Positions 1-38,507 of a DNA stretch of 38,507 nt are shown here, in pieces. Every line of letters starts with the position of its first letter. The stretch's first letter is position 1. This stretch comes from Acetivibrio cellulolyticus CD2 (GTDB lineage Bacteria; Bacillota; Clostridia; Acetivibrionales; Acetivibrionaceae), in NCBI RefSeq assembly GCF_000179595.2, contig NZ_JH556657.1:378339-416845 (forward strand), in the 5' to 3' direction. The notes below the pieces were generated by a model. The model was not told the DNA's origin, searched no databases, and saw only the letters and a program-made list of their open reading frames with translations. Made by a program: the position numbers and the translations under genes.

Positions 1-525
1 AGAAAGCCTTGAGTTTTTTTATGATAGAATTTATGAACTTTGGGGTTTATTCTCAGTTACAAAGGTTTCAATACCTGAAGTATCATAAGCGATAGTGGAT
101 GCAAGAGTAGTGTTAATTTCCTGGCAAATAGGTTCTGTAATATCTACAAGGTGGTTAAAGAAGTTTTCCAGGTAAATAACGAAATCTTGTTTGAACCGTG
201 TAAACTGAGAGTTATGAGGGACGTCTGGAAGGCCACAGAATTCACGGGCTTCATGGCATAAATTAAGAAAAATAATGAGTAGCGAAACTGTAGGAATGCC
301 AAGAATTTTCTGCAGAACTAATGCTGAAAGCATTGAAGAGAGTGAATATTTACGGTCTCTCCCTAGAGTTTTGTGGTAAGACCAATAAAAATCCTGTGGT
401 ATAAGCGAAGATAAATCAAGATGTTGTGAGAGTAGCTTAAGAAATTTTGGCTTATTATTTTGAAAAACATCTTTACATTCTTCGAATGTGTCAGCAAAAG
501 AAACTTGTTTATAAAGTTTTACCAT
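1..525 (-). pseudogene. Frameshifted IS4-clan transposase (partial)
   Basis: This is the N-terminal part of the DDE transposase that is intact at 20494-21927. It reads in frame from the ATG at 525 to about residue 159 (ending TEN). A 2-nt insertion relative to the intact copy (near 42-47) then changes the ending to KPQSS and a stop at 31. The matching out-of-frame sequence continues to base 1 and beyond the window. The first catalytic Asp (in the AYDTSG stretch) is present. The second Asp and the Glu would lie beyond the break, so this copy should be inactive unless the insertion is a sequencing error. Ribosome site AAGGGGAAAACAA precedes the ATG. Confidence 0.85.
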
Positions 526-597
526 TTGTTTTCCCCTTCTCTTGTTTAAAATTGGATTAGATACCTATATTTTACTAGAAGCAGAGGGGGAAAACAA
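526..597 (-). promoter_or_regulatory. IS transposase promoter and RBS-masking inverted repeat (copy 1)
   Basis: On the minus strand a -35 TTGTTT (592-597), 17-bp spacer and -10 TAAAAT (569-574) lie upstream of the transposase. An 11-bp perfect inverted repeat (526-536 with 587-597, extended by three pairs after one mismatch) pairs the transposase ribosome site with sequence overlapping the -35. A transcript started at this promoter would begin inside the loop, near 562, and lack the masking arm. Read-through transcripts would contain both arms. The same structure is in copy 2 at 21928-21999. Function is inferred by analogy with IS10/IS50. Confidence 0.6.
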
Positions 598-682
598 TAA
601 AAATATCAATTTGAAATGCAGTAAATTCAAGCGTTATAGCATTTCGCAAATAACTAAAAATAAATATTCTAGGGGGATAAGC

Positions 683-2599
683 ATGTTAAAGAAAAAGTTA
701 GCAACTCTTTTGACAGCCTGCGTAATAACGGCTGTTAGTATCATTGGAAGTTTTACAACAATTGCAGATGTGTCTGCCGGTAATTTGATCAACGATGATT
801 TTGAAACAGGTATAAGCGGTTGGGGACCAAGAGGTGATGAAACCGTAGAACTCAGCACAGAGCAAGCTCACTCAGGGACAAGCAGCGTAAAGATAAGTAA
901 TCGTACTCAAACTTGGAATGGTGCAATTGCTGATAAATCAGAGACTCTGACATTAGGTGAGACTTACACATTGTCAGTTTATCTAAAATATGTAGGCGAT
1001 TCATATGCCAGTAGTCAAAGATTTAGTTTACAGCTGCAATATAACAATGGGGCAGATGTATATAAAAATATTAAAACAATTGCTGTAAATAAGGGAACAT
1101 GGACTTTGCTTGAGGGACAGCTTACAGTACCCCTTGATGCAAAAGACGTAAAAATCTATGTAGAAACAGAGTGGAAATCATCTCCAAGCACTCAGGATTT
1201 GTTGGATTTTTACATTGATGACTTTGTAGCAATGCCTGCAACTTTACCTGAAATTGAGAAAGACATTGCAAGCTTGAAAGATGTATTTTCAGGTTACTTT
1301 AAAGTGGGTGGTGCAGCAGCAGCAGGTGAAATTGCGCCAAAGCCTGGTAAAGAACTTTTCCTAAAACATTATAATAGTATAACCTTTGGAAATGAATTAA
1401 AACCTGATTCTGTACTTGACTATAACGCTACTATAGCTTATTTGGAAGCAAATCCAGGTGATCAGGTCAATCCTCAGGTCAGTCTAAGAGCAGCAAAAAC
1501 GCTGCTTGATTTTGCCAGAGACAATAACATTCCAGTAAGAGGTCATGTTCTGGTATGGCATGCACAAACTCCAGACTGGTTCTTTAGGGAAAATTATTCA
1601 CAAGATGAATCTGCTCCATGGGTATCAAAAGAAATTATGCTTCAAAGACTGGAAAACTATATAAAAAATGTAATGGAACTTATTAAAAAAGAGTATCCGA
1701 CTGTTAATTTTTATGCGTGGGATGTTGTAAATGAGGCTGTTGATCCTAATACTTCAACTGGTATGAGAAATCCTGGTTCAAACAACAAGACATCAGGTAA
1801 CTCCTTATGGATGAAGACAGTTGGAGAAGATTTCATAGTTAAAGCTTTTGAATATGCAAGAAAATATGCTCCGGCGGATTGCAAACTTTTCTACAATGAT
1901 TATAACGAATATGAAGATAAGAAAATGGGCTATATTGTAAATATATTGACAAACCTCAAAGCTAAAGGTTTGGTAGACGGTATGGGTATGCAGTCACACT
2001 GGATTATGGAATATCCAAGTATAAGTATGGTTGAAAATGCTGTTAGAAAATATAATTCCTTGGGACTGGAAGTTCAACTTACTGAGATAGATATTAAAAA
2101 TACTGACAATAGTGCGTCAGGCTTGGAAAGACAGGCTGAACGCTATCAACAGTTTATTACTAAAATTGCTGCTTTAAAGAAGGAAGGTTTAAATATAACT
2201 GCATTGGTATTTTGGGGTGTAACAGATGCAACAAGCTGGCTTGGTGGTTATCCGTTATTATTTAATGGAGAATATAAAGCAAAACCTGCTTTTTACTCTA
2301 TTGTTAAAAACATTACTCCAATCGCAACTTCTACAGTAACTCCTACAGCGACGCCTAAAATTACTCCTACTCCTTCTTCTATAGTAATTGGGGATGTAGA
2401 TGGAAATAAAGCGGTTAACTCAATAGATTTCGGATGGGTAAGAAAATATTTACTTGGTTTGAGTAATTCTTTCCCAGCAGGTAATGATGGACTTATAGCT
2501 GCTGATGTGAATGGAGATGGCAGCATAAACTCATTAGATTATGGCTGGATGAGAAGTAAGTTGCTTGGTATGATTGAGAAATTTCCTGCAGAGGAATAA
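683..2599 (+). CDS. Cellulosomal endo-1,4-beta-xylanase (CBM22-GH10-dockerin)
   Basis: Secreted xylanase that hydrolyses internal beta-1,4 bonds of xylan, 638 aa. A signal peptide (MLKKK, then a hydrophobic stretch, ending near ADVSAG) covers residues 1-33. A CBM22-like xylan-binding module spans about 34-185, and the GH10 barrel about 190-545. The acid/base is Glu351 in WDVVNEAVD and the nucleophile Glu468 in VQLTEIDI. A Thr/Pro linker leads to a type I dockerin (571-638) with two calcium-loop repeats beginning DVDGNKAVNS and DVNGDGSINS. The architecture matches clostridial XynC-type enzymes. I chose the ATG at 683 because AGGGGG lies 6-7 bases upstream and the signal peptide starts there. 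The frame is open back to 542, but those codons lie mostly in the IS. The native promoter has been displaced or removed by the IS ending at 656. Confidence 0.93.
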   Translation: MLKKKLATLLTACVITAVSIIGSFTTIADVSAGNLINDDFETGISGWGPRGDETVELSTEQAHSGTSSVKISNRTQTWNGAIADKSETLTLGETYTLSVYLKYVGDSYASSQRFSLQLQYNNGADVYKNIKTIAVNKGTWTLLEGQLTVPLDAKDVKIYVETEWKSSPSTQDLLDFYIDDFVAMPATLPEIEKDIASLKDVFSGYFKVGGAAAAGEIAPKPGKELFLKHYNSITFGNELKPDSVLDYNATIAYLEANPGDQVNPQVSLRAAKTLLDFARDNNIPVRGHVLVWHAQTPDWFFRENYSQDESAPWVSKEIMLQRLENYIKNVMELIKKEYPTVNFYAWDVVNEAVDPNTSTGMRNPGSNNKTSGNSLWMKTVGEDFIVKAFEYARKYAPADCKLFYNDYNEYEDKKMGYIVNILTNLKAKGLVDGMGMQSHWIMEYPSISMVENAVRKYNSLGLEVQLTEIDIKNTDNSASGLERQAERYQQFITKIAALKKEGLNITALVFWGVTDATSWLGGYPLLFNGEYKAKPAFYSIVKNITPIATSTVTPTATPKITPTPSSIVIGDVDGNKAVNSIDFGWVRKYLLGLSNSFPAGNDGLIAADVNGDGSINSLDYGWMRSKLLGMIEKFPAEE

Positions 2600-2634
2600 T
2601 AGATATTTCTTAGTTTAAAAATTCTATTTAATTT

Positions 2635-2679
2635 CCCCAGATAATATTATTATATGTAGAGTATTATCTGGGGAGATTT
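2635..2679 (+). terminator. Hairpin terminator after xylanase, overlapping the next RBS
   Basis: A perfect 12-bp inverted repeat, CCCCAGATAATA (2635-2646) with its complement (2662-2673), has a 15-nt loop and is followed by ATTTTTAT. It looks like an intrinsic terminator for the xylanase mRNA. Its 3' arm contains the GGGG of the patatin gene's ribosome site (GGGGAG, 2670-2675), so a folded read-through transcript would also hide that site. Confidence 0.7.
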
Positions 2680-2686
2680 TTATAAA

Positions 2687-3811
2687 ATGGATATAAAATT
2701 GAGTGCAAACCTGGTGTTAGGCGGTGGTGGAATAAAGGGTATTGCATATGTTGGACTTCTTGAAGTTGCTGAAAAAAGAGGGATAAGTTTTAGAAATATT
2801 TCGGGTGTTTCAGCAGGTGCTATTGTAGGTGCTTGCATCGGAGCAGGTTATTGTTCTGAGGAGCTGAAGAAAGAGCTTTATGAGTTCGATTTCGGTAAAT
2901 TCGATGTGGAGCAGATAGTTAAGAAGGTACCGGCAGTTGAAAGTTATATGGAGTTTTGCACGAAAACGCGGTTTGAAGATAAAAGTATATATAAATTCCT
3001 GAACTTGAAATATGATATGCTGTCAAGGGAAGCTGACATGGATTTTGAAGCTGATTATAATAATTGTAGAGGAAACTTCCTAAAAAACATAATTAAGTAC
3101 AGTAAACAAGGATGTCTCTATGATGGAGACCTCTTGGAAGAATGGGTATATAAATTACTGGCAAGAAAGGGAATCAGAACTTTTGCCGATTTAAGATGCG
3201 GTGTTGCAGACGCCGTAAATCCGATGGGATATAAGGTGAGAATGACAGCAGTTGATGCTAAACGCAGTAAGGTTATTGTATTGCCGGATGATATGGCGTA
3301 TTATGGTATAAATCCTGATAGCCTTGAAGTGGCTAAGGCTGTAAGAATGAGTTCAAGTGTCCCGTTTGCCTTTAAGCCAGTAGAGATTAGTGCCAAGATC
3401 GGAAATGAGACGAAAAAGCATTACATAATTGATGGAGGGGTATTGGACAATTTGCCGATGTGGACCATTGGTTCGTGTTATAGAAGACCGATAATCGGAT
3501 GCAGACTAAGTGGCGGAAGTCATAAAAACAAGCTATTTAGCCCGTTTGATATCCTTAAAGGTTTCATGATTGCAACGCACGATACTGGAATTCAAAAATT
3601 CAACTGCAGGAATTGTTTTTTTATTTCAGTTGACACTTCCAAAGTTTCTTTTTTGGACTTTGATCTAGATAATGACGAGAAGGATTATTTGTACAATTCA
3701 GGGAAAAAGGCTGCTGTTCATGTGTTCAACAAGTTCATCCATATGAAGAATATGGAGAGACTGAGTATATTGGGCAGAATAAGATATTTGCTAACAGCTA
3801 GGTTCTATTGA
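2687..3811 (+). CDS. Patatin-like phospholipase/acylhydrolase
   Basis: A 374-aa protein of the patatin-like phospholipase family, which uses a Ser-Asp dyad to cleave acyl esters of membrane lipids. The N-terminus has the oxyanion-hole stretch LVLGGGGIKG, followed by the nucleophile motif GVSAG (GxSxG, about residues 43-47) and the DGG motif with catalytic Asp in IIDGGVLDNLP (about 248-258). There is no signal peptide, so it is probably cytoplasmic or peripheral at the membrane. The ATG at 2687 follows GGGGAG by about 11 bases; that site is embedded in the preceding terminator hairpin. The C-terminal third is less conserved and its substrate cannot be predicted. The gene stands alone between the xylanase and thrC. 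Confidence 0.85.
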   Translation: MDIKLSANLVLGGGGIKGIAYVGLLEVAEKRGISFRNISGVSAGAIVGACIGAGYCSEELKKELYEFDFGKFDVEQIVKKVPAVESYMEFCTKTRFEDKSIYKFLNLKYDMLSREADMDFEADYNNCRGNFLKNIIKYSKQGCLYDGDLLEEWVYKLLARKGIRTFADLRCGVADAVNPMGYKVRMTAVDAKRSKVIVLPDDMAYYGINPDSLEVAKAVRMSSSVPFAFKPVEISAKIGNETKKHYIIDGGVLDNLPMWTIGSCYRRPIIGCRLSGGSHKNKLFSPFDILKGFMIATHDTGIQKFNCRNCFFISVDTSKVSFLDFDLDNDEKDYLYNSGKKAAVHVFNKFIHMKNMERLSILGRIRYLLTARFY

Positions 3812-4006
3812 CAAAATAAAACGTATAGTTCATGGGAAACTGTCTCTTGAAATTTTGCTTTATTTTTTATTAGTTTTGTTATATTATTATAAGAAGCAGT
3901 GCGTTTTTTGAGAATAATTAAAATATTTAATTTATGCATTTATTTGGATATAGTTTTTATATAGTTAATGCGATTTAAGATTTTTACTGAATTAGGAGGA
4001 AGTAAA

Positions 4007-5506
4007 ATGCACTATGAAAGTACGCGTGGGGGATTAAAATCTCTAGAATCTGCCGAAGCAATTAAGAGAGGTTTAGCACCTGATGGGGGATTGTTTGTAC
4101 CTGATGCCCGTGTTGAGATGACCTTGGATGATATAAATAAATTGGTTGAAATGAGTTATCAGGATAGAGCTGTATATATACTGAAAAAATATTTAACAGA
4201 TTATTCTGATCAGGAAATAACAGATTGTGTTTATAACGCATATACAACTGAAAAGTTTGGGGACGATAGAATAGCTCCGGTTTACAGGCTGAATGAAAAT
4301 GTGCATGTTCTTGAATTATGGCATGGCCCAACTTGTGCATTTAAGGATATGGCACTTCAAATCCTGCCTCATTTTCTTGTTAAGGCAGTCAGAAAAACAG
4401 GCGAAACCAGTGAGATTGTGATACTTGTTGCTACATCTGGGGATACTGGAAAGGCTGCATTGGAAGGTTTTAAAGATGTTGGCGGGACTGAAATAATTGT
4501 TTTCTTCCCTAATAAGGGTGTTAGTGAAGTACAAAAGTATCAAATGGTTACTCAAGAGGGTAACAATGTGCATTCAATAGCTGTTGAAGGTAATTTTGAT
4601 GATGCCCAAAATGGTGTTAAGGAGATATTTACTGATTCCGGTTTGGCAGAAAAACTTGAATCGGCAAATTATAAATTTTCTTCGGCTAATTCCATCAACT
4701 GGGGAAGACTTGTTCCTCAGATAGTCTATTATTTTTCTGCTTATGCAGATTTGGTGAAAAACGGAGAAATACAACTTGGAGAAAAGATTAATTTTGTTGT
4801 ACCAACAGGTAATTTTGGGAATATTTTAGCAGCTTACTATGCTATGGAAATGGGGCTTCCGGTAAATAAGCTTATATGTGCCTCAAATGACAATAATGTT
4901 TTGACTGATTTTATAGAAACAGGAGTATATGATAGAAATAGAGACTTTAAGAAGACTATATCTCCATCTATGGATATACTGATTTCCAGTAATCTTGAAA
5001 GGCTGCTTTATGAAGTAACCGACCGAAATACATGGCTGATTAATGAGTGGATGGAAAAATTAAAATTTGATGGAAAGTATTCTGTTGACCCTGTGACTAA
5101 GAAGAAAATTTCAGGGGTTTTCTGGGCTGGATATTCTAATGAAAATGAAACTATGAAAACTATAGAAGCTATTTTCAAGGAATACAAGTATGTAATAGAT
5201 ACTCATACTGCTGTTGCGGTTGATGTTTATGATAAGTATGTAATTTCTACAGGAGATATTACAAAGACAGTTATTGTTTCAACAGCGAGTCCATTCAAAT
5301 TTAATGAGAGTGTAGTGAAGTCTATTTTCGGAAATGACTCTGTGAAAGGTAAGAGTGAATTTCAACTATTGGATGTTTTGGCGGACAAGTGTGGACTGAG
5401 TATACCTGTAGGCTTAAAGGATTTAGACAAAAAACCTGTAAAACATAATGCAATATGTGAGAAATCTGATATGAAGAATATCGTAAAGGGAATTCTGAAC
5501 GTTTAA
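4007..5506 (+). CDS. thrC: Threonine synthase
   Basis: PLP enzyme converting O-phosphohomoserine to threonine and phosphate, the last step of threonine synthesis. The 499-aa length is normal for the longer bacterial ThrC type. Seen: N-terminal YESTRGG and APDGGLFVP, the PLP-binding Lys113 in CAFKDMALQ, the phosphate-binding ATSGDTGKAALEGF, and the NSINWGRLVPQ segment typical of ThrC. I chose the ATG at 4007 (MHYEST) because GGAGGAAGTAAA directly precedes it. An in-frame ATG at 3968 lacks a ribosome site and adds 13 non-conserved residues. hom and an aspartokinase gene of the same pathway lie 4.6-5.9 kb downstream in a separate operon. No T-box leader was recognised in the 195-bp upstream gap. 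Confidence 0.95.
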   Translation: MHYESTRGGLKSLESAEAIKRGLAPDGGLFVPDARVEMTLDDINKLVEMSYQDRAVYILKKYLTDYSDQEITDCVYNAYTTEKFGDDRIAPVYRLNENVHVLELWHGPTCAFKDMALQILPHFLVKAVRKTGETSEIVILVATSGDTGKAALEGFKDVGGTEIIVFFPNKGVSEVQKYQMVTQEGNNVHSIAVEGNFDDAQNGVKEIFTDSGLAEKLESANYKFSSANSINWGRLVPQIVYYFSAYADLVKNGEIQLGEKINFVVPTGNFGNILAAYYAMEMGLPVNKLICASNDNNVLTDFIETGVYDRNRDFKKTISPSMDILISSNLERLLYEVTDRNTWLINEWMEKLKFDGKYSVDPVTKKKISGVFWAGYSNENETMKTIEAIFKEYKYVIDTHTAVAVDVYDKYVISTGDITKTVIVSTASPFKFNESVVKSIFGNDSVKGKSEFQLLDVLADKCGLSIPVGLKDLDKKPVKHNAICEKSDMKNIVKGILNV

Positions 5507-5812
5507 TTGAACATTTATAATATATTATAGGGGCGAACAGTAAAACTGAAACAAATTGACGGGCTTGTGCTTAGGTAAATTGGGATTTCATTTTACTGTT
5601 CGTTAACTCTTAACAGCTAATGTACTGTCTATTATTTTATTCATCTGTTTGAACTCTAATATTTTTAAAACAAAGTGTTACTAAAAAATTACTGCTCGCC
5701 ATTCAGCCTGGCTAAAGTTATGTTTTAAGTATTCTAAATATAGTACTTTCACTTTTTGTATGTAAATAATTTAGAAAAAATGTTATTGTATTGAAAGTAG
5801 AGGTGTAGAGGG
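5507..5812. other. Intergenic region thrC-cheY with a long stem
   Basis: 306 bp without a credible ORF. It contains an imperfect hairpin: CGAACAGTAAAA (5534-5545) pairs with 5591-5602, and after a bulged C, TGAAA (5547-5551) pairs with TTTCA (5586-5590). This gives about 17 bp around a 34-nt loop. A small GTTAA/TTAAC hairpin follows at 5602-5614. No U-run follows the main stem, so a simple terminator is not certain. The remainder up to the CheY ribosome site is AT-rich with no strong promoter that I recognise. Confidence 0.5.
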
Positions 5813-6178
5813 ATGGAGAAAACTAAGATTTTGGTAGTTGATGATGCGTTCTTTATGCGAAAGCTTCTTGGTAATACTTTAATGGAAATTGGCTATAAAA
5901 ACATCGAATTTGCTGAAGATGGGTTTGACGCTGTAAAAAAAGCAGAAGAAATTCAGCCTGAAGTTGTAACTCTTGATGTATCAATGCCTGGAATGGACGG
6001 CATTGAAACGATTGGCAAGATATTAGAAGTTAGTTCTAAGAGCAAGATAATAATGGTGTCTGCAGTTAAATCAGATCAGATTATTAACAAGGCAATAAAT
6101 AAAGGGGCAGTAGATTACATACCCAAACCCTTTAATAGGCATGAAGTTGAGAGTAGCTTAAAAAGAATAAAATTGTAG
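5813..6178 (+). CDS. CheY-like single-domain response regulator
   Basis: A 121-aa stand-alone receiver domain. Visible landmarks are the acidic pair in LVVDDAFFMRK, the phosphoacceptor Asp in VTLDVSMPGMDG (about residue 54), the switch Ser in MVSAVKSD, and the conserved Lys in IPKPF (about 106). There is no output domain, so it should act by binding partner proteins, as CheY does at the flagellar motor or in other signalling. The ATG at 5813 is preceded by AGGTG seven bases upstream. The C-terminal PKPFNRHEVESSLKRI resembles clostridial CheY. No chemotaxis kinase lies next to it; a chemoreceptor gene is 13 kb away and an HD-GYP regulator 2 kb downstream. Confidence 0.88.
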   Translation: MEKTKILVVDDAFFMRKLLGNTLMEIGYKNIEFAEDGFDAVKKAEEIQPEVVTLDVSMPGMDGIETIGKILEVSSKSKIIMVSAVKSDQIINKAINKGAVDYIPKPFNRHEVESSLKRIKL

Positions 6179-6186
6179 AAAAACAA

Positions 6187-6238
6187 AAGGACGGTTCTTT
6201 TTTGCTTCGGTCAGCCGAAGGGAGAAAGAACCGTCCTT
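6187..6238. terminator. Perfect palindromic hairpin between convergent genes (REP-like/terminator)
   Basis: Outer arms AAGGACGGTTCTTT (6187-6200) and its exact complement (6225-6238) enclose a second perfect stem, CTTCGG-tcag-CCGAAG (6205-6220). It lies between the convergent cheY and oxidoreductase genes. On the minus strand it runs into a T-rich stretch, so a bidirectional terminator is likely. The GGACGGTTC core also resembles dispersed palindromes that I associate with Firmicute genomes; this is from memory and was not searched. Confidence 0.75.
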
Positions 6239-6245
6239 ATAAAAT

Positions 6246-7334
6246 TTATTGAAAGTACGATGGACGTTGATTTTCATGTTCACCATGAGGTGTTTCAACA
6301 ATTGGAACTGGAACATCTACATAACGTATTTCCCTTTTTGATACAGCTTCAAGAATGTCAAATACCATTTTCACATCACCAAATTCAATATCAGGAGTAA
6401 CAGATATCTGCTCGGTTCCGTTTAAGGCATTGTAGAAATTCAAAAGTTCATTGTAGTAGCCACGTTCGGGGGTAAATCCTATCTGTTCGGATTTCCCATC
6501 ATGGTATGAAACATTTATGATGCCGCAGGTCTTATCTTCCAGGTATATTTCACCCTTGGTTCCAAAGATCCTTAAGCCTACAGGGGGCTTTTGGGTTTCT
6601 ATTCCGGAAGGGTAATAGGTATATTGGCCAATTACACCATTTTTAAACAGGATATTGGTATTTACTGATACATAAGGATTAAAATCTTCCTTTTGGGGTT
6701 TGCCAAACGCCTGTACACATTCAACTGCACCAAATATATGTCTTAAGCCCGCAAAATCATGAAGTGCAGAATCTAAGAATGCGCCGCCGAAATATTTTGG
6801 GTGTTGCCGCCATTCTGTTGCAGCATAAGTATTATTAATCATTTCACAGGGGAAGCAGGCTATATTGTTTCTGATGAAATATATTGGATCACCGATTTTT
6901 CCACTGTTTACGATATCTCGTATTTTATTGTTTTCATCATTGTACCTATAATTTTCTGCGATCATTATTTTTATATTGTATTTATTTGATAACGTAAGAT
7001 ATTTCTTTGCATCCTCCATATTAGATGCCATCGGCTTCTCACAAATAAAGTTTTTACCTGCTTTTGCAACAGCTTCTGATACAGTATAGTTTAATTCAAT
7101 TGGTACAAGAATATCTACGGCGTCAAGATCGTTTCTTAACAGCATTTCATTATAGTCATCATAGACATTGCCAAGATCAAGATTTATCTTGCTTGCAAAG
7201 GCTTCTGCATCCTTACGGGTTCTATTACATAATGCAACAATTTTGTATTTGTCTCCAAGCTCCTGTAAAGCTGGGTAGTGAAGACGCTCTAGCGCCATAC
7301 CTGTTCCGATTATACCTAAACGAATTGTATTCAT
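6246..7334 (-). CDS. Gfo/Idh/MocA-family NAD(P)-dependent oxidoreductase
   Basis: A 362-aa protein of the glucose-fructose oxidoreductase/inositol dehydrogenase/MocA family. The N-terminal Rossmann fold begins IRLGIIGTGMA (residues 4-14), and the nicotinamide-site motif ICEKPM lies near residue 95. The C-terminal alpha/beta domain carries FLDSALHDFAG, with the His usually placed in the active site of this family. The substrate, probably a sugar or polyol derivative, cannot be assigned. The ATG at 7334 has GGAGG six bases upstream, next to the stop codon of the HMA-like gene (13-bp gap), so the two are probably co-transcribed. The gene ends at the palindrome shared with cheY. Confidence 0.85.
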   Translation of the reverse strand: MNTIRLGIIGTGMALERLHYPALQELGDKYKIVALCNRTRKDAEAFASKINLDLGNVYDDYNEMLLRNDLDAVDILVPIELNYTVSEAVAKAGKNFICEKPMASNMEDAKKYLTLSNKYNIKIMIAENYRYNDENNKIRDIVNSGKIGDPIYFIRNNIACFPCEMINNTYAATEWRQHPKYFGGAFLDSALHDFAGLRHIFGAVECVQAFGKPQKEDFNPYVSVNTNILFKNGVIGQYTYYPSGIETQKPPVGLRIFGTKGEIYLEDKTCGIINVSYHDGKSEQIGFTPERGYYNELLNFYNALNGTEQISVTPDIEFGDVKMVFDILEAVSKREIRYVDVPVPIVETPHGEHENQRPSYFQ

Positions 7335-7347
7335 GTATTTCCTCCAG

Positions 7348-7563
7348 CTATTGAACTTTATCTACAGTAAGCCCTGCTTGAGTTACAAAGTCCTGAATAT
7401 TTTTTTCACTATATCTAGCTTCATCATAATCAACCGTTACTGTACTTGCCTGCATATCAACTCTTACTGCATTTATTCCGTCATGAGAAGCTATTGACTG
7501 CTTAATTGCGGGAATTGCGCTGCTATCGTCTAAGTCTGAAACAATAAATTTGTTAGCTTTCAT
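7348..7563 (-). CDS. HMA-fold small protein lacking the CxxC metal motif
   Basis: A 71-aa protein with the pattern of a heavy-metal-associated (Atx1/CopZ) domain: KFIVSDL.., a helix, INAVRVDMQASTVTVDYDE and a final helix ending AGLTVDKVQ. Where copper chaperones have MxCxxC this one has VSDLDDSS, with no cysteine anywhere, so it is unlikely to carry Cu(I) in the usual way. It may be a protein-protein interaction version of the fold, or bind another ligand through acidic residues; this is not determined. AGGAGGAG lies just upstream of the ATG. It is the first gene of a probable two-gene operon with the Gfo/Idh/MocA oxidoreductase. Confidence 0.75.
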   Translation of the reverse strand: MKANKFIVSDLDDSSAIPAIKQSIASHDGINAVRVDMQASTVTVDYDEARYSEKNIQDFVTQAGLTVDKVQ

Positions 7564-7915
7564 TGAAAACTCCTCCTTTGTGATTTTTAAATCCGAAGTA
7601 ATATTTCAGCTATGCTTTATTTTTGGTAAATAAAGCATAAAGTGTAAATCTAGCGGAAGATATTATTTCATTGTTTCTAGTATTCCGTGTTAAAACATTA
7701 TTATTCGAAATATCAGTACTTTTTTAGATTGCCAGTAACAAGTATGCTGAAATAAATTTACTTGTTATAAATAAGAAAAAAATACCGATATATACACTAG
7801 TGATATGTCTGTCAATTTGCAAATTATATTATGGTAAATATAGAAGTAACATATAAGAGAAGTACTGGGTTTACAATTTTGAGATTATTTCAGAAAATGC
7901 AAGGGAGGCTGTAGT
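7564..7915. other. Divergent intergenic region, HMA gene / HD-GYP gene
   Basis: 352 bp between divergently transcribed genes. It contains a hairpin with 12-bp perfect arms (TATGCTTTATTT, 7611-7622, with 7628-7639; loop TTGGT) in the leader of the minus-strand HMA gene. It could act as an attenuator or an operator. On the plus strand CCGATAT (7785-7791) preceded at 13 bp by TAAA (7768-7771) looks like a short-spaced SigD-type promoter about 125 bp before the HD-GYP start. No ORF is convincing here. Confidence 0.5.
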
Positions 7916-9451
7916 GTGAGAAAAAATAATGTTAAAATACAATCTGAATACAAAATAATTGTTGTCGATGACGACAATGGTATCCTGGATTCTCTTTCGG
8001 TAATTATTAAGCGATTGGGATATGAGTATATTGGAATAAATAATCCTCTGGATGCTATTGAAAGTATCAGAAATGAACACTATGACCTTCTTGTGCTAGA
8101 TTTTCTTATGGATCCCATACAGGGAGACGCAGTTGTAGAGAGAATAAGGGAGTTTGATACTGACCTATACATATTGCTTTTAACGGGTTATAAAGATGTA
8201 GCCCCTCCTTTAGAGACAATAAAGTCACTTGAAATACAAGCATATTGTGAGAAGATGGACAACTTTGATCAGTTGATTTTGCTTATTGAATCAGCCATAA
8301 AGTCAATTTCACAAAAAAGGACAATAAAGAAATTTAGAGATGGTTTAAAAAGAATACTGGATTCTGTACCTAAGATATATCAATTGCAATCAATAGGTTC
8401 TATAATTGGGGATATCTTATTGGAGATTATGCCCTTTGTTCAAAGTGAGAATGCTTTTATACTTATAGATGATCTTATTGGGCTATATAGTAATAAAAAG
8501 AGCTTCTTTAAAGGTGTTGGTAAATATGATACAAGTCTTGAAGAGCTTTTGGGAACACTGGATCATAAAGCTATGGAAGCAATCGGAAGCGCTAAAATAT
8601 TGGGACGGTCGGTAAAGCTAGATAAAGGAGTAATTCTTCCACTTATCAGTAAGAGTGCGCTTTTGAAGACTGAAGGCGTGATTTATCTTGAATCTGAACA
8701 GTATGATGATGAGATAGAGCTTCTGGAGCTTTATGCCACTCAGGCAGCTACCTCTATTAATAACGTATTCCTACACTCTATGGTTAATATTAAGAATGAT
8801 GAACTGGATAGAACGTATTCCGAGTTGAAGAAAAGGTATATGGATGCAGTGCAGGTATTACGTCTTGCTGTTGATGCAAAGGATGAGTATACTAGAGGTC
8901 ACTCTGATAGAGTAGCATTTTATGCAGTGAAAATCGGAGAAGCTTTTAATCTCCCGACTGAAGATATAAATAAGCTAAATGCTGGAGGAATATTCCATGA
9001 CATTGGTAAAATCGGTACGGCTGATGATATTTTACTCAAAACCGACAAGCTTGATGACAGGGAATATAAAGAAATAAAGAAACATCCTACAAAGGGGGCC
9101 AATATACTTTCCGCGGTGTCAATGTTTAGGGATGTAGTGCCTCTTGTAATGTACCACCATGAAAGATTAGATGGTCGAGGATACCCGGAGGGGATCAAAG
9201 GTGACGATATTCCATTTCTGGCCAGGATAATTTCGGTTGCTGATGCATTTGATGCTATGACTTCAGATCGAAAATACAGATCAAAACTACATCTGGAAGA
9301 AGCAAAAAAACAACTTGCGTCAAATGCAGGTACACAGTTTGACTCTGAAGTAGTTGAAAAGTTTCTAATTATACTAGAGGATTTTGATTTGCTCCAGGGT
9401 GAAATCGAGAGCAAAGCACATGAAAAACAAATTATTAAAAACTTTGAATAG
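7916..9451 (+). CDS. Response regulator with HD-GYP output domain (putative c-di-GMP phosphodiesterase)
   Basis: 511 aa. An N-terminal receiver domain (about 14-130) begins IIVVDDDNG and has its phosphoacceptor Asp in LLVLDFLMDP. The middle (about 140-290) is a divergent GAF-like region. The HD-GYP domain runs from about 320 to 490: His329 in RGHSDRV, the HD pair His361-Asp362 in FHDIGKIG, His414-His415 followed by ERLDGRGYP, and DAFDAM. HD-GYP proteins hydrolyse cyclic-di-GMP, and the metal ligands look complete. The GTG start at 7916 has AAGGGAGG seven bases upstream. The gene is monocistronic, with no histidine kinase adjacent. Confidence 0.9.
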   Translation: MRKNNVKIQSEYKIIVVDDDNGILDSLSVIIKRLGYEYIGINNPLDAIESIRNEHYDLLVLDFLMDPIQGDAVVERIREFDTDLYILLLTGYKDVAPPLETIKSLEIQAYCEKMDNFDQLILLIESAIKSISQKRTIKKFRDGLKRILDSVPKIYQLQSIGSIIGDILLEIMPFVQSENAFILIDDLIGLYSNKKSFFKGVGKYDTSLEELLGTLDHKAMEAIGSAKILGRSVKLDKGVILPLISKSALLKTEGVIYLESEQYDDEIELLELYATQAATSINNVFLHSMVNIKNDELDRTYSELKKRYMDAVQVLRLAVDAKDEYTRGHSDRVAFYAVKIGEAFNLPTEDINKLNAGGIFHDIGKIGTADDILLKTDKLDDREYKEIKKHPTKGANILSAVSMFRDVVPLVMYHHERLDGRGYPEGIKGDDIPFLARIISVADAFDAMTSDRKYRSKLHLEEAKKQLASNAGTQFDSEVVEKFLIILEDFDLLQGEIESKAHEKQIIKNFE

Positions 9452-9479
9452 ACGCTGTAGTTTAATTTAATTTGGATTC

Positions 9480-9511
9480 TAAAGGGATAACCTTAAATGG
9501 GCATCCCTTTA
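9480..9511 (+). terminator. Possible terminator after HD-GYP gene
   Basis: TAAAGGGAT (9480-9488) pairs perfectly with 9503-9511 around a 14-nt loop. The sequence after the stem is A-rich rather than T-rich, so termination strength is doubtful. It lies between the HD-GYP stop and the next promoter. Confidence 0.4.
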
Positions 9512-9537
9512 AAAATGCGTAAAAAAGCAAAAAACTA

Positions 9538-9566
9538 TTGAATAAACAGTTGATCTATGTTAATAT
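9538..9566 (+). promoter_or_regulatory. Sigma-A-type promoter of the ACT-hom-aspartokinase operon
   Basis: TTGAAT (9538-9543), a 17-bp spacer and TAATAT (9561-9566), with a TG one base before the -10 (extended -10). Transcription would start near 9573, leaving a leader of about 40 nt. No attenuator or T-box was recognised. Confidence 0.55.
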
Positions 9567-9615
9567 TACACAGTAGAAACACATCTGTACACGGAAGGTG
9601 GACACGGAGGAAAGA

Positions 9616-10059
9616 ATGAATAACGTTACCAAGTATTATCTGGTTAATGCTTCGATACTGCCAGAAGTTTTTATTAAGGTTATTGAGGTGAAAAAAATAC
9701 TTTCCAGCGGCACAATAAAGAATGTTAATGATGCTGTAAAGGAAGTGGGTATCAGCCGCAGTGCATTCTACAAATATAGGGATTATGTGTTCCCGTTTTA
9801 TGAAACATCAAGAGGAAGGGTTATGACACTCTTTTTCGTAGTAGAGGATTTTTCAGGTATATTGTCAAGTATCATAAACAGAATTGCAGAATCGAAGGCC
9901 AATATCCTGACTATTAATCAGAACATTCCTATAAATGGGTTGGCTGATGTAACTATTTCAATAGAGACTGATAGTATGATAAGCGATATAAATGTGCTGA
10001 TGGATGAAATAAGCAGGATTGATGGTGTCAGAAGACATGAAATCCTTGCAAGAGAGTAG
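9616..10059 (+). CDS. ACT domain-containing protein (UPF0735/PheB-like)
   Basis: A 147-aa protein. Residues about 25-65 form a small helix-turn-helix-like segment (IKNVNDAVKEVGISRSAFYKYRDYVFPF). Residues about 70-147 form an ACT domain (VMTLFFVVEDFSGILSSIINRIAESKANILTINQN...). The family is often found beside homoserine dehydrogenase and is suspected to sense an amino acid, but no reaction is established. I chose the ATG at 9616 because GGAGG lies five bases upstream; a GTG at 9598 in the same frame lacks a good site. hom follows after 14 bp and the aspartokinase after that, which suggests a regulatory role in aspartate-family amino acid synthesis. Confidence 0.85.
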   Translation: MNNVTKYYLVNASILPEVFIKVIEVKKILSSGTIKNVNDAVKEVGISRSAFYKYRDYVFPFYETSRGRVMTLFFVVEDFSGILSSIINRIAESKANILTINQNIPINGLADVTISIETDSMISDINVLMDEISRIDGVRRHEILARE

Positions 10060-10073
10060 AGGAGGCTTACTTT

Positions 10074-11327
10074 ATGATTAATGTTGCTGTTATAGGTTAT
10101 GGTGTTGTTGGTTCCGGTGTTGTTGAGATAATCAAGAAGAATAGTGCCAGCATATCCAAAAAGGCAGGTAAGGAAATAAAAGTTAAGAAGGTTTTGGACA
10201 TTAGAGATTTTGATGATACTTGTCCTGATAAGGAACTTCTTACAAAAAATGCACAAGATGTTTTTGATGATGAATCAATTAGTATTGTTATAGAGACCAT
10301 TGGCGGAGCAAAAATTGCATATGAATATACCAAAAGGGCTCTAGAAGCTGGAAAACACGTAGTGACTTCAAATAAGGAACTGGTTGCATCTCATGGACCG
10401 GAGCTCTTAAAGCTTGCAAAGAAAAATAATATTAACTACCTTTTTGAAGCGAGTGTTGGAGGCGGGATCCCTATAATTAGGCCATTGAACCGTTGTCTAG
10501 CTGCAAACGAGATTTACAGCATTATTGGGATTTTGAACGGGACGACAAATTATATCTTAAGCCAAATGAAAAGAGAAGGAAAGGACTTTGAGGTTGCGCT
10601 CAAAGAGGCGCAGAAAAATGGATATGCCGAGGCTGATCCAACTGCTGATATACAGGGACATGATGCCTGCAGAAAAATTGCTATTTTGTCATCTATAGCC
10701 TACAATGAGTTTGTGGATTATAGGGATATTTATACAGAGGGTATAACAAAATTGACGCTTAATGACATGAAATATGCAGAAAGTTTAAATTCATCCATAA
10801 AGCTTATCGCCATAAGTGAGAAAATCGGGGATAAGATTGTTGCACGAGTCAGCCCCGCCATAGTTGGTAAAGATAGTCCACTTTGCAACGTAGAAGATGT
10901 TTTTAACGCCATTGTGGTAAAAGGCGATGCTATTGGAGAAGCTATGTTTTATGGACGTGGTGCGGGAAAACTTCCTACAGCAAGTGCTGTGGTAGCTGAT
11001 ATTATTGAGATAGTCAAGCATTGGGGAAGTTGTGGAGGTTATGACTGGAATGTTAGTGAAAGCTCAAATATGATGGATATTATGGAGTCAAAGGCAAAAT
11101 ATTTGGTCAGGCTGAAAGTTGAGAGTGAAGGCGAAGCGAGTGAACTTGTGAACTCATTGTATGATCAAGTAGAATGGCTTAAGCCTTTGAAAGTTAATGA
11201 TAAAAATGAGGTGGCTTTTGTAACTGACAGTTTTTCAGAAAAAGAACATTTCGAAAAGTTTGAAGCACTTAGGAAATCAAAAGCTATAAGGGAAGTTGTA
11301 AACACCATAAGAATGCTGGAAGAATAA
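10074..11327 (+). CDS. hom: Homoserine dehydrogenase
   Basis: NAD(P)-dependent reduction of aspartate semialdehyde to homoserine, the branch point to threonine and methionine. 417 aa. Rossmann motif VAVIGYGVVGSGVV (residues 4-17), TSNKELVASHGPEL, the catalytic-domain signature LNGTTNYILSQM and the AEADPTADIQGHDACRK segment with conserved Asp/Lys residues. The C-terminal 70 residues are compatible with an ACT-type regulatory domain, as in threonine-inhibited enzymes, though divergent. The ATG at 10074 has AGAGGAGG upstream, 14 bp after the ACT protein gene. The aspartokinase gene follows 43 bp downstream. Confidence 0.95.
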   Translation: MINVAVIGYGVVGSGVVEIIKKNSASISKKAGKEIKVKKVLDIRDFDDTCPDKELLTKNAQDVFDDESISIVIETIGGAKIAYEYTKRALEAGKHVVTSNKELVASHGPELLKLAKKNNINYLFEASVGGGIPIIRPLNRCLAANEIYSIIGILNGTTNYILSQMKREGKDFEVALKEAQKNGYAEADPTADIQGHDACRKIAILSSIAYNEFVDYRDIYTEGITKLTLNDMKYAESLNSSIKLIAISEKIGDKIVARVSPAIVGKDSPLCNVEDVFNAIVVKGDAIGEAMFYGRGAGKLPTASAVVADIIEIVKHWGSCGGYDWNVSESSNMMDIMESKAKYLVRLKVESEGEASELVNSLYDQVEWLKPLKVNDKNEVAFVTDSFSEKEHFEKFEALRKSKAIREVVNTIRMLEE

Positions 11328-11370
11328 AATACATTAGGTAAACTTTAAATTAAATCTTGGAGGTTGTATT

Positions 11371-12720
11371 ATGAAAGTTGCAAAATTTGGAGGAACATCT
11401 CTTGCAAATGCAGAGCAGATTAAGAAAGTATGTGATATTGTAATTTCAGATTCTGAAAGACGTTTGGTAGTTGTATCGGCTCCAGGCAAACGTTTTAAGG
11501 AAGACATAAAGGTAACAGATCTTCTGATAGCACTTGCTGAAAAGTGTATTAAAGAAGGAAGCGCAGAAGCAGAACTAAATGCTGTTATTGAAAGATATGC
11601 AGAAATTGCAAAAGAGCTTAACCTGTCGGATGATATTGTAAAGGTTATTTCAGATGATTTACGTAGACGTGTAAGTTTAGACAGAAGCAATCAGGGAATG
11701 TTTATGGATACTCTTAAGGCTGCTGGCGAAGATAATAGTGCTAAGGTTGTAGCTGCTTATCTTAAGAGCATGGGAATTGAAGCTGAATATATTGACCCGA
11801 AGGATGCAGGGCTATTATTGAGTGATGAATTTGGAAATGCGCGCGTGCTTCCTGAGTCCTATGAAAATCTCAAAAGCCTTAGAGATAGATCAGGTATAAT
11901 GATATTTCCAGGTTTCTTCGGATATTCAAAAAATGGCGATGTAGTAACTTTCCCACGTGGTGGATCAGATATAACAGGATCAATTTTGGCTGCAGCTATA
12001 AAAGCTGATTTGTATGAGAATTTTACTGATGTTGATTCAGTATTTGCAGCAAACCCTGGTATTGTGGATAATCCGAAACCAATACCTGTATTTACATACA
12101 GAGAAATGAGAGAACTTTCATACGCAGGTTTTTCAGTGCTGCATGAGGAAACTCTTGAGCCTGTATATAGAATGGGAATTCCTGTTTGCATAAAAAATAC
12201 CAACAATCCATCAGCACCAGGAACACTGATAGCACCAACACGTGAGCTAAAAGATAACCATGTAGTGGGAATAGCTAGCGGTAAAGGATTTTGTACTATC
12301 TATGTAAGTAAGTATATGATGAACAGAGAAGTTGGATTTGGAAGAAAGATTCTTAATATACTTGAAAATGAAGGATTGTCCTACGAACATACACCTTCAG
12401 GAATTGATAATATTTCAATTATTGTTGAGGAAAAACAGCTGGATAAAGTTAATGACGAACGATTAATTAATCGCATTAAAGATGAACTCAATGTTGATGA
12501 TGTAACAATTGAGCGTGGTTCGGCTTTGGTTATGATCGTCGGTGAAGGAATGATGAGGACTGTAGGTATTGCAGCGAGGGCAACAAATGCACTTGCTAAA
12601 GCAGGTGTAAATATAGAGATGATCAACCAGGGATCTTCAGAGGTTAGCATGATGTTTGGTGTGAAGGCAGTTGACAATGTTAACGCTGTTAAGGCTTTAT
12701 ATAATGAGTTTTTCAATTAA
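11371..12720 (+). CDS. Aspartate kinase
   Basis: Phosphorylates aspartate, the first committed step toward threonine, methionine and lysine. 449 aa. The N-terminal kinase signature VAKFGGTSLANAEQIKKV, the PRGGSDITGSILAAA segment and the FTDVDSVFAANP region mark the amino-acid kinase fold. The C-terminal about 150 residues hold two ACT domains, including VGEGMMRTVGIAARATNALAKAGVNIEMINQGSSEVSMMFGV, which usually bind lysine or threonine. Its position right after hom suggests the threonine-branch isozyme, but the effector cannot be read from the sequence. GGAGG precedes the ATG by about eight bases. A strong terminator follows at 12780. Confidence 0.94.
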   Translation: MKVAKFGGTSLANAEQIKKVCDIVISDSERRLVVVSAPGKRFKEDIKVTDLLIALAEKCIKEGSAEAELNAVIERYAEIAKELNLSDDIVKVISDDLRRRVSLDRSNQGMFMDTLKAAGEDNSAKVVAAYLKSMGIEAEYIDPKDAGLLLSDEFGNARVLPESYENLKSLRDRSGIMIFPGFFGYSKNGDVVTFPRGGSDITGSILAAAIKADLYENFTDVDSVFAANPGIVDNPKPIPVFTYREMRELSYAGFSVLHEETLEPVYRMGIPVCIKNTNNPSAPGTLIAPTRELKDNHVVGIASGKGFCTIYVSKYMMNREVGFGRKILNILENEGLSYEHTPSGIDNISIIVEEKQLDKVNDERLINRIKDELNVDDVTIERGSALVMIVGEGMMRTVGIAARATNALAKAGVNIEMINQGSSEVSMMFGVKAVDNVNAVKALYNEFFN

Positions 12721-12779
12721 TTTATGAATTGGTAACGAATAGCATTCCTAAAGCATTCTTTTAAGTAAAATATAAAAAG

Positions 12780-12819
12780 TAGTGCTTTTTAACTGGGTAG
12801 TTAAGAAGCACTATTTTTG
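12780..12819 (+). terminator. Strong intrinsic terminator after aspartokinase
   Basis: 15-nt arms (12780-12794 and 12799-12813, one G-U pair) with a four-base loop, followed by TTTTTGTG and a further T7 run. Confidence 0.88.
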
Positions 12820-13132
12820 TGATATTTTTTTATTTATTGACTAAAGTATGTTATAATTCTTCTGTTAACTACACTATAATTAATTGAGGCGTGTTTTATT
12901 TCCTTATAACGCGCTAGTTTGCGTAGGATGTAAGTAAACCTCAACTTGCAGAAATAATCAAAAATATATATAATGAATTTAATGGGAAAAGTGATATAAT
13001 TTAAATATAGACGAAAAAATGATTGTTTATAGGAATTTTTGTAGTTTGACTTCTGCACACTTCGAATTTTACAGTTTATGTGAAATTAAAGATTTGAAAT
13101 AATTGTATAGTATGAGAAGGGGGACATTTAAA
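12819..13132 (+). other. cbiB leader region: two possible promoters and a folded element
   Basis: About 310 bp without an ORF. An extended -10 (TGTTATAAT, 12849-12857) and a second one (TGATATAAT, 12992-13000) could both start transcription toward cbiB. Between them TTGAGG (12885-12890) pairs with CCTCAA (about 12937-12942). Inside that, GCGTGTT pairs with AACGCGC (one G-U), and the loop TCCT can pair with AGGA downstream. None of the conserved cobalamin riboswitch boxes was recognised. The fold may be a small RNA or an unrecognised leader element. Confidence 0.4.
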
Positions 13133-14185
13133 ATGAGCCTATACCTGCTGCTGGATGTTTTTATTGCCTTTATACTTGATATATTTATTGGAGATCCACA
13201 ATGGATGCCTCATCCGGTAAAATTTATCAAATGGCTGATAAAAACAGTAGAAACGGGCTTCAGAAAATTTTCTGATTCGTTTTCTAATAAGAAAATTAAG
13301 GCACTAGGGGACGATTTTGTTCATAGTGGTGTAATGAGCAATAGAAATGAAAAAATGGCAGGTATATATTTTACAATTATTATGGTTGTAATGGTTACTG
13401 TAATTGTATCTGGGGTGACTCTGGTTGCTTATTTGATTAATCCTATTGCATATCATGTTGTAAACATATATTTTATGTACTCTGCATTTGCAGCAAGGTC
13501 ACTTGCAGCTGAAAGCATTAAAGTGCTTGATGCTCTCAAGGATAGGGATGTGTTTAAGGCCGGAAATATTCTTGCGATGATTGTAGGTAGAAAAATAGAA
13601 CATCTGGATGAGCAGGATATAATTAGAGGCACAGTTGAAACAACAGCAGAGAATACATCTGAAAAAGTTATTTCACCTATTTTTTATTCGGTAATTGGCT
13701 CTATATTTGGAGTGGGAGCGCCATTGGTTTATCTATACAAAACAATTAATATTCTGAATTCAATGGAAGGTTACAAGACTGATAAACACAAGCGTTTTGG
13801 ATGGGCTTGTGCAAAGATGAATGTTTTGGCAAATTATTTCCCGGCGAGAATTACCGGGATATTATTTGTTGTAGGTGCTTTTGTTACCGGTAAGGACCCA
13901 TCCGGCAGTTTTGCAATAATGAAAAGGGATAAAAGAAAGCATCATAATCCGAATTCGGGTTATCCTGAGGCAGCAGTTGCAGGTGCGCTTGGAATAAGGT
14001 TGGGTGGTTCAGGGTTGTATTTTGGAGATATAGTAGATAAACCGATTATAGGAGATAGCACAAGAACAGCTGAGTTAAGAGATATATCAAATACAATCAA
14101 CATGATGTATGCTGCTGCAATTTTGGGTTTGGTTGGTTTTAGTTTAGTATTTTTACTGGTTTTTGCTATTTTGCAGATTATCTAA
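13133..14185 (+). CDS. cbiB: Adenosylcobinamide-phosphate synthase CbiB/CobD
   Basis: Integral membrane enzyme that attaches the aminopropanol(-phosphate) arm to adenosylcobyric acid in cobalamin synthesis. 350 aa. The N-terminal signature DIFIGDPQWMPHPVKFI is diagnostic, followed by several membrane segments, GTVETTAENTSEKVISPIFY, and the C-terminal NPNSGYPEAAVAGALGIRLGG. I chose the ATG at 13133 because AGAAGGGGG lies about ten bases upstream; in-frame codons back to a TTG at 13103 lack conservation. cobU starts 22 bp after the stop, so the two form an operon. The conserved Glu of the ETTAEN motif is present. Confidence 0.93.
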   Translation: MSLYLLLDVFIAFILDIFIGDPQWMPHPVKFIKWLIKTVETGFRKFSDSFSNKKIKALGDDFVHSGVMSNRNEKMAGIYFTIIMVVMVTVIVSGVTLVAYLINPIAYHVVNIYFMYSAFAARSLAAESIKVLDALKDRDVFKAGNILAMIVGRKIEHLDEQDIIRGTVETTAENTSEKVISPIFYSVIGSIFGVGAPLVYLYKTINILNSMEGYKTDKHKRFGWACAKMNVLANYFPARITGILFVVGAFVTGKDPSGSFAIMKRDKRKHHNPNSGYPEAAVAGALGIRLGGSGLYFGDIVDKPIIGDSTRTAELRDISNTINMMYAAAILGLVGFSLVFLLVFAILQII

Positions 14186-14207
14186 GAATGAAAAGGAGTT
14201 ATTATTA

Positions 14208-14765
14208 ATGGGACGGTTAGTTGTTGTAACCGGAGGTGCAAGGAGCGGCAAAAGTACCTTTGCAGAAATGCTTGCAAAAGATTGTAAATGTGATGTGGTA
14301 TATATAGCTACTTCTATACCTTTCGATGATGAAATGAAGGCACGAATAAAAAAGCATATTGAACAAAGACCAAAGAACTGGAAGACAGTGGAGGCTTATA
14401 AGGATATAGACAAGCATTTGGCAAAGGAGAAAAGTGACAGCGTAGTTTTTTTACTTGACTGTATAACGATAATGATAACGAATATTATGCTCGAAGCTTC
14501 TATAGATTGGGATGGAGCTTCAGATAATGAAATAGATTATGTTGAAGATTCGGTAAAGGTACAAATTGAAAAGGTTTTAAAAGCCGTTAAGGAAAAGGAT
14601 GCAATTTTTATTCTGGTTACAAATGAGATTGGAATGGGAATTGTACCTGAGAATAAACTATCAAGGATATTTCGCGACATCGCAGGGAGAATTAACCAAA
14701 TTCTTGCATCAGCTGCTGATGAAGTATATCTATGTGTATCGGGCATTCCTGTGAAAATCAAATAG
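14208..14765 (+). CDS. cobU: Adenosylcobinamide kinase / adenosylcobinamide-phosphate guanylyltransferase
   Basis: Bifunctional enzyme that phosphorylates adenosylcobinamide and transfers GMP to it, giving AdoCbi-GDP, the partner of CobS. 185 aa. P-loop TGGARSGKS at residues 8-16, IATSIPFDDEMKARI, and His50 in KKHIEQRP, matching the histidine guanylylated in Salmonella CobU. VFLLDCITIMITN and LVTNEIGMGIVPENKLSRIFRD are further family blocks. The ATG at 14208 has AAGGAG about nine bases upstream; the frame is open upstream into the end of cbiB but has no ribosome site there. cobS lies 1 kb downstream, separated by a protease gene. Confidence 0.93.
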   Translation: MGRLVVVTGGARSGKSTFAEMLAKDCKCDVVYIATSIPFDDEMKARIKKHIEQRPKNWKTVEAYKDIDKHLAKEKSDSVVFLLDCITIMITNIMLEASIDWDGASDNEIDYVEDSVKVQIEKVLKAVKEKDAIFILVTNEIGMGIVPENKLSRIFRDIAGRINQILASAADEVYLCVSGIPVKIK

Positions 14766-14921
14766 TAAAAAAGAATATTGTACACTGTAGGCAAAGAATA
14801 AGCGCATCGTTTAGGCAATAACGGCAGATTTATCCATGCGTTCAATTGACTAGTTAGAAAAGATCTGGATATTTCTAATTTAAGGAAGTCTTGACCGAAA
14901 CAGGAAAAATGTCAGATTTTG

Positions 14922-14950
14922 TAGACACTCGGCTGACTAGTTGATATAAT
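14922..14950 (+). promoter_or_regulatory. Promoter of the CPBP protease gene
   Basis: TAGACA (14922-14927), a 17-bp spacer and a perfect TATAAT (14945-14950), preceded by TGA (extended -10). The 9-mer TGACTAGTT occurs in the spacer and again about 90 bp upstream, near 14849. Confidence 0.7.
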
Positions 14951-15004
14951 TAAGAAGCGTACAGATAGAGATATACAAATTTGAATTTATGGGGCTAACG
15001 AATC

Positions 15005-15661
15005 GTGAATAGAAAAGTAATGGTTCAGTCTATTGTAACGATAGCAATATTCTTTTTTATAAATTTTGGATTATGGGAAATACTTGTTAGTAACGGTATA
15101 TCACAGGAATGGGCATCATTTATTGTGTATGCAGTTTTATTTATTTTAGTTATTTTGATATGGCACAAAAATTTGACAAAAGATTGGAATAGGCTCAGAG
15201 AAGACGTTAAAAGCTGGAAAAAATTCTTTTGTAATTTGTTAATTTGGATTGTGACTTCTTTTGCGTTAGCCTACTTGTTTCAATTCCTTGTCAGCAAAAA
15301 TTTCATAACAACGAATACTGAAAACATGGGAAAAGTAGCAAGTTCTATACCGCCCATACTTTCTTGTATAATGATGACCATATTTGGTCCTGTTATAGAG
15401 GAGATTACGTTTAGACAGTCAATGATTGGTTTTGTGCCTAAGCACAGAAAAGTATTTTTGATTGTTATGATGATAATTTCAGTTATTATATTTGACTGTA
15501 TCCATTTATATAGGTGGCAAGAATTTTTTTACTACTTACCACTTTCTATAGCACTAACGACCTTTTATGTAAAATACAATAAAAATATTTATTCCAGTAT
15601 TTTTATGCATTCATTATTAAACCTTCCAGGAGCGATTTTATTGATTATTGGAGTAATATAA
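15005..15661 (+). CDS. CPBP-family intramembrane metalloprotease (Abi/CAAX-like)
   Basis: 218-aa membrane protein with about six hydrophobic segments and the three CPBP motifs: EEITFRQ (Glu132-Glu133, EExxxR), FDCIHLYRW (FxxxH) and HSLLNLPG (HxxxN). The family includes Rce1-like proteases and bacterial proteins linked to bacteriocin self-immunity. The substrate here is unknown. The GTG start at 15005 has a weak GGGG about nine bases upstream. It has its own promoter (14922-14950) and terminator, so it appears to be inserted as an independent unit between cobU and cobS. No bacteriocin precursor gene was seen beside it. Confidence 0.87.
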   Translation: MNRKVMVQSIVTIAIFFFINFGLWEILVSNGISQEWASFIVYAVLFILVILIWHKNLTKDWNRLREDVKSWKKFFCNLLIWIVTSFALAYLFQFLVSKNFITTNTENMGKVASSIPPILSCIMMTIFGPVIEEITFRQSMIGFVPKHRKVFLIVMMIISVIIFDCIHLYRWQEFFYYLPLSIALTTFYVKYNKNIYSSIFMHSLLNLPGAILLIIGVI

Positions 15662-15676
15662 ATCCCAATTTGTCGT

Positions 15677-15734
15677 GATGTGTACAAAAAAGACATCAAC
15701 CTTTTTGTTTGAAAAATAGTTGACATCTTTTTTT
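15677..15734 (+). terminator. Terminator after CPBP gene
   Basis: Interrupted stem: GATGT (15677) with ACATC (15723-15727), CAAC with GTTG, and TTTTT with AAAAA, followed by T7 (15728-15734). Confidence 0.55.
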
Positions 15735-15796
15735 GAAACCTTAAGTTTATGACATTGAGTAAAAAAGAATATTATAAAAAATGTGGGAGTGGAAAA

Positions 15797-16561
15797 GTGG
15801 TTATTTTTAAAAGGTTTATTATTATGGTTCAATTCTTTACTTCAATACCTGTTCCTGTAAACATAGAATGCAGTGAGAAAGACTATGGTAAAGGACTAGT
15901 ATTCGCTCCGCTTGTTGGCTTGATTCTTGGCATATTTATGTGTTTTGTCTATAAGCTGTTAAGCTTGTTTTTGCCTGCAAATATTATTTCAGTGTTGTTG
16001 GTTATTGTTTATATAGCGTTGACTGGGGGCCTTCATCTAGACGGCTTGGGAGACACTTTTGATGGTTTGTATTCTAATAGGCCAAAGGAGAAGATTCTTG
16101 AAATAATGAGGGACAGCAGAGTTGGAACAAATGCTGTGCTTGCGCTTGTGAGTATTATTTTGCTTAATTATGTTTTGTTAACAGAATTAAATACAAACCC
16201 ACATATAATTGAGGCCTTGCTGCTTTTTCCTGTAGCAGGAAGGATTGGCTCCTTGATGGGTGCAGGTGTATCTGTTTATGCAAGAAAAAATGAAGGTTTG
16301 GGCAAAAGCTTTATTGATCATTGCGGAAAGAAAGAAATGTTTTTTGGAGGTATTTTATCTATTGTGATATTTTCTGCAATATATGGAGTTAAAGGCCTAA
16401 TAATGGCTGCTATTGTGATGATAACTGCTGTAATAATTACAAAAATCTTTACAAAAAAGATAGAAGGTGCGACAGGGGATATACTTGGAGCTGTTTGTGA
16501 GTTAAATCAGACGACTTTTTTGGTTTTGTTTTATATTATGGAGGTAGTGCTTAAAATATAG
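15797..16561 (+). CDS. cobS: Adenosylcobinamide-GDP ribazoletransferase (cobalamin synthase)
   Basis: Membrane enzyme that joins AdoCbi-GDP and alpha-ribazole (phosphate) to make cobalamin. 254 aa from the chosen start. The signature GGLHLDGLGDTFDGLYS with its metal-binding acidic residues (about 74-90), MRDSRVGTNAV, and multiple membrane helices are visible. I chose the GTG at 15797 (MVIFKRFIIMVQFFTSIPVP) because GGGAG lies seven bases upstream and CobS proteins usually begin close to an LQFLTRIPV-like sequence. An ATG at 15749 adds 16 polar residues and has no clear ribosome site. cobC follows after 31 bp. Confidence 0.92.
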   Translation: MVIFKRFIIMVQFFTSIPVPVNIECSEKDYGKGLVFAPLVGLILGIFMCFVYKLLSLFLPANIISVLLVIVYIALTGGLHLDGLGDTFDGLYSNRPKEKILEIMRDSRVGTNAVLALVSIILLNYVLLTELNTNPHIIEALLLFPVAGRIGSLMGAGVSVYARKNEGLGKSFIDHCGKKEMFFGGILSIVIFSAIYGVKGLIMAAIVMITAVIITKIFTKKIEGATGDILGAVCELNQTTFLVLFYIMEVVLKI

Positions 16562-16592
16562 GATTTTGCTTTGTTTTTAGGAGAGATGAAAT

Positions 16593-17180
16593 TTGGAGTT
16601 GATTCTTGTAAGACATGGAGAGACAGATAGCAATAAACGGCAAACATATTTGGGTTGGACGGATGCAGAACTCAATGAAAACGGAGTCCAGCAGGTTCAG
16701 TTTCTAAGGGATAGGCTAAAAGGAACTAAAATAGATGGTATATATTCAAGTCCGCTTAAACGTGCAATGCAGACTGCAAAAATAATTAACGAAGATTATA
16801 AGCTTGATATTAAGTGTTCTCAAGGCTTAAAGGAAAGAAATTTTGGAATTTGGGACGATCTTACATATAAGGAATTGACAGAACAGTATCCAACAGAATA
16901 CAGTGAATGGGTTAGCGATTGGGTTAAATACCGCATAAAGGATGGAGAAAGCGCTGAAGATGCCTATGATAGGGCAGCAGCGTTTATTGATGAACTTTTG
17001 AAGAACGGTGGAGATGGAGTTTTCCTGATTGTTACTCACTTAGGTGTGATAAGGTTTATACTTGCATATCTTTTGAATATGGGGATTGGAAGTTCCTGGC
17101 GTTTCAGAGTTGATAATGCCAGCATAACAAGAGTTGAAATCAAAGATGGTTATAGTGTGCTGACAATGCTTAACGGCTAG
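16593..17180 (+). CDS. cobC: Alpha-ribazole phosphatase, histidine phosphatase family
   Basis: 195-aa histidine phosphatase. The catalytic motif LVRHGETDSN has its phosphoacceptor His at residue 8. A second conserved region is IYSSPLKRAMQTAKII, followed by LKERNFGIWDD and the distal catalytic His in VTHLGVIRF. In a cob operon this family removes phosphate from alpha-ribazole-phosphate or cobalamin-phosphate. On sequence alone it could also be a phosphoglycerate-mutase-like phosphatase; the context decides for CobC. The start is a TTG at 16593, with AGGAGA eight bases upstream; no in-frame ATG fits. Confidence 0.85.
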   Translation: MELILVRHGETDSNKRQTYLGWTDAELNENGVQQVQFLRDRLKGTKIDGIYSSPLKRAMQTAKIINEDYKLDIKCSQGLKERNFGIWDDLTYKELTEQYPTEYSEWVSDWVKYRIKDGESAEDAYDRAAAFIDELLKNGGDGVFLIVTHLGVIRFILAYLLNMGIGSSWRFRVDNASITRVEIKDGYSVLTMLNG

Positions 17181-17221
17181 TTGAATTTTATCTTGACATA
17201 TAACATATCTGCCGTTAAGAT
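17169..17221 (+). promoter_or_regulatory. Promoter of ECF S-component gene within an inverted repeat
   Basis: TTGACA (17193-17198), 17-bp spacer, TAAGAT (17216-17221). CTTAACGGC at 17169-17177 (the last codons of cobC) and its exact complement at 17211-17219, overlapping the -10, form a 9-bp inverted repeat around the -35. It could be a hairpin at the end of cobC mRNA or an operator pair. Confidence 0.5.
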
Positions 17222-17265
17222 ACCAATAATAATATAGGTATAGTGATGTTTTAGGAGGAATTAGT

Positions 17266-17820
17266 GTGAATAGCATTACAGGAAGAGAATATAGCAGAAA
17301 GAGGATAAGGAATATTATACTAGATGGGTTAATGATAGCTATGGTATTTTTAGTTACGTATTTTACTAAAATTCCAGGTCCTGTTGGTCCTTTTAATATT
17401 GGGGATGCTGCTATAATTGTTGCCGCTATTTTGTTAGGGAAGAATAGTGGGTTTATTGCAGGTGCATTTGGTTCTGCTCTTGCAGACATTGCTTTTGGGG
17501 CTTTATACTTTGCGCCAATTACTTTTCTTGTTAAGGGACTTGAAGGTTTTATAATTGGATTTATTGTATATAAGTTTAGCAGCAATGGAGTTATACGGGA
17601 AGAGATAGTAAGAATTGTAGCTATAGCTATTGGTTGTTTGATTATGATAGCCGGATACTTTTTAGGAGAAACTTTTATTTTAAGCACCAGATTTGGATTT
17701 GCAGCAGCTATGCTAGAACTTCCTTTTAATGCAATACAGGCGGGACTCAGTGCTTTGGCAGGGTACTTGGTATCTACATCCCTTGTAAGAGTAAAAGTTT
17801 TAAAACGCATATTGGAGTAA
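17266..17820 (+). CDS. ECF transporter S component (vitamin-type substrate-binding subunit)
   Basis: 184-aa integral membrane protein with about five to six helices. Blocks such as GPFNIGDAAIIVAAILLGKNSGFIAGAFGSALADI and LVKGLEGFIIG resemble PF07155-type S components, which bind a vitamin or its precursor and work with a shared EcfAA'T energizing module encoded elsewhere. The substrate cannot be read from the sequence. Its position behind cobC makes a cobalamin-related compound thinkable, but it has its own promoter. The GTG start at 17266 has TAGGAGGAA seven to eight bases upstream. The hydrolase gene at 17855 follows 34 bp downstream. Confidence 0.8.
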   Translation: MNSITGREYSRKRIRNIILDGLMIAMVFLVTYFTKIPGPVGPFNIGDAAIIVAAILLGKNSGFIAGAFGSALADIAFGALYFAPITFLVKGLEGFIIGFIVYKFSSNGVIREEIVRIVAIAIGCLIMIAGYFLGETFILSTRFGFAAAMLELPFNAIQAGLSALAGYLVSTSLVRVKVLKRILE

Positions 17821-17854
17821 AATATAATTAACATTGTGCGAGGTGTAGCCAAAT

Positions 17855-18589
17855 ATGAAAGTCACCATACTTGGAAATAATGGACCTTTTCCTTCGGCAG
17901 GAGGAGCTTGTTCTGGATATCTCATAGCCGAAGGAGATAAAAAAATTTTGATAGACTGTGGAAATGGCGTGTTGTCTAATTTGCAGAAGTTTATAAGAAT
18001 TGAGGAATTGGATGCAATTATTCTTACTCATTTGCATAGTGACCATATGTCCGACATGATGGTGCTGCGATATGCAGTACAGATAAAAATGAACAGAGGG
18101 TTTGGCAATAAGCCGATAGACGTTTATGCACCAGCCCAGCCGCAAGAGGAATTTAGCAGAATCAATATTCTGGGAATTTTTAATTTGAATCCTATTACAC
18201 CTGAATTGGTTTTAAACTTTGGGAAGATGAGGTTGGAATTCAAGGAAATGGTTCATCCGGTTAAGTGTTATGCTTTGTCAATAACTTCAGGTGACAAGAG
18301 ATTTGTATATTCGGGAGATACATCATGGAATGAATCTATTATTGAGTTTTCAAAAGAGGCGGACTTGATAATGCTTGATGCCGGTTTGCTTTCTAAGGAT
18401 AAGCAGAGTGATAATGTTCCACATCTTACTGCAAGGGAATGCGGTATCGTTGCCCAAAAAGCAAATGCTGGAAAGCTGCTGCTTACACATTTTTGGCCAG
18501 AAGATGATGTGACAAATCACATTGCAGAGGCTAAGGAAAGCTTTTCTAATGTTGAAATAGCAGGGTTGCTAAATACTTACGAGATTTAA
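17855..18589 (+). CDS. Metallo-beta-lactamase-fold hydrolase (RNase Z/PhnP-like)
   Basis: 244 aa. The metal-binding motif THLHSDHMSDM gives His59, His61, Asp63 and His64. Further ligands are probably His in MVHPVKCYAL, Asp in FVYSGDTSW, and the late His in LLTHFWPEDD. The beginning, VTILGNNGPFPSAGGACSGYLI, is typical of the RNase Z-like/phosphodiesterase branch. The substrate could be a cyclic nucleotide, a phosphodiester or RNA; it lacks the long exosite arm of true tRNase Z. The ATG at 17855 is preceded by GCGAGGTG. It is probably co-transcribed with the ECF S component and ends at the bidirectional terminator. Confidence 0.84.
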   Translation: MKVTILGNNGPFPSAGGACSGYLIAEGDKKILIDCGNGVLSNLQKFIRIEELDAIILTHLHSDHMSDMMVLRYAVQIKMNRGFGNKPIDVYAPAQPQEEFSRINILGIFNLNPITPELVLNFGKMRLEFKEMVHPVKCYALSITSGDKRFVYSGDTSWNESIIEFSKEADLIMLDAGLLSKDKQSDNVPHLTARECGIVAQKANAGKLLLTHFWPEDDVTNHIAEAKESFSNVEIAGLLNTYEI

Positions 18590-18657
18590 AGTTTATTGTA
18601 TTATTATTAGTACATTGAAAAGATTTAAATATATAAGAATTTCTATAGAAGGAAATA

Positions 18658-18688
18658 AAAAAAGTGAGACTTATTAGCTCACTTTTTT
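18658..18688. terminator. Bidirectional terminator between MBL hydrolase and chemoreceptor
   Basis: AAAAAAGTGAG (18658-18668) pairs perfectly with 18678-18688 around a nine-base loop, giving T6 on both strands between convergent genes. Confidence 0.9.
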
Positions 18689-18757
18689 ATACTAAGGAAA
18701 TTATGGTTGTTTTACATTTCTTGTGTTTATGGGAATAAATAAAATATTTTGATTGTG

Positions 18758-20023
18758 CTAATTTTTGAACTCAACAAGGTATTTATTCAGCTTGCTGTCG
18801 AGTTGCTGTACTAATTCGTCAAGCTTGCTAACGGATTGTGTCATCTCAGAAATTGCTGAAAGTTCATGTTCTGTGGTAGCAGCGACTTCTTCGCTGGCAG
18901 CAGCAGTTTCTTGAGAAACTGAGGAAATATTCTCTATTGCTGAAGTAACCTGTATCTTGTCATTCTGCATTTTTGAAACAGCTTGATTAACCTCATTGAT
19001 TTTGCCTACTATATAAGTTATGGCGTTAGCTATATCGTTAAAAGCACTATCTGTTTTGTTAACAGCTCCATTTTGCTCCTGTGACATCTTTTTCATTAAT
19101 TCCATCGATTGAATTGCCAACTGTGATTCTTCCTGTATACTCTGCATCAATAGGTTGATTTCTTCGGTTGACTTTCTGCTCTGGTCAGCAAGCTTTCTGA
19201 CTTCTTCCGCAACAACAGCGAAACCTCTTCCTGCTTCACCAGCTCTTGCAGCTTCAATAGCAGCGTTCAGAGCAAGAAGGTTTGTCTGTTCGGCTATACT
19301 TTCAATGGATTCAACGAAAAGCCCGATATCATTAGTTGTATTGGTTAACTTTTCAATTACGGCAAATATCTTCTCGGCTGTATCGTTGTTTTCTTTTGAT
19401 TTATTACGCAGAATGCTTACTGAGTCTAGACCTACATTGTTCAGATCACTTATTTTTCTAGTCTCTTCGGTTATTCTGGTATAACTTTCATATACAAAAT
19501 CAATCTGCTCACTTAGGTTATCCACCATTTCAACACCATGTTGTGCTGATTGTGCTTGCTCAGATGCTCCTTTTGCAATATCATCCATGGTTTTTGAGAT
19601 GTCCTCCATAGCGTTTGATGCATGCTGGGCTGTGGCACAGACAGCATGAGAAGATTCCATAATTGAGCTTGAAAGATTATGAAAGTTGTGAACCAAATTT
19701 TTTATGTCCATAAGAACATCATTAAAACCAGTTGCAACATTTTTTAATTCTGAACACCTCTGGATGTCAACCAGATGAGAATAGTCGCCTTGCTTAATTG
19801 AATTAATATCGCTTTCCAGACACTTAAAATTCTTTTTTACAATAATATTGCTTATCAAGTACATTAGGAAACTTGATAAAACTGAGGACACTACTAAAAG
19901 TAAAACTGAAGTCCAATTACTGTTTAGTATCTTTGCAATAATAGCAAAAACTATAGCCACAAGAAGCGGTAATATAAGTAAAGTTCTTGATGATGAAAGA
20001 AGTCTATGTGCGATTTTTTTCAT
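18758..20023 (-). CDS. Methyl-accepting chemotaxis-type signal transducer
   Basis: 421 aa. Two closely spaced membrane helices (about 13-32 and 37-58) leave only a few residues outside. Then comes a HAMP-like segment (about 60-115) and a long coiled-coil signalling domain with the hairpin tip [38 protein letters not shown]. The near absence of an extracellular sensor suggests that it senses membrane state or a cytoplasmic signal, or partners with another receptor. Candidate adaptation sites (Glu/Gln) are present but were not mapped. The ATG at 20023 follows CTGGAGG. It is monocistronic, convergent with the MBL gene and divergent from the operator-bearing promoter at 20174. Confidence 0.92.
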
Positions 20024-20173
20024 ATTCTTACCTCCAGTATAGATAATGAGAAATAGTTACTGGCCAAAGATATGCATATACTATTAATAATTCTACAGAA
20101 ATAGATAAAATCCTCTTTGTTAAAAAAATGAATTATTTGTATCTTACCCTTGAAGTATTAATTAAATTTGTTG

Positions 20174-20208
20174 TTGACTTTGATTGTATAATTGTATACA
20201 ATTATACA
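20174..20208 (+). promoter_or_regulatory. Promoter with perfect 24-bp palindromic operator
   Basis: TTGACT (20174-20179), 17-bp spacer, TACAAT (20197-20202). A perfect palindrome covers 20185-20208 (half-site TGTATAATTGTA; centre TTGTATACAA), so it overlaps the spacer and -10. The centre fits the TnGTnnACnA pattern of FadR-type GntR regulators. A gene for such a regulator lies in the operon downstream of the IS (23531). A repressor-controlled promoter is the simplest reading. Confidence 0.7.
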
Positions 20209-20493
20209 TAAATACTTAGATACGAAAATACCAAAATACATATATACAGTGGATTATTAACTTAGTAAAAATTATAATAAAGTTTATGTTTATAACAAAG
20301 TTCTTTTATTAGGCATTTGCAAAATGACTTAAAAAATCAGATGTAAAAAGTTAGAAGAGATGTAAAATGGACTTTGATAACTTAAGAGGGATATATGTTA
20401 GTGATTTGACTGAAAAACCAGAACCTTGTTGATGAAATTACAGCACAAATAAGCTTATGTATAAGACATAAGTTTCAAGAGTAAGTTAGTAAA

Positions 20494-21927
20494 TCAAGCG
20501 ATTAAAGGTTTTAAACTACGTATATACTTGTGCTCATGAATTTTATCTGCAAGTATTACAGTAATTAGTTGTGTGATACCTGCGAGATATAAATCTGCTT
20601 TAATAGTTAGGTTGTCTCTTGTTTTAAGATTACCACAGGCCATAGGCTCCTTAAGGTATTGAATGTTTTTTTCTACTACAGTCCTAATTTTGTAGTCAGA
20701 AATCCATTCGTCAGAGCCTCTAATCACACCTGGATACATGCGTTTATCCATGGCAGGAGATGTGAAGGTTACACGACCGCAAGGCTTGCCATTACAGGGG
20801 TTATCACAAGAAGTAACCCATTTACCTTTAATTAGTTTTGCCTGTGGGCACCGCCATTTGAATCTTTCGATTCTTCCTTCTTCTCGGCTCCAGCCATTTG
20901 GTTTCATTGGTACAGAAGAATCTTTAGAGCAAAGTGGCCAACCATCATCATTGTATTTAATAGGCGGAAGATTAGGGTTTGAATTTCTGGAATTCAAAGG
21001 TATTAGAGCCCTTTGAAACTTGAGTTCATCTAAGAGCAATGTGTAGGTATCGCACGTATCAAAAATAGAATCACCAAGGAAAGTGCTTGGTTTAAAATCC
21101 GGGTGAAGAGTAAAGAAGTCTGCAAATACTGGTTTAAGGGATTTGGAATCACTAATAGATTTATCTTCGTCTGGAGAATCCGATTTTTTCTCAATGTGCA
21201 TTTCAGGATGTTTCTTTTTGAAGTCACTATCCAAAAAGGCAATATGTCTTGGAATGCCGAGGCCGTTGGTGATAATGCCAAACTTGTAGACATAGCAGAA
21301 GTAGCCGTTTATGTAGAGTTGCTTGATTTCTTTGTTTGCAGAGGCTGAAGAAGGCATAAGGCTATAAGCCATTTTATATACATCGACATCAGGCTTGTCC
21401 TTGTAGAAAGCCTTGAGTTTTTTTATGATAGAATTTATGAACTTTGGGTTATTCTCAGTTACAAAGGTTTCAATACCTGAAGTATCATAAGCGATAGTGG
21501 ATGCAAGAGTAGTGTTAATTTCCTGGCAAATAGGTTCTGTAATATCTACAAGGTGGTTAAAGAAGTTTTCCAGGTAAATAACGAAATCTTGTTTGAACCG
21601 TGTAAACTGAGAGTTATGAGGGACGTCTGGAAGGCCACAGAATTCACGGGCTTCATGGCATAAATTAAGAAAAATAATGAGTAGCGAAACTGTAGGAATG
21701 CCAAGAATTTTCTGCAGAACTAATGCTGAAAGCATTGAAGAGAGTGAATATTTACGGTCTCTCCCTAGAGTTTTGTGGTAAGACCAATAAAAATCCTGTG
21801 GTATAAGCGAAGATAAATCAAGATGTTGTGAGAGTAGCTTAAGAAATTTTGGCTTATTATTTTGAAAAACATCTTTACATTCTTCGAATGTGTCAGCAAA
21901 AGAAATTTGTTTATAAAGTTTTACCAT
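20494..21927 (-). CDS. IS4-clan DDE transposase
   Basis: 477-aa intact transposase. Catalytic residues are probably Asp in IAYDTSGIE (about residue 148), Asp in FLGDSIFDT (about 291), and Glu in YKIRTVVEKNIQYLK. The last matches the IS4-clan signature Y-(2)-R-(3)-E-(6)-K exactly. A cysteine-containing insertion (RWRCPQAKLIKGKWVTSCDNPCNGKPCGR) precedes it and looks like a small metal-binding or beta-rich insert. The protein cuts and joins the element's ends. The ATG at 21927 has AAGGGG eight bases upstream, inside the inverted repeat 21928-21999. Copy 1 has a Val for Ile at residue 7 and a frameshift. Confidence 0.9.
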   Translation of the reverse strand: MVKLYKQISFADTFEECKDVFQNNKPKFLKLLSQHLDLSSLIPQDFYWSYHKTLGRDRKYSLSSMLSALVLQKILGIPTVSLLIIFLNLCHEAREFCGLPDVPHNSQFTRFKQDFVIYLENFFNHLVDITEPICQEINTTLASTIAYDTSGIETFVTENNPKFINSIIKKLKAFYKDKPDVDVYKMAYSLMPSSASANKEIKQLYINGYFCYVYKFGIITNGLGIPRHIAFLDSDFKKKHPEMHIEKKSDSPDEDKSISDSKSLKPVFADFFTLHPDFKPSTFLGDSIFDTCDTYTLLLDELKFQRALIPLNSRNSNPNLPPIKYNDDGWPLCSKDSSVPMKPNGWSREEGRIERFKWRCPQAKLIKGKWVTSCDNPCNGKPCGRVTFTSPAMDKRMYPGVIRGSDEWISDYKIRTVVEKNIQYLKEPMACGNLKTRDNLTIKADLYLAGITQLITVILADKIHEHKYIRSLKPLIA

Positions 21928-21999
21928 TTGTTTTCCCCTTCTCTTGTTTAAAATTGGATTAGATACCTATATTTTACTAGAAGCAGAGGGGGAAAACAA
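21928..21999 (-). promoter_or_regulatory. IS transposase promoter and RBS-masking inverted repeat (copy 2)
   Basis: Same arrangement as at 526-597: -35 TTGTTT at 21994-21999 and -10 TAAAAT at 21971-21976 (minus strand). The inverted-repeat arms are 21928-21938 and 21989-21999; one arm carries the transposase ribosome site and the other overlaps the -35. Confidence 0.6.
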
Positions 22000-22087
22000 T
22001 AAAAATATCAATTTGAAATGCAGTAAATTCAAGCGTTATAGCATTTCGCAAATAACTAAAGTTCTTTTATATTAAGGGGGTTTGAAC

Positions 22088-23467
22088 ATGATAGAGTTCA
22101 ACAAGAAAACAAATACGCTGGAACAAACTCAATACAAGTATTCACTTCAAGATGTGGCAGAACCTAACCTCTATAGAGAGATTTTTAACTATGATGAGAT
22201 ACCAAAATGTGCTTTTAACCATAGAAAAGTTCCAATGTTTCCTGCAGACGAAATATGGATAACAGATACCACATTCAGAGACGGTCAGCAGTCCAGGGCA
22301 CCATATACAGTAGAACAGGTTCTGCACCTTTTTGACCTCTTGCATAAGCTCAGTGGACCTAATGGAATAATAAAGCAGTGTGAGTTTTTTCTATATAGTG
22401 ATAGGGATAAAGAAGCTGTTTACAAGTGTCAGGAGAGGGGATATAAATACCCTGAAGTTACAAGCTGGATAAGGGCTACAAAAAATGATTTTCAACTCGC
22501 CAAGGATATGGGTTTGAAAGAGAGCGGCATTTTAGTCAGTTGCTCCGATTATCATATATTTAAGAAACTTAACATGACTAGAAAACAAGCTCTTGACCAT
22601 TATATGGGCATTATTAAGAGCGCAATTGAGGTGGGAATTAAGCCTAGATGTCATTTTGAGGATATTACCAGAGCTGATTTTTATGGTTTTGTTGTGCCTT
22701 TTGCTCTAGAACTCAGAAGACTTTCAGAAGAAAGTGGAGTGCCGATAAAAATCCGGGCATGTGATACATTAGGTTATGGAGTTGCGTATCCGGGAGCTGC
22801 GTTACCTAGAAGTGTACCGGGAATTATATATGGTCTGAGGCACCATGCAGGTTTCCCAAGTGAACTTATTGAGTGGCATGGACATAACGACTTTTATAAG
22901 GCTGTAAGCAACTCAGCTGTTGCATGGCTATATGGAGCTTCCAGTGTAAACTGTTCACTCCTGGGAATTGGAGAAAGAACAGGAAATACACCTCTTGAAG
23001 CTATGGTAATTGAGTATGCTCAGATCAGAGGGACTACGGACGGGATGGATACAACTGTTATCACTGAAATAGCAGATTATTATGAAAAAGAAATCGGCTA
23101 CCATATACCTTCGAGGACACCTTTTGTCGGAAGAAACTTTAATGTCACACAGGCAGGTATTCACGCTGATGGACTTCTCAAGAATGAAGAAATCTATAAC
23201 ATATTTGATACAGCAAAGCTTCTTAACAGACCAGTTGGTGTTGCTATCAACCAAACATCCGGTCTTGCAGGAATAGCACATTGGATAAACAGCTATTTCG
23301 GATTGGATGGCAGCAAACGTATAGATAAAAGAGATGAAAGAGTTGTAAAGATAAAAGACTGGGTTGATGAACAATACAAGGATGGACGTGTTACAGCTAT
23401 TGGCGATAATGAGCTCGAAGAGGTTATTAGGAAAATGGCTCCGGAAATATTTGACCTGGTTCTTTAA
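22088..23467 (+). CDS. Re-type citrate synthase (2-isopropylmalate synthase-like)
   Basis: 459 aa, HMGL/DRE-TIM metallolyase family. ITDTTFRDGQQSRAPYT near residue 58 carries the metal and catalytic Arg-Asp. EWHGHNDFYKAVSNS gives the metal-binding HxH, and GIGERTGNTPLE and FNVTQAGIHADGLLKNEE follow. The length and the insertions match the Clostridium kluyveri Re-citrate synthase group better than NifV homocitrate synthase or LeuA, which has a longer C-terminal regulatory domain. It would condense oxaloacetate and acetyl-CoA to citrate for glutamate synthesis in this anaerobe. The ATG at 22088 has AAGGGGG seven bases upstream (a TTG at 22082 also fits the frame). The IS ends 29 bp before it. 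A GntR gene follows after 63 bp. Confidence 0.78.
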   Translation: MIEFNKKTNTLEQTQYKYSLQDVAEPNLYREIFNYDEIPKCAFNHRKVPMFPADEIWITDTTFRDGQQSRAPYTVEQVLHLFDLLHKLSGPNGIIKQCEFFLYSDRDKEAVYKCQERGYKYPEVTSWIRATKNDFQLAKDMGLKESGILVSCSDYHIFKKLNMTRKQALDHYMGIIKSAIEVGIKPRCHFEDITRADFYGFVVPFALELRRLSEESGVPIKIRACDTLGYGVAYPGAALPRSVPGIIYGLRHHAGFPSELIEWHGHNDFYKAVSNSAVAWLYGASSVNCSLLGIGERTGNTPLEAMVIEYAQIRGTTDGMDTTVITEIADYYEKEIGYHIPSRTPFVGRNFNVTQAGIHADGLLKNEEIYNIFDTAKLLNRPVGVAINQTSGLAGIAHWINSYFGLDGSKRIDKRDERVVKIKDWVDEQYKDGRVTAIGDNELEEVIRKMAPEIFDLVL

Positions 23468-23530
23468 TAAAAGTTTACCATGAAACAGAGTATTTTATAA
23501 TAATTGTGCTCTGCAAAGAGGGAGGGCTAA

Positions 23531-24223
23531 ATGGCAAGAATTGAACATGATGAGAGTGAAATCAATTTACATTCTCTAAGGGCTAAGGTTTTTAACCATA
23601 TACAGAATGATATTTTAAATGGAGTATATAAGCCGGGCGACAGCCTTACGGAGTCAAAACTTTGTACTGAACTCGGAGTCAGCAGGACTCCAATAAGAGA
23701 AGCTATAAGGCAGCTTGAATTGGAAGGACTTGTTCAATCCATACCAAACAAAGGTGTATTTGTTAATGGAATTTCGACTAAAGATATTGAGGATATATAT
23801 ACTATAAGAATGCTGATTGAAGGTTTAGCTGCGAGATGGGCGGCCGAGAACATTACTCAGGAAGAACTTAAAGAACTCAAAGAGACCATTGATCTTGAAG
23901 AGTTTTATACAATGAAAAATGATACCGAGCATCTTTTAAAGCTTGACTCGAAATTTCATGAGATAATATTTAGGACCAGTAAAAGCAGATCACTTATGCA
24001 TGTTTTGAGTATGTTTCATCATTATGTTCAAAAGGCCAGAAATGCTTCTTTCGGATCGCCTGGAAGGGCAATGAAGGTGCTCGATGAGCATAAGGCTATT
24101 TTTCAGGCGATATCGGATAGGGATGCCGAAAGAGCAGAAAGACTTACTACTGAACATGTAAAAAACGCAAGTGTCGAATGCCAAACAGCATATAAGCTTT
24201 TGATGGAAAGGGAAGGCAAGTAA
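23531..24223 (+). CDS. GntR/FadR-family transcriptional regulator (FCD domain)
   Basis: 230 aa. Winged helix (about 12-82): LRAKVFNHIQNDILNGVYKPGDSLTESKLCTELGVSRTPIREAIRQLELEGLVQ. All-helical FCD ligand domain (about 88-225) with likely metal ligands: Asp and His in LDSKFHEII, His in DEHKAIFQAI, and His in TTEHVKNA. Such FCD domains bind small carboxylates such as citrate or lactate. Linked to a citrate synthase gene, it probably senses a TCA-type acid, which is inference. GGGAGGG precedes the ATG. The candidate operator is the 24-bp palindrome at 20185-20208, now separated by the IS. Confidence 0.9.
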   Translation: MARIEHDESEINLHSLRAKVFNHIQNDILNGVYKPGDSLTESKLCTELGVSRTPIREAIRQLELEGLVQSIPNKGVFVNGISTKDIEDIYTIRMLIEGLAARWAAENITQEELKELKETIDLEEFYTMKNDTEHLLKLDSKFHEIIFRTSKSRSLMHVLSMFHHYVQKARNASFGSPGRAMKVLDEHKAIFQAISDRDAERAERLTTEHVKNASVECQTAYKLLMEREGK

Positions 24224-24238
24224 GGTATCTATTATTAA

Positions 24239-24275
24239 AAAAACAGTCCACACTTTTTTGGTGTGGACTGTTTTT
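24239..24275. terminator. Bidirectional terminator between GntR and PL11 genes
   Basis: Perfect 15-bp arms (24239-24253, 24261-24275; core ACAGTCCACAC) with a seven-base loop, giving T5 on the plus strand and a longer T-rich run on the minus strand. Confidence 0.92.
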
Positions 24276-24290
24276 AATAGTTTATTTTTA

Positions 24291-26384
24291 TTAAGGTGCT
24301 AGATATATCTTAGGTGTTGGAGGTGTATTCATTCCACTACCTATAAAGAATCCGGTATGAGGAGGTTGATTATATGCTACGTTCTGCCAAGCTACACCAA
24401 GTCTGTAAACCGGATCGTGCATTAAAGTATAGATTTTACGTTCTGTAGTAGCTGTAGTTGTATAAATACGCAAAGCTCTACTATCACTTGTTCTCCAGAT
24501 TACTTCTTCTCTCCAGTCTCCTAATATATCTGCCTGCAAACATGGAACAGATTTGGTACCATTGTTTGCCGAACATCCACTTGCTGAAAAACCAGATCCA
24601 CTACCATCACGATTGGTTACTGTAGTACCGTCCAAGATTTCACGGCATTCATCGCCATCCCACCAAATCGCAAAGTTCTTTTGACTTGGAGCTGAGCCAA
24701 GGTTCTTTCCAGTACAGCTAAATAATGAAGACCCAGCAGCCCACATTTCTTCGCCTGGAGTGTTTGGATCAATGTCAGCTGTACAAGCTCTACCAGTATC
24801 ACCTGATGCATTCCATCTGAATATTTGATTTCCGGTTTTTGCATCTAGCAAAACTGCTCCTCCTGATGATTCAAGACATCCCCATACTTCCAAGCCAGGT
24901 CTGTTTGGATCAAGATCACCAAAATGCATTGAATCACCATGACCTAATTTGGTATTCCATAAACCCTTACCATTATCATCAATACAAGCCATACCACTAA
25001 TAATCTCATCACGTCCATCTCCATCAACATCACCTACTGAAAGGTTATGGTTACCCTGTCCTGCATATGATGAATTACCGCTGTCATTGCTGTCAAATAC
25101 CCATCTCTTTTCAAGTTTTCCGTTTCTAAAATCCCATGCTGCAAATACCATTCTTGTATAGTACCCACGTCCCATAACAAGACTTGGATGTTGTCCATCA
25201 AGATAAGCAACACAAGCTCTCATACGGTCTACTCTGTTACCATAGCTGTCACCCCAACTTGAAACAGTTCCTCTTGGAACTACATAGTCTACGGTTGAAA
25301 GTGCTTCACCTGTAGGTCCGCTAAATACAGTAAGGTACTCAGGACCTGATAATATGTATCCGCTTGAGTTAACGTAATTTGCACTTGCATTACCTATAAC
25401 CTTACCCTTGCCATCTGTAGTTCCATCTGCCGTCTTACAAGCAACTTCTGCCTTGCCATCACCATCTAAATCGTAAACCATGTACTGGTTATAATGTGCA
25501 CCACTGCGGAGATTTTTACCAAGGTTTATTGTCCAAAGCTTTTTACCTGATAAAGTATATCCTTCAAGGTATTCAGGATCGGTAACTCCTGAATTTGCGT
25601 TATCCTGTGGATTTTTCTCCCACTTAATAACAATATCATACTGTCCGTCTCCGTCCAAATCACCGGTACTGCTGTCACCTGCTGTATATCCACTAGCTGG
25701 AGGAGTAATAGGCACTTGCAAATAATTCTGTCCCCAAACGCTAGCTTCTTTTGATGCTGACTGTTCTTGACCGTTTATTACCGGTTTTACAGTATATGAG
25801 GAGCTTGTGCTTCCGCTTGCATCTACATAATTTGTAGCACCAGTAATAGGTGAAGAGTTTACTTTGGTTCCGTTGCGGTATAGATTGAATGAAACACCTG
25901 AGGAATCAGTACCAAGCATACGCCAGCTTACAAAAACACCATTACTTACTTTAACAGCTACTAAACCTCTGTCAAGATTCTCCATCTGCCTTGAACCTGC
26001 TATTGGTGCTGAAGTGCTAGTTGGAGCTGTAGGTTCTTGTGGTTTTGTAGGTGTGGGTGTAGATGTTCCTTGAATTGTTATACCTGCAGGAAACTGTGTA
26101 ATAAGTCCGAGCAAGTAACTCCTAATTAATGCAAAATCAATTGAATTAACTCCGTTATCAGCATTTACATCAGCTGCTATCTTCCAGTTGGAAGCCGGAA
26201 GATCTGATGAACCACCAATTAGATATGTTCTCATCAATGCAAAATCAATTGCATTTACGTTAGTGTCAGCATCGACGTCACCATACTTTGTTGATGCCTG
26301 ACCATTTGCGGCATAAAAGCCTGTGTTTGGTAAAAAGCTAAGGACTAAACCAAACACGAGTAAAAAAATTAATACTTTTTTCAC
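24291..26384 (-). CDS. Cellulosomal rhamnogalacturonan lyase, PL11, N-terminal dockerin
   Basis: 697-aa secreted enzyme that cleaves the rhamnogalacturonan-I backbone of pectin by beta-elimination. The signal peptide is residues 1-29 (MKKVLIFLLVFGLVLSFLPN). A type I dockerin (about 34-102) has repeats starting DVDADTNVNAIDFAL and DVNADNGVNSIDFAL. A Thr/Pro-rich linker (about 105-130) precedes the PL11 module to the C-terminus: MENLDRGLVAVKV, fibronectin-like start, then an eight-bladed propeller with calcium-binding DLDGDG and DVDGDG loops and QADILGDWREEVIWRT. The dockerin is N-terminal, opposite to the xylanase. The start is GTG at 26384 with AGGGGG upstream. It is monocistronic. Confidence 0.93.
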   Translation of the reverse strand: MKKVLIFLLVFGLVLSFLPNTGFYAANGQASTKYGDVDADTNVNAIDFALMRTYLIGGSSDLPASNWKIAADVNADNGVNSIDFALIRSYLLGLITQFPAGITIQGTSTPTPTKPQEPTAPTSTSAPIAGSRQMENLDRGLVAVKVSNGVFVSWRMLGTDSSGVSFNLYRNGTKVNSSPITGATNYVDASGSTSSSYTVKPVINGQEQSASKEASVWGQNYLQVPITPPASGYTAGDSSTGDLDGDGQYDIVIKWEKNPQDNANSGVTDPEYLEGYTLSGKKLWTINLGKNLRSGAHYNQYMVYDLDGDGKAEVACKTADGTTDGKGKVIGNASANYVNSSGYILSGPEYLTVFSGPTGEALSTVDYVVPRGTVSSWGDSYGNRVDRMRACVAYLDGQHPSLVMGRGYYTRMVFAAWDFRNGKLEKRWVFDSNDSGNSSYAGQGNHNLSVGDVDGDGRDEIISGMACIDDNGKGLWNTKLGHGDSMHFGDLDPNRPGLEVWGCLESSGGAVLLDAKTGNQIFRWNASGDTGRACTADIDPNTPGEEMWAAGSSLFSCTGKNLGSAPSQKNFAIWWDGDECREILDGTTVTNRDGSGSGFSASGCSANNGTKSVPCLQADILGDWREEVIWRTSDSRALRIYTTTATTERKIYTLMHDPVYRLGVAWQNVAYNQPPHTGFFIGSGMNTPPTPKIYLAP

Positions 26385-26608
26385 AAGATATTCCCCCTTT
26401 TTTTAAACTTATATTTTAATGCGCATAAAAAGAATTTTTGTGGGGTACATTTAAATCTTTTTTAGAATTCTTTACAAATTTGTTGGAATCGTATTGTAGT
26501 AAAGGTGTTATATAGGTTAAGAAAATATAGATTTCGTTTTTCTTGCGTGAAAATTTTAAAATTTGAGGCACAATAGTACAATAGTATACCTTGATTATGA
26601 CAAATTTA

Positions 26609-26617
26609 TGTTATAAT
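26609..26617 (+). promoter_or_regulatory. Extended -10 promoter of the RNA-modification cluster
   Basis: TGTTATAAT at 26609-26617 (extended -10), with TTGATT at 26591-26596 (15-bp spacer) as a possible weak -35. Transcription would start about 25 bp before the next ATG. Confidence 0.55.
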
Positions 26618-26648
26618 ATCAGAAGTTATGTAAGAATGGAGCTATAAT

Positions 26649-28022
26649 ATGAAACTACCTGTTGAATTTTTAGATAAGATTAAAAATCTTTTAGATGCTG
26701 CTGAATATGAGGATTTCATAAAGTCATATGACCTACCGAGATTCTATGGATTAAGAGTTAATACACTTAAAATAAGTGTAGAAGAGTTTTTGAAAATATC
26801 TCCTTTTAAACTTGAGCCAATTCCATGGACGAAAGATGGTTTTTACTATAATGAAGGAGAAAATCCTGGTAAACATCCTTACTATTACGCAGGGCTATAT
26901 TATATTCAGGAGCCTAGTGCGATGCTTCCGGGAGCTGTAATAGATGCAAAACCCGGCGAAAATATTTTGGACCTTTGCGCTGCTCCTGGAGGCAAAACTG
27001 TGCAAATAGCTGCTGGTATGAAGGGCAAGGGGCTTCTGGTAGCTAATGATATTAATTCTGACAGAGTCAAAGCACTTGTTAAGAATATTGAATTGTGTGG
27101 TATTACAAATGCTGTAGTTACTAATGATTCTCCCCAAAACCTTTCTGCGAAGTTTAATCACTTTTTTGATAAAATCCTGATTGATGCACCCTGCTCTGGG
27201 GAAGGAATGTTTCGGAAAGATGAGGATGCAGCAAAAAGTTGGGGAAAATACAAATGTGATTTGTGCTCAGGAATGCAGAGGGATATTCTGGGTCATGTAG
27301 ATGGAATGTTAAAGCCCGGGGGATATTTGGTTTATTCAACCTGTACCTTTTCACCGGAAGAGAATGAGCAAATGATTGCAGCATTTCTAGAGAGCCATCC
27401 TGATTATGAACTCTTTGAAGTACCTAAGACAGGTGGAATAGACGATGGTCGTCCGCAATGGTCGGATAATAACTCTGAGCTTAAGAAGACTGCAAGATTA
27501 TGGCCTCACAAGATAAAAGGAGAGGGTCATTTTGTTGCTTTGCTGCATAAGAAGGACAGCAATTACAAAGCTTTGGAGAGTTTCGATAAAACTGTAATAT
27601 CTGGCAGCAATGATGTGCTTGACAGTTTCAGAATTTTTGAGAAGGATAACTTGAGCGTGAGCTTGGAGGATCATTTTATAGTAAAAGGAAGCAATCTTTA
27701 CTCATTGCCTGTCAAATTACCCGATCTTTCGGGAATAAAGGTTGCAAAATTTGGTAGATATATAGGCGAAGCTGCAAAAGGAAGGTTTGAACCGTCACAT
27801 TCCTTTATTTTATCACTTTGTAAAAGTGATTTAAAGAATGTGTTGAGCTTTGCTTCAAATTCAAATGAAGTTATAAAATACCTAAAGGGGGAAACTCTAA
27901 TGACTGAAAGTCAAAAAGGTTATATAGGTGTTTTAGTTGACGGATATACTCTAGGATGGGCCAAACAGACTGGAGATATGCTGAAGAATCTATACCCTAA
28001 GGGATGGCGTAAGATGAATTGA
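26649..28022 (+). CDS. RsmF-type 16S rRNA (cytosine-C5)-methyltransferase
   Basis: 457 aa, RsmB/RsmF/NOP2 family, methylating a cytosine at C5 with S-adenosylmethionine. The YIQEPSAMLPG motif, the SAM-binding ILDLCAAPGGKT (about 112-123), and both catalytic cysteines are seen: Cys182 in IDAPCSGEGMFRK and Cys232 in YSTCTFSPEENE. The C-terminal about 150 residues, including KVAKFGRYIGEAAKGRFEPSHSF and a PUA-like end (VLVDGYTLGWAKQTGDMLKNLYPKGWRK), match the Firmicute RsmF layout. It is the first gene of a cluster with a pseudouridine synthase and another methyltransferase. The target base is inferred from the family. Confidence 0.9.
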   Translation: MKLPVEFLDKIKNLLDAAEYEDFIKSYDLPRFYGLRVNTLKISVEEFLKISPFKLEPIPWTKDGFYYNEGENPGKHPYYYAGLYYIQEPSAMLPGAVIDAKPGENILDLCAAPGGKTVQIAAGMKGKGLLVANDINSDRVKALVKNIELCGITNAVVTNDSPQNLSAKFNHFFDKILIDAPCSGEGMFRKDEDAAKSWGKYKCDLCSGMQRDILGHVDGMLKPGGYLVYSTCTFSPEENEQMIAAFLESHPDYELFEVPKTGGIDDGRPQWSDNNSELKKTARLWPHKIKGEGHFVALLHKKDSNYKALESFDKTVISGSNDVLDSFRIFEKDNLSVSLEDHFIVKGSNLYSLPVKLPDLSGIKVAKFGRYIGEAAKGRFEPSHSFILSLCKSDLKNVLSFASNSNEVIKYLKGETLMTESQKGYIGVLVDGYTLGWAKQTGDMLKNLYPKGWRKMN

Positions 28023-28071
28023 TTTAATGAATTTGCGAAGCAAAGGTCATAAAATTGAGTGGGATTAAATG

Positions 28072-28140
28072 CCCTCCGAAATTTTTATTTAGCCTCTTGG
28101 AGTGAAATGCAAGAGGCAAAAATGGAGGGACTCGATGTCC
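28072..28140 (+). other. Structured leader between rsmF and rsuA
   Basis: A three-part helix: CCCTCC (28072-28077) with GGAGGG (28124-28129), ATTTTT with AAAAAT, and GCCTCTT (28092-28098) with AAGAGGC (28111-28117), about 19 bp in all with bulges only on the 5' side. GGGAC/GTCCC (about 28127-28139) forms an alternative small hairpin sharing bases. It may affect translation of the downstream gene or be a dispersed repeat. Confidence 0.5.
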
Positions 28141-28170
28141 CGGAGTTTTTATTAAAAGGTTGGGTGAGTT

Positions 28171-28923
28171 ATGAGAGAAACACAAAGAGTAGACAGGATA
28201 CTATCAAACTTTGGGTTTGGTACACGCAGAGAGATCAAGCAACTGGTGAAAAACGGCGAAGTAAAGGTTGATGGTGAGGTTATTAAGGATAGTGGAATGC
28301 ACGTAGATCCTAAGACAAGCAAGATAGAAATATCCGGCCAAGTGTTAAATTACAGGCAATTTATATATGTCATGATGAACAAACCGGCAGGAGTTATATC
28401 GGCAACTTTTGACAATAGACATGAGACTGTTGTTGATATTTTGCCGGAGGAATACAAGTGCTTTGATCCATTTCCTGTTGGAAGATTGGACATTGATACG
28501 GAAGGACTCCTTCTTATGACCAATGACGGACAACTTGCACATGAGCTTCTATCACCGAGAAAGCATGTCCCCAAAAAATACTTTGCCTATATAGAAGGAG
28601 AAGTTTCAGCAGGTGATGTGAAAATGTTTGAAGAGGGAATACTTTTAGATGATGGCTATAAAACGCTTCCTGCGGAACTACATATTCTTGAGCAAGGTGA
28701 ATCTTCAAGTGTTGAAGTTATAATATTTGAAGGAAAGTTTCATCAGGTTAAAAGAATGTTTGAAGCTGTTGGAAAGAAAGTCAAGTATTTAAAAAGGATT
28801 ACTATGGGCAATCTAGTATTGGATGAAGCCCTTGCGACAGGTGAATGTCGCGAACTAACAGAGAATGAGCTTACGGGCCTTATTAATGCAGTAAGAACTG
28901 AAAATGACAGTAATTTAAACTAA
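28171..28923 (+). CDS. 16S rRNA pseudouridine synthase, RsuA/RluB family
   Basis: 250 aa. The N-terminal S4 RNA-binding domain (about 5-50, QRVDRILSNFGFGTRREIKQLVKNGEVKVDG) is followed by the pseudouridine synthase domain with MMNKPAGVISA and the catalytic-Asp motif GRLDIDTEGLLLMTNDG (about 108-124). KKYFAYIEGEV and GKFHQVKRMFEAVGKKVKYLKR are family blocks. RsuA makes pseudouridine at position 516 of 16S rRNA; RluB-type paralogues act on 23S rRNA, so the exact target is not certain. The ATG at 28171 has GGTGAG close upstream. A folded leader lies just before it. Next gene after 20 bp. Confidence 0.9.
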   Translation: MRETQRVDRILSNFGFGTRREIKQLVKNGEVKVDGEVIKDSGMHVDPKTSKIEISGQVLNYRQFIYVMMNKPAGVISATFDNRHETVVDILPEEYKCFDPFPVGRLDIDTEGLLLMTNDGQLAHELLSPRKHVPKKYFAYIEGEVSAGDVKMFEEGILLDDGYKTLPAELHILEQGESSSVEVIIFEGKFHQVKRMFEAVGKKVKYLKRITMGNLVLDEALATGECRELTENELTGLINAVRTENDSNLN

Positions 28924-28943
28924 TTTACCAGGGTGGGAAAATT

Positions 28944-30107
28944 ATGAATAAACAGAGCTTAAATAAACTTTCACTATTTTTAACAGGGCTTGAAAGCCGT
29001 ATAGAAGAAAACAGTGATTTCTTTAAAAAAATCGATATGGTATTTAAGTCGGGATCAAAAGAGTTTCCTGGCAATGTAGTTCTTCAAGGAGAAAAATTGA
29101 AGGTCAATTGTAGTGGAAATTCAGAAATAATAGAAAAAAACTGGCTTGGTTTACGGGTGACGAAACTTGCTCAAAACTATGATAGTTTATTGCTTACATA
29201 CGAAGAAAGAGGAACAACTATATTTATAGAAGCAGATGATAAAAATGTGAAAATGAAAACTAAGGAAAATCAGGTTGAAGAAATATTAAACAATCACAAT
29301 GATGTTCCTCAAATATCAAACAGGGATTATTATATAAAAGTTGGGCAAGCAGATGATTTACTAAGAGAGATTGGAATTCTGGCTGCTAATGGGAAAATAA
29401 AAAATGATATGATCCGCAAATATAATCAGATAGACCGTTTTGTCGAGCTGATAAATGATATGCTAAATGATCTGTTAAAGGAGCATGAATCAATAACAGT
29501 ATTGGATTGTGGGTGTGGAAAGTCATATCTAACTTTCGTGCTAAACTATTATATAAAAGAAGTATTAAAGAAGCCCTGCCACTTTATAGGTTTGGATAAT
29601 TCTCCAATTGTTATTGATGCTTCAAAGAAGATAGCTGATAACCTTGGCTATCATAACATGGAGTTTAAAGTAACGGATATAAGCAACTATAAGGCTAATA
29701 GAGATATTCACATGGTTATAAGCCTGCATGCTTGTAATACCGCTACAGATCAGGCAATAGCTTTGGCAGTAAACAATAACGTTAAATCGATAGTTGTAGT
29801 ACCGTGCTGTCAGCAGGAAATATTAAGCCAGTACTCATATCCTCCTTTTGAGCAAATAATAAAGCACGGGCTGTTAAAAGCAAGAATGGCGGATATAATT
29901 ACCGATGGAGTTAGGGCGCTGCTGCTTGAAGCTTTGGGATTTAAAGTCTCGGTTGTTGAATATATTTCCCCAATTGAAACGCCTAAAAATCTTATGATAA
30001 GGGCTCATAAAGTTCATCAGCCCAACTCAGGATTGCTTGAGGAATATAAGGAACTTAAAAAAATATTAAATATAGCTCCAACACTGGAAAAACTTATTTC
30101 GGAATAA
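28944..30107 (+). CDS. SAM-dependent methyltransferase (GSTCD/Methyltransf_32-like)
   Basis: 387 aa. The N-terminal about 140 residues are a poorly conserved region, perhaps RNA- or substrate-binding. The C-terminal class I methyltransferase domain has motif I ITVLDCGCGKSYLTFVL (about 184-200), FIGLDNSPIVIDASKKIADNLGY, VISLHACNTATDQAIALAV and the cysteine pair VVPCCQQEI. This matches a family related to the methyltransferase part of human GSTCD; the substrate is unknown. Clustering with rsmF- and rsuA-like genes suggests RNA. GGGTGGG precedes the ATG by about eight bases. It is probably the last gene of the cluster; no clear terminator follows. Confidence 0.82.
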   Translation: MNKQSLNKLSLFLTGLESRIEENSDFFKKIDMVFKSGSKEFPGNVVLQGEKLKVNCSGNSEIIEKNWLGLRVTKLAQNYDSLLLTYEERGTTIFIEADDKNVKMKTKENQVEEILNNHNDVPQISNRDYYIKVGQADDLLREIGILAANGKIKNDMIRKYNQIDRFVELINDMLNDLLKEHESITVLDCGCGKSYLTFVLNYYIKEVLKKPCHFIGLDNSPIVIDASKKIADNLGYHNMEFKVTDISNYKANRDIHMVISLHACNTATDQAIALAVNNNVKSIVVVPCCQQEILSQYSYPPFEQIIKHGLLKARMADIITDGVRALLLEALGFKVSVVEYISPIETPKNLMIRAHKVHQPNSGLLEEYKELKKILNIAPTLEKLISE

Positions 30108-30568
30108 CTGAAATATTGTCTTTTTTGCATTTAACACAACCTATATATAGCTAATACGTGCCTTGTGGAAATAAAGCAAAAATTGTTATTTCGTTATCCT
30201 AAAATCTCTTTTTGAATAATCGATGGGAATATACATATATTAATATAGATAGTTTTTCTTTTATGTAAATCGATTGACTATTATTGTTTTTTTTAATAAA
30301 ATGTTTTTGGAGTTATTTATAAAATGTTTTATTTTATGGTAAAAGTACAGGAAAAACTATGAATTATTTAGACTTTAGTAAATATTTTTTGTAAAAATTT
30401 AAATTTAGTATTAAAATGTTTGGCAAATTATCCGAAAAATATTTGGAAAGAACATTAATAGAATTTTAATTAGATGTTGAATTGTTCTATAAGCTTATAA
30501 AGACTAATTTATTAAAAGCATTTTGGGAAAAATGAAATTACTAAAATCTAAACGAAGAGGTGATTGTT
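30108..30568 (+). promoter_or_regulatory. AT-rich 461-bp gap with promoter at 30274-30302
   Basis: No ORF is credible. It holds a good sigma-A promoter: TTGACT (30274-30279), 17-bp spacer, TAAAAT (30297-30302). This would give a long leader of about 260 nt before the CBM25 gene. The leader is very A/T-rich; I found no riboswitch-like conserved core. A GAAATAA/TTATTTC stem near 30169-30193 is a weak candidate for a terminator of the preceding operon. Confidence 0.55.
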
Positions 30569-31159
30569 TTGTCAAAAACTAAGCAACTGTACGAAGATAA
30601 TGGTGTAGAACTCTCAAAATCTACAATCAGTGTTGGGGATGAAATAACTCTACTATATAGTGGTTTGCTTGCCCAAAGTGGAGCGGACTCTATATACGCT
30701 CATATCGGTTATGGCGATAACTGGGAAGGTAAAGAATTTATCCCTATGGAAAAGATGGAGGATAAATTCAAGGCAACTATTAAAGTTAATCTATCAGACA
30801 AATTAAATGTAGCATTTAAGGATGGCGTAGATAACTGGGACAATAATTCACAGCTAAATTACTCCTTTAATGTTGCAAAAAGAGCTGAAAAATCAAGTAC
30901 TTCAGAAGAAAAGAAAACTACAGCAAAAGTTAAAGCTACTTCAATGAATGCTGATGCTGCTAAAGAAACTGCAGAAACAAAACAAAAGGTTACAAAGGCT
31001 AAGACTACAGTAGCGAAAGCTTCAGCTCCAAAGGCAACTGCAGCTCCAAAGGCTGCTGCAGCAAAGGCAACTGCAGCAAAGGCAACTGCAGCGAAAGCCC
31101 CGGCAGCAAAGAAAAGTACTGCATCTAAGTCAACAGGGGCAAAGAAGACTACTAAATAG
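30569..31159 (+). CDS. Cytoplasmic CBM25 starch/glycogen-binding protein with H1-like basic tail
   Basis: 196 aa. Residues about 12-105 look like a CBM25 alpha-glucan-binding module: EITLLYSGLLAQSGADSIYAHIGYGDNWEG, then LNVAFKDGVDNWDNNSQLNYSF with the family's conserved WDNN. Residues about 108-196 are a low-complexity Lys/Ala/Thr/Ser tail with KATAAKATAAKAP-type repeats, like histone H1 or PhaF tails, likely to bind DNA, RNA or other polyanions. There is no signal peptide, so it is probably cytosolic. I chose the TTG at 30569 (MSKTKQ) with AGAGGTG six bases upstream; a GTG at 30560 overlaps that site. glgC/glgD lie 2.6 kb downstream, which suggests a role with glycogen granules (inference). 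Confidence 0.78.
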   Translation: MSKTKQLYEDNGVELSKSTISVGDEITLLYSGLLAQSGADSIYAHIGYGDNWEGKEFIPMEKMEDKFKATIKVNLSDKLNVAFKDGVDNWDNNSQLNYSFNVAKRAEKSSTSEEKKTTAKVKATSMNADAAKETAETKQKVTKAKTTVAKASAPKATAAPKAAAAKATAAKATAAKAPAAKKSTASKSTGAKKTTK

Positions 31160-31266
31160 GTAATATGACATTGGTTGATACTAGAAAAATTAGCCTTTTG
31201 TACTATTTATTTTCAACGTATGGCATTGTATAATTAACTTAAAACAGAAGAAGGGGGCAATGCTGC

Positions 31267-31410
31267 ATGGAAAAAGTATTGCAATCAAAAAAAGTAATTA
31301 AGCTGACAGAAGCAGAAAAGAAAGTGCTGTCCGCATACTCTGCATATACTAACGAAAATGATTTAAAGCCGCTGCAACCTAATATTACTGATAAAAAAAT
31401 AGTCAATTGA
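31267..31410 (+). CDS. Small hypothetical protein, 47 aa
   Basis: ATG at 31267 with a strong AGAAGAAGGGGG ribosome site nine bases upstream, a stop at 31408-31410, and a terminator directly after. The product begins MEKVLQSKKVIKLTEAEKK, is lysine-rich and hydrophilic, and has no cysteine or membrane segment. No family is recognised. The good signals and the isolated transcription unit support a real gene; alternatively it is a leader ORF. Confidence 0.6.
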   Translation: MEKVLQSKKVIKLTEAEKKVLSAYSAYTNENDLKPLQPNITDKKIVN

Positions 31411-31424
31411 TAATTTATAGCATG

Positions 31425-31453
31425 AAAAAAAGAGGTAAATGACCTCTTTTTTT
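31425..31453 (+). terminator. Terminator after the 47-aa ORF
   Basis: Perfect 12-bp arms (AAAAAAAGAGGT, 31425-31436, with 31442-31453) and a five-base loop; the 3' arm ends in T7. The A-rich 5' arm makes it usable from the minus strand too. Confidence 0.9.
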
Positions 31454-31490
31454 GTTTTATAGGGTACGTTCATCCCTGTTCACAAATCAT

Positions 31491-31519
31491 TTGACAAGAA
31501 ATTAATATCGTATTAATAT
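31491..31519 (+). promoter_or_regulatory. Promoter of the AraC-type response regulator gene
   Basis: TTGACA (31491-31496), 17-bp spacer, TAATAT (31514-31519). The 8-mer ATTAATAT occurs twice in and after the spacer (31501 and 31512). The gap 31454-31715 has no other feature that I recognise. Confidence 0.6.
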
Positions 31520-31715
31520 TATTTTATGAATATTTTACTTTATGGTATGCTGTAAAGTTTATGCAGGAGTATCCTGTTAATTATATTTAAAGTATGTATA
31601 TCTATTTTGTAGAGCATTTCTAAGTTAGAGCAATATTTTTTCTATTGCCGTGGATAAAATTGATTCATAAAAATGCTAAAGCTGTTTTTAACGTAACAAA
31701 AGGGAGGATCTTGCA

Positions 31716-33356
31716 TTGTTTAGCGTCATGATTGTTGAGGATGACCCATTAATCTGTGAATGGCTAGCAACTCAAATAAATTGGAACCAGTTAGGGTTTG
31801 AAGTTGGATATATTGCAAATAATGGTATAGATGCATTACAGAAGCTTAATGAATATAATCCCGATGTTGTTATATCGGATATAAGTATGCCTAAAATGGG
31901 TGGGATAGAGCTTTTAAACTCTATTAAGGAATATGATAAAGGGCCACAGGTCGTTTTTTTAAGTGATGAAAGTGATTATTCGCATGTTAAGCAGGGAATT
32001 TTGCTTGGAGCATTCGGTTATATTTTAAAACCTATAGACAAGAACAATCTTATCGAGTTGATGAAAAAAGTCTTTAACGATCTGACGGTTAAGAAGCAGG
32101 AGGAAGAAAAAAGCCAAAAGATCAAGGAAAAAATTGAGCTTTTCAGAGAACGGCTTCTCTATGACATTTTCAGAGGAAAAGAATATCCGCTGCAAAAGTT
32201 TGACGATATTGTTAGCGAGTATGGAATAAACCTCCACAAAGGTGCAGTACAGGTAGCTGTTGTTGAAATAGGCAATTTTGATGCCAATTCAAAGGAATTG
32301 GTGAAGAGTGGTAAGTTTGATGAGCTTACAGAAAAAGTTCGAAATGGAATATTGGAAATGGTTGATGGCTTTGGTGGGATTAGTTGTGTAATAGGTGATA
32401 TGGATATTGGAACACTTAGTGTAATTATTCAACCAGTTAATGAAATTCAATTAAACGAATTTGAAGAAATATCCTACTCGTTTTTCTCAAAACTGCTAGA
32501 AAAGATCAAGCTGGATATGAACGTAAGGGTAACCATTGGAGTGGGGAATATCCAACAACAGGTCAATGAAATCAGCTTGAGTTATATGGGAGCGAAAGCT
32601 GCATTGCGGCATAAATATATTTTAGGTGGAAACCGTGTAATACATATAAAAGAGTTTGATTTTGAAGAGAAGCAGAAAATCTTATATCCTGCCGAGAGGG
32701 AAAAGTTGCTGACCGAGTATATAATGTCAGCTGACGAAAAGGCTCTGCAATTAGTTAACAACTTATTTAACGAAATAAGTTTGGGGTCACAGGGCGCATT
32801 AAAGCGAATAGCCTTTGCTACCAATCAGTTAATTTATAATATTTCCCGGTATATAGATTCTCAGTATAGCTATATAAAAAAATTATATGATTTCAACAAA
32901 TTTACAGATATAGACTTTACCTCGTTTAAGTCGGAAGAAGAAATCAAGGATTATCTTATATACATAGTGAATGATATTATGGAAGTAATAAAAAAGTATA
33001 AGCCTGGTCATGGAAATCCTATAATAAAAAAGGCTTGTGATTATGTTCTTCAACATATTGATGAGGATATCACCCTTTTAAATATTTCTGATAAATTAAG
33101 CCTTAGCAAGAATTATTTCTGTTCGCTGTTTAAGCAGGAAACCGGTTATAATTTTCTTGAATATGTAACTACCGTGAAAATGGAGTGGGCTAAAAGGCTT
33201 CTTAAGGAAGGAAATTGTAAGACTTACGAGGTAAGTGATATGCTTGGTTACCGTGAGTCGAGTTATTTCAGCAGATTATTCCGAAAGCACACAGATTACA
33301 GTCCTGCTGAGTATAAAAAACTGTTTAGAAGTGATTCAAATGATATAAATGAATAA
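31716..33356 (+). CDS. YesN-type response regulator with AraC DNA-binding domain
   Basis: 546 aa. Receiver domain 1-120: VMIVEDDPLICEWLA, phosphoacceptor Asp55 in VVISDISMPKMGG, and Lys in ILKPIDK. A long middle region (about 135-420) is a divergent, possibly dimerising domain. The C-terminal AraC/XylS double helix-turn-helix (about 440-540) has LNISDKLSLSKNYFCSLFKQETGYNFLEYVTTVKMEWAKRLL and VSDMLGYRESSYFSRLFRKHTDYSPAEYKK. In Firmicutes such proteins pair with YesM-type kinases and control sugar uptake or degradation. No kinase is adjacent. The start is TTG at 31716 with AGGGAGG eight bases upstream. Targets are unknown; glgC-glgD follow. Confidence 0.9.
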   Translation: MFSVMIVEDDPLICEWLATQINWNQLGFEVGYIANNGIDALQKLNEYNPDVVISDISMPKMGGIELLNSIKEYDKGPQVVFLSDESDYSHVKQGILLGAFGYILKPIDKNNLIELMKKVFNDLTVKKQEEEKSQKIKEKIELFRERLLYDIFRGKEYPLQKFDDIVSEYGINLHKGAVQVAVVEIGNFDANSKELVKSGKFDELTEKVRNGILEMVDGFGGISCVIGDMDIGTLSVIIQPVNEIQLNEFEEISYSFFSKLLEKIKLDMNVRVTIGVGNIQQQVNEISLSYMGAKAALRHKYILGGNRVIHIKEFDFEEKQKILYPAEREKLLTEYIMSADEKALQLVNNLFNEISLGSQGALKRIAFATNQLIYNISRYIDSQYSYIKKLYDFNKFTDIDFTSFKSEEEIKDYLIYIVNDIMEVIKKYKPGHGNPIIKKACDYVLQHIDEDITLLNISDKLSLSKNYFCSLFKQETGYNFLEYVTTVKMEWAKRLLKEGNCKTYEVSDMLGYRESSYFSRLFRKHTDYSPAEYKKLFRSDSNDINE

Positions 33357-33769
33357 AAACTTTTTAAAAATTCTATGTATTTATTGATAAATTGTGAATA
33401 CAATAATGTCGTAGTAGACAAGAACGTTATATATTTTTAAAGAGATCGAACTGTGCCCCGCACGATCTAGAAAAGAATCATGTTACGGGGCATTAGTGCT
33501 TTTTAGTATTGTATAGTTTAGTTGTTCATATTGTTAAGAAGCATTTCTTCTATATAAATCTTGTATGCTTTTAAGGTGGTTTTATTAAGAGGCATAGGGA
33601 GAATTTGTTCAAACTAATTCTAGTTGATTGTTTTAGTCGTTTAAATAAGGAATGCTAAAAATATAATTTTGATATTTAAAAAGTATATATTTTTTGTTTT
33701 AAAAAAGGATAAAGTGCCGATATATAGAATATATAATTTAAACATAATCATAGCAAGGTGGGGGATTTG
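33357..33769 (+). other. glgC leader region with possible pseudoknot/terminator and SigD-like element
   Basis: About 410 bp without an ORF. TGCCCCG (33454-33460) pairs with CGGGGCA (33486-33492), followed after eight bases by T5, a possible terminator for the response regulator gene. AGATCG (33443-33448) also pairs with CGATCT (33463-33468), and both helices can coexist as an H-type pseudoknot with a 17-nt A-rich third loop. Nearer glgC, TAAA (33700-33703)-N13-CCGATAT (33717-33723) resembles a short-spaced SigD promoter. Confidence 0.5.
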
Positions 33770-35050
33770 ATGCAGAATAAAGAGATTATTGCTTTATTGT
33801 TGGCAGGTGGTCAGGGCAGTAGATTGGGTGTATTGACCAAGAATATAGCAAAACCGGCAGTTTCTTATGGTGGAAAGTATAGAATTATTGATTTTTCTTT
33901 AAGTAATTGTATAAACTCAGATATTGATACTGTAGGTGTACTTACTCAATATCAACCATTAGAACTCAATGCTCATATAGGAATCGGTAAGCCCTGGGAT
34001 ATGGATAGAATTGATGGCGGTGTAACGATACTTTCCCCCTATCTTAAAGCTGAAATGGGAGAATGGTACAAAGGGACTGCAAATGCGGTTTTCCAGAACA
34101 TTCATTATGTTGACAAGCATTCACCGCGATATGTTGTTATATTATCCGGAGACCATATATACAAGATGGACTATTCAAAAATGCTTGATTTCCACAAGGC
34201 GAATAATGCAGATGCCACAATATCAGTAATTAACGTACCTTTTGAAGAAGCTTCAAGATATGGCATAATGAATACTCGAGATAATGGAAAAATCTATGAG
34301 TTCCAGGAGAAACCTGCGAATCCAAAAAGCAATCTTGCTTCAATGGGCGTGTATATATTCACATGGGAAGTCTTGAGAGATTACCTTGTAAGAGATGATC
34401 AGAACCAGGAGTCAGACCACGACTTCGGTAAAAATATTATTCCTATGATGTTAAATGAAGGCAAGAATATGTGGGCGTACAGTTTCAGCGGTTATTGGCG
34501 TGATGTGGGTACAATACAAGCTTTTTGGGAATCTAATATGGACCTTATAAGCAGGGTTCCAGATTTTAATCTTTTTGACCCTGCATGGAAGATATTTACG
34601 CCGAATCCGGTAAAGCCTGCACATTATATAGGCCCGGAAGGCAGTATTAAGAAGGCGATTGTTTCAGAAGGATGTATGATTTATGGGAAAGTTAAGAATT
34701 CTGTTATTTTTCCAGGTGCATTTATTTCTGAGGAAGCTGTTATTGAAGACTCAATAATAATGTCCGATGCTTTCGTAGGAAAGGGTACATATATTAGTCA
34801 GTGTATATTAGGAGAAAAAGTTAAAGTCGGAGACAAAGTTAAGATGGGATTCGGCGAAAATATACAAAATGAATTGAAACCTTCAATTTATGATTCAGGT
34901 ATAACTGTTGTAGGTGACAGGGCTGTTATACCAGATGAGTGCACGATTGGCAAGAATGTAGTAATTGATGTAGGTATTACGAGCGATGAGTTCTGCTCAT
35001 TGAATATTGGATCGGGAAAAAGTGTTTTAAAAGGGGGGGAATGTGAATGA
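33770..35050 (+). CDS. glgC: Glucose-1-phosphate adenylyltransferase
   Basis: Makes ADP-glucose from glucose-1-phosphate and ATP, the regulated step of bacterial glycogen synthesis. 426 aa. The nucleotidyltransferase signature [33 protein letters not shown] (about 8-41), the catalytic-site [17 protein letters not shown] and GYWRDVGTI are followed by a left-handed beta-helix with imperfect hexapeptides (about 290-415). The ATG at 33770 lies six bases after AGGTGGGGG; a GTG at 33758 overlaps that site. The stop overlaps glgD by four bases (ATGA), so the pair are translationally coupled. Confidence 0.95.
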
Positions 35051-36168
35051 AAAGTACAATGGGTATAATTTTGACCGGAGGAAAGAACAACAGGCTGAAA
35101 GAACTTGCAGAAACGCGTTCAAGCACTGCAGTTCCAGTAGCAGGCAAGTATAGGATGATTGATTTTGCATTGTCAAATATGGTCAATTCCGGAATTACCA
35201 ATGTTGGGGTTCTTACTCAGTATAGTTTTCGTTCACTTATGGACCACCTTGGTTCGGGAAAAGAGTGGGATCTTGACAGAAGAAATGATGGACTTTTTAT
35301 ATTTCCGCCTTCTCTGACAGGAGAAAATTCAGGCTGGTATCAGGGAAGTGCTGATGCTATGTTCCACAATATCACATTTCTCAAACGTAGTTTTGAAGAG
35401 TATGTAGTAATAGCGATGGGTAATTGTATTTATAATATGCGTTTTGATGAGATGCTTGAGTACCATTTGGACAGGAATGCAGATATAACAATTGCATACA
35501 GGGATATGTTTGACTTACCTCCGGAAGAGCTGGTGCATCTTGGCGTAATGAGTATGGACGAAAGCGGAAGAGTCGTTGATTTTCAGGAGAAGCATAACGA
35601 ACCTAAATCAACTACATGTTCGATGGGTATATATATATTGAGAAGGGAACTTCTCATTGAACTTTTAGATGAATGTGCTTCTCATGGGAAATACGATTTT
35701 GTTAAGGATATACTTATTAAAAAGCTGGAAAGTCTCAAAATATTCGGATATAGATTTAATGGCTATTGGAGAAATATAAGTACAATAAATGCCTACTATA
35801 GATTAAACATGGAAATGCTAAAGCCCGAGATTAGAAACGAGCTTTTTGAGAGTGAAGGAAAGATATATACAAAGGTTAAGGACGAAGCACCTGCTAAATA
35901 TAATGAGGAGGCTGAAGTCACGAACTCTATTGTAGCTGATGGTTGTATTATTGAAGGAAAGGTAGAGGGATCTGTTCTTTTTAGAGGAGTTACAATCAAA
36001 AAAGGTGTTAATGTTAAGAACTGCATCATTATGCAGGGAACAGTTTTGGAAGAAGACGTTACAATAGAAAATTCCATCCTTGATAAGGGTGTTGTATTAT
36101 CGAAGGGAATAAACTTGAAAGGAACTTCAAAGTTCCCTATAATTGTTGCAAAGAACATTACAGTTTAG
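35047..36168 (+). CDS. glgD: GlgD, ADP-glucose pyrophosphorylase regulatory subunit
   Basis: 373-aa paralogue of GlgC. It keeps the fold ([33 protein letters not shown]) but has lost key catalytic features: the GGxGxRL loop is GGKNNRL, and the GDH motif is MGNCIY. Firmicute GlgD acts with GlgC in a mixed tetramer and raises activity. The C-terminal beta-helix region (about 280-370) has hexapeptide-like repeats ([22 protein letters not shown]). The start overlaps the glgC stop by four bases, with GGGGGGAA just upstream. No glgA or glgB is in the window after it. Confidence 0.94.
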
Positions 36169-36297
36169 ATAAAGGATAAAGGAATTGTTGCTTCCAATTA
36201 TTCACAGATGCTATTTCCAATAAATAAGGCTGGAAGTGAAATTATATTGGATAATATAATTCGTTATCCTGGTTTTATATGAAAGAAAGGTTTGTTG

Positions 36298-37182
36298 ATG
36301 ATGGATCAGGCTATTTTAGTTTACAATCCCTTATCGGGAGATAGGAGTATTCAGCAAAAATTAGATCATATAATCAGCAGGTTCCAAAAAAAAGGTATAT
36401 TGCTTCAGCCATTTAGAATTATCGATGATGATCACAATGTACTAAAAACTGTTTTGGAACGAAATGATTATAAGTTTGTTGTTGCATCAGGGGGAGACGG
36501 CACCTTGAACCATATAAGCAATCTTATGCTAAAATCAGGTATTAAAGTTCCTTTGGGTATAATACCATCAGGAACCTGCAATGATTTTGCCGCAATACTC
36601 AATATTCCTTCCGATTTGGACCAAAATATTGATATTATCCTGAAAGGGAAAACTGTTAAAGTTGATGTGGGGTTAATTAATGAGGAAAACTATTTTTTAA
36701 GTTCATGTGCTGGTGGAGTGTTTGTTGAGGTGTCATTTAACACTGATAATGAGCTGAAGAAGAATTTTGGCCCCTTTGCATACTACCTGAAAGCCCTTAG
36801 CGAAGTCGCAAATATGAAGTCTGTAAAATTGACTTTAAAGACTGACAAAGAGACAATTGAAGAAGAGGCCCTTATGTTTGTAATAATAAACGGAAGACAT
36901 GTAGCCGGCTTCAGCAATATTGTTAAGGAAGCTGATTATGCCGATGGGCTTATGGATATAGCTGTTGTAAAGAATTGTAAGCATATTGATTTGGCAAGTA
37001 TATTCTTTAAAGTTCTAAGCAATGAATCGATTAGCAATAAAAATGTAATTACACTAAAAGCAAAGTCTTGTGAAATTTCATCTGATAGGGACATGGTTTT
37101 AAGTGTTGACGGTGAAAAGGGACCTAACTTACCAGTCAAGGTAAGATTTATTAAAAAAGCATTAAAAGTTTTTGCAAAATAA
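36298..37182 (+). CDS. Diacylglycerol/lipid kinase family protein (YegS/DgkB-like)
   Basis: 294 aa, DAGK catalytic family. AILVYNPLSGDRSI opens the domain and VVASGGDGTLNHISN (about 62-76) is the nucleotide-binding GGDGT motif. GIIPSGTCNDFAAILNIP is the second diagnostic block, and ADYADGLMDIAVVKN plus VLSVDGEKGP mark the C-terminal beta domain. It would phosphorylate diacylglycerol or a related lipid at the membrane. I chose the ATG at 36298, seven bases after AAAGAAAGG; TTG codons at 36292 and 36295 and an ATG at 36301 are alternatives. It is separated from glgD by 129 bp and ends at a strong terminator. Confidence 0.88.
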   Translation: MMDQAILVYNPLSGDRSIQQKLDHIISRFQKKGILLQPFRIIDDDHNVLKTVLERNDYKFVVASGGDGTLNHISNLMLKSGIKVPLGIIPSGTCNDFAAILNIPSDLDQNIDIILKGKTVKVDVGLINEENYFLSSCAGGVFVEVSFNTDNELKKNFGPFAYYLKALSEVANMKSVKLTLKTDKETIEEEALMFVIINGRHVAGFSNIVKEADYADGLMDIAVVKNCKHIDLASIFFKVLSNESISNKNVITLKAKSCEISSDRDMVLSVDGEKGPNLPVKVRFIKKALKVFAK

Positions 37183-37195
37183 GTGTTAAAAGTGT

Positions 37196-37242
37196 AAAAA
37201 AATGACACAAGAGAAGTGTACTTTTCTTTGTGTCATTTTTTT
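37196..37242. terminator. Strong terminator after lipid kinase gene
   Basis: About 21 bp of stem: AAAAAAATGACACAA with TTGTGTCATTTTTTT, extended by GAGAAG/CTTTTC-type pairs with one bulge, with a short TGTA loop and T7 at the end. Confidence 0.92.
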
Positions 37243-37333
37243 AATGAATATTCTTTCTTAAAGAGTTATAATTCCATTGACAATCCAATAATAAATGATT
37301 ATAATCTACATTACAAATGATGTATTTGATTTT

Positions 37334-37409
37334 GGGCGATTAACTCAGCTGGTAGAGTGTCATCTTGACGTGGTGAAAGTCGTGGGTTCGAGTCCCTCAT
37401 CGCCCACCA
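37334..37409 (+). tRNA. tRNA-Val (anticodon GAC)
   Basis: 76-nt cloverleaf with encoded CCA. The acceptor GGGCGAT pairs with ATCGCCC, the D stem is ACTC/GAGT, the anticodon stem TCATC/GGTGA, and the anticodon GAC is at 37367-37369 in the loop TTGACGT. The T loop is TTCGAGT. The T stem GTGGG/CCCTC has one U-U mismatch at its second pair. GAC reads GUC and GUU valine codons. Confidence 0.93.
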
Positions 37410-37416
37410 GTAAAAG

Positions 37417-37448
37417 AGTGGTGATTTTATAAATGTTCACCACTTTTA
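37417..37448 (+). terminator. Terminator after tRNA-Val
   Basis: AGTGGTGA (37417-37424) pairs with TCACCACT (37437-37444), followed by TTT and a T-rich stretch. Confidence 0.65.
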
Positions 37449-37463
37449 ATTTTAATTCGGACA

Positions 37464-37506
37464 AATACTAAAACTCTGGTATAGCATTTACCAGGCATTT
37501 AGTATT
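37464..37506 (+). other. Symmetric hairpin between tRNA-Val and the broken gene
   Basis: AATACTAAA (37464-37472) pairs with TTTAGTATT (37498-37506); a symmetric 3x3 internal loop follows, then CTGGTA (37476-37481) with TACCAG (37489-37494). The downstream CTTTTCTATATTTC is T-rich, so it could be a terminator; it could also be a leader element of the broken gene. The remaining 37507-37642 shows nothing else. Confidence 0.5.
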
Positions 37507-37642
37507 CTTTTCTATATTTCTCCTATTAGGATCATAACACAGATTTACAGGAAATATCCAACTTTAATGTAAAGAAGGAAATCTCATTTCATTTGTAGAA
37601 TATTACATAAATCAGAATAGTAAGGAAAGAGGGGGGCTGTAA

Positions 37643-37725
37643 ATGAAAAAACGCCTCACAATAGCGTTTTTGGTAAATGAAGTTGAAGGTGACTACCATG
37701 AAACACTAATGAATGGGGTTTTCAA
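37643..37725 (+). pseudogene. Gene truncated by IS66 insertion (5' end only)
   Basis: ATG at 37643 with a strong AAAGAGGGGGG ribosome site. The 27 native codons (MKKRLTIAFLVNEVEG...NGVF) are followed by the IS66 end, whose GTAA supplies the last codon and a stop at 37727-37729. The KKRLTIAFLVNEVEGDYHETLMNGVF stretch resembles the first strand and helix of a periplasmic-binding-protein/LacI-like sensor domain, as found in some clostridial sensor GGDEF proteins, kinases or regulators. Too little remains to assign a function. The rest should lie beyond the other end of the IS66 element, outside the window. Confidence 0.7.
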
Positions 37726-37817
37726 GTAAGTGCTTCAAAACATACCGTAGTGTAATTAACAACTACTTCTGTTATGCTTTCTGATATAAAACTCATGAAG
37801 TCAGGAGGCATTTTAAA

Positions 37818-38138
37818 ATGGCACAAAGAAAATCCGAGACAATATGGAAGCAGACAATTTTAGATTGTAAAGCCAGTGGCTTATCTGCTAGGCAATGGTG
37901 TGAAAAAAATAATATAAAATTGTCAACCTACAAATATTGGCTTACAAGACTCAATAAGCAAAAGAACTCAGCAACAGATATATGCTGGGCAGAAATGAAA
38001 ATTCCAGAAGAAGTGATAAGGCATCCGGGTTCTGCTTCCATCACAATACGGTATGACAATTTTGTATTGGATATACACGAAAAGACTGATCTTCAGTTGC
38101 TAGCAACAGTGTTAAAAACACTGCGTTCAATATGTTAG
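37818..38138 (+). CDS. tnpA: IS66 TnpA accessory protein
   Basis: 106 aa, IS66 Orf1/TnpA type. A helix-turn-helix-like beginning, RKSETIWKQTILDCKASGLSARQWCEKNNIKLSTYKYWLTRL, is followed by a variable part and an end (SITIRYDNFVLDIHEKTDLQLLATVLKTLRSIC) typical of the family. It probably binds DNA and is needed for transposition, but is not the catalytic protein. AGGAGG lies nine bases before the ATG. The stop overlaps the tnpB start by seven bases (ATG at 38132), suggesting translational coupling. Confidence 0.88.
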   Translation: MAQRKSETIWKQTILDCKASGLSARQWCEKNNIKLSTYKYWLTRLNKQKNSATDICWAEMKIPEEVIRHPGSASITIRYDNFVLDIHEKTDLQLLATVLKTLRSIC

Positions 38139-38481
38139 GCGGATTTACCCAGGGAGCTGAACATATCTACATAGCCTGTAATTCCACAGATTTTCGGAAG
38201 CAGATTGATGGATTGGTGGCGATTGTGAATCTACAGTTTAAACTCGATCCATTTTCAGACAGCTGCGCTTTCATCTTCTGCAATAAAAGAAAAACAGCTA
38301 TTAAAGTTTTGAGATATGATAAAAATGGGTTTATCCTTGCCAGCAAGAAGCTTTTGGAAGGAATGAAGTTTCAATGGCCCAAGAGCCCGTCGGAAGTAAA
38401 GAGATTACATTACAGCAGATGGAATGGCTCTTTCAGAGACTTAATATAGAACAGAAAAGGCACATTATTCTGTCGAAATGA
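38132..38481 (+). pseudogene. tnpB: IS66 TnpB (Orf2) with a single-base frameshift
   Basis: IS66 Orf2 protein: IYIACNSTDFRKQIDGLVAIVNLQFKLDPFSDSCAFIFCNKRKTAIKVLRYDKNGFILASKKLLEGMKFQWP is family-typical. The frame stays open only to a stop at 38447-38449, giving an odd ending (RLHYSRWNGSFRDLI). From 38401 another frame reads EITLQQMEWLFQRLNIEQKRHIILSK to a TGA at 38479-38481, which overlaps the tnpC ATG as in intact IS66 elements. A one-base loss near 38399-38401 (AAA GAG to AAG AG) explains this. No obvious slippery heptamer is present, so mutation or sequencing error is more likely than programmed frameshifting. Confidence 0.82.
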
Positions 38482-38507
38482 GTGCCGAAAAACCTGTTAT
38501 TAGGGTG
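38478..38507 (+). CDS. tnpC: IS66 TnpC transposase, first codons only
   Basis: The ATG at 38478 overlaps the restored tnpB stop (ATGA). Ten codons (MSAEKPVIRV) are visible before the window ends. Identity as the IS66 DDE transposase rests on position and gene order, not on the visible residues. Confidence 0.55.
   Translation, partial: MSAEKPVIRV

Follow-up and report, generated by a model that had tools for sequence, protein, structure and literature searches.

A candidate GntR operator shared by operons for two unrelated citrate synthases in Acetivibrio cellulolyticus, one of them split by an insertion sequence

In the genome of Acetivibrio cellulolyticus CD2, a promoter overlapped by a perfect 24-bp palindrome is separated by an insertion sequence (IS) from an operon encoding Re-citrate synthase (ReCS) and a GntR regulator, and the same palindrome and promoter recur before a second operon that pairs a paralogous GntR with the unrelated Si-citrate synthase (Si-CS). 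The window analysed here is a 38,507-nt stretch of contig NZ_JH556657.1 (positions 378,339 to 416,845). The account we favour, with a probability of about three in four, is that a FadR/FCD-type GntR autoregulates the citrate-to-glutamate branch, comprising citrate synthase, aconitase and sometimes isocitrate dehydrogenase, through this operator, that the Si operon was imported, and that the IS parted the native operon from its promoter.

The promoter-operator and the interrupted ReCS-GntR operon

The features of the locus, in window coordinates, are as follows.
18758-20023, minus strand: divergent methyl-accepting chemotaxis protein gene, an operon neighbour in many relatives
20174-20179, plus strand: -35 hexamer TTGACT, read from the sequence
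20185-20208, no strand: candidate operator, perfect 24-bp palindrome TGTATAATTGTATACAATTATACA, overlapping the promoter
20197-20202, plus strand: -10 hexamer TACAAT, lying within the palindrome's right half
20212-20216, plus strand: weak extra half-site ATACT, 8 bp past the palindrome's ATACA
20298-20309, plus strand: left copy of the 12-bp target duplication AAGTTCTTTTAT
20310-22058, minus strand: insertion sequence of 1,749 bp with ends TAGGCATTTGCAAAATG and CATTTCGCAAATAACTA
20494-21927, minus strand: DUF772 transposase (PF05598), 477 aa, reading away from ReCS
22059-22070, plus strand: right copy of the target duplication AAGTTCTTTTAT
22074-22080, plus strand: ReCS ribosome-binding site AAGGGGG, its GGGG common to the 7 relatives aligned
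22088-23467, plus strand: ReCS, HMGL-like, 459 aa, intact
23531-24223, plus strand: GntR regulator with FCD domain, 230 aa (PF00392, E = 7.7e-21; PF07729, E = 1.8e-30)

A sequence-only reading of this DNA had described a promoter (TTGACT-17-TACAAT) beneath the palindrome and divergent from the chemoreceptor, and both points can be read directly from the coordinates, the chemoreceptor frame lying on the minus strand. That reading also placed the palindrome about 100 bp before ReCS in the uninterrupted locus; with the IS and one target duplication taken out, the distance to the ReCS start codon is 118 bp. This start, ATG 22088, matches that of relatives, while the ORF tool had begun the gene at TTG 22082. 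The ReCS protein is up to 93% identical to its relatives, and its putative assignment draws on the HMGL-like family and on the relatives' ReCS genes, which adjoin aconitase as described for Clostridium thermocellum in passages of PMC6115520; no NCBIfam model scored above its cut-off. The native locus is missing the aconitase gene that most relatives carry between ReCS and GntR.

The splitting of promoter from operon, also claimed from sequence alone, holds: the 1,749-bp IS with its 12-bp duplication lies between the palindrome and ReCS. The element shows the marks of a DUF772 IS: it encodes the transposase domain, ends in inverted repeats, is flanked by a target duplication and occurs in several copies. 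It is presumably of the IS1182 type. In a search of the genome, 40 of 63 candidates were scored, giving ten near full-length copies at 97-100% identity, the window copy among them, with the other scored matches being fragments or gap-split copies. At 7 of 10 loci checked, an identical stretch of 10-13 bp occurs in both flanks; at two of these seven (L174 and L176) a second fragment is present, which complicates the matching of one end to the other.

The gene behind ReCS had been called a FadR-type GntR, and its winged-helix and FCD domains confirm this. The residues R93, D139, H143, H187 and H209, which would form the FCD metal/carboxylate pocket, are invariant in 40 sequences, their roles being those given for CitO and TM0439 in passages of PMC4746285. 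The AlphaFold model of the protein (pLDDT 93) has a predicted fold closest, by Foldseek, to a Brucella structure (7u5q, E = 5.7e-13), and it appears to share this fold with PmiR (7xp0, E = 1.4e-11, TM 0.76/0.87, 32% identity), with VanR Atu1419 (6z74, with a fortuitous citrate) and with TM0439 (3fms). LldR (2di3) is also among the closest FadR-subfamily/FCD GntR regulators with local operons. PmiR senses 2-methylisocitrate, according to the title of the cited work; compared with the known FCD regulators, the putative targets here are genes for citrate synthase, aconitase and isocitrate dehydrogenase.

The palindrome fits such a regulator, as had been proposed. Its core, TTGTATACAA, meets the FadR-subfamily consensus GTM-N0-1-KAC given in a survey of GntR regulons (PMC4494728), whose relevant passages also describe extra half-sites 7-12 nt away; the window site resembles these sites in both consensus class and extra half-site. 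At that half-site the majority base pattern over 57 loci is ATACA, where the window has ATACT. The TTGTATACAA core occurs 17 times in the 6.16-Mb genome (16 sites in 15 loci were inspected); two alone have the 24-bp palindromic form, and a gene-blind scan allowing up to 2 mismatches returned the same two 24-mers only. Both stand at GntR/citrate-synthase operons with identical -35, spacing and -10. A chance palindrome is ruled out by this single recurrence at a paralogous operon and by relatives that keep both the 24-mer and the promoter geometry. These patterns suggest that the palindrome is probably the operator for the FadR/FCD-type GntR.

Conservation of the site with citrate-branch genes

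The sequence-only reading had expected the palindrome upstream of orthologous operons. Of 49 same-order loci that were picked blind to the motif and had 150 bp or more of upstream sequence, 48 carry a site (at least 18/24 matches), which supports the interpretation that the promoter-operator goes with the ReCS-GntR operon; adding seven loci fetched for the motif gives 55 of 56. The commonest layout is operator-ReCS-aconitase-GntR, and a -35 matching at no fewer than 4 of 6 positions occurs at a spacing of 16-18 in 52 of 56 site-bearing loci. Genus g3 has a palindrome with a degenerate left arm (18-20/24).

Named ReCS loci that could be used numbered 72; the site was found in 42 of the 45 with a nearby GntR and in 3 of the 27 without one. 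The exceptions are L025, L057 and L090, which have GntR and score below 18/24, and L018, L043 and L066, which lack it and reach that score. Six independent pairs could be formed (on average 3.8 agreeing and 1.0 disagreeing, median p = 0.375), and the association of site with GntR is not significant after phylogenetic correction because the pairs are too few. The operator is kept at the ReCS operon of G004 (21/24), G005 (22/24) and G011 (19/24), three genomes where the search turned up no close orthologue of GntR; in G004 and G011 the only GntR match is a paralogue at roughly 36-39%.

Beyond the order, a gene-blind scan of the class at up to 2 mismatches found the site in 37 of 291 genomes, and the reversed control in none. 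It gave 40 places, of which 30 were fetched; 29 lie outside the window, 5 of them in the window's own order, and 27 of these 29 precede a citrate-branch gene: ReCS (14), GntR-Si-CS (7), aconitase (2), isocitrate dehydrogenase-GntR (2) and a NifV-type synthase (2). One of the remaining two precedes a gamma-glutamyltransferase gene and the other lies at a contig end. Within the order, a search at up to 3 mismatches returned 71 places vs 10 for the reversed control, and several of the weaker matches precede unrelated genes. Among individual sites, one in G051 (20/24) stands before isocitrate dehydrogenase, which fits the pathway. Others we take as unproven or chance: sites before a TAXI-TRAP binding protein in G047 (21/24), an NADH oxidase-like protein in G031 and a sporulation protein in G005, a gene-internal match in G020, a match within a 759-aa frame in G055, the G015 site and a second weak site in G028.

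A second operon and the proposed regulation

The second full 24-mer in the genome precedes an intact operon (C9) encoding the paralogous GntR, Si-CS and aconitase. Si-CS and ReCS are unrelated enzymes, and yet here their operators are identical. In the GntR tree the window protein falls inside the native family clade (SH-aLRT 97) and the C9 protein sits beside the GntRs of f5 (SH-aLRT 88), while the Si-CS proteins of g1, G028 and G030 form one clade (SH-aLRT 100). G028 and G030 have a ReCS operon without aconitase, like the window's locus, and a second operator (23/24) that stands elsewhere than at the GntR locus and precedes Si-CS-aconitase; the ReCS frame of G028 reads as broken. In the two other genomes of the genus examined (G001 and G002), no ReCS-GntR was seen at the syntenic place. 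A locus was obtained for 14 Si-CS genes that stand alone, and none of these 14 has a site (best 16/24). These data indicate that the putative operator also serves operons where Si-CS replaces or joins ReCS.

We propose that GntR most likely represses its own operon by covering the -10 of the promoter, until a metal-bound carboxylate, for example citrate, isocitrate, 2-oxoglutarate or glutamate, alters its grip. The C9 operon was probably imported, with its operator, from another lineage; the native locus would then have lost aconitase, and a recent IS insertion would have come between the promoter-operator and the genes for ReCS and GntR. Today the cell probably relies on the Si operon, with ReCS silent or weakly expressed. 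The locus has the look of an enzyme exchange still in progress.

It is possible, though we think it unlikely, that the link between operator and regulator is right but ReCS is still expressed, by a transcript that starts at the operator promoter and reads through the 1.75-kb IS or from a hybrid promoter at the IS end. On the plus strand the IS has a single terminator-like stem, which is weak, and no strong one was seen, so that the uncoupling of ReCS expression by the insertion is inferred. A promoter-like site (TTCGCA-17-TATATT, 9/12, 22045-22073) also spans the IS end, but it stops 14 bases before the ATG, and the scan of 20100-22100 found 5 such sites vs a shuffle mean of 7.9, so that an outward IS promoter was set aside as a weak match in a scan below the shuffle mean. 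ReCS is intact with a branch length (0.071) equal to the median, but an intact gene is expected anyway if the insertion is recent. Far less plausible is that the palindrome chiefly controls the chemoreceptor, its nearness to ReCS being secondary. Many relatives have the chemoreceptor divergent to the operon, and in the window it is now the only gene adjoining the palindrome; however, the promoter under the palindrome points toward the operon, no chemoreceptor was found beside the operator at C9 or at many of the other sites, and G001 (best 16/24) and G002 (14/24) keep the chemoreceptor with the site gone. On these three points we rejected it as the main target.

The direction of control invites comparison with CitO of Enterococcus faecalis, likewise an FCD GntR tied to citrate, which binds DNA with citrate and activates (passages of PMC4746285 and PMC3198936). 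Its metal- and carboxylate-binding positions R97, F143, residue 147, H191 and H213 match R93, D139, H143, H187 and H209 at a constant offset of 4, a correspondence by position numbers only. An effector-dependent activator of this kind nevertheless seems improbable to us, as the palindrome covers the -10 and the well-placed -35 is the usual layout for repression; the promoter layout makes repression the more likely mode. CitO moreover activates citrate fermentation operons (citrate lyase), whereas the operons here make citrate.

Relation to earlier work

Re- and Si-citrate synthases also coexist in the cellulolytic C. thermocellum, where the evidence described in the relevant passages of PMC6115520, a paper that nowhere mentions GntR, is isotope labelling and gene neighbours; here, by comparison, one operator links both enzyme types. 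Among the open-access matches listed, by title and abstract opening, none described the regulon or tied the motif to citrate synthase; RegPrecise and subscription journals lie outside this scope. The single open-access match with both 'Re-citrate synthase' and 'GntR' was a study of sediment microbes (PMC6469976), and the survey PMC4494728 lists 1 clostridial FadR-subfamily regulator, the word citrate not occurring in its main text.

We see an even chance that one GntR with its operator-promoter forms a fixed socket at the entry to glutamate synthesis in many Clostridia, into which non-homologous citrate-forming enzymes (ReCS, Si-CS and perhaps NifV-type) are swapped, with this genome in mid-exchange. 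If so, the presence of two citrate synthases in clostridia would have an explanation in their regulation, and the window's genome would be a natural experiment for enzyme displacement. The site also provides a genomic signature, put to the test here, by which the glutamate branch of anaerobes can be recognised. A putative target set and binding site are assigned to a regulator found almost throughout the order, with GntR matches in 55 of 58 genomes at E 1e-40, or 53 of 58 when the paralogue-only G004 and G011 are left out.

Operator, insertion sequence and a second operator copy

The sequence-only reading held that an insertion sequence (IS) splits an operator-bearing promoter from a Re-citrate synthase (ReCS)-GntR operon, and every element of that layout is present in the window sequence:

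18758-20023, opposite in direction to the operator promoter and left of it: chemoreceptor gene (PF00015)
20174-20179, plus strand: -35 hexamer TTGACT
20185-20208: operator, perfect palindrome TGTATAATTGTATACAATTATACA
20197-20202, plus strand: -10 hexamer TACAAT, 17 nt from the -35
20310-22058, right of the operator: IS of 1,749 bp, DUF772 transposase on the minus strand
22088 (ATG) to 23467, beyond the IS: intact ReCS, 459 aa
23531-24223: GntR gene (GntR and FCD domains)

The -10 hexamer lies within the right half of the palindrome. The IS is flanked by a 12-bp target duplication, and without it and one duplication the palindrome stands 118 bp from the ReCS start, in line with the roughly 100 bp proposed. 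The insertion displaces the operator promoter by a further 1.76 kb, its transposase gene reads against the operon direction, and no strong plus-strand terminator was found in it. The IS likely uncouples ReCS from the operator promoter; a weak hybrid promoter is possible, and ReCS is without signs of decay. A search of the genome (40 of 63 candidates scored) returned ten near-full-length IS copies at 97-100%, the window's own included, the others being fragments or gap-split copies, and 7 of 10 IS loci checked had an exact 10-13 bp match common to both flanks. Several copies appear divided by ~100-base gaps in the assembly, and the window start (1-658) is the interior of another copy.

The genome (6.16 Mb) contains TTGTATACAA 17 times. 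Among the 16 occurrences inspected, just two had the perfect 24-bp palindrome, and a search that allowed up to 2 mismatches brought up the same pair. At the other site, G000:C9:18793-18816, the promoter is again TTGACT-17-TACAAT. A paralogous GntR gene (68% identity) begins 100 bp further on, and behind it lie genes for an Si-family citrate synthase, unrelated to ReCS (Si-CS; 448 aa; PF00285; NF010635 above cut-off), and then for aconitase. The two GntR proteins share an identical recognition segment, GVSRTPIREAIRQLELEGLVQ, and the protein from this C9 operon could still be acting on both operators. A further paralogue (about 39% identity; G000:C3:1425516-1426121) recurs across the order and might be what recognises the operator in genomes that lack the orthologue.

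Operator conservation and a proposed exchange of enzymes

We found no account of this regulon in the open-access literature searched. In Clostridium thermocellum both citrate synthases are reported to be active, with ReCS beside aconitase, and why the organism has two types is described there as an open question (PMC6115520). Of 63 loci collected from the order, 56 had an upstream stretch of 150 bp or more before the first gene; 55 of these contained a site (at least 18/24). Seven of the 56 (L286, L287, L296-L299, L305) had been chosen by the motif itself; with these set aside, 48 of 49 loci have the site, as the sequence-only reading expected. The one exception, L254, starts inside the operon at a contig end, and the operon's front, on another contig (L299), carries the site. 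The promoter geometry is kept along with the site: counting the window, 52 of 56 loci that have the site show a -35 matching at 4/6 or better, spaced 16-18 nt from the -10 in the palindrome (L232, L238, L245 and L248 fall below this). Column frequencies over 57 loci reveal an extra ATACA box 8 bp past the palindrome's own, resembling supplementary half-sites that have been described for GntR regulators (PMC4494728), which suggests that more than one dimer would bind.

With up to 3 mismatches allowed, the motif was found in 47 of the order's 58 genomes, at 71 places vs 10 for a reversed control. For named ReCS loci (best 80 of 588; 72 usable, 8 left out for short flanks), a site of at least 18 occurred in 42/45 with GntR nearby vs 3/27 without it; 10 of 3,858 control windows reached 18. 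Dependence was strong, with phylogenetically independent pairs numbering only 6, and over these the association was not significant.

Gene layouts behind the operator
Layout: where found
operator-ReCS-aconitase-GntR: commonest in the order
the same with terminal Si-CS: L236, L241; also L249, upstream cut off
operator-aconitase-GntR-Si-CS, no ReCS: L237, L238, L240, L242, L243, L244, L246, L250
operator-GntR-Si-CS-aconitase: window's genus, 3/3 genomes
operator-ReCS-GntR, no aconitase: G028, G030, and the window apart from its IS
operator-ReCS-aconitase, no GntR: G004, G005, G011

These layouts suggest that one operator may serve exchangeable enzymes of the citrate branch. ReCS (E 1e-60) occurs in 48/58 genomes and Si-CS in 50/58. 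Second sites are telling: G028 and G030 carry a 23/24 operator ahead of an Si-CS-aconitase pair distant from the GntR locus, and G051 a 20/24 site ahead of isocitrate dehydrogenase. The 14 stand-alone Si-CS genes with a returned locus had no site (best 16/24). Two observations count against the operator reading. The palindrome's left arm is degenerate in genus g3 (18-20/24), and three genomes of the window's family yielded no close GntR orthologue but retain the operator ahead of ReCS-aconitase (G004, 21/24; G005, 22/24; G011, 19/24), where a different GntR protein may take over. A 21/24 operator (L288 2522-2545, genome G047) precedes a gene for a TAXI-family TRAP transporter binding protein, and acid uptake is possibly part of the regulon.

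A gene-blind scan of 291 genomes of the class, allowing 2 mismatches at most, located the 24-mer in 37 and the reversed control in none. Thirty of 40 places were returned as loci, one being the window; of the other 29, the window's order contributed 5. The gene that came next was ReCS at 14 and aconitase at 2; GntR then Si-CS followed at 7, and isocitrate dehydrogenase then GntR at 2 (L331 from its NCBIfam match, L332 from its resemblance to L331). At 2 it was a NifV-type synthase (homocitrate synthase family, TIGR02660 above cut-off), one of them then followed by aconitase:

L319, 300-1472: NifV-type gene directly behind the operator
L330, 102-1262: NifV-type gene directly behind the operator

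They may represent a third type of enzyme that forms citrate under the same regulator. One remaining site lies at a contig end, and one precedes gamma-glutamyltransferase (22/24; L318 1309-1332), a variant also found at G079:C3:43606 in the same family.

Regulator and history of the locus

The GntR structure model (pLDDT 93) matches FCD proteins, best a Brucella regulator (7u5q) and next PmiR; TM0439 and VanR, the latter holding a fortuitous citrate, also score high. Residues R93, D139, H143, H187 and H209 do not vary across 40 sequences and, by residue numbers rather than alignment, correspond at a constant offset of 4 to positions in CitO that have been linked with metal and citrate (PMC4746285). 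Since the palindrome overlaps the promoter, the regulator would be predicted to repress its own operon, and a metal-bound acid of the pathway is a candidate for relieving or strengthening that repression.

The genes at this place (chemoreceptor, ReCS, GntR, rsmF, rsuA, methyltransferase) are in synteny with those in other genera of the window's family, where aconitase follows ReCS. No native-type aconitase was found in the window's genome, the only close match being the C9 gene (60%). The window GntR clusters with its family (9 rows, SH-aLRT 97), and the C9 GntR with G001 and G002 (100) and, beyond them, with GntR proteins of a different family, f5 (moderate support, 88). The C9 Si-CS clusters with its counterparts in G028 and G030, both of f5 (100), as does the C9 aconitase (100; tree flagged with a long-branch warning). 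In G001 and G002 rsmF directly adjoins the chemoreceptor, and the operator between them is gone (best 16/24 and 14/24). In G028, a one-contig genome that also has the operator-Si-CS-aconitase pair, the ReCS frame (L228) is broken after about residue 147, possibly by assembly error. Taken together, we read synteny, trees, absences and frame break as a history of transfer, then losses: an Si operon would have moved with its own operator, in either direction, the native aconitase would then have been lost, and ReCS would have followed through insertion, frame break or deletion.

Between GntR and rsmF the window also holds a gene for a family 11 rhamnogalacturonan lyase with a dockerin (24291-26384), absent at that place in annotated family relatives; a stretch 77% identical to it lies at G000:C3:2134360.
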